From positions 114,669 through 178,668 of the forward strand of contig JAPYSB010000001.1 of NCBI GenBank assembly GCA_029936675.1: 64,000 nt of DNA, written 5' to 3'. Positions 1-64,000 of the stretch are shown here, piece by piece; the stretch's first letter is position 1, and the number at the start of each line of letters is the position of its first letter. This DNA is from Dehalococcoidia bacterium. GTDB taxonomy: Bacteria; Chloroflexota; Dehalococcoidia; Lucifugimonadales; UBA826. A program made the translations under genes and the position numbers. Under the pieces are notes generated by a model. It saw nothing but the letters and a program-made list of their open reading frames with translations. It had not been told where the DNA came from and did not search any database.

Positions 1-330
1 GACGCCCTTTTTGCTGCGGGCCCTAACCAAGGGGAGATAGTAATAATGTTTTGTCCTGAACATGTGCAATCTTTTAAAAAAGCTGGATGGGCCAAGAACC
101 AGATTAGAGATTTTCTTTATGAAATGGCCGTAAGGACAAACGACGAGTGGGGATTCGGATCTATACCCCCAGGACCCAGGCCAACAGGTTCTGAGGTAAC
201 ACACTCTGCATTGACACCAGAAAGCTTCACATTGCTAGTGGGAGGGGGTGCTGCAGGAGCTTTTTCATGCGTCATACCACTTTGGGCAGGTGGGGTAGGA
301 TCACAATCTGTCACAAAAGAACTAATTTAA
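1..330 (+). CDS. C-terminal part of an unrecognised protein upstream of the selenoprotein gene (partial)
   Basis: The frame is open from base 1 to the TAA at 328-330, so this is the last 109 residues of a gene that starts before the window. I do not recognise the family. The tail contains FCPEH, a short amphipathic stretch and a Gly/Ala-rich segment (VGGGAAGAFS, then IPLWAGG). It ends 64 bases before the selenoprotein gene on the same strand with no terminator between, so an operon is likely. A role beside the UGSC protein is inferred from this position only. The first ATG in the window (46) is internal and should not be taken as the start. Confidence 0.7.
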   Translation, partial: DALFAAGPNQGEIVIMFCPEHVQSFKKAGWAKNQIRDFLYEMAVRTNDEWGFGSIPPGPRPTGSEVTHSALTPESFTLLVGGGAAGAFSCVIPLWAGGVGSQSVTKELI

Positions 331-394
331 ACTCATACAGACAGGTGCAAAGCACAAGATACTGTATGATAGGGAAAAGAAAAAGAGGGAACTT

Positions 395-928
395 ATGGTT
401 GAAGGAATTAGAGTTTTGGATCCAACAATAGATGCCAATTCACAGAATTCCCTACTGGCGATACGCCCAGAATCGCTCAATGGGTTGACGGTAGGGCTAC
501 TTGCTAACGGCAAAAAGAACTCTGTAGAAATACTCCAATACGTGTATGAGATTCTCAAGGATGATCATGGGCTAGGGGCTGTTATTGAAGATAACAAAGG
601 TAACGCTTCAAGACCATGCCCTCCAGACTTGTTAGAAAAGCTAGCCAATCAATGTGATGTGATTATCACAGCCTCAGGTGATTGAGGGTCATGCTCTTCG
701 TGCAGTGTGCACGACGGAATTCAATTTGAGAAAAGAGGTTTACCTGCCGCTGTAATATGCACTGAACCATTTGTAAGCAGTGCCGTGGCTATGTCCAAAA
801 TGGGAGGAATTCCGGAATTTCCATTTGCAGTAGTGCCTCACCCACTTGGAAGTTTAGATGAAAACTCATTGAGAGAAAGAGCCAAGGAAGTAGTCGGAGA
901 TATTGTCAAAATACTATTAGAAGGTTAA
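395..928 (+). CDS. UGSC family selenoprotein, Sec encoded by in-frame TGA
   Basis: One 177-residue protein is read if the TGA at 683-685 is decoded as selenocysteine (residue 97); the frame continues unbroken on both sides to the TAA at 926-928. The sequence around it reads SGD-U-GSCSSCSVHDG, the signature that gives the UGSC (seleno)protein family its name. The N-terminal half has the family-like DPT start and TVGLLANGKKNS, and the C-terminal half ends with VVPHPLGSL. Sec97 lies near Cys100 and Cys103, a probable redox site. The start is supported by GAGGGA at 385-390. A perfect 7-bp hairpin follows the TGA at SECIS distance, and tRNA-Sec is encoded 4 kb away. Biochemical function of the family is not established. 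A gene finder would split it into two ORFs (395-685 and a GTG-started piece from 707). Confidence 0.92.
686..717 (+). promoter_or_regulatory. Bacterial SECIS-like hairpin after the Sec UGA
   Basis: Bases 698-704 (TCGTGCA) pair perfectly with 708-714 (TGCACGA) around a three-base loop GTG (705-707); after a mismatch, 696 with 716 and 695 with 717 can extend the stem. The loop begins with G, 20 bases after the UGA. Known bacterial SECIS elements have a small apical loop with G among its first two bases, roughly 16-37 nt after the UGA, so the geometry fits. It lies in coding sequence (GSCSSCSVHDG), as expected for a bacterial element that binds SelB. Confidence 0.8.
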
Positions 929-942
929 CCGCTGGGCTCCTC

Positions 943-1752
943 TTAAATCATATAAATCATCTCTTGGGCAATTAATGCCCCAAAAGATTCGTCGCCTTTG
1001 ATAACAACCCTTCCGTCCGCAATAGCCATATCTGGGTCCCACCTACCGCAAGCCAAACAAATAAAGGCATCACTACCCATTTCCATCTCAATTGTCGGCT
1101 GAGATAATTCAGGTACTAATACCGCCCTCTTTTCCACAATTTTTACTCCTATATCAAAGGAGTGTGCTCCGTGAATTTTAAATCTAACAGAGCTTCCTTC
1201 TGGGGCATTGACTTTTTTGCCGAAAACATATGGCATGACATTGGTCATTCTTTGGAAAGAATGTTCAGCTACTGAACCTGACAGGTTTCCCTGTTTTCCG
1301 ACTGCTCGACGAATGTCTTGTTCGTGTATCCAACAATCAAAAACCCTCACTGAAACCTGATCTGCCACACTTCCTTGCCCAATCGGAGACTCGGCGGCAG
1401 ATCTGAAGTCAGACTGAGACTCCAAGACAATAAGTCTTTCTGCATTGACATTTCGGAATTCTTGTATCAATTCCTCTACCGTATTAGAGCGTCTCGACAC
1501 CACGTCTACCTCATTCTTAAATCCCTGGTCATTCCTAAGATGGTTGGTATCCTGCAGATCCACATTCGGTACATCCCGGCCAAGTAACCTGTGTTCGATT
1601 CCAACTAGGTGAGAAATGCAGTCTTTGACCGTCCAGGTAGGACAATCTGTAATAGTGTTCCAGTCATCCACATTTAAGGCAGCACAGAGGTCTTCCAGCG
1701 ATTGCCACACTGACTTCTGTAAATTTAGTAAGACCTCTTTTTGAGTAGCCAT
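943..1752 (-). CDS. Maleylpyruvate isomerase / mycothiol-dependent enzyme family protein
   Basis: A 269-residue protein of the MDMPI/DinB-like four-helix fold. The N-terminal region has the family block CPTWTVKDCISHL with the probable metal-ligand His at residue 48, and a second conserved block, WIHEQDIRRAVG, lies mid-protein with a further His/Glu/Asp set. The C-terminal part resembles the MDMPI C-terminal domain. Family members use a metal centre and, in actinobacteria, mycothiol; substrate and thiol cofactor here are unknown. It converges with the selenoprotein gene (14 bases between ends) and is followed on its own strand by the EVE and SirB1-like genes upstream, so it may be co-transcribed with them. 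Confidence 0.8.
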   Translation of the reverse strand: MATQKEVLLNLQKSVWQSLEDLCAALNVDDWNTITDCPTWTVKDCISHLVGIEHRLLGRDVPNVDLQDTNHLRNDQGFKNEVDVVSRRSNTVEELIQEFRNVNAERLIVLESQSDFRSAAESPIGQGSVADQVSVRVFDCWIHEQDIRRAVGKQGNLSGSVAEHSFQRMTNVMPYVFGKKVNAPEGSSVRFKIHGAHSFDIGVKIVEKRAVLVPELSQPTIEMEMGSDAFICLACGRWDPDMAIADGRVVIKGDESFGALIAQEMIYMI

Positions 1753-1769
1753 AACTTAGTCTATTTACC

Positions 1770-2240
1770 CTATCCGATACCCATTTTTACTATGAAATCG
1801 AATTCGTCTTTCCTGACTGGTTGGACCGACAAACGGGAATTTCTTATGAGAATCATATCCGAAAGTTCAGGGATTTTTTTGATATCTTGAAGGGATATAG
1901 GCGTCTTAAATGTCAACTCAGCCTTGATATCAACCATAAACCATATCGGGTTATCTGGAGTGCTCTTAGCATCTGGATGTTTTGAATCCGGATCCCAAGC
2001 CGTGAAATCTGCGTATCCATCCTTAACGACTACTGCGGTTCCAACAACAGCAGAAGGTTTTGAATTTGAGTGGTAAAACAATACCCCATCACCAATTTTT
2101 ATCTCATCCCGTAGGAGATTTCTAGCTTGATAATTCCTGACCCCATCCCATTCGGCTGTGGCTTTGTCTTCCGATTTAAGTTCTTCAAAGGAATAATCAG
2201 AGGGTTCTGACTTCATCAGCCAATATTTCTTTTCTCTCAT
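1770..2240 (-). CDS. EVE domain (PUA-like) protein
   Basis: Reads as a 156-residue single-domain EVE protein: start YWLMKSEPSDYSFEEL, then WDGVRNYQARNLLRD and FYHSN, and the GYADFTAWDP segment, all typical of the bacterial relatives of thymocyte nuclear protein 1. EVE domains are PUA-like folds that bind modified bases in nucleic acid; the ligand here is unknown. I chose the ATG at 2240 rather than the longer frame from 2291 because a strong GGAGGAG lies just upstream, the resulting protein matches the usual family length, and the longer version would overlap the upstream gene. It sits 44 bases after the SirB1-like gene in the same orientation. Confidence 0.88.
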   Translation of the reverse strand: MREKKYWLMKSEPSDYSFEELKSEDKATAEWDGVRNYQARNLLRDEIKIGDGVLFYHSNSKPSAVVGTAVVVKDGYADFTAWDPDSKHPDAKSTPDNPIWFMVDIKAELTFKTPISLQDIKKIPELSDMILIRNSRLSVQPVRKDEFDFIVKMGIG

Positions 2241-2284
2241 TCTCTCCTCCGCTGGAACGTCGGGATGAATTATACGCACATCCC

Positions 2285-3115
2285 CTACCATTTCTTGTAA
2301 TTCCTTTCCAAAAGTTCTAATACACTGGAGGCCTCAACAGCCGAACGTCCGACAGGCTCCTTTTCCAAGAATCTCTTGAGATCCTCTATAGATTGCTTTT
2401 GATGTCCTATCCTAAACCCTATCATCCCCCTATCCTTAATCTCGAAAACGTTGTCCGGCTCAAGGCCAACTATTAAATCTATAACCTTGTAGGCTTGTTT
2501 ACTTTTATCTTCACTTAAATAAATGTATTTCAAATTTCGCAACAATCTTACAACTATGTATTTGTCATCTACTGGCAACAAATAACGGTCATCCCAAGTG
2601 AAAGAAGCCGAGACATGATCATTAAAGGTTTTCTCACATTCATCTTTACTCAACACGGTCCCGTTATTGAATACGTCTATGTAAAATATTTCGGTTTCAT
2701 CATTAGCACGAACAAGGAAATGTCCTGGCATCCCGATCCCTGCAACATCAATCCCCAACCTAGAGGCAATCTCCATGTAAATTATGGCGAGGGTAATTGG
2801 TATCCCTTGGCGCCTGTTTAAAACTTCATTTATGAAACTGTTTTTGTGATCGTAATAATTTTTGACATTCCCTGAGAAACGTAGTTCTGAAAAAAAATAC
2901 TCACTGATTTCGTTTAGCTTTTGCAAAAGGCTTGAATTTGACTGAATTCTCCGGGATAACACTGATTCCAATTGTGTGAATGAGGCCAATTCCTCATCAA
3001 TGTTGATTTCTGGGTATTCCAAGGTGGAGACTAGTAGCCCTAAAGTGGCTAAACTCACTGAAGTATTATTTAACTCTGTCTGTATCGTGCGAAGTAATTT
3101 CAATCCTGCACCCAT
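2285..3115 (-). CDS. SirB1-family protein (transglutaminase-like domain plus TPR-like tail)
   Basis: 276 residues. The middle carries the transglutaminase-fold core typical of SirB1/YchA proteins: RRQGIPITLAIIYMEIASRLG followed by GIGMPGHFLVR and YIDVFNNG. In SirB1-type proteins the classical catalytic Cys is generally not conserved, and I see no obvious Cys in the core here. The C-terminal 80 residues look like TPR helices (SKQAYKVIDLIVGLEPDN, then a second pair ending LKRFLEKEP). Function of the family is poorly defined. The gene begins 30 bases from the truncated selC copy, so it marks the chromosomal flank of the presumed insertion. Confidence 0.85.
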   Translation of the reverse strand: MGAGLKLLRTIQTELNNTSVSLATLGLLVSTLEYPEINIDEELASFTQLESVLSRRIQSNSSLLQKLNEISEYFFSELRFSGNVKNYYDHKNSFINEVLNRRQGIPITLAIIYMEIASRLGIDVAGIGMPGHFLVRANDETEIFYIDVFNNGTVLSKDECEKTFNDHVSASFTWDDRYLLPVDDKYIVVRLLRNLKYIYLSEDKSKQAYKVIDLIVGLEPDNVFEIKDRGMIGFRIGHQKQSIEDLKRFLEKEPVGRSAVEASSVLELLERNYKKW

Positions 3116-3144
3116 AGGTTATCTGAGATAATACATCAGCCATA

Positions 3145-3211
3145 TGGCGGGAGCGCGAGGGAGTCGAACCCACCACACCAATCGAAGGATTGCTGCCAAC
3201 GGAGTTGAAGT
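3145..3211 (-). repeat. Truncated 3'-half copy of selC (att-like direct repeat, copy 1)
   Basis: 67 bases matching 66/67 to the 3' half of tRNA-Sec at 4889-4955; the single difference is at 3175 (A here, G at 4919). Read on the minus strand it runs from the anticodon loop through the long variable arm and T arm to the acceptor 3' strand and CCA. To the right of 3211 the sequence no longer resembles a tRNA, so this copy lacks the 5' half and cannot make a tRNA. A tRNA 3' half repeated in direct orientation is the usual trace of site-specific integration at a tRNA gene, and selC is a well-known target in other bacteria. Confidence 0.85.
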
Positions 3212-3441
3212 TCAATTCATTCTTGATGCCTATTGTTATTATATGCCGAATCGTACCTAGAAATACTACTTTGAAGGAATATTAATACCGGCTCTACCAT
3301 CCAGTATCAGCCCGTGTCGGAAATTTGGTCGGCAAAATGTCGGCAGAAGTGAACCGGTTGGAGTAGAGCAGCACCTTTATATGTGTATGTAGGTGCGGAG
3401 ACTATTTTTCGGCTAGCAAGCTTTGGTCTCAAACCCCAGGG

Positions 3442-4233
3442 TCACAGTTTTGAAGGCAACCCTCCATCTATGTTCATAATTTCTCCCGTTATGAACCTGG
3501 AATCATTACAGGACAAGAATAAAACACAATTAGCGACGTCTACCGGATACCCGGGACCGTCTGTTATTTGCATTACATCAAAAAGTTTTTTAAAGTCGTG
3601 TTCCCCTTTGCCTTCACTGTCGGTCAACGGAGTGATTATCTGACCAGGTCTAACCCCGTTAACCCTAATATTTGATTCGCCTCCATGTCCGGCCGTCCAC
3701 CTTGTCAAGGCGTCAACTCCGGCTTTAGCAACAGAATATGAGGCTGAAGGCACTCTCCTTGACAATCGATACATGAATGGTGAAAGTCCCCCTGTGGCGG
3801 CTGCAGAGGACATATTGACAATAGCCCCTCCTCCCCGCTTCACCATATGTGGCCAGACGGCGCTACACATTTCAAAAACCCCGGTTAAATTGACCTCTAG
3901 AACATAATCCCATTGTTCCCTTGATTCGTTCGGAAATTTCTCTGGGCCTCCTCCGCCTGCGTTGTTGAACAGAACGTCTACTCCTCCAAACAGCGCGACT
4001 GTTTTATCTACTGCGCCACGGATATCGTCAGATTTCGAAACATCACAGCGTATAAACTCTGCAGTCCCGCCCTTTGCTTGAACGGCGGCTTGAACAATCT
4101 TTCCCTGTTCTTCACGACGAGCCATTATTGCTACACTAGCGCCCTCTTGGGCAAAAAGGTGGACAGTTGCCTCACCGATGCCGCTATTTCCACCGGTTAC
4201 TATTGCGACTTTTCCTTCTAATTTTCCAGGCAC
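3442..4233 (-). CDS. Short-chain dehydrogenase/reductase (SDR) inside the selC-flanked segment
   Basis: A classical SDR of 263 residues: NAD(P)-binding GGNSGIGEA near the N-terminus, NNAGGGG, the catalytic Tyr/Lys as YSVAKAG, and a C-terminal GEIMNIDGG. Between the catalytic Ser region (MSSAAATGG) and the Tyr there is an extra stretch of about 12 residues (PFMYRLSRRVPSA), longer than usual. I start it at the GTG at 4233 because a clear GGAGG precedes it; an ATG at 4251 would place the SD inside the gene. It lies alone between the two selC repeats and may be cargo of the element. Substrate unknown. Confidence 0.85.
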   Translation of the reverse strand: MPGKLEGKVAIVTGGNSGIGEATVHLFAQEGASVAIMARREEQGKIVQAAVQAKGGTAEFIRCDVSKSDDIRGAVDKTVALFGGVDVLFNNAGGGGPEKFPNESREQWDYVLEVNLTGVFEMCSAVWPHMVKRGGGAIVNMSSAAATGGLSPFMYRLSRRVPSASYSVAKAGVDALTRWTAGHGGESNIRVNGVRPGQIITPLTDSEGKGEHDFKKLFDVMQITDGPGYPVDVANCVLFLSCNDSRFITGEIMNIDGGLPSKL

Positions 4234-4445
4234 TAAATACCTCCATAGCATTTATGTAATGAGATTATAAGAAAATTTAAGACTACATTTGATAATATCA
4301 TTCTTACTAACACACAGTGTGATTGGAATTCGTACTGTTGAGGGTAGATAAATGGGGTATGCACGAAGGGGTGTCACGTAGCATTCTCTTCAATGCGAAC
4401 CGTAGACGGGGGTGCGGTGCTATATAGGTTAGGTACAGTTTCCGG

Positions 4446-4886
4446 CTAATTGTTGGTAGTCACAGGATCAAACCAGGCTGGCTCTTGCCCTCTGAATGAC
4501 AGGCCGAATTCTCGTTGAGAACCAGTCTTTGGAACATCGAATATTAGGAATTTATTTTTTATCGATGTACCCGCTTTCACAGATTGCCCTAAATCCAAAC
4601 AGGAGTGGCATAAGTCCCATCCTTCCTCAAAAAAATATTCGTGATTTATATGCTCGAAGGAAATGGATTTACTTCGGCTCGATTTCAGGGAAACAGGGCA
4701 GATCGTATACGCAAATTTCGTTAGCACGTCCAGCTGATACCGGGACCACCCTTCAGTGAAAATCATTCCTCCGTAATCCACCGCGTAATGGAATGATAGG
4801 CCTCCATACAAGGTGTCTAGGTCTGGGGAATGATTGTAAAACTTTGCATTACGTCCTTTGGAGTTTATTGAAAGGCACTGTTTAGC
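4446..4886 (-). pseudogene. Possible decayed fragment with a DUF4352-like tail
   Basis: An open frame runs from inside selC to the stop at 4446, but its beginning overlaps the tRNA and no convincing start exists; the ATG at 4766 has GGAGG only one base away. The end of the frame (GQSVKAG, FLIFDVPKTG, LSFRG) resembles the C-terminal strand pattern of DUF4352-type lipoproteins and shares FDVPK with the intact lipoprotein at 5428-5988. The first half has no recognisable content and no signal peptide. I read it as a 5'-truncated relic within the selC-flanked segment, though a short real gene or chance frame is possible. The rest of 4234-4445 shows nothing I can assign. Confidence 0.35.
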
Positions 4887-4888
4887 TT

Positions 4889-4955
4889 TGGCGGGAGCGC
4901 GAGGGAGTCGAACCCACCGCACCAATCGAAGGATTGCTGCCAACGGAGTTGAAGT
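4889..4955 (-). repeat. att-like direct repeat inside intact selC (copy 2)
   Basis: The 3' half of selC that is repeated at 3145-3211; the two copies are 1,744 bases apart in the same orientation. The repeat begins in the anticodon loop and ends exactly with the encoded CCA, the extent commonly seen when tyrosine-recombinase elements carry a replacement tRNA 3' end. The intact tRNA lies at this boundary. Confidence 0.85.
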
Positions 4956-4986
4956 CCGCAGAGACCACCAGGCCTCATCCGCTCCC
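4889..4986 (-). tRNA. selC: tRNA-Sec, anticodon UCA (selC)
   Basis: Minus-strand sequence starts GGGAGCGG and ends CGCTCCCG-CCA with CCA encoded (98 nt). It has the special tRNA-Sec features: a six-pair D stem (GAGGCC with GGTCTC) closed by a four-base TGGT loop, an anticodon stem CGGA/TCCG around loop CTTCAAC giving anticodon TCA, a long variable arm (GCAGCAATC with GATTGGTGC, one mismatch), and a T loop TTCGACT. The eighth acceptor pair (G-G) and one T-stem pair (T-T) look mismatched. It would decode the UGA of the selenoprotein 4 kb away. The companion genes selA, selB and selD are not in this window. Confidence 0.93.
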
Positions 4987-5029
4987 AGGTTAAGTTGTTC
5001 CCTAGCATTAAATAGGTATTTTAATAAAA

Positions 5030-5359
5030 TTATCCGGAAAGGGCGTCATCAATTTTCTTTTGAATTACAGATTTCGGAACAGCGCCTACTATTTGGTCAA
5101 CTGGTTTCCCGTCATTAAATATCAAAAGGGCTGGGATTCCCCTAATGTTGTAGTCTAAAGAAGTTTGCCCATTGCTATCGACGTCTAATTTACCCACTTT
5201 GATTTTGCCTTCATACTCATCAGCGATCTGCTGAACTACAGGAGCTATCATCTTGCATGGTTGGCACCAATCAGCCCAGAAGTCAATGAGCACAGGTATA
5301 TCTGAGTTTAGTACTTCTTCCTGAAAATTACTGTCAGTTATTTCAACAGTGTCCGCCAT
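5030..5359 (-). CDS. trxA: Thioredoxin
   Basis: A standard 109-residue thioredoxin with DFWADWCQPCKMIAPV, so the active-site dithiol is Cys32/Cys35 (WCxPC with Gln in place of the common Gly). The cis-Pro loop is GIPALLIF and the C-terminal helix is intact. It is cytosolic, with no signal peptide, and reduces protein disulfides using thioredoxin reductase, which is not in the window. It lies 43 bases upstream-side of selC and follows a lipoprotein gene. It may also serve redox proteins such as the nearby selenoprotein, but that is inference from proximity. Confidence 0.96.
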   Translation of the reverse strand: MADTVEITDSNFQEEVLNSDIPVLIDFWADWCQPCKMIAPVVQQIADEYEGKIKVGKLDVDSNGQTSLDYNIRGIPALLIFNDGKPVDQIVGAVPKSVIQKKIDDALSG

Positions 5360-5427
5360 GACGTATTCTCCTTATTACCTAAAGTAGGTTTTTTATTTAT
5401 CGTATTTAGCTTGTCGGCAATTTAACG

Positions 5428-5988
5428 CTAATCATTATCTTTCCAGTAGTCTATGAAATCTACAGGTATATATTCAACTTCATCCCAAAATATTGTACCT
5501 AAAAGCAGTCCTTTTGGCACATCAAAAACCAGACTGCCCGATACCTGAAACCCTCTTGCCAACTCTATTTCCCCCCACAAAACCGGAGTTATTTCTAAAA
5601 CATCAGGGTCTGCCTTTATAGCTCCCGAAATCTCCTTGGAACGTGCAAAAGGATCTATGGCACTAGATTTCTTTCCTCTTCGATCACCAAGTTGTGCAGC
5701 ATCTGGGTCCACAGATATCGGTATAACCGTACTACTTCTATTAACTATCGTCGTATTAACAACGGCCAATTTCCTGTTCGATGCACTAGGTGTAATGATC
5801 CTCGTGATGCCATCTTGGGTATAAAATGCCTTGGAAACAACTTGAGGTCGTGAGGCATGTATTTCAAGGTTCCTGCCAGTCTTTCCCAAATCTAATTGTT
5901 CCGAGTTACAGGACACAAAAAAAGTGATCGAGATTAAACAAGCCGACAAAACAGCAAGAATCGATCTAAAATTAGTAAAATTAATCAT
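5428..5988 (-). CDS. Putative lipoprotein, DUF4352-like
   Basis: 186 residues with a lipoprotein signal: a hydrophobic segment at about residues 9-25 ending FFVSC, Cys27 being the likely lipidated residue. The remainder looks like a beta-sandwich of the DUF4352/telokin-like type: AVVNTTIVNRSS in the middle (an ion- or ligand-stabilised strand pair in relatives) and SGSLVFDVPKG near the end. It would sit on the outer face of the cytoplasmic membrane. The function is unknown. It is preceded on the same strand by the cysteine desulfurase gene and followed by trxA. The fragment at 4446-4886 may be a decayed relative. Confidence 0.7.
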   Translation of the reverse strand: MINFTNFRSILAVLSACLISITFFVSCNSEQLDLGKTGRNLEIHASRPQVVSKAFYTQDGITRIITPSASNRKLAVVNTTIVNRSSTVIPISVDPDAAQLGDRRGKKSSAIDPFARSKEISGAIKADPDVLEITPVLWGEIELARGFQVSGSLVFDVPKGLLLGTIFWDEVEYIPVDFIDYWKDND

Positions 5989-6047
5989 GATTTCTCTAAA
6001 TTCTTTAACTCTTAAAATACAGGCTCAACAATCTATCACATCGTAAA

Positions 6048-7244
6048 TCAAGGATGGGCGGATAAGGAAGGCAAATCACGTAGCTTTTTTATGAGATTCG
6101 GAAGCACCTCCATGAGATAATCTACATCTTCGTCAGAGTTATCCCGGCCCAAAGTGATTCTAAGGGTACCTTGAGCTAGCTCAGCAGAATGGCCTATCGC
6201 CAGCAACACATGAGACGGTTCCAGTGAAGCTGATGAGCATGCACTTCCACTAGAAGCACAAATCCCAGCAAAATCTAAACCTAGAAGAATAGGTTCGCCC
6301 TCTACCCCGCGGAAAGATACACTGACATTATTCGGAAGCCGGTCGGTTAAATGGCCGTTTACAGTCATTTCTTCAACTTCATCTTTTAGTCCTCTAATTA
6401 TCCTATCTCGCTTGGCAGATAAGCTGACCTTTAGTTCTTCCCTATCCTTTACGGCTAGCTCTAAAGCTTTTGCCAACCCCACTATTCCTGGTACATTCTC
6501 GGTGCCAGATCGGTTCTGCCGTTCCTGACCACCTCCCATTATCAATGGTTCAAAAGGGGTACCTCTCCTCAAATAAAGAAGCCCTACGCCTCTTGGGCCA
6601 TGAAATTTATGACCAGAAATGCTTAGCATATCGACCCCTAAATCTATTACATTTATCTCAAGTGAACCGGCCGCCTGCACTGCATCGGTGTGGACTAATA
6701 TGGTCTTCCCCTTTTCCCGGGCTAATAATTTGACAGATTCTGCAATCTTTTTGATAGGTTGGATAGTTCCAATCTCATTGTTTGCCATCATCACACTGAC
6801 AAGAATGGTGTCATCTCTTATAGAATCCAAAACCTCATCTACTGAAACCATCCCATAGGGATCAACAGGCAGATAAGTTACATCAAACCCAAATTGCTCC
6901 ATCTGTTGACAAGTATGTAAAACAGCATGATGCTCAATTTCCGTCGTTATAATGTGAGTGCCCAAATTACGCATTGCCGAGGCAGCGCCTTTAATTGCAG
7001 CATTATCGGATTCAGTCCCACCACTAGTAAATACTATTTCGCTAATTCTAGCGCCAAGTATTCGTGCCACTGATTCCCGAGATTCATCAACCGCCTTCCT
7101 CGCCTCCTGGGCTAGGGTATATATACTTGAAGGATTCCCATAGCTGAATTGCAAATATGGCAACATGGCATCCAAGACTTCAGGTCTCATTCGAGTAGTT
7201 GCGGCATGATCAAAATATATGATTCTATTTTCCGACTGTGACAT
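6048..7244 (-). CDS. Cysteine desulfurase, NifS/IscS type
   Basis: A 398-residue class V aminotransferase-fold enzyme that removes sulfur from cysteine as an enzyme persulfide for Fe-S clusters and thiolated tRNA; some members also act on selenocysteine. Visible landmarks are FDHAATT at the N-terminus, SGGTESDN, the PLP lysine in [10 protein letters not shown], the substrate-binding RSGTENVPG, and the active-site Cys (about 336) in SGSACSSAS. The ATG at 7244 puts the FDHAATT block at the usual distance; an in-frame TTG at 7262 is less likely. No iscU or tRNA thiolase adjoins it. Together with selC nearby it could supply selenide chemistry, but ordinary Fe-S assembly is the simpler view. Confidence 0.93.
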
Positions 7245-7469
7245 GATAATCAATCCTCGCAATCACATCCAAATATTCCTCTATAAATATTAGCATGCAC
7301 ATTTCCTACAGATAGGTCTGGTAAAAAGGTGAAAATATCATTGTAATTGTGACGGAGGTTAAAATATGCTTGTACACTGGAACCGGTTAGATTAACATTC
7401 CTCAGTTCTCTCCTTACCGTCAACCAATTCCGGGTAAAATACGATGTGCCGGAATTAAGGATTACATAA

Positions 7470-8438
7470 TTGATTGAAGCGATAGACATAACTAAATATT
7501 ACGGTGACTTCCCTGCCGTAACGGGTCTGAGTTTTTCAGTAGAGCAAGGGGAAATCCTTGGTTTCCTCGGACCTAACGGTGCCGGCAAATCGACCACTAT
7601 GAAAATATTAACCGGATTTATACCACCCTCTTCCGGCACTGCCAAAATAGCGGGATATGACATTGTTGAACAGTCCCTACTTGCTAGAAGACACATAGGG
7701 TACCTACCGGAAACAGTACCACTTTACGAGGACATGGGGGTCAGTGATTACCTGTCTTTCATGGGTCAAATCAGGGGAATGTCTTCCTCACAACTAAAAA
7801 AACGGGTATCCGAGGTAGTTGAACTCTGCAGACTTGAAGAATATAGCAATACTATTATTGGCAAACTCTCTAAAGGGTATCGACAGCGAGTCGGAATATC
7901 ACAGGCAATATTACATGAACCTGACGTTTTAGTTTTGGACGAACCCACTATAGGAATTGATCCCATCCAAGTGGTAGAGACTAGGCAATTAATAAAAAGC
8001 CTGGGCGAAGAACATACTTTGATAGTAAGCTCACACATTCTCCCGGAAGTAAGCATGATCTGTGACAGGGTCATCATTATTCACGAAGGGCAAATCGTTG
8101 CTGTAGACGATCCTAGCAACTTAGGCATCAGTTTATCAGGGATAGAAAGGGTGGAAATTGAAATAAAAGGGCCTAACAGGGAAATACTCCCTGTCCTAGA
8201 AGAGGTAGACGGAATCCAATCAATCGAAAGAATTCCAGTAACAGGTGGAGCTTATCACAGGTACCATATAACAGTGGATACAGGACGGGATCTTAGACAC
8301 GATTTAGCCAAAGCGGTTGTGGCTAACGGATGGGAACTTTTCAAACTACAATCACTTGGTATGTCTTTGGAAGAAATATTCCTGAGGCTCACAATAGAGG
8401 AAGAGGAACTACCCAGTCCTCCGGGGGAAGCTTCTTGA
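7470..8438 (+). CDS. ABC transporter ATPase, GldA-like
   Basis: 322 residues with Walker A GPNGAGKST, the signature LSKGYRQRVGIS and Walker B VLVLDEPTIGIDP, plus SSHILPEV (the switch His). The TTG start has AAGG nine bases upstream. It is the ATPase of a three-to-four gene module whose other members are the permease at 8435, the GldG-like protein at 9151 and the DUF4340 protein at 10828. In Bacteroidetes such a set (GldA-GldF-GldG) is needed for gliding, but the same arrangement occurs widely in non-gliding bacteria where the exported substrate is unknown. Confidence 0.9.
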   Translation: MIEAIDITKYYGDFPAVTGLSFSVEQGEILGFLGPNGAGKSTTMKILTGFIPPSSGTAKIAGYDIVEQSLLARRHIGYLPETVPLYEDMGVSDYLSFMGQIRGMSSSQLKKRVSEVVELCRLEEYSNTIIGKLSKGYRQRVGISQAILHEPDVLVLDEPTIGIDPIQVVETRQLIKSLGEEHTLIVSSHILPEVSMICDRVIIIHEGQIVAVDDPSNLGISLSGIERVEIEIKGPNREILPVLEEVDGIQSIERIPVTGGAYHRYHITVDTGRDLRHDLAKAVVANGWELFKLQSLGMSLEEIFLRLTIEEEELPSPPGEAS

Positions 8439-9148
8439 CAAATTTAATCGCTATCACTCGAAAGGAAGCCAAAGCCTACTTTTCGACTCCTTCTGCCTAC
8501 ATAGTCGGAGCTATGTTCTTAGTTTTGACTGGGGTGTTTTTTGTATTTGATGTAAGCAAACCATATGCTGAGGCCGGGGTGAGAGGACTTTCCGATTGGG
8601 CAAGTTTTTTCATTGTGTTCCTTGCACCTCTCATTACAATGAAACTGCTAGCTGAGGAGCAAAAATTAGGGACCCTAGAATTATTATTAACATCTCCAGT
8701 CCGGGAATGGGAAGTGGTTTTAGGCAAATATCTCGCTAGCCTTTTGATGCTTTTGGCAATCCAATCAGTAACCTTCTATTACGTTTTCATCGTCTATTTT
8801 TTCGGCAATCCGGACACGGGACCAGTAATTAGTGCTTATCTCGGATTAGTCCTACATGGAGCAGCTGCTCTGGCGATCGGTATGCTAGGATCATCCCTTT
8901 CAGGTAACCAAATAGTATCAGCTGTAGTCGCAACAGCTATATTGTTGATATTTTCGTTTATAAACAGGGTTTCATCATTAGTGGATGGAGCTGCTGCAGA
9001 ATTCATCAATGCACTCTCCATGAATGCTAGGTTATCGGATTTCAGCAGAGGGGTGATTGACCTAAGCCATGTAGTCTACTTCCTGAGCATTGTAGCGATA
9101 TTTTTATTCCTATCAATACGTTCCCTTGAAACAAGAAGGTGGAGATAG
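8435..9148 (+). CDS. ABC-2 type permease, GldF-like
   Basis: 237 residues, about six membrane segments, starting with the family pattern AITRKEAKAYFSTPSAYIVG and containing LAPLITMKLLAEEQKLGTLELLLTSPV, the conserved cytoplasmic loop of ABC-2 permeases. I place the start at the TTG at 8435, which overlaps the TGA of the ATPase gene (8436-8438) and has GGGGGAAG upstream; an upstream extension to 8330 would run through the ATPase reading frame. Overlap indicates translational coupling. It forms the membrane channel for the ATPase at 7470. Confidence 0.88.
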   Translation: MTNLIAITRKEAKAYFSTPSAYIVGAMFLVLTGVFFVFDVSKPYAEAGVRGLSDWASFFIVFLAPLITMKLLAEEQKLGTLELLLTSPVREWEVVLGKYLASLLMLLAIQSVTFYYVFIVYFFGNPDTGPVISAYLGLVLHGAAALAIGMLGSSLSGNQIVSAVVATAILLIFSFINRVSSLVDGAAAEFINALSMNARLSDFSRGVIDLSHVVYFLSIVAIFLFLSIRSLETRRWR

Positions 9149-9150
9149 GA

Positions 9151-10815
9151 ATGGCGCTTCAACCTCAAATAAATGATGACTCTTATGCCGAAATAATATT
9201 GTCGTCCATTAAGTCTCCAAATTTTTGGAGCCTCATATTAGGATTCGCAGGCATAGTCGCAGTTATTCTCGGCGGTTCAATTAATTTAGCTTTTGCTGAT
9301 CTAAAAGATTTATCGCTGTGGGTTCTGTTGGCCGGCACCGGACTAATATTCCTAGCACTAGTACTATCACCAAGAGCAGTGGCAATGTTCCTTGTCGGAA
9401 GAAAAGGAAGATACGGCGTAAACATGGCCATTATGACTCTGGCATTCTTTGTAATACTCCTAATAGTCAACTTTTTAATGTATCAAAACCCAAATAGGAT
9501 TGATGTGACAGCCACAAGGGTTTTTACACTTTCAGAACAGACTTATGGAATATTGGATAACCTTTCCAAAGACAATCAGTCAGTGCATGCGTATGCCTTC
9601 TTCGTGTCCTCGGCTTCCTCAAACAGTCAACGACAATCAGCTGAAGACCTATTAAACGAATTTAACAGGAGATCTAACAATTTTAGTTTTTCATTTGTGG
9701 ATCCTGAGTTAAACAGGTCGGAAGCATTGAGATATAACGTGACCACTTACCCCTCAATCGTTTTTGAAGCAGATGATGGCAAATTCGAAGGCGTTACTCT
9801 TTTGACAGAACAAGATTTCGTAACCGGCATATTAATAGCAACAGGAACGGAGCAAAAAGTCATTTATTACTTAACCGGGCATGGTGAAACATCCGTGTCT
9901 AGAGACCCCATGACCGGTGCAATTGGATTGGAAGGCCTAGATCTAGCAATAGAAGGTATGCAAAGAGACAATTATTTTGTGATGCCTTTGAATTTGAAAC
10001 AGTTTGAAGCCGTGCCTAGTGATGCTGCTGTATTAATAATTGCAGGACCTAAGGGCAATAAAGACTTGGACGAGGCTGAATTAACAGCGCTTTTGAAATA
10101 TATTAGAGACGGTGGAAGAATATTAATGCTACTCGATCCGAATCCGCCAATAAAATTTAACGGTCTGGCCGCTCTTTACGGAATAGCAATATCCAGTGAA
10201 CATGTGGTAGATGCGGTAAGTAACGTCTCAGGGGCAATGCTCACTCCAATGGTGCAAAAAGCCAATGGTCAATTTACCACAAGCAACTCGGCCCCTGGCC
10301 TTACTATAGCTGATGACATATCGGTAACAATTTTCCCAGACTCGGCTGCAATACTCAGTCCTTCAGCTGAGGAATTTGCACTAAGAGACCATATTAAATT
10401 CACTCCACTTGGCATGACTACCCCGGCAAGCTGGCTGACCAAAGATCCTGAGGATGTTGCATATTCTTCGGAGAAGCAACAGGGTCCTTTTCCAATATCC
10501 GCTGTGGTTGAGGCCACAGGTATGTATACTGATTTAGGAGCCACTCACCAACTTGCAAAAATCGTTCTATTCTCTGACTCAGATTTTGCCAGCAATAAAT
10601 ATTTCGCCAGCATGGATAATTCAGATATTTTCCTCAATTCAATCAATTGGCTCGCCGAGGATTTTGAGTTGATATCCATAAGGCCCAAACTACTGCCCTA
10701 CAGGGAACTGGTTGTGAACAGTAGGGAAAGGGATTTCATTAAGTGGTCCAGTTGGACACTCCCTCCGACCTTCATGCTCTTCATGGCTTTGGTTGTATGG
10801 TGGAGACGTAGATAA
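9151..10815 (+). CDS. GldG-like ABC transporter auxiliary protein
   Basis: 554 residues. Three N-terminal hydrophobic segments (about residues 30-110) are followed by a large extracytoplasmic region of the GldG type, with VTATRVFTLSEQT at its start, then ITGHGE-like TGHGETSVS, ILMLLDPNPP and a closing membrane anchor FMLFMALVVWWRRR. In GldG-type proteins this domain lies outside the cytoplasmic membrane and is thought to work with the permease. The ATG at 9151 follows GGAGATAGGA; a GTG at 9139 is possible. It comes right after the permease stop. Confidence 0.85.
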   Translation: MALQPQINDDSYAEIILSSIKSPNFWSLILGFAGIVAVILGGSINLAFADLKDLSLWVLLAGTGLIFLALVLSPRAVAMFLVGRKGRYGVNMAIMTLAFFVILLIVNFLMYQNPNRIDVTATRVFTLSEQTYGILDNLSKDNQSVHAYAFFVSSASSNSQRQSAEDLLNEFNRRSNNFSFSFVDPELNRSEALRYNVTTYPSIVFEADDGKFEGVTLLTEQDFVTGILIATGTEQKVIYYLTGHGETSVSRDPMTGAIGLEGLDLAIEGMQRDNYFVMPLNLKQFEAVPSDAAVLIIAGPKGNKDLDEAELTALLKYIRDGGRILMLLDPNPPIKFNGLAALYGIAISSEHVVDAVSNVSGAMLTPMVQKANGQFTTSNSAPGLTIADDISVTIFPDSAAILSPSAEEFALRDHIKFTPLGMTTPASWLTKDPEDVAYSSEKQQGPFPISAVVEATGMYTDLGATHQLAKIVLFSDSDFASNKYFASMDNSDIFLNSINWLAEDFELISIRPKLLPYRELVVNSRERDFIKWSSWTLPPTFMLFMALVVWWRRR

Positions 10816-10827
10816 GAGAGATTAAAA

Positions 10828-11847
10828 TTGAATCTTAAAGCCACTTTAGCGTTAATAATACTGGCAGTTATCGCTGTTGCAGTCTACATATTCAACCCTT
10901 TTGCCCAAGAGGACAAGAAACCTCCTCCAAAACCTTGGTTTTACCAAGTTTCAGTAGATGATATGACGTCAATCCGAATCACTCATAAGGACAAGAGTGA
11001 ATCATTTATCAAAACCCCTTCAGATACCTGGGCATTTGATTGGGATATCTTGATCCCCCCTAACCACAATAGATGGGGTGGTATTGCTTTTATCCTTGGA
11101 GGTCCGCAAACGAAACGGGATCTAACAGAAACCACTACCCTGATAGAGGACCCAGCCCAATACGGCCTCGACAACCCTCATACGGTAGTAAATATCGGTC
11201 TTACTCTTAATAGGACATTAGAATTCAGACTTGGCGACAAAACTACCAACGGCTGGCACCACTACGGTCAGATCGTGGGGTTCCCACAATTATTTCTGAT
11301 CGCCGACACGTGGGGTGATGTGCTGGCTCGACTAGCGGTAGAACCACCCTATCCCAAATGGTATATCGAACGACCTACAGACCAAATCAGCGAAATAAAT
11401 ATTTTTCCCAAATCAGAAGATGTTAAAACCGACAAGGCTCAGCTGAATTTCAAAAGAGAAAAAGATGGAACCTGGCGAGTAATTGATTACCTCGTCGGAA
11501 CAGAATCCCAGTTGGTCGATGATGCCAAATGGCAGAAACTTTTGCCTATAATAAAAAGCCCTTCCGGGGTTGATGTTGCAGTCCACAAAGTTCGGGATCG
11601 AGATTATTCTCAATGGGGTATTGGAGACAACTCAGCAGCAGTAGAAATACGTTTTGAAAACACAACAGAGCAGGGGACAACATACACCGACGGCTCCTTA
11701 CTTTTAATTGGTGACCCTGACCCCGACGGGCAAGCCTATTACGGTAAGTCTTCAGAAGAAGGAGTGACTCAGCCAGTACTTCTATTTCCCAAACTGTGGG
11801 TAGAGACCATATTTGGGTTGTACGAAGATATTCCATACGCCGATTAA
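10828..11847 (+). CDS. DUF4340 domain protein
   Basis: 339 residues beginning with one N-terminal membrane anchor (LALIILAVIAVAVYIFNPF) and then an extracytoplasmic region of repeated beta structure typical of DUF4340: DTWAFDWD, NPHTVVNIGLT, LGDKTTNGWHHY and, in the second repeat, TEQGTTYTDGSLLLIG. DUF4340 proteins are commonly the last gene of Gld-like ABC modules; the function is unknown. The TTG start is 12 bases after the GldG-like gene. The gene ends 43 bases before the CinA-like gene. Confidence 0.85.
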   Translation: MNLKATLALIILAVIAVAVYIFNPFAQEDKKPPPKPWFYQVSVDDMTSIRITHKDKSESFIKTPSDTWAFDWDILIPPNHNRWGGIAFILGGPQTKRDLTETTTLIEDPAQYGLDNPHTVVNIGLTLNRTLEFRLGDKTTNGWHHYGQIVGFPQLFLIADTWGDVLARLAVEPPYPKWYIERPTDQISEINIFPKSEDVKTDKAQLNFKREKDGTWRVIDYLVGTESQLVDDAKWQKLLPIIKSPSGVDVAVHKVRDRDYSQWGIGDNSAAVEIRFENTTEQGTTYTDGSLLLIGDPDPDGQAYYGKSSEEGVTQPVLLFPKLWVETIFGLYEDIPYAD

Positions 11848-11890
11848 ATTTAACTGAATCGACCGCTTAAAGTTCGGAAGGGCCATAGTT

Positions 11891-13072
11891 ATGGATGCTG
11901 AAATTATTGCAGTGGGAACGGAGCTACTCATGGGGGAGTTGGTTGATTCAAACTCAGCTTTTCTAGCTTCTGAATTACCTAAATTAGGAATGTCGTTAAA
12001 GATTGCTGTCAAAATCGGGGATGATATTAACGACCTTTTAAAAGGAATAGAGTCAGCATTAACTAGATCTGATGTGGTAATAACCACTGGGGGCCTTGGT
12101 CCAACCTCTGATGACCTGACGAGAGAATCAATCGCCAGATTTTTCGAAGAAAAGATGGAGGTTGACCCCAAACTCCTTAATGATTTAGAGGAAAATTTTG
12201 CGGCGCGCGGCATCATAATGCCGCAAACTAACATCAAACAAGCCACTTTAATACCTTCATCCATTCCTCTACCTAATCCGAATGGTACTGCACCAGGTTG
12301 GTTTGTAAGTAAAAACTCCAAAATAGTGATAGCAATGCCTGGACCTCCAATGGAATTGATTCCTATGTGGAAAGACCATGTGGTAGATAAGCTTACGGCT
12401 TTTTCGGACGGCATTTCGATCGTAACAAAAAACATCAAAACATTCGGCCGTTCTGAAGGAGAATTAGACGAAGTGCTGTCGCATCTTTTCGGACAAGAAA
12501 ATCCTTATCTTGGAATTTATTCAAAGCAAGATGGCATACATCTTAGAGCAATAGCAAAAGCCGATACATATTCCGAGGCCGCCTCTTTAATCAGCCAAAT
12601 CGAACACCAAATTATTAAAACGGTGGGTGCCAGTTTCATCTGGGGTCAAGATGACGACACCGCTGCAGAAGTGGTCACCAATCTCCTCCATTCAAAAAAT
12701 CTCCGCCTCTGCGTCACTGAATCATTTACAGGAGGGGCCGTCTGTGGCCTTCTTTCAGAGTGTGAAATGTTCGACGATATACTTGCCCAAGGATTAATAA
12801 AAACTCCCAGCACAAAGCCTATCCTTGACTATCAGAAGCCCAACCAACCCTGTAATGACTTCTGTCAAGCAGACTTACACCTTAATATATCTCCCCTACT
12901 ACTTGAAGACCCAAAACACCACTTCGGAACTGTTAATTTCAGGATAAGTAGTCACCGTGAGGCTGCATGCATATCTGGAAAATATAGGGCCGGAAATTCC
13001 AGGATGAGGCAAAGAGCCTCAAATCACGCTTTAATTGAATTAATAAAATTTGTGAAATCAACCTATAAATAA
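11891..13072 (+). CDS. CinA-like protein with a divergent C-terminal domain
   Basis: 393 residues. The N-terminal 250 residues are a typical CinA MoaB/MogA-fold (ADP-ribose pyrophosphatase) domain: [42 protein letters not shown] and [13 protein letters not shown]. The remaining region should be the nicotinamide-nucleotide amidase domain, but it is eroded: the usual AESCTGG reads TESFTGG, the following segment bears little resemblance to the family, and only the ending ([15 protein letters not shown]) looks normal. The amidase activity is probably lost, while the reading frame is intact. The protein belongs to NAD metabolite repair. The gene ends one base before the tRNA-Pro on the opposite strand. 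Confidence 0.85.
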
Positions 13073-13073
13073 C

Positions 13074-13150
<77 letters not shown>

Positions 13151-13274
13151 ACAGACCATGAAGAATAGCATGCCAACTTAAAGGCATCAATAAATTATGT
13201 CGGTGTGGAATAGTTTTGATTCTATTGTTAAACTTACCACCAGCGCATATTACCAATGAGTGGACTGGAGGAAT

Positions 13275-14081
13275 ATGTTTCAAATGACTACTATTTCTGA
13301 AGTATCGCTGTCACCTAAAGAAATTCGGAAACTAATACGAGATGGCGAGTTTAAACGTCCCACCTCAGGTGCCGCGGCTGGTTATGTTCAAGCTAATTTG
13401 GCTATTCTCCCAAAAGAATATGCTTTTGATTTCCTACTTTTTTGCCAAAGAAACCCTAAACCCTGTCCTGTGGTTGAAGTTTTGGAACCCGGTCAGGTTG
13501 AGGTATCGGTAACAGCACCTTCAAGTGATATTAGAACAGACGTGCCGTTGTACCATGTATATGAAAACGGAAAATTATCAGCTGAAATAAGTAATCTTAC
13601 TGACCTATGGAAACCCGATTTTGTCTCATTTCTGTTAGGTTGCAGCTTTTCTTTTGAATCCGCCCTAATAAATAACGGAATAAGACTTCCTCATTTTGAA
13701 AGTGGGACCAACGTCTCCATGTACATAACCAACATACCAACAGTGCCGGCAGGCCCATTTTCTGGGCCTATGGTTGTTTCAATGAGATCAATACCACAGG
13801 AAAAAGTAGTGAGAGCTGTTCAAGTCACATCGAGATTCCCTGGAGTGCACGGATCCCCAATCCACATTGGAAACCCGTCAGCAATTGGGATAACCAACTT
13901 ATCCCAACCGGATTTTGGAGATCCCACGGTAATAAAAGAGGGTGAAGTACCAGTTTTTTGGGCTTGTGGAGTAACTCCTCAATCAGTAGCCATGTCGTCG
14001 AAACCACCGATAATGGTAACCCATGCCCCGGGGCATATGTTTATAACTGATATGAAAGATGAAGATTATTCTGTCCTATAG
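13275..14081 (+). CDS. DUF1445 putative hydro-lyase (D-glutamate cyclase N-terminal half)
   Basis: About 268 residues of the DUF1445/COG4336 family: RPTSGAAAGYVQANLAILP near the start, FLLGCSFSFESAL in the middle, and the closing THAPGHMFITD with a conserved His. In the mitochondrial enzyme DGLUCY this domain is fused to a second domain like that of the next gene, and the fusion interconverts D-glutamate and 5-oxo-D-proline. Here the two halves are separate adjacent genes, 8 bases apart, and presumably act together. Starts at ATG 13275 (three bases after GGAGG) or ATG 13284 (twelve bases after it) are equally arguable. Confidence 0.86.
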   Translation: MFQMTTISEVSLSPKEIRKLIRDGEFKRPTSGAAAGYVQANLAILPKEYAFDFLLFCQRNPKPCPVVEVLEPGQVEVSVTAPSSDIRTDVPLYHVYENGKLSAEISNLTDLWKPDFVSFLLGCSFSFESALINNGIRLPHFESGTNVSMYITNIPTVPAGPFSGPMVVSMRSIPQEKVVRAVQVTSRFPGVHGSPIHIGNPSAIGITNLSQPDFGDPTVIKEGEVPVFWACGVTPQSVAMSSKPPIMVTHAPGHMFITDMKDEDYSVL

Positions 14082-14089
14082 ATATAACT

Positions 14090-14941
14090 ATGACATTAGA
14101 AGAACTCATACTAAGTCAGGATAAAAGAGGTATTTCAAAAATCAAGAATTCTCTTACCAGAGATTTCTGTTTCGACGCTGCTAATTTCATATTAGCCAAT
14201 CCCGGAAAAGTAATCATCACAACTGGATTCTACATTCTGAGTGCTGGAGCTGCTGAGACTGATGGTCCCCCTGGAGCGGTAGCAATCGGAAACGCCCTGG
14301 AACAAATAGGATATGAGGTAATCTACGTCACCGATAAATATTGCTATCAAATGATAAAGGCAATAGCAACAACAACATCGAAAGTCATAGAATTCCCCAT
14401 TGAAAACCATCGTGCAAGCACAAAAATAGCATCCGAGATACTAGAGAAGGAAAATCCAGACCTTTTGATATCAATCGAGAGATGTGCCCCAGCTACTGAC
14501 GGGCTGTACAGAAACATGAGAGACATGGACATCACTAGCAATACTGCAAAAATAGACCTCCTATTTGAAAAACACTGCGCCAGCGTCGGTATTGGCGATG
14601 GTGGAAATGAGATCGGATTGGGTAATCTTTATTCAGAGGTTGAAGGTTCTAGGGAGTTGGTCGGCTTCCCTGCAAAAACCAAAACGACAAAACTGATCAT
14701 AAGTAGTGTTTCAAATTGGGGTGGATATGGATTGGTAGCTGCAATATCCATTTTGAAAGGCAAAAATCTACTTCCCTCCGTCGAAATGGATATTCACAAC
14801 ATTAAAAAAATCGTGGCCATGGGAGCAGTAGACGGGTTCAGTGGAGATAGTGTTGAAAAGGTAGACGGATTTTCTTTAGACGAAAATGCTTCGTTTTTGG
14901 AAAATCTCCATAATTTCGTCCAAGATTCACTTGCTCATTAA
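14090..14941 (+). CDS. D-glutamate cyclase C-terminal-like protein (DUF4392)
   Basis: 283 residues matching the DUF4392/glutamate cyclase-like domain: TTGFYILSAGAAETDGPPGA near residue 45, then ERCAPATDGLYRNMRDMD and GIGDGGNEIGLGN, a glycine-rich probable ligand loop. It follows the DUF1445 gene directly, so the pair looks like a split version of the vertebrate DGLUCY protein and would break down or recycle D-glutamate. Start ATG at 14090 has only a weak ribosome site, consistent with coupling to the upstream gene. Confidence 0.85.
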   Translation: MTLEELILSQDKRGISKIKNSLTRDFCFDAANFILANPGKVIITTGFYILSAGAAETDGPPGAVAIGNALEQIGYEVIYVTDKYCYQMIKAIATTTSKVIEFPIENHRASTKIASEILEKENPDLLISIERCAPATDGLYRNMRDMDITSNTAKIDLLFEKHCASVGIGDGGNEIGLGNLYSEVEGSRELVGFPAKTKTTKLIISSVSNWGGYGLVAAISILKGKNLLPSVEMDIHNIKKIVAMGAVDGFSGDSVEKVDGFSLDENASFLENLHNFVQDSLAH

Positions 14942-14966
14942 CCCAGCCCCTCTATTTCAGACCGTC

Positions 14967-15596
14967 TTACACACTGTTACTTGTTTCTCGTACATCATTT
15001 TGTATCCGTTTAGGAGTTTGCGTGGCGTTTAATGCATCTAGACCACGCCTTACTTGACCGAGTTGATTAGACAACTGTTCTTCTATGGAAGATAAAACTT
15101 CATTGGAATAGCGATCTGCACCTTGGCGCAGCTCAGCAGCTTGACTTTCAGCATCGTTTATCAATGCGTATGCTCGACGCTGAGCGTCTTGAATGACAGT
15201 TTGAACTTCGTCTTGTGCCCCTGTAACTAGTGTTTGGGCTTCGCCTGAAGCTGTAGCTACAATTTCTTCCCCCCTATTATTGGCCACTTTCAAAACTTCT
15301 GAATTTGAGACTTTTTCTTCTTGCTCAACTGAAGCCGCTGTTGATATCTCAGTAGCCGTGTTTCTGGCATCATCAAGAATTCTAGATGCTTCCATCTGCG
15401 CCTGACTGATGATGCTATCTTTCTGTGTAATTATGGTTTGGGCCTCTTGCACTCCTGATGGCATATTATTTTGTAACTCAGCTAGAAGCATTCCTAGCCT
15501 GTCAGCATCTATCATCGTTTTCCCACGGAAACCCGGAACCCGTGTACCGCTTTTAGTTACCTCGATTAGTTCGTTGACAAGTTGATTAACATCCAT
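14967..15596 (-). CDS. DivIVA/SepIVA-like coiled-coil protein
   Basis: 209 residues dominated by one long helix from about residue 50 to 180, rich in Ala, Gln and Glu with repeating small-residue heptads (ILDDARNTATEIS, VIQDAQRRAYALINDAESQAAEL). The N-terminal 45 residues, with VPGFRGKTMIDADRLGMLL, form a small conserved head. The pattern resembles DivIVA-family or ATP-synthase-b-like coiled coils found beside coaD and rsmD in Chloroflexota. No membrane segment is present. A role in cell growth or division is inferred from the family only. It lies 34 bases after coaD on the same strand. Confidence 0.65.
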   Translation of the reverse strand: MDVNQLVNELIEVTKSGTRVPGFRGKTMIDADRLGMLLAELQNNMPSGVQEAQTIITQKDSIISQAQMEASRILDDARNTATEISTAASVEQEEKVSNSEVLKVANNRGEEIVATASGEAQTLVTGAQDEVQTVIQDAQRRAYALINDAESQAAELRQGADRYSNEVLSSIEEQLSNQLGQVRRGLDALNATQTPKRIQNDVRETSNSV

Positions 15597-15630
15597 AATT
15601 AGTATCCTCCCTGACTTATACTAAGCAAAT

Positions 15631-16104
15631 CTAAATACGTTCTTTAAGTGCTTCCGCGACGTGAGGCGGCACCAAATTATCTATATTGGCCCCTAGGCGG
15701 GCGACTTCTTTTATCCTACTGGAATATATAAACTGGTGCTCTAGTGCACTCATCATGCACACTACATCAATATCAGGCGCCAAATTTCGCCACATAAGGG
15801 CCATTTCAAATTCTTGTTCAAAATCGTACCCCGCTCTTAGGCCCCGTAGTATCACTTCTGCCCCAACCTCACGGGCCACGGTGGGTGCTAAACCCGTAAA
15901 TGGAACCACTTCCACATTGGTTATCCCATCCAAAGACTCTTGAAATAAGGCAACTCTTTCTTCGGTATCAAACATTAAATTTTTCGACGGAGTCTTGTAA
16001 ACGCCCACTACCACTTGATCAAAAAGTCTAGATGCTCGCATAGCAACATCAATGTGCCCATTATGGGCCGGATCGAAACTTCCCGGGTAAAATGCTTTAG
16101 CCAC
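15631..16104 (-). CDS. coaD: Phosphopantetheine adenylyltransferase
   Basis: 157 residues, normal CoaD length. The nucleotidyltransferase motif YPGSFDPAHNGHID is at the N-terminus (HNGH), and the second motif appears as IYSSRIKEVARLGA near residue 125, where SSR replaces the more common SST/S. LRAGYDFEQEFEMALMWRNL is the family's central block. It makes dephospho-CoA from ATP and 4'-phosphopantetheine. It overlaps the end of rsmD by 8 bases, so the two are coupled. Confidence 0.95.
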   Translation of the reverse strand: MAKAFYPGSFDPAHNGHIDVAMRASRLFDQVVVGVYKTPSKNLMFDTEERVALFQESLDGITNVEVVPFTGLAPTVAREVGAEVILRGLRAGYDFEQEFEMALMWRNLAPDIDVVCMMSALEHQFIYSSRIKEVARLGANIDNLVPPHVAEALKERI

Positions 16105-16651
16105 TTACAACCTCATATATAGTTACTTTGGAATCCCCGTAGGTTTTATTATTAATTCTATTCATATTGCCGTAAAAGGAGTGTAAATCCAGATTGGATC
16201 TATGCTCCGCTATCACCCTACCGCCCTTATTGACGAATCCAGATTTTCCAACTTCACACATTACTGTATCCCAATCATCAAGTTCAAAGGGAGGGTCCAA
16301 AAATACCATGTCATATCCCCCTTCCGATTGCTCAACAAACTTAAAGGATTCGCCTTGATGCACTTCTCCTATTTTATCCAGACCCATAATTTTCAAATTA
16401 TCGGCTATCAACCTGCAATTGCGTCCAGTTCTTTCCACAAAATCACATTCCAAGGCTCCACGGCTGATAGCTTCTATTCCCAAAGCCCCGGTACAAGAAT
16501 AAAGATCCAACACCCTGCTTTCCACCACAGTATCCCTCAACATTGAAAAGAGTGCCAACTTTACCTTTTGTGTGGTTGGTCTAACACCCTTACCTCTGGC
16601 GGGAGAACCTATTGACCTACCTTTTAGGTAACCTCCCGATATCTTTATCAC
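16097..16651 (-). CDS. rsmD: 16S rRNA (guanine966-N2)-methyltransferase
   Basis: 184 residues starting at GTG. It has the SAM-binding segment VLDLYSCTGALGIEAISRG (about residues 45-63) and the catalytic MVFLDPPFELD motif of N2-guanine methyltransferases; the N-terminus ISGGYLKGRSI matches RsmD. It methylates 16S rRNA during small-subunit assembly. The rsmD-coaD pair is common in bacteria. It is transcribed away from lysS; the 217 bases between them hold only AT-rich sequence with one weak hairpin. Confidence 0.94.
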   Translation of the reverse strand: MIKISGGYLKGRSIGSPARGKGVRPTTQKVKLALFSMLRDTVVESRVLDLYSCTGALGIEAISRGALECDFVERTGRNCRLIADNLKIMGLDKIGEVHQGESFKFVEQSEGGYDMVFLDPPFELDDWDTVMCEVGKSGFVNKGGRVIAEHRSNLDLHSFYGNMNRINNKTYGDSKVTIYEVVSG

Positions 16652-16868
16652 CTAGACAGATCCTTCAGTCATCTAAAATTAAACCGATTCACTGGATGGT
16701 AACAATTCACAGCTAGTTCGCAAAGCAAAATATGTGCTTTTTTAAAGGCAATATTTATAAAAAAACTCTACACCTCTAATGTTTGGGCAATGCGATGTTT
16801 TACATGTACTTTTAGCACAGTTAAAATTAGCTTCCAATTTAAAATACTTTAGGAAAAAGGGGTCAATT

Positions 16869-18362
16869 TTGTCCCAACAAAACGAACAGGAATTTATGAA
16901 AGTGAGGATTGAGAAAACAGCTTCGCTTCGACAAAAAGGTATAGACCCATACCCCACCAATTACAAAAGGACACATACTAGTAAACAAGCAGAGGAAGCA
17001 TTTGAGTCAGCTGAAAAATCGAATATGGAATTCCATGAAACTATAAAGGTCGCTGGCAGAATAATGGGACGCCGTGGAATGGGAAAAGCTTCTTTCATAG
17101 ACCTTTCTGATACAGATGGTCAAATACAAATTATAATGCGAAGCAACGTTCTCAATGAACATTATGAAATATTGAGTGACTTGGATATAGGAGACTGGAT
17201 TGGGGCCGAAGGTACTTTATTTCGGACAAGAACTGGCCAAATTACTGTTCAAGTAGAGAGTTTTTCAATCCTATGTAAATCACTAAGACCACTTCCTGAA
17301 AAGTGGCACGGCTTGACGGATGTAGAAACGAGGTTTAGGCAACGATATTTGGATTTAATTTCCAATGAAGATGCAGTTAAAACCGTCAAAAGCCGTAGCC
17401 TGTTGGTCAGCACCATAAGACAATTTATGTCTGACAGGGGCTTTATCGAAGTCGAAACTCCTATGTTAGTACCGATAGCAGCCGGAGGAATGGCGCATCC
17501 TTTCACAACTCACCACAGCGCCCTAAATAGGGATCTTTTTCTTAGGATTGCAACTGAACTACATTTGAAGCGCCTGATCGTGGGAGGTATCGAAAAGGTT
17601 TTTGAAATCGGTCGTGTTTTCAGAAATGAAGGAGTAGACCTACAACACAACCCAGAATTTACAACTATGGAAAGCTATGAAGCATTTTCTGACTATAATG
17701 ACGTTATGGAAATGGTAGAGCAATTAGTCTCCATGGCTGCTAAAACTCTGCATGGATCTGAAACAGTCACATACGGGGATGAAGAGTTAAAATTCTCTCC
17801 CCCTTGGCCAAGAATTGATCTGCGCGAAAAAATAATTGAAGTTAGCGGAATAGACTTCTTTGACCACTCAGAGCTTGATTCTCTTAAGACAGCCATGAGT
17901 AAAGCCGGTGTGGACGTAAGCCAACAAGTTAGTTGGAGTGGACTCCTAGATAAATTGATTTCCGACAAGGTAGAACCCACCTTGATCCAGCCATGCTTCC
18001 TAGTGAACTACCCAGTAGCCATGTCCCCTTTAGCAAAAAAATCGCCTGCCGATGACAGAATCGCCGAAAGATTTGAAGGATTCGTATGTGGCATGGAGAT
18101 ATGTAATGCCTTCACAGAACTCAATGATCCGATTGACCAGCGGGCGAGATTTGAAGAACAAGAGATGCTTAGACAAGAGTTCCAGGACGCGGAAACGGAC
18201 CGGTTAGACGAAGACTTCCTCGTCGCTATTGAACACGGCATGCCACCCACTGGTGGTCTCGGCATTGGCATTGACCGGCTTACTATGCTTCTCACAAACA
18301 ACCTATCTATAAGAGAAGTAATCCTGTTCCCTCAATTAAGAAGTGACCGAATAGAAGGTTGA
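16869..18362 (+). CDS. lysS: Lysyl-tRNA synthetase, class II
   Basis: 497 residues from a TTG at 16869, chosen because AAAGGGG lies 7-8 bases upstream and the length then equals typical LysS; the frame is open further upstream to 16779. Domain order is the N-terminal OB-fold anticodon-binding domain (VAGRIMGRRGMGKASFIDL) and then the class II catalytic core with motif 2 FRNEGVDLQHNPEFTTME and motif 3 GLGIGIDRLTM. It charges tRNA-Lys. It is followed seven bases later by an amidohydrolase gene, probably in the same transcript. Confidence 0.96.
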   Translation: MSQQNEQEFMKVRIEKTASLRQKGIDPYPTNYKRTHTSKQAEEAFESAEKSNMEFHETIKVAGRIMGRRGMGKASFIDLSDTDGQIQIIMRSNVLNEHYEILSDLDIGDWIGAEGTLFRTRTGQITVQVESFSILCKSLRPLPEKWHGLTDVETRFRQRYLDLISNEDAVKTVKSRSLLVSTIRQFMSDRGFIEVETPMLVPIAAGGMAHPFTTHHSALNRDLFLRIATELHLKRLIVGGIEKVFEIGRVFRNEGVDLQHNPEFTTMESYEAFSDYNDVMEMVEQLVSMAAKTLHGSETVTYGDEELKFSPPWPRIDLREKIIEVSGIDFFDHSELDSLKTAMSKAGVDVSQQVSWSGLLDKLISDKVEPTLIQPCFLVNYPVAMSPLAKKSPADDRIAERFEGFVCGMEICNAFTELNDPIDQRARFEEQEMLRQEFQDAETDRLDEDFLVAIEHGMPPTGGLGIGIDRLTMLLTNNLSIREVILFPQLRSDRIEG

Positions 18363-18369
18363 TAAAAAA

Positions 18370-19965
18370 ATGTCTGATTACACAGCCGATCTCATAGTAA
18401 TTAACGCAAACATACATACTGTAGATAGTAAGGCTCCACATGCGCAGAGCTTTGCCGTAAAGAACGGTAGATTTGTATCAGTTGGTACAAATTCAGATAC
18501 TCAAATGCTAAGCGGTCCAAATACCGAGATATTGGATTTAACAGGGTATACAGTTGTACCAGGTTTCATTGACGCTCATATACATGTTCTCAGCAGTGGA
18601 TCCCGCCATGTGATGGCAGCAGACTGCGATTTACGCAGTATCTCAGATGTTCAGGAGGCCCTAAAAAGAAGGTCAGAAAAAACTGAATCTGGTAACTGGG
18701 TACAGGGGTTCAAATATGATGACACTAAGACTGAAGAAAATAGATTCTTGACAACTTCAGACTTAGACAAAGTCAGCACCGAACTTCCCATATTTGTGTC
18801 TCACAGAGCGGGCCACGTTTACTACGCCAATAGCAAAGCTCTATCTCTTGCAGGATATACGGATGACTCCTCCGATCCTCATGGGGGGAAATTAGGCAGA
18901 GACCCAAACACAGGAAAACTAAATGGAGTAATTTATGAAAGGGCAGTTGAGGCATTCAGGGAATTACTACCTACTGTAGATGCCGAAGACCGACGCAGAG
19001 GACTCAAATTAATAAATGGAATGCTCAGCGAAGTTGGACTGACTAGCGTTCATGATGCAAGCGTATCGAATGATGAATTCGTAACTTACCAGGAAGGTCT
19101 AGAAAACGGTGACTTGGAGCTCAGGGTCTACATGCTTATGGCAAAGGCTCACTTCCCTGCCCTCCGAGATGCTGGTATACGAACAGGATTCGGAAACGAT
19201 CATTTAAGAGTTGGAGGCATCAAAATGGTCTCTGACGGAGCGATAGCAGCAAGGACCGCCTACCTGTCTGAGCCGTACATAGGTTCCGATCATGATGATT
19301 GTGGCATACAAGCCATGAGTCCGGAAGAGATAAATGAATCCGTTAGAGAAATACATTCAGAAGGCTTTCAGGTCTGCATACATGCAAATGGGGACCTCGC
19401 AATATCTATGGTATTGGACGCGTATGAGAAAGTATTGAAAGAGTTCCCAAGATCTAACCCAAGACACCGAATAGAGCACTGTACCCTTGTTAACCCAGAA
19501 ATTTTAACAAGAATGAACAGAACTGGTACCATAGCCACCCCTTTCTGCACTTACGTCTATTACCATGGTGAAAAAATGCAATTTTACGGTGATGAGAGGT
19601 TAGAGTGGATGTTCGCACAAAAATCTTTCATGGAATACGGAGTCATGTCTACGGGGGCTACTGATTATCCACCAGGACCGTATGAGCCATTATTAGGTAT
19701 CCAAAGCTGTGTTACTAGAACCGATATAAACGGAACCCTTTGGGGGCCAAGTCAAAAAATATCTGCCAAGGATGCTCTGCGAATCTACACCTTAAACGGA
19801 GCCTATGCTTCATTTGAAGAATCCCAGAAAGGTTCAATTGAACCAGGTAAATTAGCCGACTTTGTGGTACTTGAAGAAGACATATTGGATGTGGACCCTT
19901 TCTCCATCAAAGATATCAAGGTCTTAAAGACTGTGGTAGGAGGAAAACCTATTTACGAAATTTAG
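18370..19965 (+). CDS. Amidohydrolase, YtcJ-like (Amidohydro_3)
   Basis: 531 residues of the metal-dependent amidohydrolase superfamily: GYTVVPGFIDAHIHV gives the first HxH ligand pair, later ICIHANGD-like VCIHANGDLA, then RIEHCTLV with a ligand His, and TGATDYPPGP near the end with the catalytic Asp. The composite beta domain is split between the two ends (LIVINANIHTVD and KGSIEPGKLADFVVLE). YtcJ-like proteins are cytosolic hydrolases of uncertain substrate. Its stop codon overlaps the stop of ileS, which converges on it. Confidence 0.88.
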   Translation: MSDYTADLIVINANIHTVDSKAPHAQSFAVKNGRFVSVGTNSDTQMLSGPNTEILDLTGYTVVPGFIDAHIHVLSSGSRHVMAADCDLRSISDVQEALKRRSEKTESGNWVQGFKYDDTKTEENRFLTTSDLDKVSTELPIFVSHRAGHVYYANSKALSLAGYTDDSSDPHGGKLGRDPNTGKLNGVIYERAVEAFRELLPTVDAEDRRRGLKLINGMLSEVGLTSVHDASVSNDEFVTYQEGLENGDLELRVYMLMAKAHFPALRDAGIRTGFGNDHLRVGGIKMVSDGAIAARTAYLSEPYIGSDHDDCGIQAMSPEEINESVREIHSEGFQVCIHANGDLAISMVLDAYEKVLKEFPRSNPRHRIEHCTLVNPEILTRMNRTGTIATPFCTYVYYHGEKMQFYGDERLEWMFAQKSFMEYGVMSTGATDYPPGPYEPLLGIQSCVTRTDINGTLWGPSQKISAKDALRIYTLNGAYASFEESQKGSIEPGKLADFVVLEEDILDVDPFSIKDIKVLKTVVGGKPIYEI

Positions 19966-22900
19966 TCCGATTTCCGAACTGATATCGTGACTTGTTCTCC
20001 TTCCAATTCATAGCTTTCTGAATAGCTATCATCCAAACTTTCTCCCAATATGACTTCAGAAGCTAAAGTTTCCTGAAGTACATAATCATTAAAATTACCC
20101 ACTACCCTCAAAATTTCAGCTGACCCATTTACAAACAAATCAATATGGTCAGATATTTCTAACCCTGCAGCTCTCCTAACATTTTGGATACTGTGAACCA
20201 ATTCTCGGGCAAGTCCTTCATCTTTCAGTGAATCGGATATTTCTGTAGATATACCGACCGCATAGCCGCCATCGGTGGACGTAGAATAACCCTCCAACTC
20301 ATCAGCATTTACCAAGATCTCCTCTGGGCTTAATTCAAAGCCAGCAATATCTACGGTGCTGCCAGACTCGATAGCAGTCCTTACGCTATCAACATCGGCC
20401 TGTTCCAACGCTTCTCTAATCGCAGCTACACCCCTGCCATATTTCGGTCCTAGAAGGGGCAAATTGGGCTGTAGCCGAAAGGTGACTATTTCTGAAGCAT
20501 CATCAACTGGTTTTATCTCTTTGATATTGAGCTCATCTAATACCTGATCCTCTATAAGCCCTAACATATCTAGCTCACTAGCATTTCTAGTTTTAACAAA
20601 CAATTCCTGCAAAGGTTGTCTTACCTTTATACCTGCTTTACTTCTCGCTGACCTACCCATACTAGATAGCTGCATAGCCAGCCTAACTCTTTCTGTCAGA
20701 CCCTGATCAATCAAACTTTCATCACTAATTGGATACTCTTCCAAATGAACACTTTCCCTACCAAAGGAGAATTTAGAAGCCAAATTCTGGTACATTTTTT
20801 CAGTAACGAAAGGTATAACAGGTGCCATTAATTTTATTAGAGTCATCAAAACTTCATGCAATGTTGTATATGCGGAAAGTTTGTCAATATCTGAATCGGC
20901 AGCTCCGCCTGTAAGTAATCCTGATTTCCAAAACCTTCTTCTACTTCTCCTCACATACCAGTTCGAAAGATATTCAATAAACTCCTCAACTTCCCTGGTG
21001 ACCCTCTCTGGCCTGAAGTTTTCAAGGTTGTCAGTGACTGTTTGCACTAGGATATTTAATTCACTGAGAATCCATCTATCTAATTCAGCTCGATCTAGCA
21101 TGTCAGGGGATTGGGTGTCAGGATCAAATTTATCGATATTGGCGTATGTAACAAAAAACGAATACACATTCCATAAAGGAATCAAGAATTGTCTACGGAC
21201 CTCATCTGCACTACCAAAACCGAAATTCAAATTTGAAGCGGGATTCTGACTAGCGAATTGCCAGCGCATTGCGTCAACTCCCATTTTGTCAGCAGCATCC
21301 TCAAACCAAATAGCATTACCCTTGCTTTTATGCATTTCTTCACCATTTGCATCCCGCATTAGCGCATAGCTGAAAATATTCTTGCAAGGTTCAGAATCGG
21401 CTAGAACTGTGCTCATTGTAAGCAGAGAATAGAACCAGTTTCTGTATTGCCCTGGAAAACTTTCAGAAATCCAATCAGCCGGAAACCAATCTTTCCAATA
21501 ATTCTTGTCGTGTCGGTAATTTAATGTCGAAAAAGAAACAATACCAGCATCTAACCAAGGATTCCCGACGTCTGAAACACGAGATACTTTCTCCCCGCAA
21601 GAAGAACAATTAATCTTCACGGAATCTATCCAAGGTTTATGAGGTGAATTTCCTTCAAATTCATCCCAGCCTTCCACAGCCCTTTCTTCCAATTCTTTCT
21701 CACTTCCAATTACATCGAAATTACCGCATGAGCATTTATAAATTGGGAGAGCCAAACCATAATATCTTTTCTTAGAAATCATCCAATCATCCATGTTTCT
21801 AAGCCAGTCCAACTCACGTTTCATCCCGAATTCAGGGACCCATCGAATATTTTGAGTGACTCGAGATATAGGCTCCCTTAGTGGATCCATTTTTATGAAC
21901 CATTCATCCACCAGCCTAAAGACCAACTCTGAACCACATCTCCAGCAATGAGGGTATCTATGCTTGTAACGTTCTAGACGATAGAACTTACCTTTGCTCT
22001 TTAAACTCTCATATATTTTGTCATTGACTTCATATACATTTAATCCAGTGAGCCAATCGAAGCCTTCCACAAAATCCCCTAGATCGTCCAAAGGAGCTAT
22101 GGTCGGTATGCCTTCGCGTTTACCTAATGCAAAGTCCTCTTTACCGGCACCTGGTGCAATGTGAACGATTCCAGTACCTTCTGTTTCAGACACCTCATCC
22201 CATGCTACAACTCTGTGTTTCACCCCTTCTTGAGCAGGCAGTTCATCAAATGGTCCCTCATAATTCAGTCCTACCAGTTCAGAACCTTTGAGTTCAGAGA
22301 CCACTTCATGATCTCCTGCCAGTGAGGATATGCGGGATTTAGCCAAATACAAATAGCCATGATCTTGCTTAACTTTCACATAATCCATGTCTTTATTTAC
22401 AGCAGCAGCGCAATTTGAAGATAAGGTCCAAGGAGTCGTGGTCCATATGAGAAGAGAGGCCTCAGGAGTTTCCGAGTCTGAATCAAGTATCGGAAATTTA
22501 ACAAATAAACCAGGGTGTTCTGTTTCTACATACCCCTCTGTAACAATCTCGTGTTCAGACAACCCTGTACTGCATCGGGGGCACCACGGCATTACATCAG
22601 TACCTTCATACAATAAACCTCTCTCATGACAAGTTTTCAAGAAGTGCCAAATCGTGTAATTGTTCTCATCTGACATAGTGTGATAGGAATTATCCCAGTG
22701 CATCCAATAGGCCAGTTGTTTTGATTGTTCTGATATAACATCTGCAAATCGCTGAACTCTCTCTTTACACAGCGTCACAAATTTATCTATTCCGTAGCCT
22801 TCTATATCAGTTTTGGAGGTGAAACCTAATTCCTTCTCCACTTCCACCTCTATCCACAACCCTTGCCCATCAAACCCGTTTTGGTACCTTTGCTTATATC

Positions 22901-23129
22901 CTTGCATCGTCCTAAATCGACTAAAAAGGTCCTTGTAGCTCCTACCCCAAGCATGATGCACTCCCATACGATTGTTAGCAGTTATGGGACCATCTATAAA
23001 GGAATATCGTTTATCTGAATCTTCATTTTTTGCCATGTATTTATCTGGTATTTGATTTTCATTCCACCATTTCAAAATACCGGTCTCCATCTCAGGAAAA
23101 TTCATTTTCGAATCTACTGCTTCAAACAT
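19962..23129 (-). CDS. ileS: Isoleucyl-tRNA synthetase
   Basis: 1,055 residues, a class Ia synthetase with the HIGH-type motif as HHAWG (in GVHHAWGRSYKD), the editing domain in the first half (IWTTTPWTLSSN), and KMSKS as MHKSKGN. Zinc-type Cys clusters occur as WCPRC and CSSCG. The length and the MHKSKGN motif suggest the eukaryote-like IleS type 2, which is often mupirocin resistant; that is inference. The ATG at 23129 is preceded by GGGAG at good spacing, so I prefer it to the TTG at 23141 that contains the SD. The gene is controlled by the T-box upstream. Confidence 0.96.
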   Translation of the reverse strand: MFEAVDSKMNFPEMETGILKWWNENQIPDKYMAKNEDSDKRYSFIDGPITANNRMGVHHAWGRSYKDLFSRFRTMQGYKQRYQNGFDGQGLWIEVEVEKELGFTSKTDIEGYGIDKFVTLCKERVQRFADVISEQSKQLAYWMHWDNSYHTMSDENNYTIWHFLKTCHERGLLYEGTDVMPWCPRCSTGLSEHEIVTEGYVETEHPGLFVKFPILDSDSETPEASLLIWTTTPWTLSSNCAAAVNKDMDYVKVKQDHGYLYLAKSRISSLAGDHEVVSELKGSELVGLNYEGPFDELPAQEGVKHRVVAWDEVSETEGTGIVHIAPGAGKEDFALGKREGIPTIAPLDDLGDFVEGFDWLTGLNVYEVNDKIYESLKSKGKFYRLERYKHRYPHCWRCGSELVFRLVDEWFIKMDPLREPISRVTQNIRWVPEFGMKRELDWLRNMDDWMISKKRYYGLALPIYKCSCGNFDVIGSEKELEERAVEGWDEFEGNSPHKPWIDSVKINCSSCGEKVSRVSDVGNPWLDAGIVSFSTLNYRHDKNYWKDWFPADWISESFPGQYRNWFYSLLTMSTVLADSEPCKNIFSYALMRDANGEEMHKSKGNAIWFEDAADKMGVDAMRWQFASQNPASNLNFGFGSADEVRRQFLIPLWNVYSFFVTYANIDKFDPDTQSPDMLDRAELDRWILSELNILVQTVTDNLENFRPERVTREVEEFIEYLSNWYVRRSRRRFWKSGLLTGGAADSDIDKLSAYTTLHEVLMTLIKLMAPVIPFVTEKMYQNLASKFSFGRESVHLEEYPISDESLIDQGLTERVRLAMQLSSMGRSARSKAGIKVRQPLQELFVKTRNASELDMLGLIEDQVLDELNIKEIKPVDDASEIVTFRLQPNLPLLGPKYGRGVAAIREALEQADVDSVRTAIESGSTVDIAGFELSPEEILVNADELEGYSTSTDGGYAVGISTEISDSLKDEGLARELVHSIQNVRRAAGLEISDHIDLFVNGSAEILRVVGNFNDYVLQETLASEVILGESLDDSYSESYELEGEQVTISVRKSD

Positions 23130-23146
23130 ATTTACTCCCAAAATAT

Positions 23147-23176
23147 AAGGCCCGCCCCAATCAAGGGACGGGCCTT
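23147..23176 (-). terminator. T-box intrinsic terminator hairpin
   Basis: AAGGCCCGTCCC pairs with GGGGCGGGCCTT around a six-base loop (12 pairs, one G-T), followed by TATATTTT. It lies 18 bases before the ileS start and its 5' arm lies just after the T-box bulge, as expected for a terminator that competes with an antiterminator. Confidence 0.85.
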
Positions 23177-23400
23177 AAAATAGTCCGCGGTACCACCCTA
23201 ATTCCCCGCATCAAACGAGGCTCTTAGTCAAAAAGCACTGATAACGTAGTGCAGATCCGTCATTTCCTACTCACTTATAAGTTTTCAGAGTGAAACTCCG
23301 GAGTGATCTTCGAGCTAGCAGCAAGTACCCTCTCTCAGCAACCAAGGGCTCTCTGAACCGCAATCTAGTCTCTACTCGTCTCCATCAAAGTTATTTATTT
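23147..23400 (-). promoter_or_regulatory. T-box leader of ileS, specifier AUC (Ile)
   Basis: The minus strand carries the T-box core AGGGTGGTACCGCG (23186-23199), whose TGG would pair with the free CCA end of tRNA-Ile. It is followed by a strong stem-loop (23147-23176) and then ileS. Further upstream is Stem I with the characteristic GAGAGCCC...TTGCTGAGAGAGGG region, and a specifier segment GAAGATCACTC in which ATC (23305-23307) is the Ile codon. Uncharged tRNA-Ile should prevent termination and raise ileS expression. The leader is about 270 nt if transcription starts near 23404. Confidence 0.94.
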
Positions 23401-23410
23401 AGCTGCATCA

Positions 23411-23439
23411 AGAGTAGAAAAGAGCATGCCTTGTGTCAA
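23411..23439 (-). promoter_or_regulatory. Sigma-70-type promoter for the ileS T-box transcript
   Basis: On the minus strand TTGACA (23439-23434) is followed after 17 bases by TACTCT (23416-23411), a perfect -35 and a fair -10. Predicted transcription start near 23404 fits the 5' end of the T-box. Confidence 0.7.
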
Positions 23440-23444
23440 GATTT

Positions 23445-24170
23445 TCATTGAGCTCTCTTTCGGCCAGTTTTCTCTTCATAGAGTTTCCAAGTGTTCTCAT
23501 TGAAAGGGTAATACTTTCCAGGAGAACAATTTTCAATCTCTAATTGGGCCTTAATTATCTCCTCAACCTCCTCTCTTTCATGTGCTATTTTGATTACCTC
23601 ATCTACCTCAGATCTAGGAACAACTACCACACCATCGTCATCCCCTACTATTGCATCGCCGGGTCTAACCAATACTCCACCACATTGAATAGCATCATTA
23701 ACCTGCCAGGGCCAAAAGTCGGCTGGTCCTTGCTTCGCAGTTGTGGTGGCCGAGTAAACCGGAAACCCATACTCCTTTAAAGCCACACTATCTCTCACCC
23801 CCCCATCTGTAACTAAGCCACCCACTTGGAGCTGCATCAGACGCATGAATTTAATATCTCCACCTATGGAGCTATATTCCCAGCCCATTGCGTCTATAAC
23901 CAACACTTCACTAGGTCCGCAGAGTTCTATTGCAACATATTCTGCTGATTGTTCCTTTTTGGGTTTATCCTCAGCTATATCTGGTCTATGAGGAATAAAT
24001 CTAAGCGTCACAGCTCTGCCGGCCATAGATTGGCCAAGCTGAAGAGGCCTGGCTCTTTCTACATACGTGGAAGGCCAACCTTTGACCCAAAGCCCATCAA
24101 TAAGAGTCTGAGTGGGTATTTTTTTTAAAACTTCCAATGTTTCAGCTGCAATAGGTGTTATTTCTGTCAT
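23445..24170 (-). CDS. RraA-family protein (aldolase/decarboxylase-like)
   Basis: 241 residues of the RraA/HMG-aldolase fold: ALFRFI-like AVTLRFIPHRPD, then GGDIKFMRLMQLQVGGLVTDGGVRDS (the conserved G-x20-R-D segment used for metal and oxaloacetate-type substrates) and GDAIVGDDDGVVVVP. Family members include 4-hydroxy-4-methyl-2-oxoglutarate aldolase and oxaloacetate decarboxylases as well as the RNase E regulator; RNase E regulation is improbable here and an aldolase is more likely. The ATG at 24170 has GAGAGGAAC just upstream. It lies between the ileS promoter and a divergent FAD oxidoreductase. Confidence 0.82.
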   Translation of the reverse strand: MTEITPIAAETLEVLKKIPTQTLIDGLWVKGWPSTYVERARPLQLGQSMAGRAVTLRFIPHRPDIAEDKPKKEQSAEYVAIELCGPSEVLVIDAMGWEYSSIGGDIKFMRLMQLQVGGLVTDGGVRDSVALKEYGFPVYSATTTAKQGPADFWPWQVNDAIQCGGVLVRPGDAIVGDDDGVVVVPRSEVDEVIKIAHEREEVEEIIKAQLEIENCSPGKYYPFNENTWKLYEEKTGRKRAQ

Positions 24171-24271
24171 TTCGTTCCTCTCATTCGAATTGAATTACTA
24201 TGCACCTATCTAAGCATATAATTGAGGTAACTATCTACTTCCTGGATTTGGTTTGATGGAGGATTATCAAA

Positions 24272-25459
24272 GTGGAAACCTTAAATACTGACATACTTGT
24301 GATTGGTGGAGGAGTAAACGGAACCAGCATAGCAATGGCATTGGCTGAGAGAAATGCGGGAAAAATAACATTGATCGAAAAAGGCGGTCTTGCAACAGGT
24401 GCCACTGGAAGATCTGGTGCAATGGTGCGAGAACACTATTTGAATGTTGAACTCGTCAGAATGGCTTCTGATGCCAAAAGGTTCTTCGAAGAATGGCCCA
24501 AAGAAATGGGATATGACCTCAAATTCCAAACTACAGGAAGAATACTGCTGTTTGATGAATCTGACGCAGGGGCCGCGATAGCAAATGGTGAGATGAATAG
24601 AGCAGAAGGGGTAAATATAGAAACCTTGAGTCCCGAAAAAACAATGAAACTTATCCCATTAGCAAACTTAGAAGACGTAAAAATATCCTTGTACGAACCA
24701 GAAGCAGGATACGCTGACCCTGTCGCCACCACTTATGCTTTTGCCATGGAAGCTCAAAAAAAAGGTGTTGAATTATTGACCAGGACACCTGTGAAAAGTT
24801 TAATCGTCGAGGGAGGACGCATAGCAGGAGTAGAAACTGCTACTGGAAAAATAAATGCTGACGTTGTTATTAACGTGACCGGCCCCTGGGCCAATTCTTT
24901 GCTCGGCCAGCATGATATCCCACTTCCAATCACTCCAATCAGAGTCCAAATGGTCCATCTAAGGCGACCTCCGAAACTTGAGATATTAGAGCAAATTATT
25001 ATTGACTACACTTGCGGGGCCTATTACAGAACAGATGGCACACCCAACACACTTGTTGGAGGAGAAGCCCCAGAAGATATGTCAGAAATAGTGAATCCAA
25101 ACACATTTGGACTCAATGCAGACCATGATTTCATAATGAGGTTTTGGAACAGAGCCATAAAGCGTTTTCCTGACTTTGTCGATGCCACCTGCAGGGGTGG
25201 ATATGGATCTCTCTATGATATGACCCCGGATGGAAACCCAATACTAGATGAATCACCAAACATTTCTGGACTTTACAATGTCGCAGGATTTAGTGGGCAT
25301 GGTTTTAAGCTGTCCCCCATAACTGGTGAGATGGTGGCAGATTTAGTGACAGGGCAATCAAAAAGCTCGCACGACTACAAGCTCTTCCGATCATCCAGAT
25401 TCGATGAGAACTCACCAATAACGCCTGCTCGACCATATTCCGCCAGGGTACATCAATGA
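24272..25459 (+). CDS. FAD-dependent oxidoreductase, DAO family (sarcosine/glycine oxidase-like)
   Basis: 395 residues: the Rossmann FAD-binding motif ILVIGGGVNGTSIAMALAE at the N-terminus with GATGRSGAMVREHY, a Val-rich MidP-type VVINVTGPWANSLLG, and the C-terminal FAD-contact NVAGFSGHGFKLSPITGEMVADL. This is the D-amino-acid oxidase superfamily, acting on secondary or tertiary amines or amino acids; the substrate is unknown. The GTG start has GGAGG nine bases upstream. It is divergent from the RraA-like gene and followed by two tRNA genes. Confidence 0.88.
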   Translation: METLNTDILVIGGGVNGTSIAMALAERNAGKITLIEKGGLATGATGRSGAMVREHYLNVELVRMASDAKRFFEEWPKEMGYDLKFQTTGRILLFDESDAGAAIANGEMNRAEGVNIETLSPEKTMKLIPLANLEDVKISLYEPEAGYADPVATTYAFAMEAQKKGVELLTRTPVKSLIVEGGRIAGVETATGKINADVVINVTGPWANSLLGQHDIPLPITPIRVQMVHLRRPPKLEILEQIIIDYTCGAYYRTDGTPNTLVGGEAPEDMSEIVNPNTFGLNADHDFIMRFWNRAIKRFPDFVDATCRGGYGSLYDMTPDGNPILDESPNISGLYNVAGFSGHGFKLSPITGEMVADLVTGQSKSSHDYKLFRSSRFDENSPITPARPYSARVHQ

Positions 25460-25536
25460 GTTTTGTTATAGACAGCCAATCCCACCATAGCTATAATTTT
25501 CTGCCACGGTGGTTGTGGTTGAGGATATTTTATCAG

Positions 25537-25624
25537 GCCGAGGTGGTGGAATTGGTAGACACGCAGCGTTGAGGGCGCTGTGGCCGAATAGGCTGTAGGA
25601 GTTCGAGTCTCCTCCTCGGCACCA
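25537..25624 (+). tRNA. tRNA-Leu, anticodon GAG
   Basis: Sequence GCCGAGGTGGTGGAATTGG... to CCTCGGC-A-CCA, 88 nt with CCA encoded. The anticodon stem CAGCG/CGCTG holds loop TTGAGGG, giving GAG. A long class II variable arm (TGGCCGAATAGGCTGT) and the T arm GGAGTTCGAGTCTCC confirm tRNA-Leu. Confidence 0.96.
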
Positions 25625-25639
25625 CTGAAGTTCTTATTG

Positions 25640-25716
25640 GGCGACGTAGCCAAGCGGTCTAAGGCGGGGGTCTGCAAAACCTCTATTCGGCGGTTCGAAT
25701 CCGCCCGTCGCCTCCA
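25640..25716 (+). tRNA. tRNA-Cys, anticodon GCA
   Basis: Sequence GGCGACGTAGCCAAGCGG... to CGTCGCC-T-CCA, 77 nt with CCA encoded. The anticodon loop CTGCAAA gives GCA; acceptor, D, anticodon and T stems are regular. It lies 15 bases after tRNA-Leu, so both probably come from one transcript. Confidence 0.96.
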
Positions 25717-25794
25717 AAAATATCTTCGACAAGGAAGGCGTCATATGGCTCACTACCAACAGGAACCCCACGACTGGATAACCCGAACTTAATA

Positions 25795-26664
25795 ATGCCA
25801 CTGAAGGAATCCTCTGAATTAGTTTTACTTGGAACTGGTGGAGGCCCGAGAATATGGGCGGCCCGATCTCAGCCTGCAAACGCCATAATAGCGAACGGAG
25901 ATGTTTATATAATCGATGCCGGCGATGGTGTCATTGGACAGTTGGCCAAATCAGGAATTGATACTAACTCGATAAAGGCAATATTTATAACTCACAACCA
26001 TTCAGATCACGTCGCCGATTACGGAACACTACTGTTACGCACCTGGCAAAGTGGCCATAAAGGCCCTATTAATTGTTTCGGTCCTCCACCACTAAAAGAT
26101 ATGACCAATTCATATATGGACTATATGAATTGGGACATCAATCTAAGAATCCAACATGAAGCACGGCCTGATTTCAAATCAATGATCAATGTTTTGGAGA
26201 TAACACATAACTCATTCGTCTACCAAGACTCGAACGTGAAGGTAGATTGCATAAAAGTACCTCACGGGGAGGCCGATCCGTCGTACTCATATCGTTTTCA
26301 AATAGATGGAAAGGTAATAGTTTTTTCTGGGGATACTTCTAAAAGCGAAGCTCTAATAGGTTTTGCTTCAGGAGCAGACATACTTGTTCATGAAGTTCTT
26401 AATCTTGAGGGTGTGGAGGCAATTATAGAAAAAACCTATCCTGGAAACGAGGCATTCAGGAATCACATAATTGAAGGGCACACAACAATGTCCGAGGTAG
26501 GAGAAATAGCCAGCCAGGCGAAGGTGAAAACTTTAGTTCTGAACCATTTTGTACCGACCGGCTCTCCTCTTTTGGACAAGGAAGAAATATGGCAAGATGG
26601 GGTACGCAAAACTTTTAACGGACAAATAATTGTGGGCACTGATTTATTAAGGATACCCTTGTAG
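25795..26664 (+). CDS. Metallo-beta-lactamase-fold hydrolase, RNase Z-like
   Basis: 289 residues. The metal-binding motif is THNHSDHVADYG (HxHxDH) at about residue 64, with further ligands in the VPHGE, SGDTSK and LNHFVP segments. The arrangement is that of the RNase Z/arylsulfatase-like MBL subgroup, here of small-molecule hydrolase type since the tRNA-binding exosite is not evident. Substrate unknown. It follows the two tRNA genes but proximity to them is not proof of tRNA processing. It converges with the LLM oxidoreductase (20 bases between ends). Confidence 0.85.
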   Translation: MPLKESSELVLLGTGGGPRIWAARSQPANAIIANGDVYIIDAGDGVIGQLAKSGIDTNSIKAIFITHNHSDHVADYGTLLLRTWQSGHKGPINCFGPPPLKDMTNSYMDYMNWDINLRIQHEARPDFKSMINVLEITHNSFVYQDSNVKVDCIKVPHGEADPSYSYRFQIDGKVIVFSGDTSKSEALIGFASGADILVHEVLNLEGVEAIIEKTYPGNEAFRNHIIEGHTTMSEVGEIASQAKVKTLVLNHFVPTGSPLLDKEEIWQDGVRKTFNGQIIVGTDLLRIPL

Positions 26665-26684
26665 TTTGACGGTATTGTAGAGAA

Positions 26685-27725
26685 TTACTCAATTGGGAAA
26701 AGAGGCTTCACGTGTTCTGCCAATAGGTCCATGGTGCGGAAGACAACGCTTTGATCCATCTCTCCAGTGTTAATTTTCATCATGAGATTTTTGACCCCAA
26801 TACTATCTAATTCCGATATTTGTTCTGCTACATCTGTAGGTGTACCTGTTATAAATATATTGTCGAAGTCTTTTTTTGATATTTCTCTAGGTTTTGATAG
26901 ACCTTCTGATCCGGATTTGGGGTTATATTTGTCCCTAGCGGCCTTGAAAAAAGCCTGTTCCCTAGTATAACCATCAAAAGCTATTTCTTCTGCTTCAGAA
27001 CGGCTTTCCGCAACCACAATGTTTTTGTTGACCCACACTTGGTCCAGGATATCCTCTATTTCTGACTCGGTGGTTTCCGTCGCTTCCAGTGCTTTGGTAA
27101 AAACCTGAAGCCTGTCTTTTATCGAGTGATTTTCTTGAGCCGCTATCAAAACTGGACGTTTCTTCGACCCCATCTCAATTGTGGATTCCCTGCTGATACA
27201 AGCCCGCAATAAAGGTGGATGTGGTTTCTGAAATGGCATTGGCCTCAATTCCGGGAACGCGAGATCCCAGTATTTACCTTTATACTCCACAGGCTTGCCG
27301 GTCCATGCCTCCAAAATAATCTCTTCAGATTCTGAAATGCTATCTGCTGCATCAGACATTGGAACCCCAAATCCGATGTATTCATATTCATTAAAAGCTG
27401 ATCCTTTACCTGTACCCAACATCATTCTCCCCTTGCTCAAATGGTCTAGTAATGCCACTTGTGCTGCCAATCTAACAGGATGATGCAAAGCCATTTCGAC
27501 TACCGCAAAACCTATAGTTACATTCTTTGTTCTCTGTGCTATTGCACCGGCGAACACCACTGGGTCAGCATAGGCAGTGGCTCCATCAAAGTGATGTTCA
27601 GACAACCAAATTGCATCGAACCCTAATGACTCCCATCTATCAATTTCAGTTAGCGTGTCGTCAATAACATTTCCATCATTCTTCGAATTTTGGGATATAG
27701 GGAAAATCCAAGAGCCAAATCGCAT
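26685..27725 (-). CDS. LLM class flavin-dependent oxidoreductase (luciferase-like)
   Basis: 346 residues of the bacterial-luciferase superfamily: WESLGFDAIWLSEHHFDG near residue 32, VVEMALHHPVRLAAQVALLDHLSKGR (the family's most conserved block), and the closing TGTPTDVAEQISELDSIG. Uses FMN or F420 with O2 or as a dehydrogenase; the substrate cannot be read. The window has a second, rather distant copy at 37086. Such enzymes are expanded in SAR202-type Chloroflexota, where oxidation of recalcitrant organic matter has been proposed. It is followed upstream by the thioesterase/AKR gene group on the same strand. Confidence 0.9.
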   Translation of the reverse strand: MRFGSWIFPISQNSKNDGNVIDDTLTEIDRWESLGFDAIWLSEHHFDGATAYADPVVFAGAIAQRTKNVTIGFAVVEMALHHPVRLAAQVALLDHLSKGRMMLGTGKGSAFNEYEYIGFGVPMSDAADSISESEEIILEAWTGKPVEYKGKYWDLAFPELRPMPFQKPHPPLLRACISRESTIEMGSKKRPVLIAAQENHSIKDRLQVFTKALEATETTESEIEDILDQVWVNKNIVVAESRSEAEEIAFDGYTREQAFFKAARDKYNPKSGSEGLSKPREISKKDFDNIFITGTPTDVAEQISELDSIGVKNLMMKINTGEMDQSVVFRTMDLLAEHVKPLFPIE

Positions 27726-27757
27726 AAATTACACACCTCAAATAGTCAATAATCGAC

Positions 27758-27967
27758 CTAGTCGCTACTATCAATCTCACTCAGTTTCAGAATATATTTT
27801 TTGAACATAGATTCAATTTCTTCTCTGGTGTACAAGTCGTCAGGACCTATGGCAATAAAATTTAATATTTCGCCGTAGGAGTAACTTGACCACCACCTAC
27901 TTAAATTGGCCATAACAATATCCCCCACGATATTACTTGCAGGTCGTCTAAGTTGACAAAGACTCAT
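27758..27967 (-). CDS. Small unknown protein coupled to the thioesterase gene
   Basis: 69 residues, unrecognised. Its ATG shares the last base of the preceding stop codon (TGATG at 27965-27969), the arrangement of translational coupling, so this start is favoured over the longer frame that would run into the thioesterase gene. The protein has an N-terminal part rich in small residues and a C-terminal half with SYGEILNFIAIGPDD and a charged helix EEIESMFKKYI. No transmembrane segment, Cys pair or known motif is evident. Confidence 0.6.
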   Translation of the reverse strand: MSLCQLRRPASNIVGDIVMANLSRWWSSYSYGEILNFIAIGPDDLYTREEIESMFKKYILKLSEIDSSD

Positions 27968-28824
27968 CACGAACGACCTTGAGCCAAAGCACAGACAGTT
28001 GAGGTGCCCACTCTGCCGCATCTGTCATATAAAGACATGGTCCCAACAGAAACTCCCTGATCCGCCCCATGATAGGAAGTCTCCGTACCAATCCAACTTC
28101 CTAGGGGAGTTCGCTGAAGGTACAAAGTTATATCCGCATTTATGTAATTCAGACCTTTAGTGCCTGAATTTGTGAACGGATTAGCAAAATCAGCCACCTG
28201 GGCTATCCTTACCAGCTGGCTGGGCAGCATCCCCGATATCAGACTATATGTTTCCCGAATCCAGGCTCGTCTCACACCTAGTTTCCTGTACTGCGGTCCA
28301 TCTTCGTCATATGGCTTCCCTGTGTCATCTTGCACATTTACAGTCTGCCATATTGGTAAAGCTGCAGTACTATCAGGACCTTTCATAACAGCATCCGGAG
28401 CTGCCATATCTTCAGGTGGAGACTGAATTTCCCAGGCAGTAGGAGACCATATTTCTCCATCTGGATTCCCGCTTTTCTTCAGCATGACGACATTTCCTCT
28501 AGCTATATCTACAATACCTCTCCCCTTGACGTCTGATGCAATATTTACATCAACGACCTTTATCCTCCTACCGGATCTAACGATTTGATTGGTAACAATC
28601 AAGGGTGACATGGGCGGTGGTCGGAAAAGGTCAACTGTAATTCTTGAGGTCTGGAAAGTATCAATCTCATCGTCTGACAGGCAATTCGTCTCAACTTCAA
28701 AAGCCACCAACCCTGACAAAACCCGGCCATGAAGTGTTTTGGGATCCCATGGTCCTCGTGCAAAAAGCGTTGGATGGTAGATGTTTTTATTGTCACTATC
28801 CCGAATAAAAAAGGCTTCATTCAT
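27967..28824 (-). CDS. Acyl-CoA thioesterase-like protein (double hotdog)
   Basis: 285 residues matching the TesB-like/thioesterase family of two hotdog units: the first has LHGRVLSGLVAFEVE and DLFRPPPMSPLIV, the second has FTNSGTKGLNYINADITLYLQRTPLGSWIGTET and GTMSLYDRCGRVGTS. Such proteins hydrolyse or transfer acyl-CoA thioesters. The ATG at 28824 lies five bases after the stop of the aldo/keto reductase gene; the frame is open to a GTG at 28851. It is probably one operon with the small gene downstream and the reductase upstream. Confidence 0.78.
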   Translation of the reverse strand: MNEAFFIRDSDNKNIYHPTLFARGPWDPKTLHGRVLSGLVAFEVETNCLSDDEIDTFQTSRITVDLFRPPPMSPLIVTNQIVRSGRRIKVVDVNIASDVKGRGIVDIARGNVVMLKKSGNPDGEIWSPTAWEIQSPPEDMAAPDAVMKGPDSTAALPIWQTVNVQDDTGKPYDEDGPQYRKLGVRRAWIRETYSLISGMLPSQLVRIAQVADFANPFTNSGTKGLNYINADITLYLQRTPLGSWIGTETSYHGADQGVSVGTMSLYDRCGRVGTSTVCALAQGRS

Positions 28825-28828
28825 ATGG

Positions 28829-29815
28829 CTATGACACCGACCATATTTCACTGATCTTGTCTAAAGCTTCCTGAGGCAACGGCCCTTGATTGGCATAATC
28901 TATTGCTTGCTTTAATTGATCAAAATCCGACAGCCCAATTAAAGCTGTATCGAGATTATCATTACTTATGGCGAATCTAACAGAAGCTTCCACAAGATTA
29001 TCCACAAATCCCTCTTTATATAGGAATTCAAAGGCTGAAGTTCTACTAACATCCTCCTGAAATGTAGATGACGTTGCGATGGGGGCCACATTTTTCTGCG
29101 CGATCGGATGCCTCTCCAAACTCCCTGACAAAGCCCCTCCAGCCAATATTCTAATTCCAACAGTTCCGATTCCCGCTCCTGATGCAGCCTTCATAAGCTC
29201 TTCATAATTTTGATATGGAAAGGTTTTCGTAAGTTGGTATCCAGAAGTTGGATTGAGCATGTTGTAGCAAGTATGTATTCCATTGGGAGAATACTGGGCC
29301 AATGCTTCTTTTATGGAACCTGTTTCACCCAATCCATTAAATCCCCAGTACCGCAATTTCCCCGAGGCAACAGTATTTTCAAAAACCTCCACTATTGAAT
29401 TCAAGTCATCTACGGAAAGAGTCCCTGAAGATACATTCCGCTCTGGGCCTATAGTATTGTGAGTATAAACAATATCTATGGTATTAATCCCAAGCCTTCT
29501 TAAACTATTGTCTATTTGATCTGAGATAGTCTTTGAAATATCTTCGAATTCGTCTCCCCCGATTCGCACTTTCGTCCCAATGAGCAAATCAGACCTGTCT
29601 AATTCTCTGAGAATGGCACCAGTATGAATTTCAGACAATCCGTCACCATACATACGAGCAGTATCGAAATAATTGATGCCGGAATCAATGGCGTATTCCA
29701 CGGCATCCATCATCTCTTTGTGATCACCTAAAACCATCAATCCCCCAACTGCTCCACATCCAAAACCTAATTCTGAAACTTGTAACTCTGTATCACCAAA
29801 TCTATTAATTCTCAT
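28829..29815 (-). CDS. Aldo/keto reductase
   Basis: 328 residues, TIM-barrel aldo/keto reductase. The catalytic tetrad is visible as Asp and Tyr in NYFDTARMYGDG, Lys in LLIGTKVRI and His in DIVYTHNT. The start MRINRFGDTELQVSELGFGCG is typical, and the C-terminal ALIGLSDFDQLKQAID contacts NADPH. It reduces carbonyl compounds; substrate unknown. It is the first gene of the group running to the small protein at 27758, about 100 bases after the SDR gene upstream. Confidence 0.9.
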   Translation of the reverse strand: MRINRFGDTELQVSELGFGCGAVGGLMVLGDHKEMMDAVEYAIDSGINYFDTARMYGDGLSEIHTGAILRELDRSDLLIGTKVRIGGDEFEDISKTISDQIDNSLRRLGINTIDIVYTHNTIGPERNVSSGTLSVDDLNSIVEVFENTVASGKLRYWGFNGLGETGSIKEALAQYSPNGIHTCYNMLNPTSGYQLTKTFPYQNYEELMKAASGAGIGTVGIRILAGGALSGSLERHPIAQKNVAPIATSSTFQEDVSRTSAFEFLYKEGFVDNLVEASVRFAISNDNLDTALIGLSDFDQLKQAIDYANQGPLPQEALDKISEIWSVS

Positions 29816-29921
29816 TCTCTATTTTCCCTATGTTGCATAAAGTATCATTAAGTGATTCCACATAAATTAATACTTTATAATTTCAAAAAATGTCCGTCTA
29901 ATTCGTCAATTCATCGCCCTC

Positions 29922-30704
29922 TTAATGCATGATCATCCCACCATCAACGTTGAAAGCTTGCCCAGTAATATTTCTAGAACCAGGTCCAGCCAAAAAAACT
30001 GCCAAGGCCGCCACGTCTTCTGCATCATTTGGTCTGCCAAGAGGAATTTCTTCTGTCATCATCGCCTTAAGGTCTTCTGAGCTAGCACCAAGTTCCGTAG
30101 ACCTTAAGGAAAGAATGTTGGCTAACATATCCGTTTGAACGATGCCAGGGCATATTGCATTTACATTTACGTCGTGTTCAGCCAAAACACTAGCAGCACT
30201 ATGAGTCATTGCAATTACTGCACCTTTACTAGCAGCGTATGCAGCGTTTGAGGCTCTTCTGTAACCTTTCCCGGCAATAGAGGCCGTATTGATAATTCTG
30301 CCTCCTCTTGCTTGTTTTACCATTTGGCTAGCGACCTTCTGCATGCAGAAAAAAGCACCTTTTGCATTAACACGATTAATCTGATCCCAGTGATCTTCCT
30401 CTATATCAAAAAAACTTATGTGGCGAGTCAAACCTGCGTTGTTGAACAATATATCGAGTGACCCAAGTTTCGAAACTGCCTCCTGAACCATATTTTCAAT
30501 CTGATCAATATCCCCAATATCCAACGAAATAGAAATCACACGGACCCCCAGGGCTGAAATTTCTTCAGCTGTATCTTTAGCGGTCCGGGGATCTATATCG
30601 GCTATAACTATATCGGCTCCATCTTCTGCGAATTTCGTTGCCGCTGCTTTTCCTATTCCCCGACCACCACCTGTTACCAAAGCTACTTTACCTGCAAAGT
30701 CCAT
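29922..30704 (-). CDS. Short-chain dehydrogenase/reductase
   Basis: 260-residue classical SDR: TGGGRGIGKAAA coenzyme loop, ADIDPRT after beta2 (Asp favours NAD), NNAG, catalytic Ser in NTASIAGKG, YAASKGAV, and GQAFNVDGGMIMH at the end. It is paired with the next SDR (15 bases between), so the two probably work in one pathway. Similar pairs act in sugar-acid or sugar alcohol catabolism; the substrate here is unknown. Confidence 0.9.
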   Translation of the reverse strand: MDFAGKVALVTGGGRGIGKAAATKFAEDGADIVIADIDPRTAKDTAEEISALGVRVISISLDIGDIDQIENMVQEAVSKLGSLDILFNNAGLTRHISFFDIEEDHWDQINRVNAKGAFFCMQKVASQMVKQARGGRIINTASIAGKGYRRASNAAYAASKGAVIAMTHSAASVLAEHDVNVNAICPGIVQTDMLANILSLRSTELGASSEDLKAMMTEEIPLGRPNDAEDVAALAVFLAGPGSRNITGQAFNVDGGMIMH

Positions 30705-30719
30705 AAAATCCCTCTTAAT

Positions 30720-31487
30720 TTAAAATCTTGTATATCCGCCATCAATCACAAATTCTTCACCGGTTTGATACGCGGAAGCATCACTAGCCAAATAAACCGC
30801 GATACCAGCAAAATCTTCTGGAGTGCCCCATCTTCTAACAGGCACCCTTTTCATAACCCTATCTTCAAATCTCTCGTCCCCTACCCGAGCTGAAGTCATA
30901 GCAGTTTCAATCCAGCCAGGAATAATGGAATTGGCAGTAATACCGTAGCGAGCCATTTCAACTGACAGCCCTCTGACCATGGCTAGCATTGCTCCTTTGG
31001 TAGATGCATAAGCCTCATTTCGGGCAGCCCCATGAATAGCGGAAGTGCTAGAAGTGCCAACAAGCCTGCCTCCCTCCCCTCTTTCAATCATATGTTTGGA
31101 CGCAGCCCTGAATGTGAAAAAGGTACCATCAAGATTAATTCCCATAACCTTTCTCCAAAGATCGGTGGGAAATTCATGAAATGGAGCTCCCCCACCAGCC
31201 CCTGCATTAGCGAAACAGGAATCAACCTTACCGAAAATTTTAAGAGTTTCCTGAAAAGCGGTTTCAACTTGATCCTCTGAAGACACGTCACACCTGATTG
31301 CGTGAGCTTTGATCCCAATGGAATTCAATTCTTTTTGAGATCTTTCGTTCTTCTCAATATTCGTTCCCCATATACAAACATCTGCTCCAGATTCAGCCAA
31401 ACCTTTTGCCATCCCCAGACCAATTCCGCTATTACCACCAGTCACTAAAGCCACCTTTCCTGATAAATTAAATGCATCTAAAGGCAC
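30720..31487 (-). CDS. Short-chain dehydrogenase/reductase (gluconate 5-dehydrogenase-like)
   Basis: 255-residue classical SDR: TGGNSGIGLGMAKGLAESG, CIWGTN after beta2, NAGAGGG, catalytic GTSSTSAIHG then YASTKGAM, and the C-terminal GEEFVIDGGYTRF. The N-terminus PLDAFNLSGKVALVTGG resembles 2-deoxy-D-gluconate/gluconate dehydrogenases, a guess only. It is immediately upstream of the other SDR in the same orientation. Confidence 0.9.
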   Translation of the reverse strand: MPLDAFNLSGKVALVTGGNSGIGLGMAKGLAESGADVCIWGTNIEKNERSQKELNSIGIKAHAIRCDVSSEDQVETAFQETLKIFGKVDSCFANAGAGGGAPFHEFPTDLWRKVMGINLDGTFFTFRAASKHMIERGEGGRLVGTSSTSAIHGAARNEAYASTKGAMLAMVRGLSVEMARYGITANSIIPGWIETAMTSARVGDERFEDRVMKRVPVRRWGTPEDFAGIAVYLASDASAYQTGEEFVIDGGYTRF

Positions 31488-31631
31488 GACTCCTCCTTTG
31501 TTGTTAAACGTTTCAATATGGCTGCATTTTAAAATAGATGAACCTTATAATTCCAAAAAGGGACAAAAGTAGACTGAAAGACTTTACAAATATTCAAAAA
31601 TACACGTCGCAGAAAACACAACCTAATGTAT

Positions 31632-32195
31632 CTATATTTGAACATACACGGCTTCAAGCCCTCTATACCTCTGCTCACTATCCATCCCAAACCCAACCAA
31701 CCATCGGTCACTTTTAAGTTGAAACCCGCAAAAGCGAGGAATTATTTCCTTAGGCTGGTTTTTTTCCCGATCTATTAACACAGCCAAATCCACTTTTTGG
31801 AGTCCTCTTGATTGTATATCTTTCATTAATTTCGTCATGGTAGTCCCGGTATCCAGCAAGTCATCCACTACAACTGTCGGTGCTTGGAAATCAACCCGAT
31901 TGTCAAAAGTTTTCGGGAATTCTATTGTAGGTTCTGTCAAAACTTCATCGCTGGAATAAGCTGATGCAAATATTGGAGACACTAACCATCTACCAGGTTT
32001 TATCCTCTCTAGTTCTGACAAAAGGAAAGCCGAGAATTGCATTCCTCCCGTCATTACTGGTACTACATTGACGGTACTCAGATTACCGTAATAATCAGCC
32101 ATTGATTGAGCCATAGAGGCAACTGCCGATAATATTTCATGCTTAGAATATAGTATCTCTAACCCATCCAATTCAGGATCTATACTTCGAGCCAA
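31632..32195 (-). CDS. hpt: Purine (hypoxanthine-type) phosphoribosyltransferase
   Basis: 187 residues. The type I PRT signature is VVVDDLLDTGTTMTKLM, with PRPP binding by DD and TGTT; VPVMTGGMQFSAFLLSEL marks the first loop, and the final portion DRWLVGFGMDSEQRYRGLEAVYV is the conserved end of hypoxanthine phosphoribosyltransferases. It converts hypoxanthine or guanine plus PRPP into nucleotides. It lies 61 bases downstream of a BMP-type ABC transporter operon, as expected for a purine nucleoside salvage unit. Confidence 0.85.
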   Translation of the reverse strand: MARSIDPELDGLEILYSKHEILSAVASMAQSMADYYGNLSTVNVVPVMTGGMQFSAFLLSELERIKPGRWLVSPIFASAYSSDEVLTEPTIEFPKTFDNRVDFQAPTVVVDDLLDTGTTMTKLMKDIQSRGLQKVDLAVLIDREKNQPKEIIPRFCGFQLKSDRWLVGFGMDSEQRYRGLEAVYVQI

Positions 32196-32256
32196 TTTAT
32201 TCTCCTAAATAAGTCGTTTATTGAGCCCATTGTCGCATTGATACAAGTCTCAATCT

Positions 32257-33201
32257 CTATAGCCGTTGAAATGATTCACCTAAAGCCGAGGGTGCTCTGG
32301 CAGTTATGAACCGACCAAATACACTATTTTTTAAAAGCAGGTATTGAATTTTTCTATGATTGATAAATAGCAACGTCATGATCATCAAGGGAAATGGAAT
32401 TATAGGGAGGACTTGAGAAAGTTGAGGAAGGACTGGCTGTAATTTAAGTGCCACCAACTGCAAAATACCAAACAAATAACATCCCAATGTCGCCCTTATA
32501 GGATTCCAGCCTCCAAAAATAACTATTGCCAATGCTATCCAGCCAAAATTAATGATATGCCCATCTGACCAACCAAGTTTTACATCTAAAGAAAAAGCAG
32601 CGCCACCCAATCCCACTAGAAATCCACCCAATGCGGTGTAGAAATACCTCACTTTATTGACGTCTATACCTCTTGCGTAAGCTGCTTCAGGTCGCTCACC
32701 GACAGCCTGTAAATTCAATCCCTGTCTTGTATAGAAAATAAACCAGAAGGAGAGCCCAACAAGTATGTAACTGGAATACACGAGTAAGTCCTGTTGGAAT
32801 AATATAGGCCCTATACCTGGTATGTCTTCCAATACTGGAATATGCAAATTTTGAACTGATGGGCCTGGTTTTCTCACAAAGTCTTGTCCCAAAAAAGCCG
32901 ATAGTTTCGCAGCGAGTAAGGTTAATACTATGCCAACTGCTATCTGATTTAATCGTAGTCGTATAGAAGAAAAAACGACAATAAGGGCTATAGTACTGGA
33001 AATTAATCCCCCCGCTATTAAACCAAGAACAACATTTCCAGTAGTGAAAGCAACCGCGAAACCAGTCATAGCTGATAGCAGCATACTCCCGTCTAAGGAT
33101 AAATTTACTACACCAGATTTTTCGGTGATAGTCTCCCCTATTACAGCGAAAACCAAAGGGGTCGCGTAGCTGATAACAATGGCAAGGGTTTCTGGATTCA
33201 T
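32257..33201 (-). CDS. Nucleoside ABC transporter permease, NupQ-like
   Basis: 314 residues with about eight membrane segments; SYATPLVFAVIGETITEKSGVVNLSLDGSML at the start is the signature block of the second permease of BMP-type systems (NupQ/YufQ), and GERPEAAYARGIDV is the coupling loop that meets the ATPase. It abuts the next permease with no gap (33201/33202), and the operon ends with hpt. It would form half of the importer for purine nucleosides. Confidence 0.9.
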   Translation of the reverse strand: MNPETLAIVISYATPLVFAVIGETITEKSGVVNLSLDGSMLLSAMTGFAVAFTTGNVVLGLIAGGLISSTIALIVVFSSIRLRLNQIAVGIVLTLLAAKLSAFLGQDFVRKPGPSVQNLHIPVLEDIPGIGPILFQQDLLVYSSYILVGLSFWFIFYTRQGLNLQAVGERPEAAYARGIDVNKVRYFYTALGGFLVGLGGAAFSLDVKLGWSDGHIINFGWIALAIVIFGGWNPIRATLGCYLFGILQLVALKLQPVLPQLSQVLPIIPFPLMIMTLLFINHRKIQYLLLKNSVFGRFITARAPSALGESFQRL

Positions 33202-34248
33202 TTATTCTTCTGCCTTAACATGTAATTCTCTTCTTTGCCGAAGGAGTCTCATTGCACTTATTAAAATTACTGAAAGCACCAATGTTCCCTGGAACACACC
33301 GCCCAAGGAAGAATGTAACCCTAATCTTAGCTGCCATTGAATGCTGCCAATAGCAATCATACTGAAGAAAAATGCTATTGGTATTACCAAGGAAGGTCTA
33401 TATCCAGCCAGCAGAACCACGAGGATTCCCAAAAAGCCGTATCCGCCAGATATAGAAGGAATTAGTCTGTGGTGTATCGAAGCTACTTGTGTTACTCCTG
33501 CCAACCCAGCAACAGCACCTCCCAATATAAACGCCATCAATACATATCTGGATGTAGATATACCAAACCTGTAACTTGAATCTGGATTCAAGCCTATCGC
33601 CCTTAGGCTAAGTCCAAATTGGGTCCTATTGAAAACAAATAGGACTATGAGCACAACCAGCAGGGATATGGACACTGCAAGTGGCGACAATCTAAATCCT
33701 TCAACAGTGGGAAACCAAGCATTGTCTTGAAAAGGTTCTGTTCCGCTAGTGGATGCTATTCCCTTCCGACTCCAAGGACCAATTACAAGATAAACTACAA
33801 GCCCTGTCGCAACGAAATCCAAGCCAAGACCACCAAAAATCTCATTGACCCCTCCTTTAACTTTAAGTAATCCCACTAAAAGCCCCCAGAAAGCCCCCCC
33901 TAAAAATCCGGCAGCTATCATTGCAGGCAACAAAATTCCGGGCGGCATATGCAACTCTCTAGCGATAAATGAAGCTGCCACTGCCCCGGCTATTATTTGC
34001 CCCTCTACTCCTATATTCCAAAGGCCAGCCCTAAAAGTTATAACTAACGACGCCGAAGCGATGATTAATGGCACACTAACCATAAGTGTGTCACCTAATT
34101 TGGTCATTGACCCCAAAGATCCAGTGATCAGAAGGGTATAAGTCTCAAAAATAGGGATCTTGAACAAGGCCAAAAGAATGGAAACAAAAACCATAGATAC
34201 CAATACAGCCGCGGAATAAGAATAAATTGGACCAGTGATCCCTTTCAT
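33202..34248 (-). CDS. Nucleoside ABC transporter permease, NupP-like
   Basis: 348 residues, about nine membrane segments. FRAGLWNIGVEGQIIAGAVAASF is the conserved block of the first permease of BMP-type importers, and IGLNPDSSYRFGIS is its coupling loop. Its start overlaps the ATPase stop by four bases. It pairs with the NupQ-like permease. Confidence 0.9.
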   Translation of the reverse strand: MKGITGPIYSYSAAVLVSMVFVSILLALFKIPIFETYTLLITGSLGSMTKLGDTLMVSVPLIIASASLVITFRAGLWNIGVEGQIIAGAVAASFIARELHMPPGILLPAMIAAGFLGGAFWGLLVGLLKVKGGVNEIFGGLGLDFVATGLVVYLVIGPWSRKGIASTSGTEPFQDNAWFPTVEGFRLSPLAVSISLLVVLIVLFVFNRTQFGLSLRAIGLNPDSSYRFGISTSRYVLMAFILGGAVAGLAGVTQVASIHHRLIPSISGGYGFLGILVVLLAGYRPSLVIPIAFFFSMIAIGSIQWQLRLGLHSSLGGVFQGTLVLSVILISAMRLLRQRRELHVKAEE

Positions 34249-35708
34249 GATTGGATGCCGCCGATTAACGAACCAATTTCATATGGGGTTGTTTCTTTAG
34301 ATAAAAGATTTTCAATAATCTCACCTGAAAAACAAACCAGTATTCGATCTGAAAATTTTATTAATTCATCTATGTCAGAAGATGAAAATATTATGGTGGT
34401 CCCACTTTTGGAACGATCTAAAAGTTCCTTCCAAATCCATTCCGCGGATTCTATATCCAGGCCCCTAGTAGGATGTTCCATCGATAAAACCGACAGATTG
34501 TCTGGCATGAGCGCTAGCAAAAGTCTTTGTTGGTTTCCGCCTGACAGATCTTCAGGCTTTGAGGTAACAGTTCCCCGAATAGAGTATTTCTGCAATTTGC
34601 CTTCAGCTAATTGCCGAAATTTATTCCAATCTATTGTTTTATCACTTTGGTTTCCACTTAAAGCAAAGTGCTCAGTTATGGTCAATCCCTGAATTAAACC
34701 TTCCCCTTTTCTGTCTGCGGGAAGATAATGGAAACCATTTTCCATGTACCATTTGTAGGAATAATTCGTTATTTTTTCCCCTTTGAAATATATGCTACCT
34801 CTGTAGCTTTTTGTCAATCCCGCAATGTTTCTCAATAAAAGACGCTGGCCTGCACCTTCTAGCCCAGCCAATCCAATGATTTCGCCTTCGGAAAATTTAC
34901 AATATACATCTTCAATAGCTGCAGTTTCATCTTTTGCACAGATACCATCCAAAATAAGTAAATCTTCACCTATAACAGTTTGATTTTGCGGGATGGATTG
35001 TACATACCCGCCAAACATAAGATTCACCAAATCTGAGGTAGGACAAGGTATGGTCAGGGTATCTATCAACACTCCCTTTCTCAGAACAGTCACTCGGTCA
35101 CAAATTGATTGAATTTCATCCAACTTGTGTGAAACAAAAATAACAGACATCCCGTTCGCAGCAAGTCGTTCTATAGTGGTGAATAAATTTTCTCGTTGGG
35201 TCTCTGAAATAGCCGTGGTGGGTTCATCTAGAATCAACACCCTGGCACCCATCCAGAGTAACCTAGCTATTTCCAGTTGCTGTCTTTCCCCTATGGTTAG
35301 ACTTGAAGCAACCGTGTCTGGGCCTAGCTCAAATCCGTATTCTTGAGATATTTCCCGTATATCATCGCGTACAAGGTTCCTATCAAAATCACGCGATTTG
35401 GGTAATCCAGCAAGAAAATTGTCGACAATTGAAAACGGGAGAAACACTAAGGGGTCTTGATGTAAAATCCCGATCCCAGCCTGTATAGCATCTGTAGGAG
35501 ACGACAGATCCAGGTACTCCCCGTCGAGCTCCACTGTTCCTGAATCGCTTGTTAAGGAACCTGAGATTATGTTAACTAAGGTAGACTTCCCAGCTCCATT
35601 TTCGCCAAGCAATCCATGAATCTCTCCTTGGCCTATCTCAATAGATATATCGTCATTAGCTAAGACAGTTCCAAAACTTTTGCTTATATTGAGTAACTTC
35701 AAAGACAT
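34245..35708 (-). CDS. Nucleoside ABC transporter ATPase, NupO-like (two nucleotide-binding domains)
   Basis: 487 residues with two tandem ABC domains, as in RbsA/NupO. The first has GLLGENGAGKSTLVNIISG, the signature SLTIGERQQLEIAR and VLILDEPTTAISE; the second is a degenerate half with AGLEGAGQRLLL in place of a full Walker A and LSGGNQQRLLLAL as signature, a normal feature of this family. It drives nucleoside import with the two permeases. Confidence 0.93.
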   Translation of the reverse strand: MSLKLLNISKSFGTVLANDDISIEIGQGEIHGLLGENGAGKSTLVNIISGSLTSDSGTVELDGEYLDLSSPTDAIQAGIGILHQDPLVFLPFSIVDNFLAGLPKSRDFDRNLVRDDIREISQEYGFELGPDTVASSLTIGERQQLEIARLLWMGARVLILDEPTTAISETQRENLFTTIERLAANGMSVIFVSHKLDEIQSICDRVTVLRKGVLIDTLTIPCPTSDLVNLMFGGYVQSIPQNQTVIGEDLLILDGICAKDETAAIEDVYCKFSEGEIIGLAGLEGAGQRLLLRNIAGLTKSYRGSIYFKGEKITNYSYKWYMENGFHYLPADRKGEGLIQGLTITEHFALSGNQSDKTIDWNKFRQLAEGKLQKYSIRGTVTSKPEDLSGGNQQRLLLALMPDNLSVLSMEHPTRGLDIESAEWIWKELLDRSKSGTTIIFSSSDIDELIKFSDRILVCFSGEIIENLLSKETTPYEIGSLIGGIQS

Positions 35709-35728
35709 GAAGTCTACCTAGTTTCTTT

Positions 35729-36925
35729 CTATTCAGTTGTTGACGCCCCTTCAATCCCCTCTAGCAACATAGGGAGATACCAGATCTCCTTATCAGTAGC
35801 TTTTTTACCTTCAGACAAGAAAGTTGATCCATCTTGATAATTTATAGGTCCTTCCCAAAGGTTTAAGTCGCCGTTGGCCAATTTTCCTATGAATTCATCT
35901 AGTGATTTCGAATTATCTGCTGTTAAACCATCACCTTTCATAAAGCCTATAGCACTAGAGTCATGATCATTAATGTTTTCCCAATCTGGATCCATCCATT
36001 CGAACGAGGTTTTGAAATTCCCGTCGATTACTGATTTAACTATCTTGTGGTAGGTAGGGCCCCAATTGAAGTAAGGCACTCCCAAACATACTGTAGGAGC
36101 CTCCGAACATGCACCTTCATAATCGTATGGTACTGCCCATACTGTTTTCCCTGAAGCAGCTGCCTGACCAGCAACAACAATAGCTTCCGTAGTATCAATA
36201 CCAGAGATTATTACGTCTGATCCAGATGCTATGAAGTCGTTTACCACAACAGTTGGATCTTGCGTTACCCCTGGAATATTGAACCAAAACCCTATCCAGG
36301 TCACTTTAAATTTCAGATCAGAAGAGCTTTTTCCTTTTACTGTCTCCCAACAATGTTTTGCTCCCAGGTAGGTTGAACTAACCAATCGTCGCGTTTCAGC
36401 ATTAATCAAGGGACCAAGATATGAAATACTACCTGTATCAGACTGAAGTGCAGCGGCACACCCTGCAATCATTTTTCCGTATTCCATCTTACCCATAACA
36501 TTGCCCAAACTTTTCAAGTCGCTACGATAATCCTCTCCATCTGACCAAGCTGTATCGCCTGAAGCCCAAATCATTGGAGTATTTGGATGGGCTGCTGCTG
36601 CCTCCAAAATTCCGTCTTTCATATCGTCAGATGTCGCCAGAATCAGATTAGCACCCTGTGAGATCATGTCCTCCACAAGTTGAGGGACTGTAACATTGGG
36701 GGAATCAGCAGGGTTAACTTTGTCAATTGTTATTAACTCCCCACCAGCCTTATCAACCGCGTAGGAGGCACCCTCGAAGTGTGCTTGTGACCACCCATGG
36801 TCATTCTGTGGTCCAACCAGTATTAAACCCAATTTGAAGGAGTCGCTATCAACACCGCCACTACTAGAACAGGCCCCTAAAGACAAAAGTAAGATCAATA
36901 TTAGAGGCAACAATTTGAAACGCAT
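35729..36925 (-). CDS. BMP-family (nucleoside) substrate-binding lipoprotein
   Basis: 398 residues from the ATG at 36925, which has AAAGGAGAA upstream; an upstream in-frame start at 37003 would add residues before the signal peptide and is rejected. The lipobox is LLSLGACSSS. The mature part is a BmpA/Med-type binding protein: LILVGPQNDHGWSQAHFEGASYA, IWASGDTAWSDG, IVAGQAAASGKTVWAVPYDYEG and VCLGVPYFNWGP. It captures nucleosides outside the membrane for the NupOPQ-like transporter and is the first gene of that operon. Confidence 0.92.
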   Translation of the reverse strand: MRFKLLPLILILLLSLGACSSSGGVDSDSFKLGLILVGPQNDHGWSQAHFEGASYAVDKAGGELITIDKVNPADSPNVTVPQLVEDMISQGANLILATSDDMKDGILEAAAAHPNTPMIWASGDTAWSDGEDYRSDLKSLGNVMGKMEYGKMIAGCAAALQSDTGSISYLGPLINAETRRLVSSTYLGAKHCWETVKGKSSSDLKFKVTWIGFWFNIPGVTQDPTVVVNDFIASGSDVIISGIDTTEAIVVAGQAAASGKTVWAVPYDYEGACSEAPTVCLGVPYFNWGPTYHKIVKSVIDGNFKTSFEWMDPDWENINDHDSSAIGFMKGDGLTADNSKSLDEFIGKLANGDLNLWEGPINYQDGSTFLSEGKKATDKEIWYLPMLLEGIEGASTTE

Positions 36926-37085
36926 AAGAAATTCTCCTTTGGTTCTAACTCTATTCGGACGGTCATTTTTGACAAAATCAGCAAAACATCTATTTGTCAT
37001 CAATTATGCACACACAAGTCTATGCTTCAATTTAATATAGTGGATATCGAAACTGTTAAACTTTTGTAAACTGTGAGCACATTTT

Positions 37086-38138
37086 CTAAAGGTATGGCAT
37101 CACTTTTTCAGCGAACAATTTCATGGAATGCTGAACCACTTCAGTCGTATTTCTACCCCTTCTGTTGAATTCCAATATACATTGATCCATTCCAGGAATT
37201 CTATCTTCTAATTCCCTTAAACTTTCTATGCAACCTTCCGGACTATCGTAAATACAGTGTTCTATCGCCGTTGCAAAATTCCAAGACCCCCAACCACCAG
37301 CACCTGATGAGAAGTCATGCCGACCACCTCCTATTGCTGAAGAATGCACAGGAGGTCCATCACCAATCACATCACTGTCAAGCCAATTTTTCCGCATCAA
37401 GTCATGGGCTTTTTCCCTACTCTCAGCCACAAAAAGAGAAACTACAACATGAAAAGGTTGCGGGTTACCATTTGCTGCACCTTTGTTTATATTGGCTTTG
37501 AAAGTTTTTATATGCGCTCCCAAGTTAGCTATCGATTGGCTTAAAGTTATCCCAACCACACCCAACCCGTTTTGCGCAGCAAATTTGAAAGACCCATCAC
37601 TATTTGCCGCCATCAAAAGTGGCGGGTAAGGACCTTGAACTGGCTTTGGAAGAACTGGGACATCATTGAAATTCCAATAGTCTCCCTTGAAATTTAGTCG
37701 GCCCTCAGCCCAAGCATCTTTGAGGACATGAGAATATTCAGAAACCATTGCTCTACTTTCGTCACCGTCTATTTCTGAAGATACTCCCATTACCTGGCTA
37801 GACGGGCCACCCCATCTACCGCCTATGCACAAGTCCAATCTACCTTTCGTCAAAATATCGCAAGTTGCCACTTCAGTAGCTAAATTTAATGGGTGGTGCA
37901 TTGGAACCTGGGTCGCTAGAGTACCAAACCGAATTCTTTTTGTATGCTGCGCCGCCGCCGCCGCCACCAATAAAGGTTCTGACATCGGCCTCGTCGGATA
38001 AAAAGGTGCTTCTGCCAACCAACCTTCAACAAAGCCCAATTTTTCAGCCAAAATCAACTCTTCTATGGTTTCCCAATGTCGACGGCCCACATCTGAGCCC
38101 TCATAGCCGGGAACTTGCCAAAATACTCCGAATTTCAA
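37086..38138 (-). CDS. LLM class flavin-dependent oxidoreductase
   Basis: 350 residues of the luciferase-like superfamily: LAEKLGFVEGWLAEAPFYP at about residue 30, TLATQVPMHHPLNLATEVATCDILTKGRLDLCIGGRWG (the core block), and the FMN-contact PLLMAANSDGSFKFAAQNGLG. It is clearly divergent from the other LLM gene at 26685. A short Ala run (VAAAAAQ) is encoded by GCG/GGC-type triplets on the plus strand near 37950. It is in line with a cupin gene 19 bases upstream, and both may act in one oxidation pathway. Confidence 0.9.
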   Translation of the reverse strand: MKFGVFWQVPGYEGSDVGRRHWETIEELILAEKLGFVEGWLAEAPFYPTRPMSEPLLVAAAAAQHTKRIRFGTLATQVPMHHPLNLATEVATCDILTKGRLDLCIGGRWGGPSSQVMGVSSEIDGDESRAMVSEYSHVLKDAWAEGRLNFKGDYWNFNDVPVLPKPVQGPYPPLLMAANSDGSFKFAAQNGLGVVGITLSQSIANLGAHIKTFKANINKGAANGNPQPFHVVVSLFVAESREKAHDLMRKNWLDSDVIGDGPPVHSSAIGGGRHDFSSGAGGWGSWNFATAIEHCIYDSPEGCIESLRELEDRIPGMDQCILEFNRRGRNTTEVVQHSMKLFAEKVMPYL

Positions 38139-38157
38139 ATCGTCTCACTCCTGGAAT

Positions 38158-38472
38158 TTATTCCACTGGTATGGCTATGGATACTCTGGTCCTATCACCA
38201 ACGGCCTTCGTCGTGTGACCTTGTCCCGTTAAATCTTCAGCGAGCATCATATCTCCAGGGCCCAAGGTATAGACAGTTCCATCTCCCAGACCTATTTCCA
38301 CTTGACCTTCCAAGGTAACTATAAATTGCTTCTTTGGGGCCACATGCCAGTCAATGAAATTTCCGGGTTCATGCCGTCGAAAAATAATACCTGTTGCTGG
38401 GAGATCAACAGGCGGAGAATACTCCTCCATATGAGACTGTCCGTCATCTCCAGTGAAAATTCTATAAAACAT
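38158..38472 (-). CDS. Small cupin-domain protein
   Basis: 104 residues, one cupin barrel: IDWHVAPKKQFIVTLEGQVEIGLGDG (motif 1, with a His) and GPGDMMLAEDLTGQGHTTKAV (motif 2, with a His). The metal-binding set is partly kept. Function unknown; small cupins can be isomerases, dioxygenases or sensors. It sits directly upstream of the LLM oxidoreductase in the same orientation, with 19 bases between. Confidence 0.82.
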   Translation of the reverse strand: MFYRIFTGDDGQSHMEEYSPPVDLPATGIIFRRHEPGNFIDWHVAPKKQFIVTLEGQVEIGLGDGTVYTLGPGDMMLAEDLTGQGHTTKAVGDRTRVSIAIPVE

Positions 38473-38573
38473 TCCTTAACCCCCTAATCCAGAAATTTCT
38501 TTGTTTACATCAAATATCTTTTCGTAATTGATAATGAAGGATACAGAGCATCAAACGAATAGCAACATACCGC

Positions 38574-38810
38574 TCAAATTTGTGGACGTATATCTAGCTT
38601 CCATTCACCTGCTATAGATGAAGGGGATATTTTGCATTTAATCTTTTTTTTTAACGATTTGGGGAGGGCGTAGGTACCAACCATGTGCGAGGACGTTAAA
38701 AGGATGGTTCCAACTCCATATTGAGCCTCATTTATCGCGTCATCAACACGAGATATTTGTTCTGCAATAGATAAATTCGTCATATCCACAGTTTCTTGAG
38801 GTTTCCTCAT
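38574..38810 (-). CDS. Small unknown protein after the thiosulfate transporter
   Basis: 78 residues beginning at an ATG one base after the TAA of the YeeE-type transporter gene, an arrangement that points to coupling. I do not recognise the family. It has a helix-like first half (LSIAEQISRVDDAINEA), a hydrophobic strand GVGTILLTSSH, and a Lys-rich C-terminal part (LKKKIKCKIS). There is one Cys and no CxxC or TusA motif. A longer frame to 38840 exists but overlaps the transporter. Confidence 0.55.
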   Translation of the reverse strand: MRKPQETVDMTNLSIAEQISRVDDAINEAQYGVGTILLTSSHMVGTYALPKSLKKKIKCKISPSSIAGEWKLDIRPQI

Positions 38811-38811
38811 T

Positions 38812-40056
38812 TTAGGGAAACCTTTTGATCCATTGGACACCCAGGTAGGCTCCTACAGCTAGCCCTACGGCATATACCCACCCATTGAGAGCTAAAGATG
38901 GAACGGCCGAAAAGAAAGCCCCCAATGTACAACCTAACCCAAGCCCAGCACCATATCCCATAATCACCCCTCCCACTATCGACTGCACATATCTAATCGG
39001 ACTTTGTGGAATTCTCCATTTGAACTCACGGGCAAACAAAGCTGATGCCAGCGCTCCAGCGACAATACCAAAATTCAGAAAAAATCCACTGGTGAACCAA
39101 GATCCCTCTGCCACTGTCATGACACATGCCCCTAAACCCTCCATACCTTTCAAATGTAACTCTTGAAGTCCCAGGCTACTGCTTAAAGATGTCGTCCATC
39201 GGGATATTTCTCCAACAACCCCTAAAGGCCTAAACCTGATAAACAATAATATATTGATTATTCCTAGGGCTATCCCACCTACAATCGGACTCCATTCCTT
39301 CCTAAAAATGTTCCGAAAATACCCTGTTATTTCTGAAGTTGTATTGGCAGGATTGTTTTCTTGAGATTTTCTTTTTATTTCTGGCATAACGAATCCCGCG
39401 GTAGCCCTTCTTTCCCTCCAAACAGCTAGGTAAAGTAAAGTTGCCAGAAGGAAAGTGGTGAGCAGCAGAGCACCTGTATAGGAAATTTCAGACGGCATCC
39501 AAATCTGTGGTTCAGATGAAATCAAATTGTCCCACCACCAATTCCAGGAATTATTAAGCAGGAAAAGGCCTACCATAACTCCCCCTATGGCAAGCCAAGA
39601 CCCAACATAACCTTCGCCCATCCTATATAGAGAACCAGACACGCATCCTCCCGCCAAAACCATGCCGATCCCAAATAAGATGCCTGCGATTAAAGTAGAC
39701 AATCCGACAGGCAACACATTGGCATCAGACGGAGGGGCTCCAAATCCTGGGTTTGGCGACACCGTGCTCATCACCATTACAAACCCTACGGTGCAAACAG
39801 CAAGACCGACCAACATCCCTTTTAATATTCTAGTCTGTCCCAGAAGGAAAAAATCTCTAAAGGCCGATGTGAAACAAAATCGACTTCTTTGCACAGTTAT
39901 ACCAAAGGCAATACCAGCCAACCAAAAAACAGCCTCCCCATGAGTACCGGCATAGACTGTGTACCCAAGAATTAATAACAAAACTCCGGACACGACAAGG
40001 GTCCAAAAGGTATTTTTATCTATCTTCCCTTTTATTGACAGTGTAGCTATCTGCAT
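38812..40056 (-). CDS. YeeE/YedE-type thiosulfate (sulfur compound) transporter
   Basis: 414 residues, about ten to eleven membrane segments in two related halves. The three conserved cysteines of YeeE/TsuA-type channels are in QRSRFCFTSAFRD (Cys61), AGGCVSGSLYRMGEG (Cys138) and GLGCTLGAFFSAVPS (Cys376). These pass thiosulfate through the membrane by Cys-thiosulfate contacts in the known protein. A selenium-transport variant of the family exists, so selenium-related cargo cannot be excluded. It is divergent from tusA-like and rhodanese genes, which supports a sulfur uptake module. TusA-like partners are functional partners of YeeE in other bacteria. Confidence 0.9.
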   Translation of the reverse strand: MQIATLSIKGKIDKNTFWTLVVSGVLLLILGYTVYAGTHGEAVFWLAGIAFGITVQRSRFCFTSAFRDFFLLGQTRILKGMLVGLAVCTVGFVMVMSTVSPNPGFGAPPSDANVLPVGLSTLIAGILFGIGMVLAGGCVSGSLYRMGEGYVGSWLAIGGVMVGLFLLNNSWNWWWDNLISSEPQIWMPSEISYTGALLLTTFLLATLLYLAVWRERRATAGFVMPEIKRKSQENNPANTTSEITGYFRNIFRKEWSPIVGGIALGIINILLFIRFRPLGVVGEISRWTTSLSSSLGLQELHLKGMEGLGACVMTVAEGSWFTSGFFLNFGIVAGALASALFAREFKWRIPQSPIRYVQSIVGGVIMGYGAGLGLGCTLGAFFSAVPSLALNGWVYAVGLAVGAYLGVQWIKRFP

Positions 40057-40238
40057 AAATTCCTACTGTTATATCTTCCTGATGCTATGTCTCCCTGCTG
40101 GCATCTAAATTAAACCAAGACCCATCTCATCCAGCGTATCCAACAAGTGCAATTTATATAGACCAACGAAGTATCTCTCATATATTACATAAATTTTTTC
40201 TTATGAATAGTGCAACCCGCCAGATCATTAAGTTTAAT

Positions 40239-40267
40239 TTGACATAAAAGGTACTATTCGGTAAATT
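40239..40267 (+). promoter_or_regulatory. Sigma-70 promoter for the tusA leader
   Basis: TTGACA (40239-40244), 17 bases, TAAATT (40262-40267): consensus -35 and a good -10. Predicted start near 40274, giving a 200-nt untranslated leader before the tusA-like ATG. No other comparable pair lies in the 418-base divergent region between the transporter and tusA genes; the part 40057-40238 holds nothing else I can assign. Confidence 0.75.
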
Positions 40268-40274
40268 TATAGCC

Positions 40275-40445
40275 TCATGATAACTAATGGAAAATACGGC
40301 TTACTCAAGCAGATTACGTGCCTTGTGGGCACATACAGTCTTGCAGATAAGTGTTCTTGTATGAATTAACAAGGGGTATTTTTCTAGTCGCCTAATGGCG
40401 AATAAACACAACCCCGTCCGCATTGGCTGGACGGGGTTTTTTTTT
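40275..40445 (+). ncRNA. Candidate structured leader RNA of the tusA-rhodanese operon
   Basis: Between the promoter and the terminator lie about 135 bases with nested pairing: TAAT/ATTA (40285/40365), ATAC/GTAT (40294/40359), CTTA/TAAG (40300/40348), CAAG/CTTG (40306/40340), and a tight GTGCC/GGCAC hairpin (40318-40332), together one long imperfect arm. A separate perfect hairpin TCGCC-TAAT-GGCGA is at 40388-40401, and then a strong terminator. It contains no ORF of note and no motif of a riboswitch class I know (no TPP, cobalamin, SAM or T-box core). It could be an attenuator for tusA or a stand-alone small RNA. Confidence 0.5.
40410..40445 (+). terminator. Intrinsic terminator just upstream of tusA
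   Basis: AACCCCGTCC (40410-40419) pairs perfectly with GGACGGGGTT (40429-40438) around a nine-base loop, followed by a nine-T run to 40445. It is 29 bases before the tusA-like start codon, and its position in the leader suggests conditional termination. Confidence 0.92.
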
Positions 40446-40474
40446 GAAAAAAAAACAAAGGAGTTTTCGAAAAA

Positions 40475-40717
40475 ATGGAAAATGACTCAAATCCAACTTT
40501 GCTAGATGTAAGGGGTGAAATATGCCCTTATCCGATGCTCAGAACGAATAAGGAACTAGACAATTCAGACCAACCACTAACAGCTTTGGATGTACTAACC
40601 GACCACCCGCCAGCACTGTCCACTATACCTCCTGAAGCTATGAAGCGAGGGTATGGATGCGAAATTGAAGAGGTTGAGGCCGGTGAATGGAAAATTCGTT
40701 TATTTAAATCAGAGTAG
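40475..40717 (+). CDS. TusA-family sulfur carrier
   Basis: 80 residues: LLDVRGEICPYPMLRTNKEL carries the TusA motif CPxP with the sulfur-accepting Cys17, followed by the normal alpha/beta fold and LDVLTDHPPALSTIP. TusA-like proteins move sulfane sulfur between partners in the cytoplasm and associate with YeeE-type transporters. AAAGGAG is upstream of the ATG. It is followed 37 bases later by a rhodanese lipoprotein gene, and the two probably share the regulated transcript from 40275. Confidence 0.93.
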   Translation: MENDSNPTLLDVRGEICPYPMLRTNKELDNSDQPLTALDVLTDHPPALSTIPPEAMKRGYGCEIEEVEAGEWKIRLFKSE

Positions 40718-40754
40718 TGATATCTACTTTAAAAACATTACAGGAGCACAAGAT

Positions 40755-41699
40755 ATGCTGATTCGTAAATTGACCAAAATGGGTCTTGGAATGGTGATAG
40801 GAGCGCTAATGTTAGGCGTACTAAGTGCCTGTTCAAGCACTTCAGATGTGTCTGAAGACACATCACTGGATAGTAGAGGTTACTCATCCACGGAACGACT
40901 GGTATCGACGAAATGGGTCGCAGATAATCTCGACAATAAAAATGTAAAGATTATTGACATCAGAAAAACTGAAGACTATGACGCCGGACACCTTCCTGGT
41001 GCCGTAAACTATTCTTCCAAAGAACTCCAGGTTGAGTCTGGAGGGGTAAAAGGTATGATCCCACCATCAACAGATATTTCGAATAAACTTGGTTCTTTAG
41101 GTATAAAAAGTGACGACACCATTATCATTTATGACGGCATAAAAAATCTCTGGTCAACAAGATTTTTGTGGACATTAGAGGTATACGGTCATGATGACGC
41201 AAGGATGATGGACGGTTCCTTTGGTTTGTGGGAAAAAGAAAACAGGGAAATTACCACCGGTGCTCCTTCAGTAAAGGCCTCTACCTATAAATTCACAGGT
41301 ACGGCCAATAGTGAACTGGTTACAAGTATAGACACAGTGCTGGGTTCCTTAGATGATTCCTCCTCAGTAGTCCTAGACACCAGAGGAGCAGAGGAATTTG
41401 CAGGACGTGATGTAAGGGCCAGTAGGGGGGGGCATATTCCAGGTTCCATACATGTTGAATGGGTGAACAACGTTGATGAAGATGGTAGATTTCTACCTGC
41501 CTCAGATTTAAAGGAACTATATGCATCTGCGTACATAACAGACGAGTTAGGCGATATCTACACTTTATGTCAAACGGCAGTCAGGGCAACCCACAGCTGG
41601 TATGTACTGGCTGATCTACTTGGCTTTGATAATGTATCCGTTTATGATGGGTCCTGGACCGAGTGGGGTAATAGAGAAGATACACCTATAGATTCCTAG
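40755..41699 (+). CDS. Two-domain rhodanese (thiosulfate sulfurtransferase) lipoprotein
   Basis: 314 residues from the ATG at 40755, preceded by AGGAGCAC; the upstream frame to 40653 overlaps tusA. A lipoprotein signal ends VLSACSSTS. Two rhodanese domains follow: the first (IIDIRKTEDYDAGHLPGAVNY) has no active-site Cys loop and is probably structural, the second has VVLDTRGAEEFAGR and the active-site loop CQTAVRATH with catalytic Cys272. It would work outside the membrane, moving sulfur from thiosulfate to an acceptor. With YeeE and TusA it forms a sulfur uptake and transfer set. Confidence 0.9.
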   Translation: MLIRKLTKMGLGMVIGALMLGVLSACSSTSDVSEDTSLDSRGYSSTERLVSTKWVADNLDNKNVKIIDIRKTEDYDAGHLPGAVNYSSKELQVESGGVKGMIPPSTDISNKLGSLGIKSDDTIIIYDGIKNLWSTRFLWTLEVYGHDDARMMDGSFGLWEKENREITTGAPSVKASTYKFTGTANSELVTSIDTVLGSLDDSSSVVLDTRGAEEFAGRDVRASRGGHIPGSIHVEWVNNVDEDGRFLPASDLKELYASAYITDELGDIYTLCQTAVRATHSWYVLADLLGFDNVSVYDGSWTEWGNREDTPIDS

Positions 41700-41732
41700 G
41701 CTAGGATTCGGCTAGGACAAGAGGACAAAACT

Positions 41733-41776
41733 GTTCATGATGCTCATTTTTCTAGTAGGCACCATGAACGGTTTTT
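41733..41776 (+). terminator. Intrinsic terminator of the tusA-rhodanese operon
   Basis: GTTCATGATGC (41733-41743) pairs with GCACCATGAAC (41759-41769), one A-C mismatch in eleven positions, around a 15-base loop and followed by GGTTTTTAG. It lies 34 bases after the rhodanese stop codon and separates that operon from the SDR gene at 41814. Confidence 0.78.
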
Positions 41777-41813
41777 AGTTGAATAATTTCGCAAGAATGA
41801 AAGGGGGAATAAC

Positions 41814-42602
41814 ATGGGATCTTTAGATGGTAGAGTGGCTCTAGTAACTGGAGCAAGTCGTGGAATCGGAGAATACATGGCTGTCCATTTTGCTAAAGCA
41901 GGGGCAAAAGTCGCCATTGCTGCCCGTACCACTGAAGTCACCGACAAAAGGCTTCCCGGCACCATTTATTCGGTTGCGGAAACGATCAATAAGGGGGGTG
42001 GAGAGGCAATCGGTGTCCAGATGAATATGAGGGACAACGAAAGCATTACCGCCGGAGTAGAAGAAACTGTAGAAAAACTCGGTGGAGTAGATATAGTTGT
42101 TAATAACGCCGCCATACTGGTCCCAGGGTCGCTAGAAACAGTACAAGATAGACATATAGACCTAATATGGCAAATTGACCTGAGAGGGCCTTTAATACTA
42201 ATGAAAAGAGCTCTTCCACATGTGAAATCCGCTGGAGGAGGAGATTTTATCAATATATCTTCTCGTGCCGGGGTTTTCCCAGGTCCAGGACCATACGAAG
42301 AAACCCCTTCTAGGAGAGATGGAAGCTTTTACGGCATGATAAAGTCCGGCCTTGAGAGATTTTCACAAGGCCTCGCTAAAGAATTACAAGCTGACAACAT
42401 TAAAGTCAATGTCTTATCCCCTCAAGGTAGAATCAAGACTCCGGGCAACATATGGGCTGAAAACGACCCAGAAAACCCCTCGCTTGAGTTTGAGGCTGCT
42501 GATGAAATGGGTAAGGCTGGTGTTTGGATATGCGAACAGCCGGCAACGTACACAGGACATATATTATTTGATCAAGATGTTTGCTCAGAGCAGAATTTAT
42601 AA
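41814..42602 (+). CDS. Short-chain dehydrogenase/reductase
   Basis: 262-residue SDR: TGASRGIGEYMAVHFAKAG, NNAAILVPG, catalytic ISSRAGVFPG with Tyr-Lys in YGMIKSG. The C-terminus ends TYTGHILFDQDVCSEQ rather than the usual DGG, and the region between has an insertion (GPGPYEETPSRRDGS) before the Tyr. AAGGGGG precedes the ATG. Substrate unknown. The metallophosphoesterase gene follows 31 bases later. Confidence 0.88.
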   Translation: MGSLDGRVALVTGASRGIGEYMAVHFAKAGAKVAIAARTTEVTDKRLPGTIYSVAETINKGGGEAIGVQMNMRDNESITAGVEETVEKLGGVDIVVNNAAILVPGSLETVQDRHIDLIWQIDLRGPLILMKRALPHVKSAGGGDFINISSRAGVFPGPGPYEETPSRRDGSFYGMIKSGLERFSQGLAKELQADNIKVNVLSPQGRIKTPGNIWAENDPENPSLEFEAADEMGKAGVWICEQPATYTGHILFDQDVCSEQNL

Positions 42603-42633
42603 TCAGGAAACAGCTAGCCGTTCCAATATAACT

Positions 42634-43356
42634 ATGCCTCTGCAACATCTACGGTTAATTCATACTTCAGACACGCATCTCGGGGATCATCTCGGCCACC
42701 CATCGTCGAATACCGCCTTACAAAAGGTTGTATCTGAAACAATTCTGTTGAAAGCAGATTTCCTATTGTTGGCTGGGGACGTATTTGATAACGAGAGAAT
42801 ATCTGACGAGGCTGTAATTTTTTTCTTAAATGAAATTTCTAAATTAGACGCACCTGTAATTTTATTACCAGGTAATCATGATTTAATGCACGACACATCC
42901 ATATATAAACGGGAAATTTTCAAAGATTCTCCCAGCAACCTTTTTATATTTAAGGAAGAGGGCGGGGAGATCATTGAATTTGATGATCAAGGTATAAAAT
43001 TCTGGGGTAAAGCCATGTCTGAGCACAATCCTTCCTTCCAACCGTTGTCGCCCCTCCCTCACCCTGAAAGAAACATGTGGTTTATAGGTATGGCCCACGG
43101 GCATTTCGAGGCAATAGAAACCAATTCAGGAAGATCATCACTAATATCCCCAGCAGAGATCAATAAATCACCTTTTAATTATATTGCCCTAGGCCACTGG
43201 GATCTCTACACCGATGTATCCCAAGAACAAAACCTTGCGGTTTATTCAGGATGTCCTATGGCCGTTGGTGATAAAAATGGGCCAGGGTTTGTGAGTCTCG
43301 TTGATTTGGACCCAGAAAAAGGAACGCTCTACGATAAATGGTCCATAAAATCTTAA
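42634..43356 (+). CDS. Metallophosphoesterase, short SbcD-like
   Basis: 240 residues with the calcineurin-type phosphoesterase motifs: IHTSDTHLGDH (D-x-H), LLAGDVFDNE (G-D-x-x-D), LLPGNHDL (G-N-H-D), GMAHGHF and ALGHWD. It corresponds to the catalytic domain of SbcD/Mre11-type nucleases without the C-terminal capping region, so it is short. It starts at the ATG at 42634, since the frame from 42352 overlaps the SDR gene. The stop codon overlaps that of the convergent SDR. A second, longer relative is at 46445. Confidence 0.83.
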   Translation: MPLQHLRLIHTSDTHLGDHLGHPSSNTALQKVVSETILLKADFLLLAGDVFDNERISDEAVIFFLNEISKLDAPVILLPGNHDLMHDTSIYKREIFKDSPSNLFIFKEEGGEIIEFDDQGIKFWGKAMSEHNPSFQPLSPLPHPERNMWFIGMAHGHFEAIETNSGRSSLISPAEINKSPFNYIALGHWDLYTDVSQEQNLAVYSGCPMAVGDKNGPGFVSLVDLDPEKGTLYDKWSIKS

Positions 43357-44138
43357 TTCATAGCGATAGTTGCTCCACCATCTATTACAACCATGGCCCC
43401 TGTTATGTACGATGCCTCCTCCGAGGCCAGGAATAAGGCTAAATTTGCTACTTCTTCTGGTTTGCCTACACGACCCATTAGCGACATGGACGACGCTTCC
43501 TGAATAAATCCTTCTGGGTCTGACGGATCTATCTTTTTTTGTCTAGAAATGCCCCTCTCATACCAACCATCAGTATGTATATCTCCAGGGCATATGCCAT
43601 TAACCCTAATGCCATATTCTCCCCAGTCCATCGCCAAACACCTCGTCAGCTGAGCTATAGCTCCCTTGGTAGAGTTATATGGCAGTGATTTTGCCTGGGC
43701 AATAAAACTACTAATAGAAGCAATGTTGATGATTGTTGGATGATCACTTTTTTTTAAATACTCAAGGGTACATTTACATACATTGGCAGTTCCGATGACA
43801 TTCACTGAAATAGCCTTCATCCACCCCTGGTAATCCAAAGTATCTACCCCACCAAAAGTAAACGAAGCAGCATTGTTAATGACCGAATCAACACCACCCA
43901 TCACTTCAATAGCATATCCCACCATTTCTTTAACCTCTGCTATATCCGACACGTCAGTTTTACGAAAATGAGCCCTATTACCGGAACTGGATGCCAAATT
44001 TCCTATAATCCCATTCAAGTCTTCCCTAATATCTGCCACCAAAACTGTGGCACCTTCCTGAATGAACCGACTAACTATTGCTAATCCAATACCAGATGTC
44101 CCCCCGGTAACAATTATTTTTTTCTTTTTTAACCTCAT
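43353..44138 (-). CDS. Short-chain dehydrogenase/reductase
   Basis: 261-residue classical SDR: TGGTSGIGLAIVSRFIQEG, VLVADIRED (Asp after beta2, NAD preference), VINNAASFTFGG, catalytic NIASISSFI and YNSTKGAI, and YITGAMVVIDGGATI at the end. I start it at ATG 44138 so that LKKKKIIVTGG lies at the normal distance; a GTG at 44165 overlapping the stop of the upstream gene (GTGA) is a fair alternative and would add nine residues. The upstream gene encodes a kinase-like protein, so the two are coupled. Confidence 0.87.
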   Translation of the reverse strand: MRLKKKKIIVTGGTSGIGLAIVSRFIQEGATVLVADIREDLNGIIGNLASSSGNRAHFRKTDVSDIAEVKEMVGYAIEVMGGVDSVINNAASFTFGGVDTLDYQGWMKAISVNVIGTANVCKCTLEYLKKSDHPTIINIASISSFIAQAKSLPYNSTKGAIAQLTRCLAMDWGEYGIRVNGICPGDIHTDGWYERGISRQKKIDPSDPEGFIQEASSMSLMGRVGKPEEVANLALFLASEEASYITGAMVVIDGGATIAMN

Positions 44139-44161
44139 ATCAGTCACAAAATCCTGTTTTA

Positions 44162-44851
44162 TCACTGCCCTTTATAATTTTCGATCCGCTCCAAATCTGT
44201 TTTGGTGAAATATGGCTCTAGTAAAGTCACCACTTTCTCCAAAGTCTCCTCGGGGCTATCCCTGGAAGTATCCACTTTAACTACTGGCCCTATGTCACTT
44301 TTTGATATGAAATACTGGTAATCAGCCATTACATCCTCGATATCTGCAACCTGCAGAGGAGTATTAGTATGTTCCGGGTGATCTTTTAGTACAGACATAC
44401 GTGATTCAATGATGTCAGGGGAAGCGACCATGTGTACCGTTATTATTGGATCAGTGGTAATTTGCTTTATCCGATTTTCGATACTAACGAACACATTGTT
44501 CCTGTCGAATTGCTCCCCATCTAACCCATAACCATAATATCTCCTCGCATAAACGGCTTCTTCGATGTGGAACCCCACCGACAAATCGTCTTCTTGAACA
44601 TAGTGATGCAGGTGATAGTACATTCCGTAACGATGGTACATCTCTTTTAATTTTGGAGACAAATTCAATATTTGTTTCTGTTCTTCCAAAGTGGTGTCAT
44701 CAGGATGCCCGGAGGTATGAGGAAGTTTTGAATGATCATGAATCAATCCCATGAAAAAAGATTCTCCCATGATTTTCAACTTCCAGTCACCCAGCATTCT
44801 GGAAATGGTAGTGGATCCGACATATTCGATGCCAGCTAATATTACTTTCAT
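44162..44851 (-). CDS. P-loop kinase-like protein with altered Walker A
   Basis: 229 residues, unrecognised by name. The fold looks like a nucleoside/adenylate kinase relative: the N-terminal VILAGIEYVGSTTISRML fits GxxxxGK(S/T) except that Ser replaces the Walker Lys; later VHMVASPDIIESRM resembles a kinase LID/arginine segment, and DYQYFISKSD...VDTSRDSPEETLEKVV resembles the C-terminal adenine-contact region. The phosphate-binding Lys appears lost, so it may bind rather than hydrolyse ATP, or be an altered kinase. It is coupled to the SDR downstream, with a 180-base divergent region to glyS. Confidence 0.55.
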   Translation of the reverse strand: MKVILAGIEYVGSTTISRMLGDWKLKIMGESFFMGLIHDHSKLPHTSGHPDDTTLEEQKQILNLSPKLKEMYHRYGMYYHLHHYVQEDDLSVGFHIEEAVYARRYYGYGLDGEQFDRNNVFVSIENRIKQITTDPIITVHMVASPDIIESRMSVLKDHPEHTNTPLQVADIEDVMADYQYFISKSDIGPVVKVDTSRDSPEETLEKVVTLLEPYFTKTDLERIENYKGQ

Positions 44852-45031
44852 AATTCAATTCCTTAATTTGTACTTTTGAACCTGCAGCGGATAATCACAC
44901 AAGTGTTTGATTTTGTATAGACCGGATCCTTTACAAACAATCAACCTCGCTCCAAAATTACACCCGATTTATGACTACGCCCACAGTTAGCTCTGCTATA
45001 CTAAACATTTGAAAATTCATTGATAGGAAGC

Positions 45032-46378
45032 ATGCAATTGGCTGCAAATGACTCATCTCTAGACATAGAAAAAATAAGCTCATTATGTAAACGGAGAGGG
45101 TTTGTTTATCAAAGCAGTGAAATCTACGGTGGATTGGCCAGTACTTGGGATTACGGACCGCTAGGTGTTGAATTAAAAAGAAACGTAAAAGAACACTGGT
45201 GGAACTCCATGGTATGGGAAAGAGATGACATGGTAGGGTTAGATACCTCTATTCTCATGCACCCCGACACATGGCGAGCGAGTGGTCATCTAGAAAGTTT
45301 CACTGACCCTCTGGTGGAATGTAATGATTGCAACCGACGGTACCGTGAAGACCATATTGAAACTGAAGTCTGCCCAGAATGTTCAGGAAAGTTAACCGAG
45401 CCCAGATTTTTTCACCTAATGTTCAAAACCTTCATGGGTCCCGTTGAAGAGGATGCCTCAACAGTGTATTTGAGGCCTGAAACAGCCCAAGGCATTTTTG
45501 TGAATTTTAATAATGTGATCAACTCGACTAGGAAGAAACTCCCCTTTGGCATCGCTCAAATAGGAAAGGCATTTCGCAATGAAATAACCACTGGCAATTT
45601 CATATTCAGAACCAGAGAGTTCGAGATGATGGAAATCGAATACTTTGTCATGCCGGGAGAAGATGAAGCAATTCATGACCAATGGATACAAGACTGCATT
45701 TCATGGTACGGCCAAATCGGTCTCAATTCGGATAATCTAAGGGTGCGACGCCACGAAGATGACGAACTTTCTCATTATGCGAAGGCAACCTATGATATTG
45801 AATACAACTTTCCATGGGGCTGGGGGGAGATTCAAGGAATAGCAAACCGTACCGATTACGACCTCAAATCCCACATGGAAATGAGTGGTGAAAAACTCAC
45901 TTATTTTGATGAATCCTCTGGCCAGCATGTCATCCCCTACGTTATAGAACCATCGTGGGGGGTAGACAGAGCGGTAATGGCTCTACTGGTCGACGCCTAT
46001 TCTGAAGAAGAACTTACCTCGGCATCGGGGAAAATTGAAACAAGAGTTGTTCTCAAATTTGATCCATCAATCGCACCTGTCAAAGTAGCGGTACTGCCAT
46101 TAAGTCGTAACGAAAAACTGACACCTTTGGCCAAGGCAGTTTTTGACACGCTTCGTAGATCCACGTTGATTGGAGGTCACGTACAATATGACGATGCCCA
46201 AAGCATCGGGAGAAGGTACAGAAGGCAAGACGAAATAGGAACTCCCTTATGCGTAACAGTAGACTTTGACTCGCTTGACGATAATCAGGTGACGATTAGA
46301 GAAAGAGATTCGATGCAGCAAACCAGAGTAGGGCTAGACGAACTAGAGTCGGAACTCGCCCTTAAGATGAAGATATAG
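45032..46378 (+). CDS. glyS: Glycyl-tRNA synthetase, homodimeric class II
   Basis: 448 residues from the ATG at 45032 (AGGA three bases before it); a TTG at 45020 is possible. GFVYQSSEIYGGLASTWDYGPLG is the family N-terminus. Class II motif 2 is AFRNE with ITTGNFIFRTREFEMMEIEYF; motif 3 is EPSWGVDRAVMALL. A Cys pair set (CNDCNRRY and CPECSG) suggests a zinc site. The C-terminal anticodon-binding domain starts VAVLPLSRNEKLTP. It charges tRNA-Gly. No T-box precedes it. Confidence 0.95.
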   Translation: MQLAANDSSLDIEKISSLCKRRGFVYQSSEIYGGLASTWDYGPLGVELKRNVKEHWWNSMVWERDDMVGLDTSILMHPDTWRASGHLESFTDPLVECNDCNRRYREDHIETEVCPECSGKLTEPRFFHLMFKTFMGPVEEDASTVYLRPETAQGIFVNFNNVINSTRKKLPFGIAQIGKAFRNEITTGNFIFRTREFEMMEIEYFVMPGEDEAIHDQWIQDCISWYGQIGLNSDNLRVRRHEDDELSHYAKATYDIEYNFPWGWGEIQGIANRTDYDLKSHMEMSGEKLTYFDESSGQHVIPYVIEPSWGVDRAVMALLVDAYSEEELTSASGKIETRVVLKFDPSIAPVKVAVLPLSRNEKLTPLAKAVFDTLRRSTLIGGHVQYDDAQSIGRRYRRQDEIGTPLCVTVDFDSLDDNQVTIRERDSMQQTRVGLDELESELALKMKI

Positions 46379-46444
46379 CCCCAATTATAATCGTTATATT
46401 GTGGTGATGAACCATAAACCCTAGCTACAAAAGGGGTGGTGTGA

Positions 46445-47686
46445 ATGCTAGTGATTCATACGGCCGACATACATATAGGGGTCGAAAATTACAGCCGACC
46501 CCACCCTGAAAGTAGGACCTCATCTCGTCTCCAAGATTTCTTGACCTCATTTGATGAGCTTGTTGACTATGCCATTAATGAAAAAGCCGACTTAGTATTG
46601 GTGTGTGGAGACGCATACAAAAGCCGAAATCCGACTCAGACCCATCAAAGAGAGTTCGTAAAGCGAATTTCAAAACTTGCCCAAAGGGGGATTCAAGTTT
46701 TTCTACTTGCCGGTAATCACGATTCACCAAACATACCGGGGCCTGCAACCACCTTGGATATATTTTCCACCCTAGAAATAGAAAATGTTCATGTGGCCAG
46801 CGAATTAAAAACGGAAGTTATTAAAACTCCAAATGGGAACATACAAATCATCTCTTTGCCTTGGATAAGAAAAGGGGATTTTATGTCCCTTTCAGAATAT
46901 GGCCAACTTTCCAACGAAAATTTGAATAAAGCCATAGAAAAAAAATTAATCGCGGATTTGAACGAAGAAATAGAAAATTTAGATTCTTCCCTACCGTCAA
47001 TTCTAGCCTCTCACGTATCGGCCGATTTGGCTATAACAAGTTCAGAAAAATCAATGACCTTGGGTAAAGATTACATATTACCCACCAAATCCTTAGCCAA
47101 CAGGAAACTGGATTATGTCGCACTGGGGCACGTACATCGGCATCAAGTTCTTAATGACGATCCTCCTGTAGTCTACTCAGGTAGTCTAGAAAGGATAGAT
47201 TTTGGTGAAGAGAAAGATTCCAAAGGATTTTGTGCTATAACTATTTCAACAGGCCTCGACAAGCGGAGTCGACTTGAATCCTACAAATTCGTAGAAGTGA
47301 ACGCCAGAAGATTCAAAACAATTTCAGTTGTCATCGAAGATAAGGACGAATATCCAAATGACAAAATATTATCTGAAATAGAGAAACATGAAATAAATAA
47401 TACTATTGTTCAGGTCATAGTTGATGTACACGCATCCCGGTACAGGGAGATCTCTGACAAATTAATCCGAGAAAAACTATCTAGTGCGCATTTCATCGCT
47501 GCAGTACGGAAAAATGTGATTTCAGAAAGCAAAAACAGGTTAGGAAAAGAGTTTCACGAATCCATTCTTCCAATGGAGGCATTGAAGGCATTTCTGAAAG
47601 AAAGAGACATAGATGAAAATAAACTGCGCCTTCTTTTGGAAAAAGGCCAAACTCTAATGTTTGAAAACCCACCCAACCCGCCATAA
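46445..47686 (+). CDS. DNA-repair exonuclease SbcD/Mre11-like
   Basis: 413 residues. Motifs: VIHTADIHIG, VLVCGDAYKS, FLLAGNHDSPN, ASHVSA, ALGHVHRHQV, giving the dinuclear metal site. C-terminal capping domain is present (from about residue 275), unlike the shorter protein at 42634. SbcD normally partners with the SbcC ATPase, which is not adjacent here. It shares its last base with the ATG of the thioredoxin-like gene (TAATG), suggesting coupling. The GAP between glyS and this gene is 66 bases with GGGG near the start (AGGGGTGG). Confidence 0.88.
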   Translation: MLVIHTADIHIGVENYSRPHPESRTSSRLQDFLTSFDELVDYAINEKADLVLVCGDAYKSRNPTQTHQREFVKRISKLAQRGIQVFLLAGNHDSPNIPGPATTLDIFSTLEIENVHVASELKTEVIKTPNGNIQIISLPWIRKGDFMSLSEYGQLSNENLNKAIEKKLIADLNEEIENLDSSLPSILASHVSADLAITSSEKSMTLGKDYILPTKSLANRKLDYVALGHVHRHQVLNDDPPVVYSGSLERIDFGEEKDSKGFCAITISTGLDKRSRLESYKFVEVNARRFKTISVVIEDKDEYPNDKILSEIEKHEINNTIVQVIVDVHASRYREISDKLIREKLSSAHFIAAVRKNVISESKNRLGKEFHESILPMEALKAFLKERDIDENKLRLLLEKGQTLMFENPPNPP

Positions 47687-48231
47687 TGTGGAAAATTGGA
47701 CTAAATTTAAAAATAATTTGTCACATGAAATACCTACCAATAACTTTATGTCTCGTAGTGTTTTTATCAGCTTGTTCATTCATTGAAAACACGGAAATTG
47801 CACCACCATTCAAAATAGATCTCTACGAAACAGTCGATTATAAGAAAAATGCTGTATTCGACTTGAGTTTACAAAGTGGTAAGCCCACCGTCGTTAATTT
47901 CTGGTTCCCAGCATGCCCGCCTTGCGTAGCTGAATTCCCCCAAATAGATCAATTTTATTTGGAGAACAAAAATTCCGTAAAAGTTGTGGGTATTCAATTG
48001 CTTGGCTTAGACTCAGCTCAAGATGGTCAAGATTTTGTGACAGAAAAAAACATACATTTTGCCGTGGGGGCAGACCCTACAGGAAAAGTGTCTGTTGATT
48101 ATCGTATCAAGGTGTATCCAACTACAGTGTTTGTGGACTCTCAAGGCCATATCGCAAGTCATTGGCAAGGCGAAATAAGTATAGAAGAACTAAAAAAACA
48201 ATTGTTAATTTTACGAAATAAAGCGAACTGA
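47686..48231 (+). CDS. TlpA-like thioredoxin lipoprotein
   Basis: 181 residues from ATG 47686 (overlapping the previous stop) or 169 from ATG 47725. A lipoprotein signal ends VVFLSACSF. The thioredoxin domain has FWFPACPPCVAEFP, so the active site is CPPC, and the cis-Pro loop YPTTVFV. It is likely anchored outside the membrane and reduces disulfides there, or works in cytochrome c maturation. A CopD-like membrane gene follows. Confidence 0.88.
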   Translation: MWKIGLNLKIICHMKYLPITLCLVVFLSACSFIENTEIAPPFKIDLYETVDYKKNAVFDLSLQSGKPTVVNFWFPACPPCVAEFPQIDQFYLENKNSVKVVGIQLLGLDSAQDGQDFVTEKNIHFAVGADPTGKVSVDYRIKVYPTTVFVDSQGHIASHWQGEISIEELKKQLLILRNKAN

Positions 48232-48234
48232 AAA

Positions 48235-48732
48235 TTGAACATATCAGACCTATTTCATCTTTTTGTACGGTGGACACACCTCATTTCCGCAACTGCATGG
48301 GTAGGTGGAAGTATATTCTGGGTTTTGGTTCTAAATCCTGCAGTGAAGCATTCTGAAATTTCGTTTATTAAAAAATTGCAATCCCAATTATCTACAGAAT
48401 TTAGGGGGCTAGTCGACGCCTGCATATTTGTACTTTTAGCCACTGGGGCAATAATGGCATTTAACAGGCTGACTCCCGGCAACATTGGATACCAATACGT
48501 TTTAATCTTAGGGTTAAAAATTGTTTTCGTATTGGGGATGTTTTACATGATAAGGGCCAAACGACATCTGAATTTCATTTCAAAATCTAGCTTAGCTGAG
48601 CATCATGAAAAGCCTCAATCAAAAAGACTTAAAACATTGCTAAACGGATATAATATAGTGCTCGTTCTAGGACTTCTGGTTTATCTACTTTCGGACTTGT
48701 TAAACCTGATATATATATCAACGATCTCTTAA
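48235..48732 (+). CDS. CopD-like/DUF2269-type membrane protein
   Basis: 165 residues, four predicted membrane segments: about 13-33 (RWTHLISATAWVGGSIFWVLVL), 58-75, 85-105 and 137-160. The first segment with WTHLISATAWVGGS matches the CopD/DUF2269 family, in which the His is thought to be a haem or metal ligand. The start is a TTG three bases after the thioredoxin stop, so it is coupled. The pair (TlpA-like plus four-helix membrane protein) may deal with copper or haem redox at the membrane, but this is inference. Confidence 0.7.
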   Translation: MNISDLFHLFVRWTHLISATAWVGGSIFWVLVLNPAVKHSEISFIKKLQSQLSTEFRGLVDACIFVLLATGAIMAFNRLTPGNIGYQYVLILGLKIVFVLGMFYMIRAKRHLNFISKSSLAEHHEKPQSKRLKTLLNGYNIVLVLGLLVYLLSDLLNLIYISTIS

Positions 48733-48764
48733 CAAATATAAGCTTCATTCCAGAGGTTCATAAA

Positions 48765-48944
48765 GTGAAAAAAACGTTTTTAGACATCATAAGATGCCCA
48801 TTATGTAAATCAAATTTCGGATTACATGTGGATTCAGAAAAGGACGACGAAATTCTGGAAGGAAAACTGATTTGTTCTCAGTGCGAAGAGGAATTCCCCA
48901 TTGCTAATTCAGTCCCAAACCTTCTACCTCCTGAATTACGTTAA
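48765..48944 (+). CDS. Trm112-family zinc-ribbon mini-protein
   Basis: A 59-residue protein from GTG 48765 to TAA 48942-48944. It has two Cys pairs, CPLCKS and CSQCEEEFPI, with the family ending VPNLLPPEL. This is the Trm112/UPF0434 (YcaR-like) pattern; in other organisms such proteins activate methyltransferases or act as a zinc-ribbon chaperone. The start has AGAGGTTC about ten bases upstream. It converges on folK with 13 bases between. Confidence 0.85.
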   Translation: MKKTFLDIIRCPLCKSNFGLHVDSEKDDEILEGKLICSQCEEEFPIANSVPNLLPPELR

Positions 48945-48957
48945 TAATTTGAATTTT

Positions 48958-49473
48958 TTAGGATAAACACACAAAAGATGGCCGTATCTCTAACGTTTCT
49001 TTCTTTTGAACTGCCTGACGCATTTCATCGACTGTTAATTTCAGAAGCGGATGCACCAGGGTGGGCGAGATTTCATACAAGGGATCTAACACAAACATCC
49101 TTTCATGAAACCTCGGATGTGGAATAGTTAAAAGTTGGCTTTCAAGTACGGTATCGCCCCACATCAAGATATCTACATCAATTGTCCGAGGAGAGTTGGC
49201 AAACACTCTGTGTCTTTGAAGATTTTTCTCTATTTCCTTCACGCGATGAAGAAAAAGCCATGGGGTTAATTGAGTAGATAATTTACACACAGAATTCAAG
49301 AATGCTGGTTGTTTAGAAAACCCGTAAGGGCTGGTTTCGTACATTTTAGAAGAATAGAGTGTATCGGCCAACTTTCTCAGCATCTGAGTAGCATCGGTAA
49401 TATTGGTGAACCGATCACCTATATTGCTTCCCAAACCCACATACACATTTGTTGAAATATTTATTGTGCCCAC
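48958..49473 (-). CDS. folK: 7,8-Dihydro-6-hydroxymethylpterin pyrophosphokinase
   Basis: 171 residues: VYVGLGSNIGDRFTNI, YETSPYGFSKQPAFLNSV, and RTIDVDILMWGD with IPHPRFHERMFVLDPLYEI, all HPPK signatures, including the metal-binding Asp pair in DVDI. It transfers pyrophosphate from ATP to the pterin, the step just before folP in folate synthesis. Its start overlaps the end of folP by 13 bases, so the pair is coupled in the order folP-folK. Confidence 0.95.
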   Translation of the reverse strand: MGTINISTNVYVGLGSNIGDRFTNITDATQMLRKLADTLYSSKMYETSPYGFSKQPAFLNSVCKLSTQLTPWLFLHRVKEIEKNLQRHRVFANSPRTIDVDILMWGDTVLESQLLTIPHPRFHERMFVLDPLYEISPTLVHPLLKLTVDEMRQAVQKKETLEIRPSFVCLS

Positions 49474-50279
49474 CTTCTTACTATCGCATCTGTCATTGTG
49501 GATATTCTGTGCATTTCCGGAACATCATGAACCCTAACCATATCAGCCCCCCTAGTTATAGCTACCGATACAGTGGCAGCAGTCCCTTCAATGCGATCAT
49601 CAACTGGTAATTCCAAAATTTCGCCAATCGTTGATTTACGAGATGTTCCTACCATCACCGGCACACCTATTGTTTTATATTCGTGCAGCCGATTCAGGAT
49701 TTGAAGGTTTTGTTCAGATCCTTTCGCGAAACCTATTCCTGGGTCCACTATGATTTTGTCTTTATCTATGCCAGCTGAAATGGCAAAAGCAACCCTTTTT
49801 TTCAAAAACGCTACGGTATCTTTAACAACATCTTTGTATTTAGGAGATTCTGTGTTGTGCATGATCACTACATAGACTCCGGTATCTGCGATAAGGTGTA
49901 CCATCTCAGAATCTCTTCCGAGTCCCCAAATATCATTAACCATTGTGGCTCCAGCGGAAATGGCTGCTTTGGCTACTTTGGCTTTGTAGGTATCTACACT
50001 GATTACCGCTTCTGTTTCGAGGCTCAATGCCCGTATGATCGGAACAATCCTTTGGATTTCCTCATCCTCCGAAACTTTATGCACATGCCCATAAACAGAC
50101 GGAGGTTTAGAAGATTCGCCACCTACATCCAGCACATCTGCCCCTCTTGACAACATTTCGATACCTCTCGATATAGTCAGGTTCACATCCTGATGAATAC
50201 CATCGCCAGAAAACGAGTCAGGGGTAGCATTTAGTATCCCCATCAAGTATGTTTTAGATCCCCAGTCAAACAAGGTCAA
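49461..50279 (-). CDS. folP: Dihydropteroate synthase
   Basis: 272 residues: MGILNATPDSFSGDG is motif 1, GADVLDVGGESSKP binds the pterin, ISVDTYKAKVAKAAISAGATMVNDIWG, DPGIGFAKG and TSRKSTIG follow. It joins p-aminobenzoate to the pterin. The start is a TTG (AAGGAA upstream). It is transcribed away from the carboxyltransferase gene; the 153 bases between probably hold both promoters. Confidence 0.94.
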   Translation of the reverse strand: MTLFDWGSKTYLMGILNATPDSFSGDGIHQDVNLTISRGIEMLSRGADVLDVGGESSKPPSVYGHVHKVSEDEEIQRIVPIIRALSLETEAVISVDTYKAKVAKAAISAGATMVNDIWGLGRDSEMVHLIADTGVYVVIMHNTESPKYKDVVKDTVAFLKKRVAFAISAGIDKDKIIVDPGIGFAKGSEQNLQILNRLHEYKTIGVPVMVGTSRKSTIGEILELPVDDRIEGTAATVSVAITRGADMVRVHDVPEMHRISTMTDAIVRRWAQ

Positions 50280-50432
50280 TTTAGTTTATTCCTTCGTCCT
50301 GATGTGGTTCAGATAAACAACGAGATTTCAATAGAGCTAGATACTTATTTCCAGTGAGCTATAATAAATCCCGCGTATATGTATTTGTATCCAATCAATA
50401 TTATTAAATAGTCCACATTTTAATCCAGTCCT

Positions 50433-51995
50433 ATGTCACGAGAAAACTCCACATCGAAAAAAAACGAAGAACTGTCGGAAAAGAAGGCCCTAAGCCTGAA
50501 AGGTGGCGGCGATAAACGCGTTGAGGCCCAACACAAAAGGGGTAAATTAACAGCCAGAGAACGTATTTCCTTGCTTCTAGACGATGGTTCCTTTGAAGAG
50601 TTGGACCCGTTGGTATTGCATAGGTCCACGAACTTTGGCCTGGATGACCAGCATTTTCTAGGCGACGCTGTAGTCACGGGATACGGCGAAGTCAATGGCA
50701 GACTTACTTTTGTCTACGCACAAGATTTTACCGTGCTAGGTGGCTCATTATCAGAAGCTGTAGCCAACAAAATCTGCAAAATAATGGACAAGGCCATTGA
50801 AAGCGGTGCCCCAATTATCGGGCTAATAGATTCAGGGGGCGCAAGAATCCAGGAAGGAGTTGACAGCCTTTCGGGCTATGGCTCTATTTTCCACAGAAAC
50901 GTGATGTCTTCAGGTGTAATACCGCAGATATCAGTCATGATGGGGCCAGCTGCCGGCGGCGCTACTTACTCTCCAGCCCTGACTGATTTCATTTTCATGG
51001 TCGAGGGGTTGAGCCAGATGTACATCACCGGTCCTGATGTTATAAGGGCAGTAACTTCCGAGGATATATCTCACGAAGATTTAGGAGGAACTGAAGCGCA
51101 CACGGTTAAAAGCGGCGTTGCCCATTTCGCAGAAAAAACGGAAGAATCATGCATTGCAAGAGTTAAGGAATTACTAAGTTATCTACCCCAAAACAATATG
51201 GAGGACTCTCCCTTAATTGGTAACGGTGATTCACCCGATAGATATTCTGATAATTTAAACAGCTTGATACCAGATAACCCGAACCAACCTTATAATATGC
51301 TTGACGTCATTCACACCGTCGTGGATGACGACAGATTTTTGCAAGTCCACAAGAATTTTGCACCCAACATACTGGTTGGATTTGCAAGTTTTGATGGAAA
51401 ATCGGTAGGGATCGTCGCACAACAACCTGACCATTTCGCTGGTGTGCTTGATATAGATGCATCTGTTAAAGCAGCAAGGTTCGTAAGATTCTGCGACGCC
51501 TTCAACATACCTTTAGTGACTTTTATAGATGTTCCCGGGTTCCTGCCTGGCAGTTCTCAAGAATACGGAGGAATTATCCGACATGGTGCAAAGTTAATAT
51601 TCGCCTATGCGGAAGCTACTGTTCCAAAAATAAGTGTTCTGATTAGAAAGGCCTATGGCGGTGCTTATATCGTGATGAGCAGCAAGAATCTTAAAGGGGA
51701 TATAAATTACTCGTGGCCAACAGGTCAAGTCGCAGTAATGGGTGCAGAAGGTGCAGTTAATATAATCCATAGATCACAAATCAGAGAGTCAGATGACCCG
51801 CAAAAATTAACTGACAAGTTGGTAACAGAATACGAAGAAAACCTAATGAATCCCTACATTGCTGCGAGCAGGGGCATGATAGACGACGTGATAGAACCTG
51901 GTCAGACACGGCTAAAAGTCATAAGAGCTTTGAAAATGTTGGCTAACAAAAGAGAGAATATACCTCCCAAGAAACATGGGAGCATTCCTTTGTAA
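50433..51995 (+). CDS. Acyl-CoA carboxyltransferase (12S / PccB / MmdA-like)
   Basis: 520 residues of the carboxyltransferase family with two crotonase-like halves: DSGGARIQEGVDSL and GPAAGGATYSPAL in the first (the oxyanion glycines), and DVPGFLPGSSQEYGGIIRHGAKL and AYGGAYIVMSSKNL in the second. Length and features match propionyl-CoA carboxylase beta and the methylmalonyl-CoA carboxyltransferase 12S subunit. It moves CO2 between biotin and an acyl-CoA, probably propionyl/methylmalonyl-CoA. It is followed by a small protein and a 5S-like protein fused to a biotin carrier. Confidence 0.92.
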   Translation: MSRENSTSKKNEELSEKKALSLKGGGDKRVEAQHKRGKLTARERISLLLDDGSFEELDPLVLHRSTNFGLDDQHFLGDAVVTGYGEVNGRLTFVYAQDFTVLGGSLSEAVANKICKIMDKAIESGAPIIGLIDSGGARIQEGVDSLSGYGSIFHRNVMSSGVIPQISVMMGPAAGGATYSPALTDFIFMVEGLSQMYITGPDVIRAVTSEDISHEDLGGTEAHTVKSGVAHFAEKTEESCIARVKELLSYLPQNNMEDSPLIGNGDSPDRYSDNLNSLIPDNPNQPYNMLDVIHTVVDDDRFLQVHKNFAPNILVGFASFDGKSVGIVAQQPDHFAGVLDIDASVKAARFVRFCDAFNIPLVTFIDVPGFLPGSSQEYGGIIRHGAKLIFAYAEATVPKISVLIRKAYGGAYIVMSSKNLKGDINYSWPTGQVAVMGAEGAVNIIHRSQIRESDDPQKLTDKLVTEYEENLMNPYIAASRGMIDDVIEPGQTRLKVIRALKMLANKRENIPPKKHGSIPL

Positions 51996-52000
51996 ACGGT

Positions 52001-52192
52001 ATGAAATCAACCCAGGAACATATAGCTGCTATATCAACTGCCATTCAAATGTATTTGGATGACACCAAAACTCCAGACCCAAGAAAGGGTAATTTAATAT
52101 CTTCCTGGAAACATGCAGCTCTTTTTCCTCTTCCATATTCGCATAATCGTGTAATTGGAGGATGGGGTGGCAGGCCTATTACTTATAAATAA
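52001..52192 (+). CDS. Small subunit-like protein of the carboxyltransferase cluster
   Basis: 63 residues between the two large carboxyltransferase genes (five bases after the first, 21 before the second), so probably translated with them. The N-terminus AAISTAIQMYL is an amphipathic helix; then a Pro- and Gly-rich C-terminal half with SSWKHAALFPLP and GGWGGRPITYK. It lacks a membrane segment and a biotin motif. Position is that of the small accessory (delta/epsilon) subunits of other biotin enzymes, which is the basis for the call; I do not recognise the sequence itself. Confidence 0.5.
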   Translation: MKSTQEHIAAISTAIQMYLDDTKTPDPRKGNLISSWKHAALFPLPYSHNRVIGGWGGRPITYK

Positions 52193-52213
52193 CCCAAGGA
52201 TTCACCCGATTAT

Positions 52214-54043
52214 ATGAACACATTTAACTCTTTTGGCATCACTGACACTACTTTCCGGGACGCTCATCAAAGCCTTCTTGCCACAAGACTCGAAATGAAG
52301 GATATGGAACCCATCGCGGCCCAAATGGACCAGGTCGGTTTCGCGTCTATGGAGGTCTGGGGTGGAGCTACTTTCGACGCTACTACCAGATATTTAGCTG
52401 AAGATCCTTGGGAAAGGTTGCGCCAATTCAAAAAATTAATAACGAAGACTCCCTTGTCAATGCTGTTAAGAGGGCAATCCCTGGTTGGGTACAAAGCGTA
52501 TGCTGATGACGTAGTAGATGCGTTTGTTGAACGCTCTGCGACAAACGGAATCGACATTTTTAGGGTGTTTGATGCATTGAACGATGAATGGAATCTGATC
52601 CGAGCTGCTGAAGCTGTGAAAAGTAATGGTAAGCATTTACAAATGGCAATTTGTTATTCAGTCACCGAAAACGGAAAGATGGGTGGGCCAATATATAGTT
52701 TGGACTACTATCTCGATAGAGCCAAAATTTTCCAAGAAATGGGGGCGGATAGCCTTTGTATTAAAGATATGGCAGGACTCTTATCACCTTACGACGCCTT
52801 TGAATTAATTTCAGCATTGAAAAAAGTGGTGACGGTGCCTATTCAACTACACACCCATTACACCAGTGGCATGGCCTCTATGACTGTTTTAAAAGCGATT
52901 GAAGCAGGGGTAGACGTAGTTGATGCTTGCCTAGCTCCACTAGCATTAAGAACTTCCCAGCCAGCTGTAGAGCCACTTGTTGTTACTCTACGAGGCACAG
53001 AAAATGATCCTAAATTGGATCTAGACACCCTTATAAATTTAGGGGATTACCTAGAATCAGTTTTACCGAAGTATCGCGAATATTTGGAAACCCCAAAAGT
53101 CTCTGTTATAGACACTAAAATTCTGAGTCATCAAATACCTGGTGGAATGGCGAGTAACTTGATATCGCAGCTTAGAGAAGCTGACTCATTGGATAGGCTT
53201 GCTGAGGTTCTGGAAGATATCCCCATCACTAGAAAAGAACTGGGATATCCTCCATTGGTGACACCGATGAGTCAGATGGTCGGATCTCAAGCAGTTAGTA
53301 ATGTGCTCTTTGGTAGATACAAAATGGTGTCCAATCAAGTGAAGGAGTATCTCACCGGAATGTACGGTAGGCCCCCTTCTAAGGTAGATAGCCAAATTAA
53401 AGACGCGGTCTTCGAATCCTCTGATACCGCAGAAATAAAAACCATCAATGAAAGGCCCGGGAATTTAATAGAGCCTGAATTAAACCGAGCAGAAAAAGAA
53501 GTGGCCGACATCACGAGCGATATTGATGACATCCTAATTTACGCGTTGTACCCCACCACAGGAATGAAATTTCTCAGAATAAAACATGGGCTTGATCTAA
53601 ATGCTGGCAGTGATCACTCAGAGAATCACGAAATTATTACAACAGGAACAAAGGAAGTCCCCGTTAAAAGTTTAAAGACCAGATCTTTCAATGTGTTTAT
53701 TGACGACACCTTCTATAAGGTGGAAATCGATCCTGTTAACCAAAATATGGTTTCAATTTCTGACGGAATTCGAAATCCAGAGCCCGGCAAAGATTCAAAA
53801 TCAGCATTAAATGGACCGGCAGAAAATTCCCCTGGAGAGCTGAAATCCCCTATGCCAGGTGTGCTTTTGAAATACCTAGTGGAAGCGGACCAACAAGTAA
53901 ATCGGGGTGACCCAATAGCAGTTTTAGAAGCTATGAAGATGGAAAATACTTTGCCTTCACCGAAAGATGGGCGTATCCAGTCATTGACAGTAGAACCTGG
54001 ACAAACTGTTGTAAAGGGCGACCTTCTAGCTATAATCACCTAG
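52214..54043 (+). CDS. Carboxyltransferase 5S-like domain fused to a biotin carrier (OadA/PycB-like)
   Basis: 609 residues. The N-terminal barrel (about 1-270) has ITDTTFRDAHQSLLATR with metal-binding Asp, CIKDMAGLLSPYDAFEL containing the probable carbamylated Lys, and LHTHYTSGMASM; it acts on pyruvate/oxaloacetate. A PYC_OADA conserved region follows (about 290-480). The last 75 residues are a biotinyl domain with AMKMEN, biotin on Lys575. The combination equals the alpha subunit of oxaloacetate decarboxylase, PycB, or a fused 5S and 1.3S transcarboxylase. With the 12S-like neighbour the transcarboxylase reading is attractive. mdh follows 63 bases later. Confidence 0.93.
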   Translation: MNTFNSFGITDTTFRDAHQSLLATRLEMKDMEPIAAQMDQVGFASMEVWGGATFDATTRYLAEDPWERLRQFKKLITKTPLSMLLRGQSLVGYKAYADDVVDAFVERSATNGIDIFRVFDALNDEWNLIRAAEAVKSNGKHLQMAICYSVTENGKMGGPIYSLDYYLDRAKIFQEMGADSLCIKDMAGLLSPYDAFELISALKKVVTVPIQLHTHYTSGMASMTVLKAIEAGVDVVDACLAPLALRTSQPAVEPLVVTLRGTENDPKLDLDTLINLGDYLESVLPKYREYLETPKVSVIDTKILSHQIPGGMASNLISQLREADSLDRLAEVLEDIPITRKELGYPPLVTPMSQMVGSQAVSNVLFGRYKMVSNQVKEYLTGMYGRPPSKVDSQIKDAVFESSDTAEIKTINERPGNLIEPELNRAEKEVADITSDIDDILIYALYPTTGMKFLRIKHGLDLNAGSDHSENHEIITTGTKEVPVKSLKTRSFNVFIDDTFYKVEIDPVNQNMVSISDGIRNPEPGKDSKSALNGPAENSPGELKSPMPGVLLKYLVEADQQVNRGDPIAVLEAMKMENTLPSPKDGRIQSLTVEPGQTVVKGDLLAIIT

Positions 54044-54106
54044 TCAAATTGGTTTGTAAATAATATCGAAGTTAGGATTACTAAAACACCGGGAAAGAGG
54101 AATCAA

Positions 54107-55039
54107 ATGAGAAACAAAGTGACTGTCGTTGGGGCCGGAAACGTAGGTGCGACAACCGCTCAACGTATTTTTGACGGAGGCTATGCTGACGTTGTTTTGG
54201 TGGATATCGTAGATGGGCTACCTCAAGGAAAGGCTTTGGACATGCTTGAATCTGGGCCAATTTTGGGAACAGACGCCAGCATTGTAGGTACAAATGGATA
54301 TGAAGAGACTGAAGGGTCTGATGTAGTCGTTGTAACCTCAGGAATAGCTCGCAAACCTGGCATGAGCCGAGATGATTTACTGCTCACTAATATGAAAATA
54401 GTTACCAGTGTGGTGGAACAAACTGCTAAATTTTCTCCAAATAGCGTTCATCTGATAGTCACAAACCCTCTGGATGCAATGGCACAACAAGCTTTGAAAA
54501 TCACTGGGTTCCCAAGTAATCGAGTGGTAGGCATGGCTGGCATCCTTGATACAGCTAGGTACAGAACTTTTCTCGCGGAAGAATTAGGAGTATCGGTAAA
54601 CTCTGTCTCGGCTTATGTACTTGGCGGACATGGAGACACAATGGTACCTGTGGTGGAAAGCACAAATGTTGCAGGAACCCCGGTATCTAAACTAATAGCT
54701 CCGAAAAGATTGGAAGAGATAGTACAAAGGGCGAGGGATGGTGGCGCAGAAATAGTGAATTATTTGAAGACTGGAAGTGCTTTTTACGCTCCTTCGGCAT
54801 CTATTGTTCAAATGGTAGAGGCGATTATTTTTGATAAGAAAGAGATCCTTCCATGCACCGCATATTTACAAGGCCAATACGGCATTAGTGATCTCTATGT
54901 TGGTGTGCCAGTCAAACTCGGCTCAAATGGAGTAGAAGAGATAGTTGAGTTGAATTTGAATAGCGATGAGCTCAACGCTTTAAGGAAATCCGCGGAAGCG
55001 GTACAAGAATTGGTCGAGGTTATGGCAGGAGCTCAATAG
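54107..55039 (+). CDS. mdh: Malate dehydrogenase (LDH-like type)
   Basis: 310 residues: [17 protein letters not shown], the NAD loop [17 protein letters not shown] (Asp favours NAD), [18 protein letters not shown] (substrate-loop with Arg), [22 protein letters not shown], and catalytic GGHGDTMVP. The LDH-like MDH group converts malate and oxaloacetate. AAGAGG precedes the ATG. It directly follows the biotin-fusion gene, linking oxaloacetate produced there with malate. Confidence 0.95.
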
Positions 55040-55072
55040 AGCCTCTAAATGGCATCTCGAATAAGGTGATAT

Positions 55073-55543
55073 TTGATAATTGCTGTAATAGGTGAAAGCT
55101 CCGCCTCCCCTGAAAATGCCATGCTTGCTGAAGAGGTAGGTTCTCTTTTGGCAAAAGCCAATGTAATAGTGGTTTGTGGGGGCCAGGAAGGAGTTATGAG
55201 AGCTGTTTGCAAAGGAGCCAAAAAGCATGGTGGAACCACTGTAGGAATTTTGCCAGGAATGAACTCTCTTGATTCCAACGAATATGTTGACATACCTATC
55301 TGTACTGGGCTTGGAAATGGTCGTAACTTACTAGTTACTAGGGCTGGAAAATCGGTCATCGCGATCGGTGGTTCCTACGGGACTTTATCTGAAATAGCGC
55401 TGGCATTATCAGACTCAAAGTCAGTAATTGGACTGAACACTTGGAGTTTACTCAGGGACGAACATTTAGATTGTGGAATAATAGTAGCGAAAAGCGCAGA
55501 AGAGGCCGTTCAATTCGCAATCTGTCAAGCTAACAAGAATTAA
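55073..55543 (+). CDS. LOG-like protein of the TIGR00725 type
   Basis: 156 residues with the Rossmann-like LOG fold: IIAVIGESSASPENA, VVVCGGQEGVMRAVCKGAKKHGG (GG-x-GxM), and VIAIGGSYGTLSEIALAL (GGSYGTLSE) for phosphate-binding, close to the PGGxGT motif of LOG proteins. This is the TIGR00725 type, of unknown substrate, related to nucleotide phosphoribohydrolases and DprA. The TTG start has AAGGTG upstream. It lies in the mdh-eno-gap gene string. Confidence 0.82.
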   Translation: MIIAVIGESSASPENAMLAEEVGSLLAKANVIVVCGGQEGVMRAVCKGAKKHGGTTVGILPGMNSLDSNEYVDIPICTGLGNGRNLLVTRAGKSVIAIGGSYGTLSEIALALSDSKSVIGLNTWSLLRDEHLDCGIIVAKSAEEAVQFAICQANKN

Positions 55544-55556
55544 GGACCATCCTAAA

Positions 55557-56849
55557 GTGACTTCAATTCATAATATAAAGGCAAGAGAAATCCTTGATTC
55601 AAGAGGAAACCCTACGGTCGAGGTAGATGTGGTCTTAGAAGATGGTTCTGTAGGTACCTCTGCCGTGCCTTCAGGTGCTAGTACAGGACAATACGAGGCA
55701 ATCGAACTTCGAGATGGTGATAAAAACAGATACCATGGAAAGGGTGTACTGAAAGCACTCGGTAATATCCAGAATGTTATACGCCCAAACGTCATCGGCT
55801 TTGATGCCTTTGATCAAGAAAAATTAGATTCTAAATTAATCGAGCTAGACGGGACCGAAAACAAAAGTAATTTAGGAGCAAATTCCACATTAGGAGTATC
55901 TCTTTCTACTGCCAAGGCTGCTGCCATTTCATCTAAGAAAGAGTTATTCGCTCACATTTCAGAATCAGATGAATATTTAATTCCCGTACCAATGTTGAAC
56001 GTCATTAATGGCGGCAAACATGCTGAAAATTCCACTGACATTCAGGAATTCATGATAGTCCCTGTCGGGTTTGGAACCTTCTCTGACGCCATTCAAGCCG
56101 GTTCCGAGGTATATCAATCGCTTCAGAACAATCTCAGCGAAAACAATCTCAGTACCACGGTTGGAGATGAGGGTGGATTCGCCCCGCATTTACCCTCTAA
56201 CGAGGTCGCTTTGGAGATTCTAGTAGATGCCATAACTTCTTCTGGCTATGAATGCGGTCTCCATTTTTTTATCTCTTTAGATGTAGCAGCAACGGAACTT
56301 TTTGACTCAGAGAATAAACTTTACAACTTGATATGTGAAAAAAGGCTGGTTTCGGGCGAACAGTTAAGTGAAATGTATTCTACCTGGGTAGAAAAGTATC
56401 CGATCATAAGCATTGAGGATGGCTTATCAGATGATGAATGGAGTGACTGGGGGGAAATGACGCGCCGCCTAGGCAGTAAAATACAACTAGTTGCAGATGA
56501 TTTGCTTACAACGAACACAACTAGAATATCAAAAGGCATCGAAACTCAGGCAGCGAATGCTGTGCTTATAAAGCCAAATCAAATCGGTACTTTAACCGAA
56601 ACATTAGAGGCTATCAGCCTAGTCCAATCTGTAGGATGGGGCACAGTTATAAGTCATCGGTCAGGTGAAACAGAAGACACTTTTATATCTGACTTAGCGG
56701 TAGCTACAAATTCCGGGCAAATAAAATCCGGGGCTCCTGCCAGAGGTGAAAGAACCGCTAAATACAACCGACTCATACGCATTGAGGAAAATTTAGGCAG
56801 TAGATGTAGATTTGCAGGAAGAGATGTTTACTCCCGCTATATAAGCTAG
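55557..56849 (+). CDS. eno: Enolase
   Basis: 430 residues: AREILDSRGNPTVEVDV, PSGASTGQYEA, NVINGGKHAENSTDIQEFMIVP, the metal ligands in SLDVAAT, YPIISIEDGLSDDEW and VADDLLTTN, and ISHRSGETEDTFI near the end. A full-length enolase from a GTG start. It converts 2-phosphoglycerate and phosphoenolpyruvate. It is 13 bases after the LOG-like gene. Confidence 0.97.
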   Translation: MTSIHNIKAREILDSRGNPTVEVDVVLEDGSVGTSAVPSGASTGQYEAIELRDGDKNRYHGKGVLKALGNIQNVIRPNVIGFDAFDQEKLDSKLIELDGTENKSNLGANSTLGVSLSTAKAAAISSKKELFAHISESDEYLIPVPMLNVINGGKHAENSTDIQEFMIVPVGFGTFSDAIQAGSEVYQSLQNNLSENNLSTTVGDEGGFAPHLPSNEVALEILVDAITSSGYECGLHFFISLDVAATELFDSENKLYNLICEKRLVSGEQLSEMYSTWVEKYPIISIEDGLSDDEWSDWGEMTRRLGSKIQLVADDLLTTNTTRISKGIETQAANAVLIKPNQIGTLTETLEAISLVQSVGWGTVISHRSGETEDTFISDLAVATNSGQIKSGAPARGERTAKYNRLIRIEENLGSRCRFAGRDVYSRYIS

Positions 56850-56896
56850 TTATATATGAACAAAGAGACTCATTAGACTAAAAGGGTTCAAATTAC

Positions 56897-57910
56897 ATGA
56901 AGACGCGTATTGGTATTAACGGTTTCGGAAGAATAGGTAGATTGATATTGAGGGCTGTGGTTCAAGAAGGGTACAAAGATGTTGAGATAGGGGCAATAAA
57001 TAGCTTTGCAGACCCTGAAAGTAATGCTCACATGTTTAAATATGACACAACCTACGGAACATTCAAGGGCGACGTTAAATGGACCGAGGATTCTATTGTA
57101 ATAGACGGGCATCCTGTGGTTTGTCTAAATTCCGAGTCACCTTCTTTACTCCCTTGGGGAGACCATGGTGTTGATATCGTCATTGAATGCACAGGCAAGT
57201 TTACCGATTCCGCAAAAGCGTCTGGCCATTTAGAAGGTGGGGCAAAGAAAGTAATAATTTCCGCTCCCGCAAAAAACGAAGACATTACGATAGTGTTGGG
57301 AGTCAATGAGCACCACTATGACAAAAACAAACATCACATAATGTCAAATGCTTCATGCACAACCAATTGCGCAGCACCGTTAATGAAAGTGTTGGATGAT
57401 TCTTTCGGCATAGAACAAGGAATGATGACTACCATCCATTCTTATACCAACGACCAACAAGTTCTTGACAAAAGGCACAAAGACAAACGCCGGGGCAGAG
57501 CTGCAGCAATGAATATAATTCCCACTACCACTGGAGCTGCCAAAGCGGTAGGGCAAGTTCTGCCAAATTTAGAAGGAAAGGTGCATGGCATGGCCTTCAG
57601 GGTGCCGACAGCAACCGTATCAGTTACAGACTTTGTCGCAACTCTAAAAAAAAGAGCCACGTCAGAAGAAATTAACCAGGCATACCTAGAGGTATCTCAA
57701 AATAGGCTCAATGGCATCCTTGAATATTCCAATGAGCCTCTGGTAAGTTCTGACTATCGCGCAAGTAAGTACAGTTGCACCATTGACGGGCTATCCACGA
57801 TAACCCTGGACGACAGCATGGCTAAAGTAGTTGGCTGGTATGACAATGAATGGGGGTACAGCTGTAGGACAATAGAATTGGCGAAGCTGGTCGCAGAAGC
57901 AGGGTTCTAG
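56897..57910 (+). CDS. gap: Glyceraldehyde-3-phosphate dehydrogenase, type I
   Basis: 337 residues: RIGINGFGRIGRLILRAV, then the catalytic SNASCTTNCAAPLMKVL, KVHGMAFRVPTATVSVTD and the final WYDNEWGYSCRTIELAKLV. Asn-Ser rather than Asp follows beta2 (GAINSFADPES), so cofactor preference is not clear-cut. It follows eno in the same orientation, with 47 bases between. Confidence 0.96.
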   Translation: MKTRIGINGFGRIGRLILRAVVQEGYKDVEIGAINSFADPESNAHMFKYDTTYGTFKGDVKWTEDSIVIDGHPVVCLNSESPSLLPWGDHGVDIVIECTGKFTDSAKASGHLEGGAKKVIISAPAKNEDITIVLGVNEHHYDKNKHHIMSNASCTTNCAAPLMKVLDDSFGIEQGMMTTIHSYTNDQQVLDKRHKDKRRGRAAAMNIIPTTTGAAKAVGQVLPNLEGKVHGMAFRVPTATVSVTDFVATLKKRATSEEINQAYLEVSQNRLNGILEYSNEPLVSSDYRASKYSCTIDGLSTITLDDSMAKVVGWYDNEWGYSCRTIELAKLVAEAGF

Positions 57911-57931
57911 AAATAAGATCGTTGTTCTTAA

Positions 57932-57961
57932 TTGAAGCTTGCTACTATGTAGGGTTATAAT
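57932..57961 (+). promoter_or_regulatory. Promoter for pdxST
   Basis: TTGAAG (57932-57937), 18 bases, TATAAT (57956-57961): a perfect -10 with a fair -35. Predicted start near 57968 leaves about 40 nt before the pdxS ATG at 58008, with GGAGG at a good distance. It could also set the pdxS-pdxT-R3H-tmk string apart from gap. Confidence 0.6.
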
Positions 57962-58007
57962 TTGGATAGGTGCATTCAGTTTGTATCACTGAAAATGGAG
58001 GTTATAC

Positions 58008-58907
58008 ATGGCAACAGAAATAAAACCTAACACGGGAACTTGGACCGTAAAGTCAGGGCTGGCCCAGATGTTAAAGGGTGGCGTCATTATGGATGTGGTC
58101 ACCGCAGACCAAGCAAAAATCGCAGAAGATGCTGGTGCTGTAGCAGTCATGGCACTAGAAAGAGTCCCTTCTGACATTAGGGCTGACGGTGGTGTGGCAA
58201 GGATGTCAGACCCTCAAATGATATGCGAGATAATTGAGGCGGTGACCATCCCGGTAATGGCCAAAGCAAGGATCGGCCATTTCGTAGAAGCTCAAATATT
58301 GGAGGCTCTTGGAACTGACTACATTGATGAATCTGAGGTTTTAACTCCAGCGGATGAAAACAATCACATCAATAAACATGAATTTTCCGTACCCTTCGTG
58401 TGCGGTGCTAGGGACCTAGGGGAGGCGCTCAGAAGAATAGGTGAAGGTGCCGCCATGATTAGAACAAAGGGAGAGGCCGGTTCGGGGAATATCGTTGAGG
58501 CGGTCCGACATGCAAGGAAAGTTTTGGGACAAATTAGTCATATTAGAGGTATGGAATCCGACGAGCTCATGGCCACGGCCCGAGATTTGAAGGCGCCTTA
58601 CGAACTAGTAAAAGTTATTCACCAAACCGGAGCTTTACCTGTAGTGAACTTCGCAGCTGGCGGGATTTCTACCCCAGCGGATGCCGCATTAATGATGCAA
58701 ATTGGTGTAGACGGTGTCTTTGTGGGATCTGGAATATTTAAGTCAGAAACTCCCCAAATTATGGCTAACGCAATCGTTAAAGCCACAACACATTACAAAG
58801 ACCCAGAAATGCTTGCTTCCGTCTCCAAAGGATTAGGTGCATCTATGCCAGGAATCGATGTTAGAACTTTGCCTGAATCAGAGCAGTTTGCTACTAGGGG
58901 CTGGTAA
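58008..58907 (+). CDS. pdxS: Pyridoxal 5'-phosphate synthase, PdxS subunit
   Basis: 299 residues, TIM-barrel: [43 protein letters not shown] with the catalytic Lys regions, [34 protein letters not shown] and [11 protein letters not shown]. It condenses ribose 5-phosphate, glyceraldehyde 3-phosphate and ammonia (from PdxT) into PLP. Partner pdxT follows two bases later. Confidence 0.97.
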
Positions 58908-58909
58908 AT

Positions 58910-59491
58910 TTGGCACCTATAGGCGTCTTGGCAGTACAAGGCGACTTTCTAGAACATAGAAATATGCTAGATTCTATTGGAATCGAATCTGTGGAAGTAA
59001 GGTTGCCTGAACAATTAGAAAACATCGATGGGTTAATCATCCCTGGCGGGGAAAGTACGACCATAGTGCAGTTGATAGATATCTATGAAATGCGGCAGCC
59101 TTTGCTGGAAAAAGCAAGGAAGGGACTGGCTGTATGGGGCACTTGTGCCGGTATGATAGTCATAGCCAAGCATTTAAAAGATAAGCGCCCTGACCCATTG
59201 GGGTTGATGGATATCGTGGTCAGCCGCAACGCGTTTGGCAGACAAATTGATAGTTTTGAGACAGACCTGGATATCAATGGGATAGACGGACCCCCTATGC
59301 ATGCCGTTTTCATTCGGGCACCACTAGTGACTGAGATAGGAAATGGGGTCGAAATATTAGCCGAAGTAGGTCATGGAAAGCCAGTTGCTGTAAAGCAAAA
59401 CAGAATTCTTGCTACCTCATTTCACCCTGAACTAACTGAAGACCCCAGAATGCACGCCATGTTCGCAAATATCGCTCATTCAATTCAATAA
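58910..59491 (+). CDS. pdxT: PLP synthase glutaminase, PdxT subunit
   Basis: 193 residues, class I glutaminase: GVLAVQGDFLEHRNML, IIPGGESTTI, the nucleophile Cys in WGTCAGMIVIAK, FIRAPLV, and the His/Glu dyad in SFHPELTEDP. It feeds ammonia to PdxS. The start is the TTG at 58910, two bases after the pdxS stop. Confidence 0.96.
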   Translation: MAPIGVLAVQGDFLEHRNMLDSIGIESVEVRLPEQLENIDGLIIPGGESTTIVQLIDIYEMRQPLLEKARKGLAVWGTCAGMIVIAKHLKDKRPDPLGLMDIVVSRNAFGRQIDSFETDLDINGIDGPPMHAVFIRAPLVTEIGNGVEILAEVGHGKPVAVKQNRILATSFHPELTEDPRMHAMFANIAHSIQ

Positions 59492-59514
59492 GACTTGGGA
59501 GGACCACAGCAAAA

Positions 59515-61092
59515 GTGATCCGAGAGACAGATATAGATCTAAACGTCCTTGTGGACGTGATTCCTGAAAGATTCAGGTCAGAGTTATTGGCCCAGGAAAA
59601 TGTGGAGGAATTGCTGGAAGTGGTCCTAGATTTAGGAAGGCAACCGGAAGCAAGATTCTTGGGTCAAAATAAACTGCTAGAAGTCGATGAAGTCACCAAA
59701 GACGATCTGGAATACGCCATAAGTAAGATCGGAATGTTCGGTGGCGATAATAGAGCAGGTATAGAACGCACCCTTCACCGCATATCGGCCATTCGAAATC
59801 GTAGTGGCAAGGTAGTAGGTATAACATTCCGGGTGGGAAGAGCAGTGTACGGAACCATCAAAATAATAGAAGACTTAGTATTGTCTGGGGAAAGTGTGCT
59901 ACTTCTCGGAAAACCAGGAGTAGGAAAGACCACGATGCTCAGAGAGGTAGCTAGAGTTTTGGCGGACGATGCAGGGAAAAGAGTGATAGTAGTGGATACA
60001 TCCAATGAAATTGCCGGAGATGGCGATATCCCACATAAAGCCATTGGAAGAGCCAGAAGAATGCAGGTACCTTACCCGACTAAACAACATGACGTGATGA
60101 TTGAGGCCGTGGAGAACCATATGCCAGAAGTCATAGTAATAGATGAAATCGGCACCGAATTAGAGGCCAATGCTGCCAGGACCATCGCAGAACGAGGGGT
60201 TCAATTAGTAGCTACAGCTCACGGTAATACTCTTGAAAATTTGATTATGAATCCCACATTATCGGACCTAGTAGGTGGCATTCAGACCGTCACACTTGGC
60301 GACATTGAGGCTAGAAGAAGGAGAACTCAAAAAACTGTATTAGAAAGAAATGCCCCCCCTACTTTTGAAAAATTGGTGGAGATACAAGGGTGGAACCTAG
60401 TAACAGTACATTCAGATGTAGCCTCAACTGTAGATAAAATGTTGCGCAGACAGACCATAAATTCTGAAGTGAGAGCAGTGGAAGAAAATGGCAACATAAG
60501 GAAGCACACAAGTTCCTCTAAATCTGATGAAGGCAACCAAAGTCCCGATTTTCCAAATGAGCATGTCGAACCATATCGTAGAACCAACAATACGGTCCCA
60601 GGCGAAACAGCAAAATTAACTCCGATAATGCCCTACGGGGTTAACAAAAGCAGATTTGATCAGGTTATCAGGTCTATGAATGCACCTATCACATTAGTCG
60701 CTGACATCAACAAAGCAGAGATGCTTGTGACAACTAAGAATTACCATAGGAGAGGAACTCAAGCATTGAAAAGTGCCGAAAAAATGGGCAAACCAGTCTT
60801 TGTGCTCAGAAAAAATACGGTTCACCAAATTGAACAGTTTGTAAAAGCAGTTACCAAAGATAATACGGGGCCTATGATTTCAGAATCGGAAAAATCGCTG
60901 GCTCTTTTGGAGGCCGAGCAGGCGTCACAAAGAATCTCCAATGGGGAACCAAAAATCCTGTTAAGAGCGCAAAACTCCTTTGTGAGAAGGCTTCAGCATC
61001 AAATAGCTACAGAGTATGGGCTTGAATCCATTAGCGAGGGAAAAGAACCCCGTAGATCAGTACTTATACATAACGATACCAATGAATTCTAA
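59515..61092 (+). CDS. SpoIIIAA-like AAA ATPase with R3H domain
   Basis: 525 residues. A P-loop ATPase domain with Walker A LLGKPGVGKTTMLREVARV and Walker B VIVIDEIGTELEANAARTIAERG, in the SpoIIIAA/Ycf45 class; TAHGNTLENLIMNPTLSDLVGG is its family block. The middle is low complexity (about 315-360), and the C-terminal 60 residues with FVRRLQHQIATEYGLESISEG form an R3H nucleic-acid-binding domain. It is found next to tmk in many Chloroflexota and cyanobacteria. Cellular function is not established. It overlaps tmk by 11 bases. Confidence 0.88.
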   Translation: MIRETDIDLNVLVDVIPERFRSELLAQENVEELLEVVLDLGRQPEARFLGQNKLLEVDEVTKDDLEYAISKIGMFGGDNRAGIERTLHRISAIRNRSGKVVGITFRVGRAVYGTIKIIEDLVLSGESVLLLGKPGVGKTTMLREVARVLADDAGKRVIVVDTSNEIAGDGDIPHKAIGRARRMQVPYPTKQHDVMIEAVENHMPEVIVIDEIGTELEANAARTIAERGVQLVATAHGNTLENLIMNPTLSDLVGGIQTVTLGDIEARRRRTQKTVLERNAPPTFEKLVEIQGWNLVTVHSDVASTVDKMLRRQTINSEVRAVEENGNIRKHTSSSKSDEGNQSPDFPNEHVEPYRRTNNTVPGETAKLTPIMPYGVNKSRFDQVIRSMNAPITLVADINKAEMLVTTKNYHRRGTQALKSAEKMGKPVFVLRKNTVHQIEQFVKAVTKDNTGPMISESEKSLALLEAEQASQRISNGEPKILLRAQNSFVRRLQHQIATEYGLESISEGKEPRRSVLIHNDTNEF

Positions 61093-61699
61093 AAATACTT
61101 TCATCGTCCTTGAAGGAGTTGAAGGAAGTGGGAAAAGTACTCAGTCGCAGATTCTTTCAAAAAGGCTCTCCTCTGAAGGTATATCCAACTTATTGATTAG
61201 AGAACCCGGAAGCACAAAAACCGGTGAAAAAATAAGGACCCTCATACTGGAAGGGCACGAGCTAAATCCTCTAACAGAATTGTTTCTTTTTTCAGCCGCT
61301 CGGTCAGAACTTATTCAAAACGAAATAATTCCCGCCCTTGATACCAACACGGTAGTCGTCTGCGACAGATATATTTACTCATCTACCGCATATCAAGGCT
61401 ATGCGAAAGGACTAAACTTAGACACTGTAGCCGAGGTTAATTCGATTGCAACCTCTCGCATAAGCCCTGACTTAGTGTTTTTATTGGACATAAATCCGGA
61501 AATCTCTTTTGAAAGGAAAAAAGCAGCCCCTAAGGATAGGTTTGAAAAAGAACCTATAACCTTTCACAACAATGTACGTAAAGGTTATCTATGCCTAGCT
61601 GAGTCAAATCAAAATGCCTGGCACATAATAGATGCCGAAAAACCTAGTGAAATCATCAGTGAAATAATTTGGCAAAAAGTAATTACTTTACTTTCATGA
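61082..61699 (+). CDS. tmk: Thymidylate kinase
   Basis: 205 residues from the ATG at 61082, which overlaps the end of the R3H gene. Walker A FIVLEGVEGSGKSTQS, the DRY motif CDRYIYSSTAYQGYAKGL, then the LID-like DINPEISFERKKAAPKDRFE. It phosphorylates dTMP. The end overlaps the convergent phosphatase gene by 17 bases. Confidence 0.95.
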   Translation: MNSKNTFIVLEGVEGSGKSTQSQILSKRLSSEGISNLLIREPGSTKTGEKIRTLILEGHELNPLTELFLFSAARSELIQNEIIPALDTNTVVVCDRYIYSSTAYQGYAKGLNLDTVAEVNSIATSRISPDLVFLLDINPEISFERKKAAPKDRFEKEPITFHNNVRKGYLCLAESNQNAWHIIDAEKPSEIISEIIWQKVITLLS

Positions 61700-62429
61700 T
61701 TGGCATCTTCTGATTTTCAAAAATAGCCAGTGGGTTGCTTTCAACCATTTGAGTCGCCTTGTATGAACCGATGATTTGTTTTGCAAATCTAAAACCCAAA
61801 TCCATGTCATAGCAACGCTGACCCTCTGCCATATGGGTATCAGAGGCGATGATGTGAATTAATCCCTCAGTCATCATATCTACCGAGGCTTTTTGTGCTT
61901 TTTCGCCAAACTTACCGTACAAACTGCTTGCGGTTAACTGAGATTTACATCCCATACGCACAAATTCCCCTAACAACGCCCGTTCATCTTCGAAAAGGCG
62001 CATCCTCTCGGGATGGGCCAAGACTGGAATCAACCCAGACTGCAATAAATCAGCGATGACTGGTTCTATATATGAAGGGCGGCCTTCCCAAGGCATTTCA
62101 ACCAATATATATTCGCTATTATTTAATGTGAGGGCCTTACCGTTTTCAATGTCCTGAACCAAATCTAAGTCAATATGATTTTCCATACCTAATTTAACGT
62201 CGACACAGGTTTTCTTCTGAGTAAGGTTTCCATTTATATTGGAGACCAGATCTTTTATTAAGTGTACGGAATGGTTCTCAGTTACATCTTTCCTGTGCGG
62301 CGTTGCGATAATCATTTTAGTGTTTTGGCTTTGCGCAATTTCGCATATCTGTATCGATTCTAGAAAATCTTCTGGCCCATCATCAACACCGGGTAATAAA
62401 TGGTTATGTATATCATACAAATCGATCAT
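61683..62429 (-). CDS. CpsB/YwqE-type protein-tyrosine phosphatase (PHP fold)
   Basis: 248 residues: the N-terminal metal motif DIHNHLLPGVDDGPED, IATPH, VEMPW, PVLAHPERMR and ASDTHMAEG carry the PHP ligands. The pattern is CpsB/CapC/YwqE, manganese-dependent tyrosine phosphatases that control exopolysaccharide synthesis by acting on a BY-kinase. No kinase gene is in view, but a glycosyltransferase lies 1 kb on, so a polysaccharide locus may begin past the window end. Confidence 0.88.
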   Translation of the reverse strand: MIDLYDIHNHLLPGVDDGPEDFLESIQICEIAQSQNTKMIIATPHRKDVTENHSVHLIKDLVSNINGNLTQKKTCVDVKLGMENHIDLDLVQDIENGKALTLNNSEYILVEMPWEGRPSYIEPVIADLLQSGLIPVLAHPERMRLFEDERALLGEFVRMGCKSQLTASSLYGKFGEKAQKASVDMMTEGLIHIIASDTHMAEGQRCYDMDLGFRFAKQIIGSYKATQMVESNPLAIFENQKMPIMKVK

Positions 62430-62507
62430 ATTATTATGTTACACCTTTCAAATATTTTTCCCTTACTCTGATAAAATCATCCCAAATAAAACTATTTCTA
62501 CTGTGAC

Positions 62508-63413
62508 ATGATTAAATTTGACAATTTTTCAACTGCTTATCAAAAAAAGATCGTAGAATTCATAAATTCAGTCAACGATTCTTTTAACTCTCCGAAAAAA
62601 CTAACGGATGCTTTCTTTGTGCAAACGACTAACGTACCCCCGTCAAACCCAGAAACAAACTGTTATATAGCCTCTACAAACAATGATGTTCTGGGCTTTC
62701 TTCAAATAGTCGAAGAGCCCCTCGTAAAGCGAATAGTCGGGCTTCAAACCATTCGCGAAGGGGGTGGTTTTGCTGAAATACTAAAACATTTCATGACCAT
62801 CTCCGTTAAACATGCAGTCCTAACTAAGGCAAAAATGATCCATTTTCAAATTTCCCAAAATGACCATGAATCAAAAAAGATTTTAGAATCTTCAGGTTGG
62901 CACAAAACCAAAACATATTGGAATCTCAGGTTTGAGGACCCACATTTAGAAGATTTGGTTTTACCTGACGATTATTCTCTTCGTCACTTTGTTAAAGGAA
63001 AAGATGAAGGTGCTCTCACTGATTTACAGAATCAATCATTCGGAAACCACTGGGGATTTTCTCCCAATGACATAGAGCAAATTCGGTACCGTACCCAAAT
63101 GGAAAGGACTGATGGCAAAGGCATTATATTTATAGAGAAAAACGGGGAAATAGCTGGATACAATTGGACTATGGAAGCACACAATGGTCCTTCGTCGGTA
63201 GGATGGGTTGCAATGACCGGAGTTCATCCAAATTATCGGGGTTTAAGGCTAGGGAGAGCAGTCGTCCTGGCAGGCATGCATTACCTCAAGTCAAAAAATA
63301 TATCAGGAATAGAACTTGAAGTGGATTCTGAAAATATACCTGCCACTAAACTATACGACAGTATAGGCTTTAGAAAAATAAACCAGACTTACTGGTATGA
63401 GAAAAATCTGTAG
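62508..63413 (+). CDS. GNAT acetyltransferase with two GNAT-like domains
   Basis: 301 residues. The C-terminal half is a clear GNAT domain: VGWVAMTGVHPNYRGLRLGRAVVLAGMHYLKSKNI with the acetyl-CoA pyrophosphate loop R-G-L-R-L-G-R, and ATKLYDSIGFRK. The N-terminal half (about 1-140) is a second, degenerate GNAT-like fold ending KKILESSGWHKTKTYW. The two-domain form is reminiscent of mycothiol synthase MshD, although similarity is not enough for that name. Divergent from the phosphatase gene and convergent with the glycosyltransferase (two bases between). Confidence 0.82.
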   Translation: MIKFDNFSTAYQKKIVEFINSVNDSFNSPKKLTDAFFVQTTNVPPSNPETNCYIASTNNDVLGFLQIVEEPLVKRIVGLQTIREGGGFAEILKHFMTISVKHAVLTKAKMIHFQISQNDHESKKILESSGWHKTKTYWNLRFEDPHLEDLVLPDDYSLRHFVKGKDEGALTDLQNQSFGNHWGFSPNDIEQIRYRTQMERTDGKGIIFIEKNGEIAGYNWTMEAHNGPSSVGWVAMTGVHPNYRGLRLGRAVVLAGMHYLKSKNISGIELEVDSENIPATKLYDSIGFRKINQTYWYEKNL

Positions 63414-63415
63414 GT

Positions 63416-64000
63416 TCATATGGCCTGTGTATTTGTCCAACCTGAAATCACTTCACTGTACAAATTAGCGGCCTTTTCCGAGCTAGCATCCCAACTTAGA
63501 GAATAAGCTTTCTTTATCGCCTCTTTTGACATAAAGGTATGCAAATCTTTATTTTTAAGTAACACTTCTATTTGGGTTGCAAATGCCTCCGGACACCTCC
63601 AGGGTATGAGGTATCCCGTGGAACCATGCTCAACAATTGACGGGATCCCACCAACCCGAGATGCTACGACCGGGGTCCCACATGCCATAGCTTCAATGAC
63701 AACAAAACCTAAACTTTCATAATGAGAAGGTAAAACAAGAACATCTGCTGCAGAGTAATAGGTCGCCAGAGAGGCATGAGCAATGGCGCCTGTGAAAACC
63801 ACTTTATCATCGAGTCCCAATTCAACCACCAGCGATTTAATGAACTGATAATATTCGTTGCTCTCTTCGTTACCTCCAACAATATAAAGAGTCGTAACCC
63901 CAACCGAAGATATCATCGCTAACGCTTTAACTAGCACATCAAGTCCCTTTATCGGATCGATACGGCCAACAAATAGAACTACGTTGTTTTGCCCGGGAAT
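63416..64000 (-). CDS. Glycosyltransferase family 4 (partial, C-terminal half)
   Basis: The frame stays open to the window end on the minus strand (195 residues here); the upstream part is beyond base 64000. VLFVGRIDPIKGLDVLVKALAMI followed by VVFTGAIAHASLATYYSAADVLVLPSHYESLGFVVIEAMACGTPVVASRVGGIPSIVEHGSTGYLIP is the GT4 C-terminal Rossmann domain, including the E-x7-E nucleotide-sugar motif. It transfers a sugar from a nucleotide donor; acceptor unknown. Reading from the ATG/GTG near 63937 would miss the first residues. Confidence 0.9.
   Translation of the reverse strand: MPGQNNVVLFVGRIDPIKGLDVLVKALAMISSVGVTTLYIVGGNEESNEYYQFIKSLVVELGLDDKVVFTGAIAHASLATYYSAADVLVLPSHYESLGFVVIEAMACGTPVVASRVGGIPSIVEHGSTGYLIPWRCPEAFATQIEVLLKNKDLHTFMSKEAIKKAYSLSWDASSEKAANLYSEVISGWTNTQAI

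Follow-up and report, generated by a model that had tools for sequence, protein, structure and literature searches.

A UGSC-family gene with an in-frame UGA

The 64,000-nt stretch of Dehalococcoidia DNA analysed here (hereinafter designated the window), from a marine bacterium of the SAR202 group, opens with a two-gene unit on the plus strand. The first gene begins upstream of the window, and only its 3′ end lies within it, at positions 1-330; the full gene (L003:8266-9330) encodes a protein of about 335-354 residues, hereinafter designated the partner. The second gene, at 395-928, encodes a predicted UGSC-family selenoprotein of 177 residues. A single frame runs from the ATG at 395 to the TAA at 926-928, and its sole interruption is the TGA at 683-685 (plus strand), the putative codon for selenocysteine (Sec) at residue 97. 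Standard ORF calling yields two pieces, 395-685 and 707-928. The initial annotation, which described a continuous frame on both sides of the TGA, a residue context of SGD-U-GSCSSCS typical of the UGSC family and a gene split in two by gene callers, is borne out on all three points. The codons of Cys100 (692-694) and Cys103 (701-703), the second and third positions of a UxxCxxC motif, follow the UGA on the same strand (692-703).

The protein matches the Pfam family PF24696 (UGSC) over its full length with 193.8 bits against a cut-off of 25 (E 3.2e-57), and NF041046 (UGSC family (seleno)protein) with 143.4 bits against a cut-off of 125. In an alignment with 45 relatives, the U-G-S-C motif occupies residues 97-100, with Sec at residue 97 of the window protein and at the aligned position of its relatives. 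Cys100 is invariant across the 46 rows; a large share of the family has Trp at the position of Cys103. A near-identical locus is present in a Dehalococcoidia MAG, and further close loci are labelled SAR202. The window gene belongs to a family on record since 2008 or earlier, in which it is unexceptional, and is not novel as a selenoprotein; the marine GOS survey of 2008 places UGSC, with 255 sequences, among the most abundant selenoproteins (PMC2398784). No known reaction for the family was found in the open-access literature searched.

A family search locates UGSC in 29 of 60 related genomes, each match containing exactly one in-frame stop, a TGA. One TGA likewise interrupts nearly every UGSC match in a wider sample of the phylum, in which stop-free members are rare. 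The window's own genome has a second UGSC gene, in which the motif is UGTC and a further domain is fused on the C-terminal side. In two more distant Chloroflexota genomes (G195 and G180) there are 11 and 8 UGSC matches, respectively, an unusual expansion of a single family. Standard-code gene callers will truncate several UGSC-type proteins in SAR202 genomes.

Conservation of the UGA and its flanking sequence

Comparison with relatives argues for translation through the UGA. SAR202 relatives supply 70 distinct homologous stretches, of which 69 retain TGA at the aligned U of UGxC; the sole exception, L072, has the motif aligned with a one-residue shift. The UGA stands at the same site in all six close orthologues, from which the window gene differs mostly by synonymous changes both before and after it. 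The dN values against these orthologues are 0.00-0.10 before the UGA and 0.005-0.07 after it, and dS is at least tenfold above dN wherever it can be estimated, pointing to purifying selection on both sides. The stop-free members examined outside the order have Thr or Met at the Sec site, and none has Cys. UGSC homologues that have lost Sec in this way are L116 (G236:C21) and L117 (G235:C145), one of which sits beside a Sec-containing copy.

A covarying SECIS hairpin follows the UGA

The perfect 7-bp hairpin with a G-first loop that had been noticed downstream of the UGA lies at 698-714 on the plus strand, starting 13 bases after the UGA. UCGUGCA (698-704) forms seven perfect pairs with UGCACGA (708-714) around the loop GUG (705-707). 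Single-sequence folding gives the hairpin no significant gain in stability over shuffled sequences (z -0.47 and -0.86), and the SECIS assignment rests on comparative evidence. In 69 aligned stretches, pairing is intact in 92% of cells over the six base pairs of the stem, compared with 12-55% for versions of the stem slid along the alignment. When the set is reduced to 40 distinct stretches, 90% of cells are paired and the covariation score is 0.245. Shuffles give 0.077 and slid versions no more than 0.069; none of 500 shuffles equals the observed score.

The innermost pair alternates between C-G and G-C from stretch to stretch, in step with the encoded protein. Where the codon for residue 103 is TGC or TGT (Cys, 36 stretches), the codon before the His ends in G or A, and where it is TGG (Trp, 27 stretches), the codon before the His ends in C, without exception in either group. 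At least two to three switches of this pair are needed on well-supported branches of a tree that includes the trait's own columns. Compensation is also seen where the protein does not change: L024 carries TGT...GTA, with both pairing partners changed and Cys/Val encoded as in its relatives, and L044 and L085 carry TCA...CAT, again with both partners changed and with Ser/His encoded as in theirs. These doubly synonymous compensations indicate selection on RNA structure beyond that on the protein sequence. Judged by this comparison, the hairpin, with its small apical loop containing G, is a SECIS element whose stem covaries across paralogues. Some fusion-type relatives have a loop without G in its first two positions.

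Selenocysteine machinery of the genome

The genome to which the window belongs (2.19 Mb, 96.5% complete) contains selA (529.8 bits), selB (351.3 bits) and selD (384.4 bits), all above cut-off, and its selD itself carries an in-frame TGA. The selenocysteine tRNA gene selC, previously reported to lie nearby, is placed at 4889-4986 on the minus strand by both ARAGORN and Rfam (RF01852, 65.5 bits). The computable checks proposed in the initial annotation, namely the family alignment, the SECIS comparison and the search for selA, selB and selD, all favour recoding. Neither of the outcomes that the initial annotation had named as contrary to recoding, homologues that end or shift frame at the UGA and a genome lacking selB and selA, is observed. 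The UGA at 683 is thus almost certainly translated as selenocysteine, as far as sequence comparison can tell, directed by the hairpin at 698-714 and by the genome's own SelA, SelB, SelD and tRNA-Sec.

Two PrdB-like genes elsewhere in the genome (L104, G000:C44:13800-14231, and L140, G000:C49:55692-56117) contain an in-frame TGA in the context LTPT-U-PAC, in both cases where the GrdB/PrdB C-domain has its Sec, and are probably selenoprotein genes too. Together with the UGSC copies and selD, they bring the number of selenoprotein genes predicted in the genome to at least five.

The window also contains a 1.74-kb insertion at selC (3145-4955), bounded by two copies of the final 67 bp of selC (3145-3211 and 4889-4955). 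The close relatives L049, L050 and L056 lack the stretch between the repeats, which holds a gene for a short-chain dehydrogenase (3442-4251). The insertion has the appearance of a small element integrated at the tRNA-Sec gene; no integrase was seen. Farther along, a T-box leader occupies 23161-23397 on the minus strand (119 bits).

The upstream gene encodes a candidate partner subunit

In most loci, a homologue of the partner is encoded directly upstream of UGSC, directly downstream of it or in fusion with it; a few loci have none nearby. Aligned with the C-terminal part of the UGSC fusion in the same genome, the partner itself shows 33% identity across 272 positions. Of the 60 related genomes, 30 contain neither partner nor UGSC. 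Among the 30 that contain one or both, 25 have as many partner as UGSC matches, and the remaining five (G005, G022, G024, G050 and G057) have one extra partner match each, some of these being contig-end or fragment matches. UGSC is very likely the selenium-carrying subunit of a two-subunit enzyme, with the upstream protein of about 330 residues as the other subunit, as gene order, fusion and copy number suggest.

Fusion of UGSC to a domain termed ‘Unknown_1’ is already reported in the 2008 survey (PMC2398784), and the partner is probably that domain, an identification made through the fusion and not through sequence comparison. The partner matches no Pfam or NCBIfam family, even at E 1. Profile comparison with hhalign detects no relation of the partner to GrdE/PrdA (GrdE probability 0.1%) or to the pre-Sec part of GrdB, and the window's genome contains no PF09338 (GrdE) gene. 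Since the partner shows no detectable relation to GrdE/PrdA, substrate activation by a pyruvoyl group cannot be carried over to it. Neighbouring genes show no recurring function across 34 loci and indicate no single substrate; only close relatives share the MDMPI-like and EVE neighbours.

UGSC resembles the selenodomain of GrdB and PrdB

The GrdB model TIGR01917 is matched by 19 of 46 UGSC proteins (best 7.6e-07), and other UGSC proteins match the sarcosine, betaine and D-proline reductase models. Profile-profile alignment (hhalign) of UGSC with GrdB/PrdB C-domains from Chloroflexota gives an E of 1e-07 and a probability of 94%, superimposing Sec on Sec; the homologous region spans only some 80 aligned columns. 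In the phylum, complete GrdB proteins read U-G-T-C-T-R-C-G or U-G-S-C-N-R-C-G at the Sec site. The window protein falls well short of the curated GrdB/PrdB cut-offs (24.4 bits vs 602.2 and 20.7 vs 65.45), and a Pfam scan finds no match in UGSC to PF07355, the N-terminal GRDB domain. The profile evidence suggests that UGSC shares the selenium-carrying C-terminal domain of GrdB/PrdB, the selenoprotein B of glycine, sarcosine, betaine and D-proline reductases. The open-access literature searched yielded no text naming UGSC together with SAR202 and no account of its GrdB relation, flavodoxin-like fold or partner link; the GrdB relation and the match in copy number are therefore possibly new.

Predicted fold and competing explanations

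The AlphaFold2 model of UGSC (pLDDT 92.8) is a five-stranded flavodoxin-like alpha/beta structure with Sec placed after the third strand. Foldseek and VIA-align return only generic flavodoxin-like matches for it (best Z 10.1), and no thioredoxin is among the 50 PDB matches listed by each of the two structural searches, an absence that falls short of proof. The model favours a flavodoxin-like fold and does not support the thioredoxin-like one suggested for UGSC in the 2008 survey (PMC2398784). A model of the 545-residue fusion reaches a pTM of 0.92, and its structural matches fall mostly on the UGSC half. Sequence searches of the PDB with UGSC, the partner and the GrdB/PrdB profiles give no credible relative, the matches listed being unrelated or designed chains.

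These predictions bear on the possibility that UGSC is a thioredoxin-like thiol/selenol oxidoreductase (a peroxidase, disulfide reductase or sulfoxide reductase) to which the partner would serve as substrate adaptor. Such an enzyme would fit the UxxC motif, and many selenoproteins of marine bacteria belong to this class; we nevertheless consider it unlikely in view of the flavodoxin-like model, the listed structural matches without a thioredoxin and the sequence homology to the GrdB selenodomain. In the window and in several close relatives, 2 to 4 kb separate the UGSC gene from selC, an arrangement that would suit a carrier or sensor engaged in selenium handling instead of catalysis on an organic substrate. 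This proximity is local synteny of close relatives, with paralogues located elsewhere, on other contigs and in unrelated surroundings; many genomes hold several UGSC copies, and profile comparison places UGSC nearest to catalytic subunits, all of which makes a selenium-handling role very improbable. That the UGA is a real stop, a sequencing error or the mark of a pseudogene, leaving two short proteins or none, would agree with the frame split by gene callers and with the unremarkable stability of the hairpin alone, but has a negligible chance of being right given a UGA that six close orthologues and nearly all paralogues of some thirty genomes share at this site, purifying selection downstream of it, the covarying hairpin and the complete Sec machinery.

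A putative two-component selenolate reductase

Taken as a whole, the sequence evidence is best explained by the recoded UGSC protein and its partner forming a two-component selenolate reductase that cleaves a C-X bond, a reading that we regard as fairly probable. In the GrdB/PrdB class, selenium is thought to attack carbon, and schemes with Sec attack on the substrate have been proposed for both glycine and D-proline reductase (PMC10298544). By analogy with that selenodomain, the Sec97 selenolate would attack a carbon atom in a small substrate bound at the partner or close to it, expelling the leaving group; the Se-carbon adduct would be resolved by a nearby thiol, Cys100 or Cys103, to form a selenenylsulfide, which cell thiols would then reduce. 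In net terms, a C-N, C-S, C-O or C-halogen bond would be cleaved reductively. We put this sequence of steps forward tentatively, with somewhat less than even confidence. The initial annotation had suggested redox chemistry from the combination of Sec97 with Cys100/Cys103; the suggestion is plausible but unspecific, the closest relatives belonging to the GrdB/PrdB class and not to proteins with a thioredoxin-like disulfide role.

Counting against a GrdB-like mechanism are a partner unlike GrdE, a genome without GrdE and the replacement of Cys103 by Trp in much of the family. GrdB-type enzymes are known from anaerobic fermenters. SAR202, by contrast, has been described as oxidising organic matter (PMC6946804), which counts against a direct transfer of the mechanism.

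The expansion of UGSC copy number in SAR202 and its relatives would, speculatively, reflect different substrates. It is conceivable, though doubtful, that UGSC and its partner represent a new class of selenium-dependent reductase, in which a GrdB-type selenodomain would work with an unrelated substrate subunit and which, multiplied in SAR202 and its relatives, would cleave C-heteroatom bonds of refractory dissolved organic molecules. The tie to GrdB/PrdB and a single partner of near-equal copy number turn an orphan family into a testable two-component enzyme whose second protein is named.

Comparison with known selenoprotein systems

GrdB/PrdB (PF07355, TIGR01917/01918/04483) and UGSC have in common a homologous C-terminal selenodomain with a UG(S/T)CxxC motif, in which Sec aligns to Sec. 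By contrast, UGSC is without the N-terminal GRDB domain, and its partner bears no recognisable likeness to GrdE/PrdA. FarB/FarE likewise combine a substrate-specific GrdB-type selenoprotein with a second protein; cleavage of the C-F bond in monofluoroacetate has been proposed for them, with nucleophilic attack of Sec on a polar carbon bond (PMC10838667). They differ in being GrdB/GrdE homologues of an anaerobic rumen bacterium, and are likened to UGSC here by description and not by sequence. With the UGSC family of 2008, the window protein shares a full-length match above both curated cut-offs and the U-G-S-C motif, with no essential difference. Added here are the SAR202 genomes, which often carry several copies, the almost constant presence of Sec and a partner in near-equal copy number.

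Follow-up and report, generated by a model that had tools for sequence, protein, structure and literature searches.

A probable cysteine-reading transcription attenuator upstream of a TusA–rhodanese operon in SAR202 Chloroflexota

The leader of a tusA-like gene in the window (i.e., the whole 64,000-nucleotide stretch of DNA analysed here) very probably contains a ribosome-mediated transcription attenuator of the trp type that reads the supply of Cys-tRNA in a SAR202 (Chloroflexota) bacterium. Comparison with relatives recovers a short ORF, its cysteine codons and their spacing, a promoter, an intrinsic terminator and an arm complementary to the latter; judging from these sequences, the cell probably makes its sulfur-handling proteins only when cysteine is short. 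An earlier note on this DNA had proposed that the terminator before tusA is conditional, i.e., an attenuator, and this is now well supported, with a competing antiterminator arm present in every lineage examined. It had also presented the leader as an undescribed structured RNA, either riboswitch-like or stand-alone. This is not the best reading, as the conserved TGTTCTTGTATGA proves to be a set of codons for Cys-Ser-Cys-Met.

Anatomy of the leader and the proposed switch

The leader ORF had no prior annotation and is kept in relatives (Table 1). The promoter noted earlier before tusA is confirmed as TTGACA-17-TAAATT, and TTGACA-17-TAnnnT followed by 6–9 nt to the ATG recurs in all nine tusA leaders examined, from three genera; the promoter scan alone gave four promoter-like sites against 4.2 expected, which is not significant. 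Transcription would start at about 40273–40276, a few bases before the leader ATG, making the ORF near-leaderless. In the window's genus (g1) the regulatory site consists of just two cysteine codons with a serine between them, the last cysteine lying two codons upstream of the stop codon at 40367–40369, and in the copy in the window codon 15 encodes one further cysteine. The g1 hairpin over Cys28 has 98.4% of its cells paired in nine sequences; its position is that of the 1:2 hairpin in classical attenuators, where it would hide the antiterminator arm unless a ribosome holds it open. The GGGGT/ACCCC antiterminator pairing has 97.8% of its cells paired.

Two further elements described earlier, the hairpin TCGCC/GGCGA and the terminator with nine Ts 29 nt before the tusA ATG, are present, the terminator having a folding energy of −21.2 kcal/mol. 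The proposed stretch of about 135 foldable bases does fold better than its shuffles (z −4.23; 0 of 200 as good), but is mainly a 30-codon ORF that had been overlooked. Likewise, the long imperfect arm drawn within it retains the pair 40318/40332 in the minimum-energy fold, whereas 40285 pairs with 40386 and not 40365; the two inner helices inside the ORF keep 59–67% of their pairs across nine relatives and are thus not conserved.

Table 1. Features of the leader and neighbouring genes (window coordinates)
Feature	Position	Strand	Remarks
Promoter	40239–40267	+	−35 TTGACA 40239–40244, 17-nt spacer, −10 TAAATT 40262–40267
Leader peptide ORF	40277–40369	+	30 codons and TAA; predicted near-leaderless; MITNGKYGLLKQITCLVGTYSLADKCSCMN, then stop
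Regulatory codons TGT TCT TGT	40352–40360	+	Cys26 Ser27 Cys28; C-[CS]-C-x-x-stop arrangement conserved
Hairpin 1:2	40354–40375	+	40354–40360 (over Cys28) pairs with 40369–40375
Antiterminator arm GGGGT (strand 2)	40373–40377	+	pairs with ACCCC 40411–40415
Hairpin TCGCC-TAAT-GGCGA	40388–40401	+	arms 40388–40392/40397–40401; enclosed by the antiterminator pairing
Intrinsic terminator (strands 3:4)	40410–40445	+	hairpin 40410–40438, nine Ts 40437–40445
AAAGGAG	40457–40463	+	probable tusA ribosome-binding site, read from sequence
tusA-like gene	40475–40717	+	first governed gene; Pfam TusA PF01206, 57.4 bits (cut-off 28.6)
Two-domain rhodanese-like sulfurtransferase gene	40755–41699	+	PF00581; second gene of the presumed operon
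SDR gene	41814–42602		downstream of the rhodanese gene
YeeE-type sulfur-transport gene	38812–40056		divergent from tusA

We posit that when Cys-tRNA is plentiful the ribosome would reach the stop codon and cover about the next ten bases, including GGGGT; with GGGGT covered, the terminator would form and end transcription upstream of tusA. A shortage of Cys-tRNA would make the ribosome wait at the TGT at 40352 or 40358 and open hairpin 1:2, and the freed GGGGT would pair with ACCCC, occupying the 5′ arm of the terminator and allowing tusA and the rhodanese gene to be transcribed. If the leader is not translated, hairpin 1:2 and the terminator would form by default. The same device would operate before a gene for an XRE-type regulator elsewhere in the same genome, such that cysteine shortage would turn on sulfur-mobilising proteins along with a regulator. 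For this switch we infer transcription and translation of the leader, stalling of the ribosome and cysteine as the signal.

The arm just after the stop codon can pair with the terminator's 5′ arm in all nine leaders tested and also in the tusA leader of genome G012. The pairs are GGGGT/ACCCC in g1, GCGAGGAAT/ATTCCCCGC in a second genus (g3), and AGCGAGGATT/AATCCCCGCT (tusA) and AGGTGAGCC/GGGCCCCACCT (xre) in a third (g6), with those of g3 and g6 including a mismatch or bulge. When a ribosome at the stop codon was mimicked by dropping the ten bases that follow it, the fold preceding the terminator weakened in 9 of 9 leaders, in the window from −17.1 to −8.3 kcal/mol. As judged by folding and complementarity, the antiterminator would be freed with the ribosome at the cysteine codons and masked with it at the stop. 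Random 16-mers of the window match the terminator as well as the post-stop arm does in 1.4–4.2% of cases, giving combined Fisher probabilities of 1.5e-3 over three classes and 2e-4 over four, in which the tusA leaders of g3 and g6 may be non-independent. Among mononucleotide shuffles of the arm, 9 to 121 of 1000 were as good. Dinucleotide shuffles of the 16-base arm gave p of 0.73 and 0.51 in g1, which is not significant, and a weak 0.04 in g6, no terminator having been found for two further cases; we give this null little weight because such shuffles hardly break GGGG within 16 bases, leaving the null nearly fixed. A covariation check found the antiterminator and 1:2 helices to be nearly invariant within the genus, too constant to offer compensatory support, and the case does not rest on covariation.

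Recurrence of the leader and chance expectation

To survey TusA loci we took the best 80 of 122, three of them with under 160 nt upstream, and defined the leader as an ATG-initiated ORF of 12–45 residues within 300 nt, ending in C[CS]C, two codons and a stop. The whole arrangement is found at 8 of these best 80 loci, with a ninth (L047) cut but with its ending TCCCCMR visible; five of the eight are same-genus loci ending in CSCMN, the others ending in CCCMR or CCCCMR. No such leader was seen at the remaining TusA loci among the 80. Within the family (16 genomes surveyed), TusA is present in 11 and the leader at 10 of those 11, namely in six genomes of g1, three of g3 (one cut) and G012 of g6; the contig bearing the eleventh gene (G006) starts 17 nt upstream. 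In G012 the leader ends one contig (L192/L201) and tusA opens another (L160), and we join the two because a divergent yeeE lies on the first contig and both share the terminator sequence. L160 (G012:C31) opens with the terminator and the beginning of tusA repeated in inverted orientation, apparently a misassembly at the terminator hairpin. The tusA leaders thus end in CSCMN (g1), CCCCMR or CCCMR (g3) and CCCMR (g6), the last cysteine standing two codons before the stop in every leader of the three genera.

A DNA similarity search recovered five same-genus copies at 79–96% and, in three genomes, shorter second matches; these second copies precede the gene of an XRE-type HTH protein. A fourth xre copy lies in the window's own genome (G000:C53:5719), as seen at L142 1400–1900 (G000:C53:5618-6118) before its XRE-type HTH gene. 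Across the family, 9 of 16 genomes have an XRE homologue, and the xre leader is found in G000, G003, G005 and G007 (ending CSCM[K/S]) and in G012 (MKYREFILVTVCCCCQT, then stop; ending CCCCQT); it was not seen in G006, G011 and G014 (three of the nine genomes with an XRE match) and is cut in G001. In the two homologues of the XRE protein that were scanned, the C-terminal two thirds had no Pfam match at E 0.1. A plasmid search gave no match.

The leader ORF behaves as a coding sequence in its frame. In all copies the invariant TGTTCTTGTATGA reads in one frame as Cys-Ser-Cys-Met followed by one residue and a stop; the ORF with its stop has 31 codons in six of six tusA copies and 32 in four of four xre copies, and the other forward frames are closed in each of these ten. 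Comparisons with G001 gave pS of 0.5–0.6 versus pN of 0.3 over the leader ORF, and no clear codon-position bias was found among closer pairs or xre copies; selection on the peptide is modest, in keeping with a leader that depends on its final codons alone.

Several controls bear on whether the codon arrangement could arise by chance. When three upstream regions were shuffled by dinucleotide, it appeared in 1, 0 and 0 of 3000 shuffles. The window's own genome has CCC-x-x-stop at 11 places and CSC-x-x-stop at 10, with a terminator within 130 nt at just 2 of these 21, the tusA and xre leaders. The pattern CSC-M-x-stop has matches in 16 of 250 genomes of the order; ten such places inspected (L122–L131, leaving out one listed place, L138) lacked leader context and were set aside. 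All eight CCC-M-x-stop places in 393 genomes of the class were taken as chance, their context being coding-like or without a leader. The 16 family genomes also have CCC-x-x-stop places; of 20 hand-picked from the matches listed, with preference for TGT runs, one (L201) is followed by a terminator. Random control sites gave eight terminator values, too few for use.

Alternative readings and known attenuators

Cysteine codons could matter through the peptide that they encode. An arrest-peptide sensor would stall the ribosome when its nascent chain, with Cys-x-Cys or a run of Cys, reacts with or binds a signal (metal, persulfide or oxidant), and would have the same switch downstream. The products of tusA and the rhodanese gene do handle reactive sulfur, and the g1 ending C-S-C-M is nucleotide-invariant in nine aligned copies, bar one synonymous change (TCC) in L142, but this invariance is also explained by hairpin 1:2. 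Moreover, known arrest peptides rely on specific upstream residues, whereas those here differ between genera, with only the cysteine codons kept in CSCMN, CCCMR, CCCCMR and CCCCQT. The unlike N-terminal halves thus indicate that it is the cysteine codons, rather than the peptide sequence, that are kept, favouring codon reading and leaving arrest by the peptide unlikely.

If the ORF were incidental, a structured RNA that ends at the terminator, whether riboswitch-like or stand-alone, would account for the stable fold and for the pairing across nine relatives of a helix P1 (92%) and hairpin 1:2 (98%). Against it, ORF length and frame are kept while the inner arm is not, and the leaders of g3 and g6 differ in sequence yet keep the cysteine codons, promoter, antiterminator arm and terminator. 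The absence of a known riboswitch core claimed earlier holds up: no Rfam family (riboswitches, T-box, 6S, sul1 and others) matched at gathering score here or in five other leader loci. The best weak match at a permissive E-value was trpB RF04312 (29.3 bits versus a cut-off of 59); it and the weak matches to MicC and PyrR fall mostly within the terminator and were taken as chance. An aptamer-like three-way junction was likewise dropped once its conserved bases turned out to be codons. We regard this alternative as very improbable, and the case illustrates that a conserved leader ORF can mimic a structured regulatory RNA. Finally, a leader ORF with a terminator would respond to any stall near its stop codon, such that the element might sense slowed translation in general, cysteine not being special; that three genera place cysteine codons at the same critical site makes this extremely unlikely.

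The preferred attenuator reading agrees with the trp, his and ilv attenuators in having a promoter before a short ORF that ends 5′ of the terminator (its translation being predicted), codons for one amino acid near the ORF end (in three genera, CSC, CCC or CCCC placed two codons ahead of the stop), alternative 1:2 and 2:3 pairings and, preceding the first structural gene, an intrinsic terminator formed by strands 3:4. It is unlike them in its cysteine codons, near-leaderless ORF, and occurrence in Chloroflexota, upstream of an operon for a sulfur carrier and of a gene for a regulator. Similarly, it resembles T-box leaders in controlling terminators and in the proposed sensing of uncharged tRNA, but there is no T-box match at the tusA leader and the sensing would use a translating ribosome.

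Canestrari and colleagues are said to have reported in 2020 that mycobacterial polycysteine ORFs, which are short and leaderless, act as cysteine-responsive attenuators. The mycobacterial and actinobacterial cysteine leaders share with ours runs of cysteine codons beside the stop of a short ORF and sulfur or cysteine genes downstream, the ORF here probably being near-leaderless. However, the genes downstream here (tusA, rhodanese, XRE regulator) differ from theirs, and each leader has an intrinsic terminator and a competing arm, which sets it apart from a mycobacterial-type cysteine-run ORF acting without a transcription terminator. No terminator hairpins were found for leader peptides of actinobacterial cys operons (PMC1262725), the mycobacterial polycysteine case is described as translation attenuation (a 2026 paper, PMC13236596), and leader-peptide systems were known only from Proteobacteria and Actinobacteria, with Firmicutes added by a 2010 survey of premature terminators (PMC2965389). 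Our literature search, with subscription papers mostly outside it, turned up neither a cysteine attenuator that has an intrinsic terminator nor any in Chloroflexota.

We lean towards a more specific proposal, namely that this near-leaderless ORF and intrinsic terminator constitute a cysteine-specific attenuator coupling Cys-tRNA charging to TusA/rhodanese sulfur trafficking and an XRE factor, as a small one-signal regulon of deep-sea SAR202, and the first for cysteine and for Chloroflexota in the literature searched. If true, leader-peptide attenuation would extend to Chloroflexota and to cysteine, with a terminator reportedly absent from the actinobacterial cysteine leaders, and cysteine shortage would be linked to the genes for sulfur trafficking in an uncultured marine lineage. 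As TusA and rhodanese move sulfur and do not make cysteine, the physiological link would be indirect.

Governed genes and genomic setting

The window comes from a genome of 2.19 Mb in 53 contigs, and in the public collection contigs of the same genus are labelled as MAGs of SAR202 or of Dehalococcoidia. The rhodanese gene lies 3′ of tusA in the relatives compared too. Family members with the leader and a visible yeeE have it divergent; at three SAR202-like loci (L038, L050 and L068) tusA, rhodanese and yeeE are on the same strand, with yeeE last and no cysteine leader. The leader and the yeeE rearrangement may have arisen together.

The proposed cysteine control would give a physiological hint for the operon, for whose TusA and rhodanese thiosulfate, persulfide or selenium may be the substrate. 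The best NCBIfam matches of the TusA-type and YeeE-type proteins are the selenium-linked models YedF and YedE/FdhT, respectively, at scores below cut-off (39.4 of 79 and 203.3 of 350 bits), and the operon could serve selenium besides sulfur. The window also contains a tRNA-Cys (GCA) gene, and a tRNA-Sec gene at 4889–4986 on the minus strand. Elsewhere in the window, a T-box leader (RF00230, 119.1 bits; 23161–23397, minus strand) directly precedes a long minus-strand ORF beginning near 23174, putatively for an isoleucyl-tRNA synthetase.
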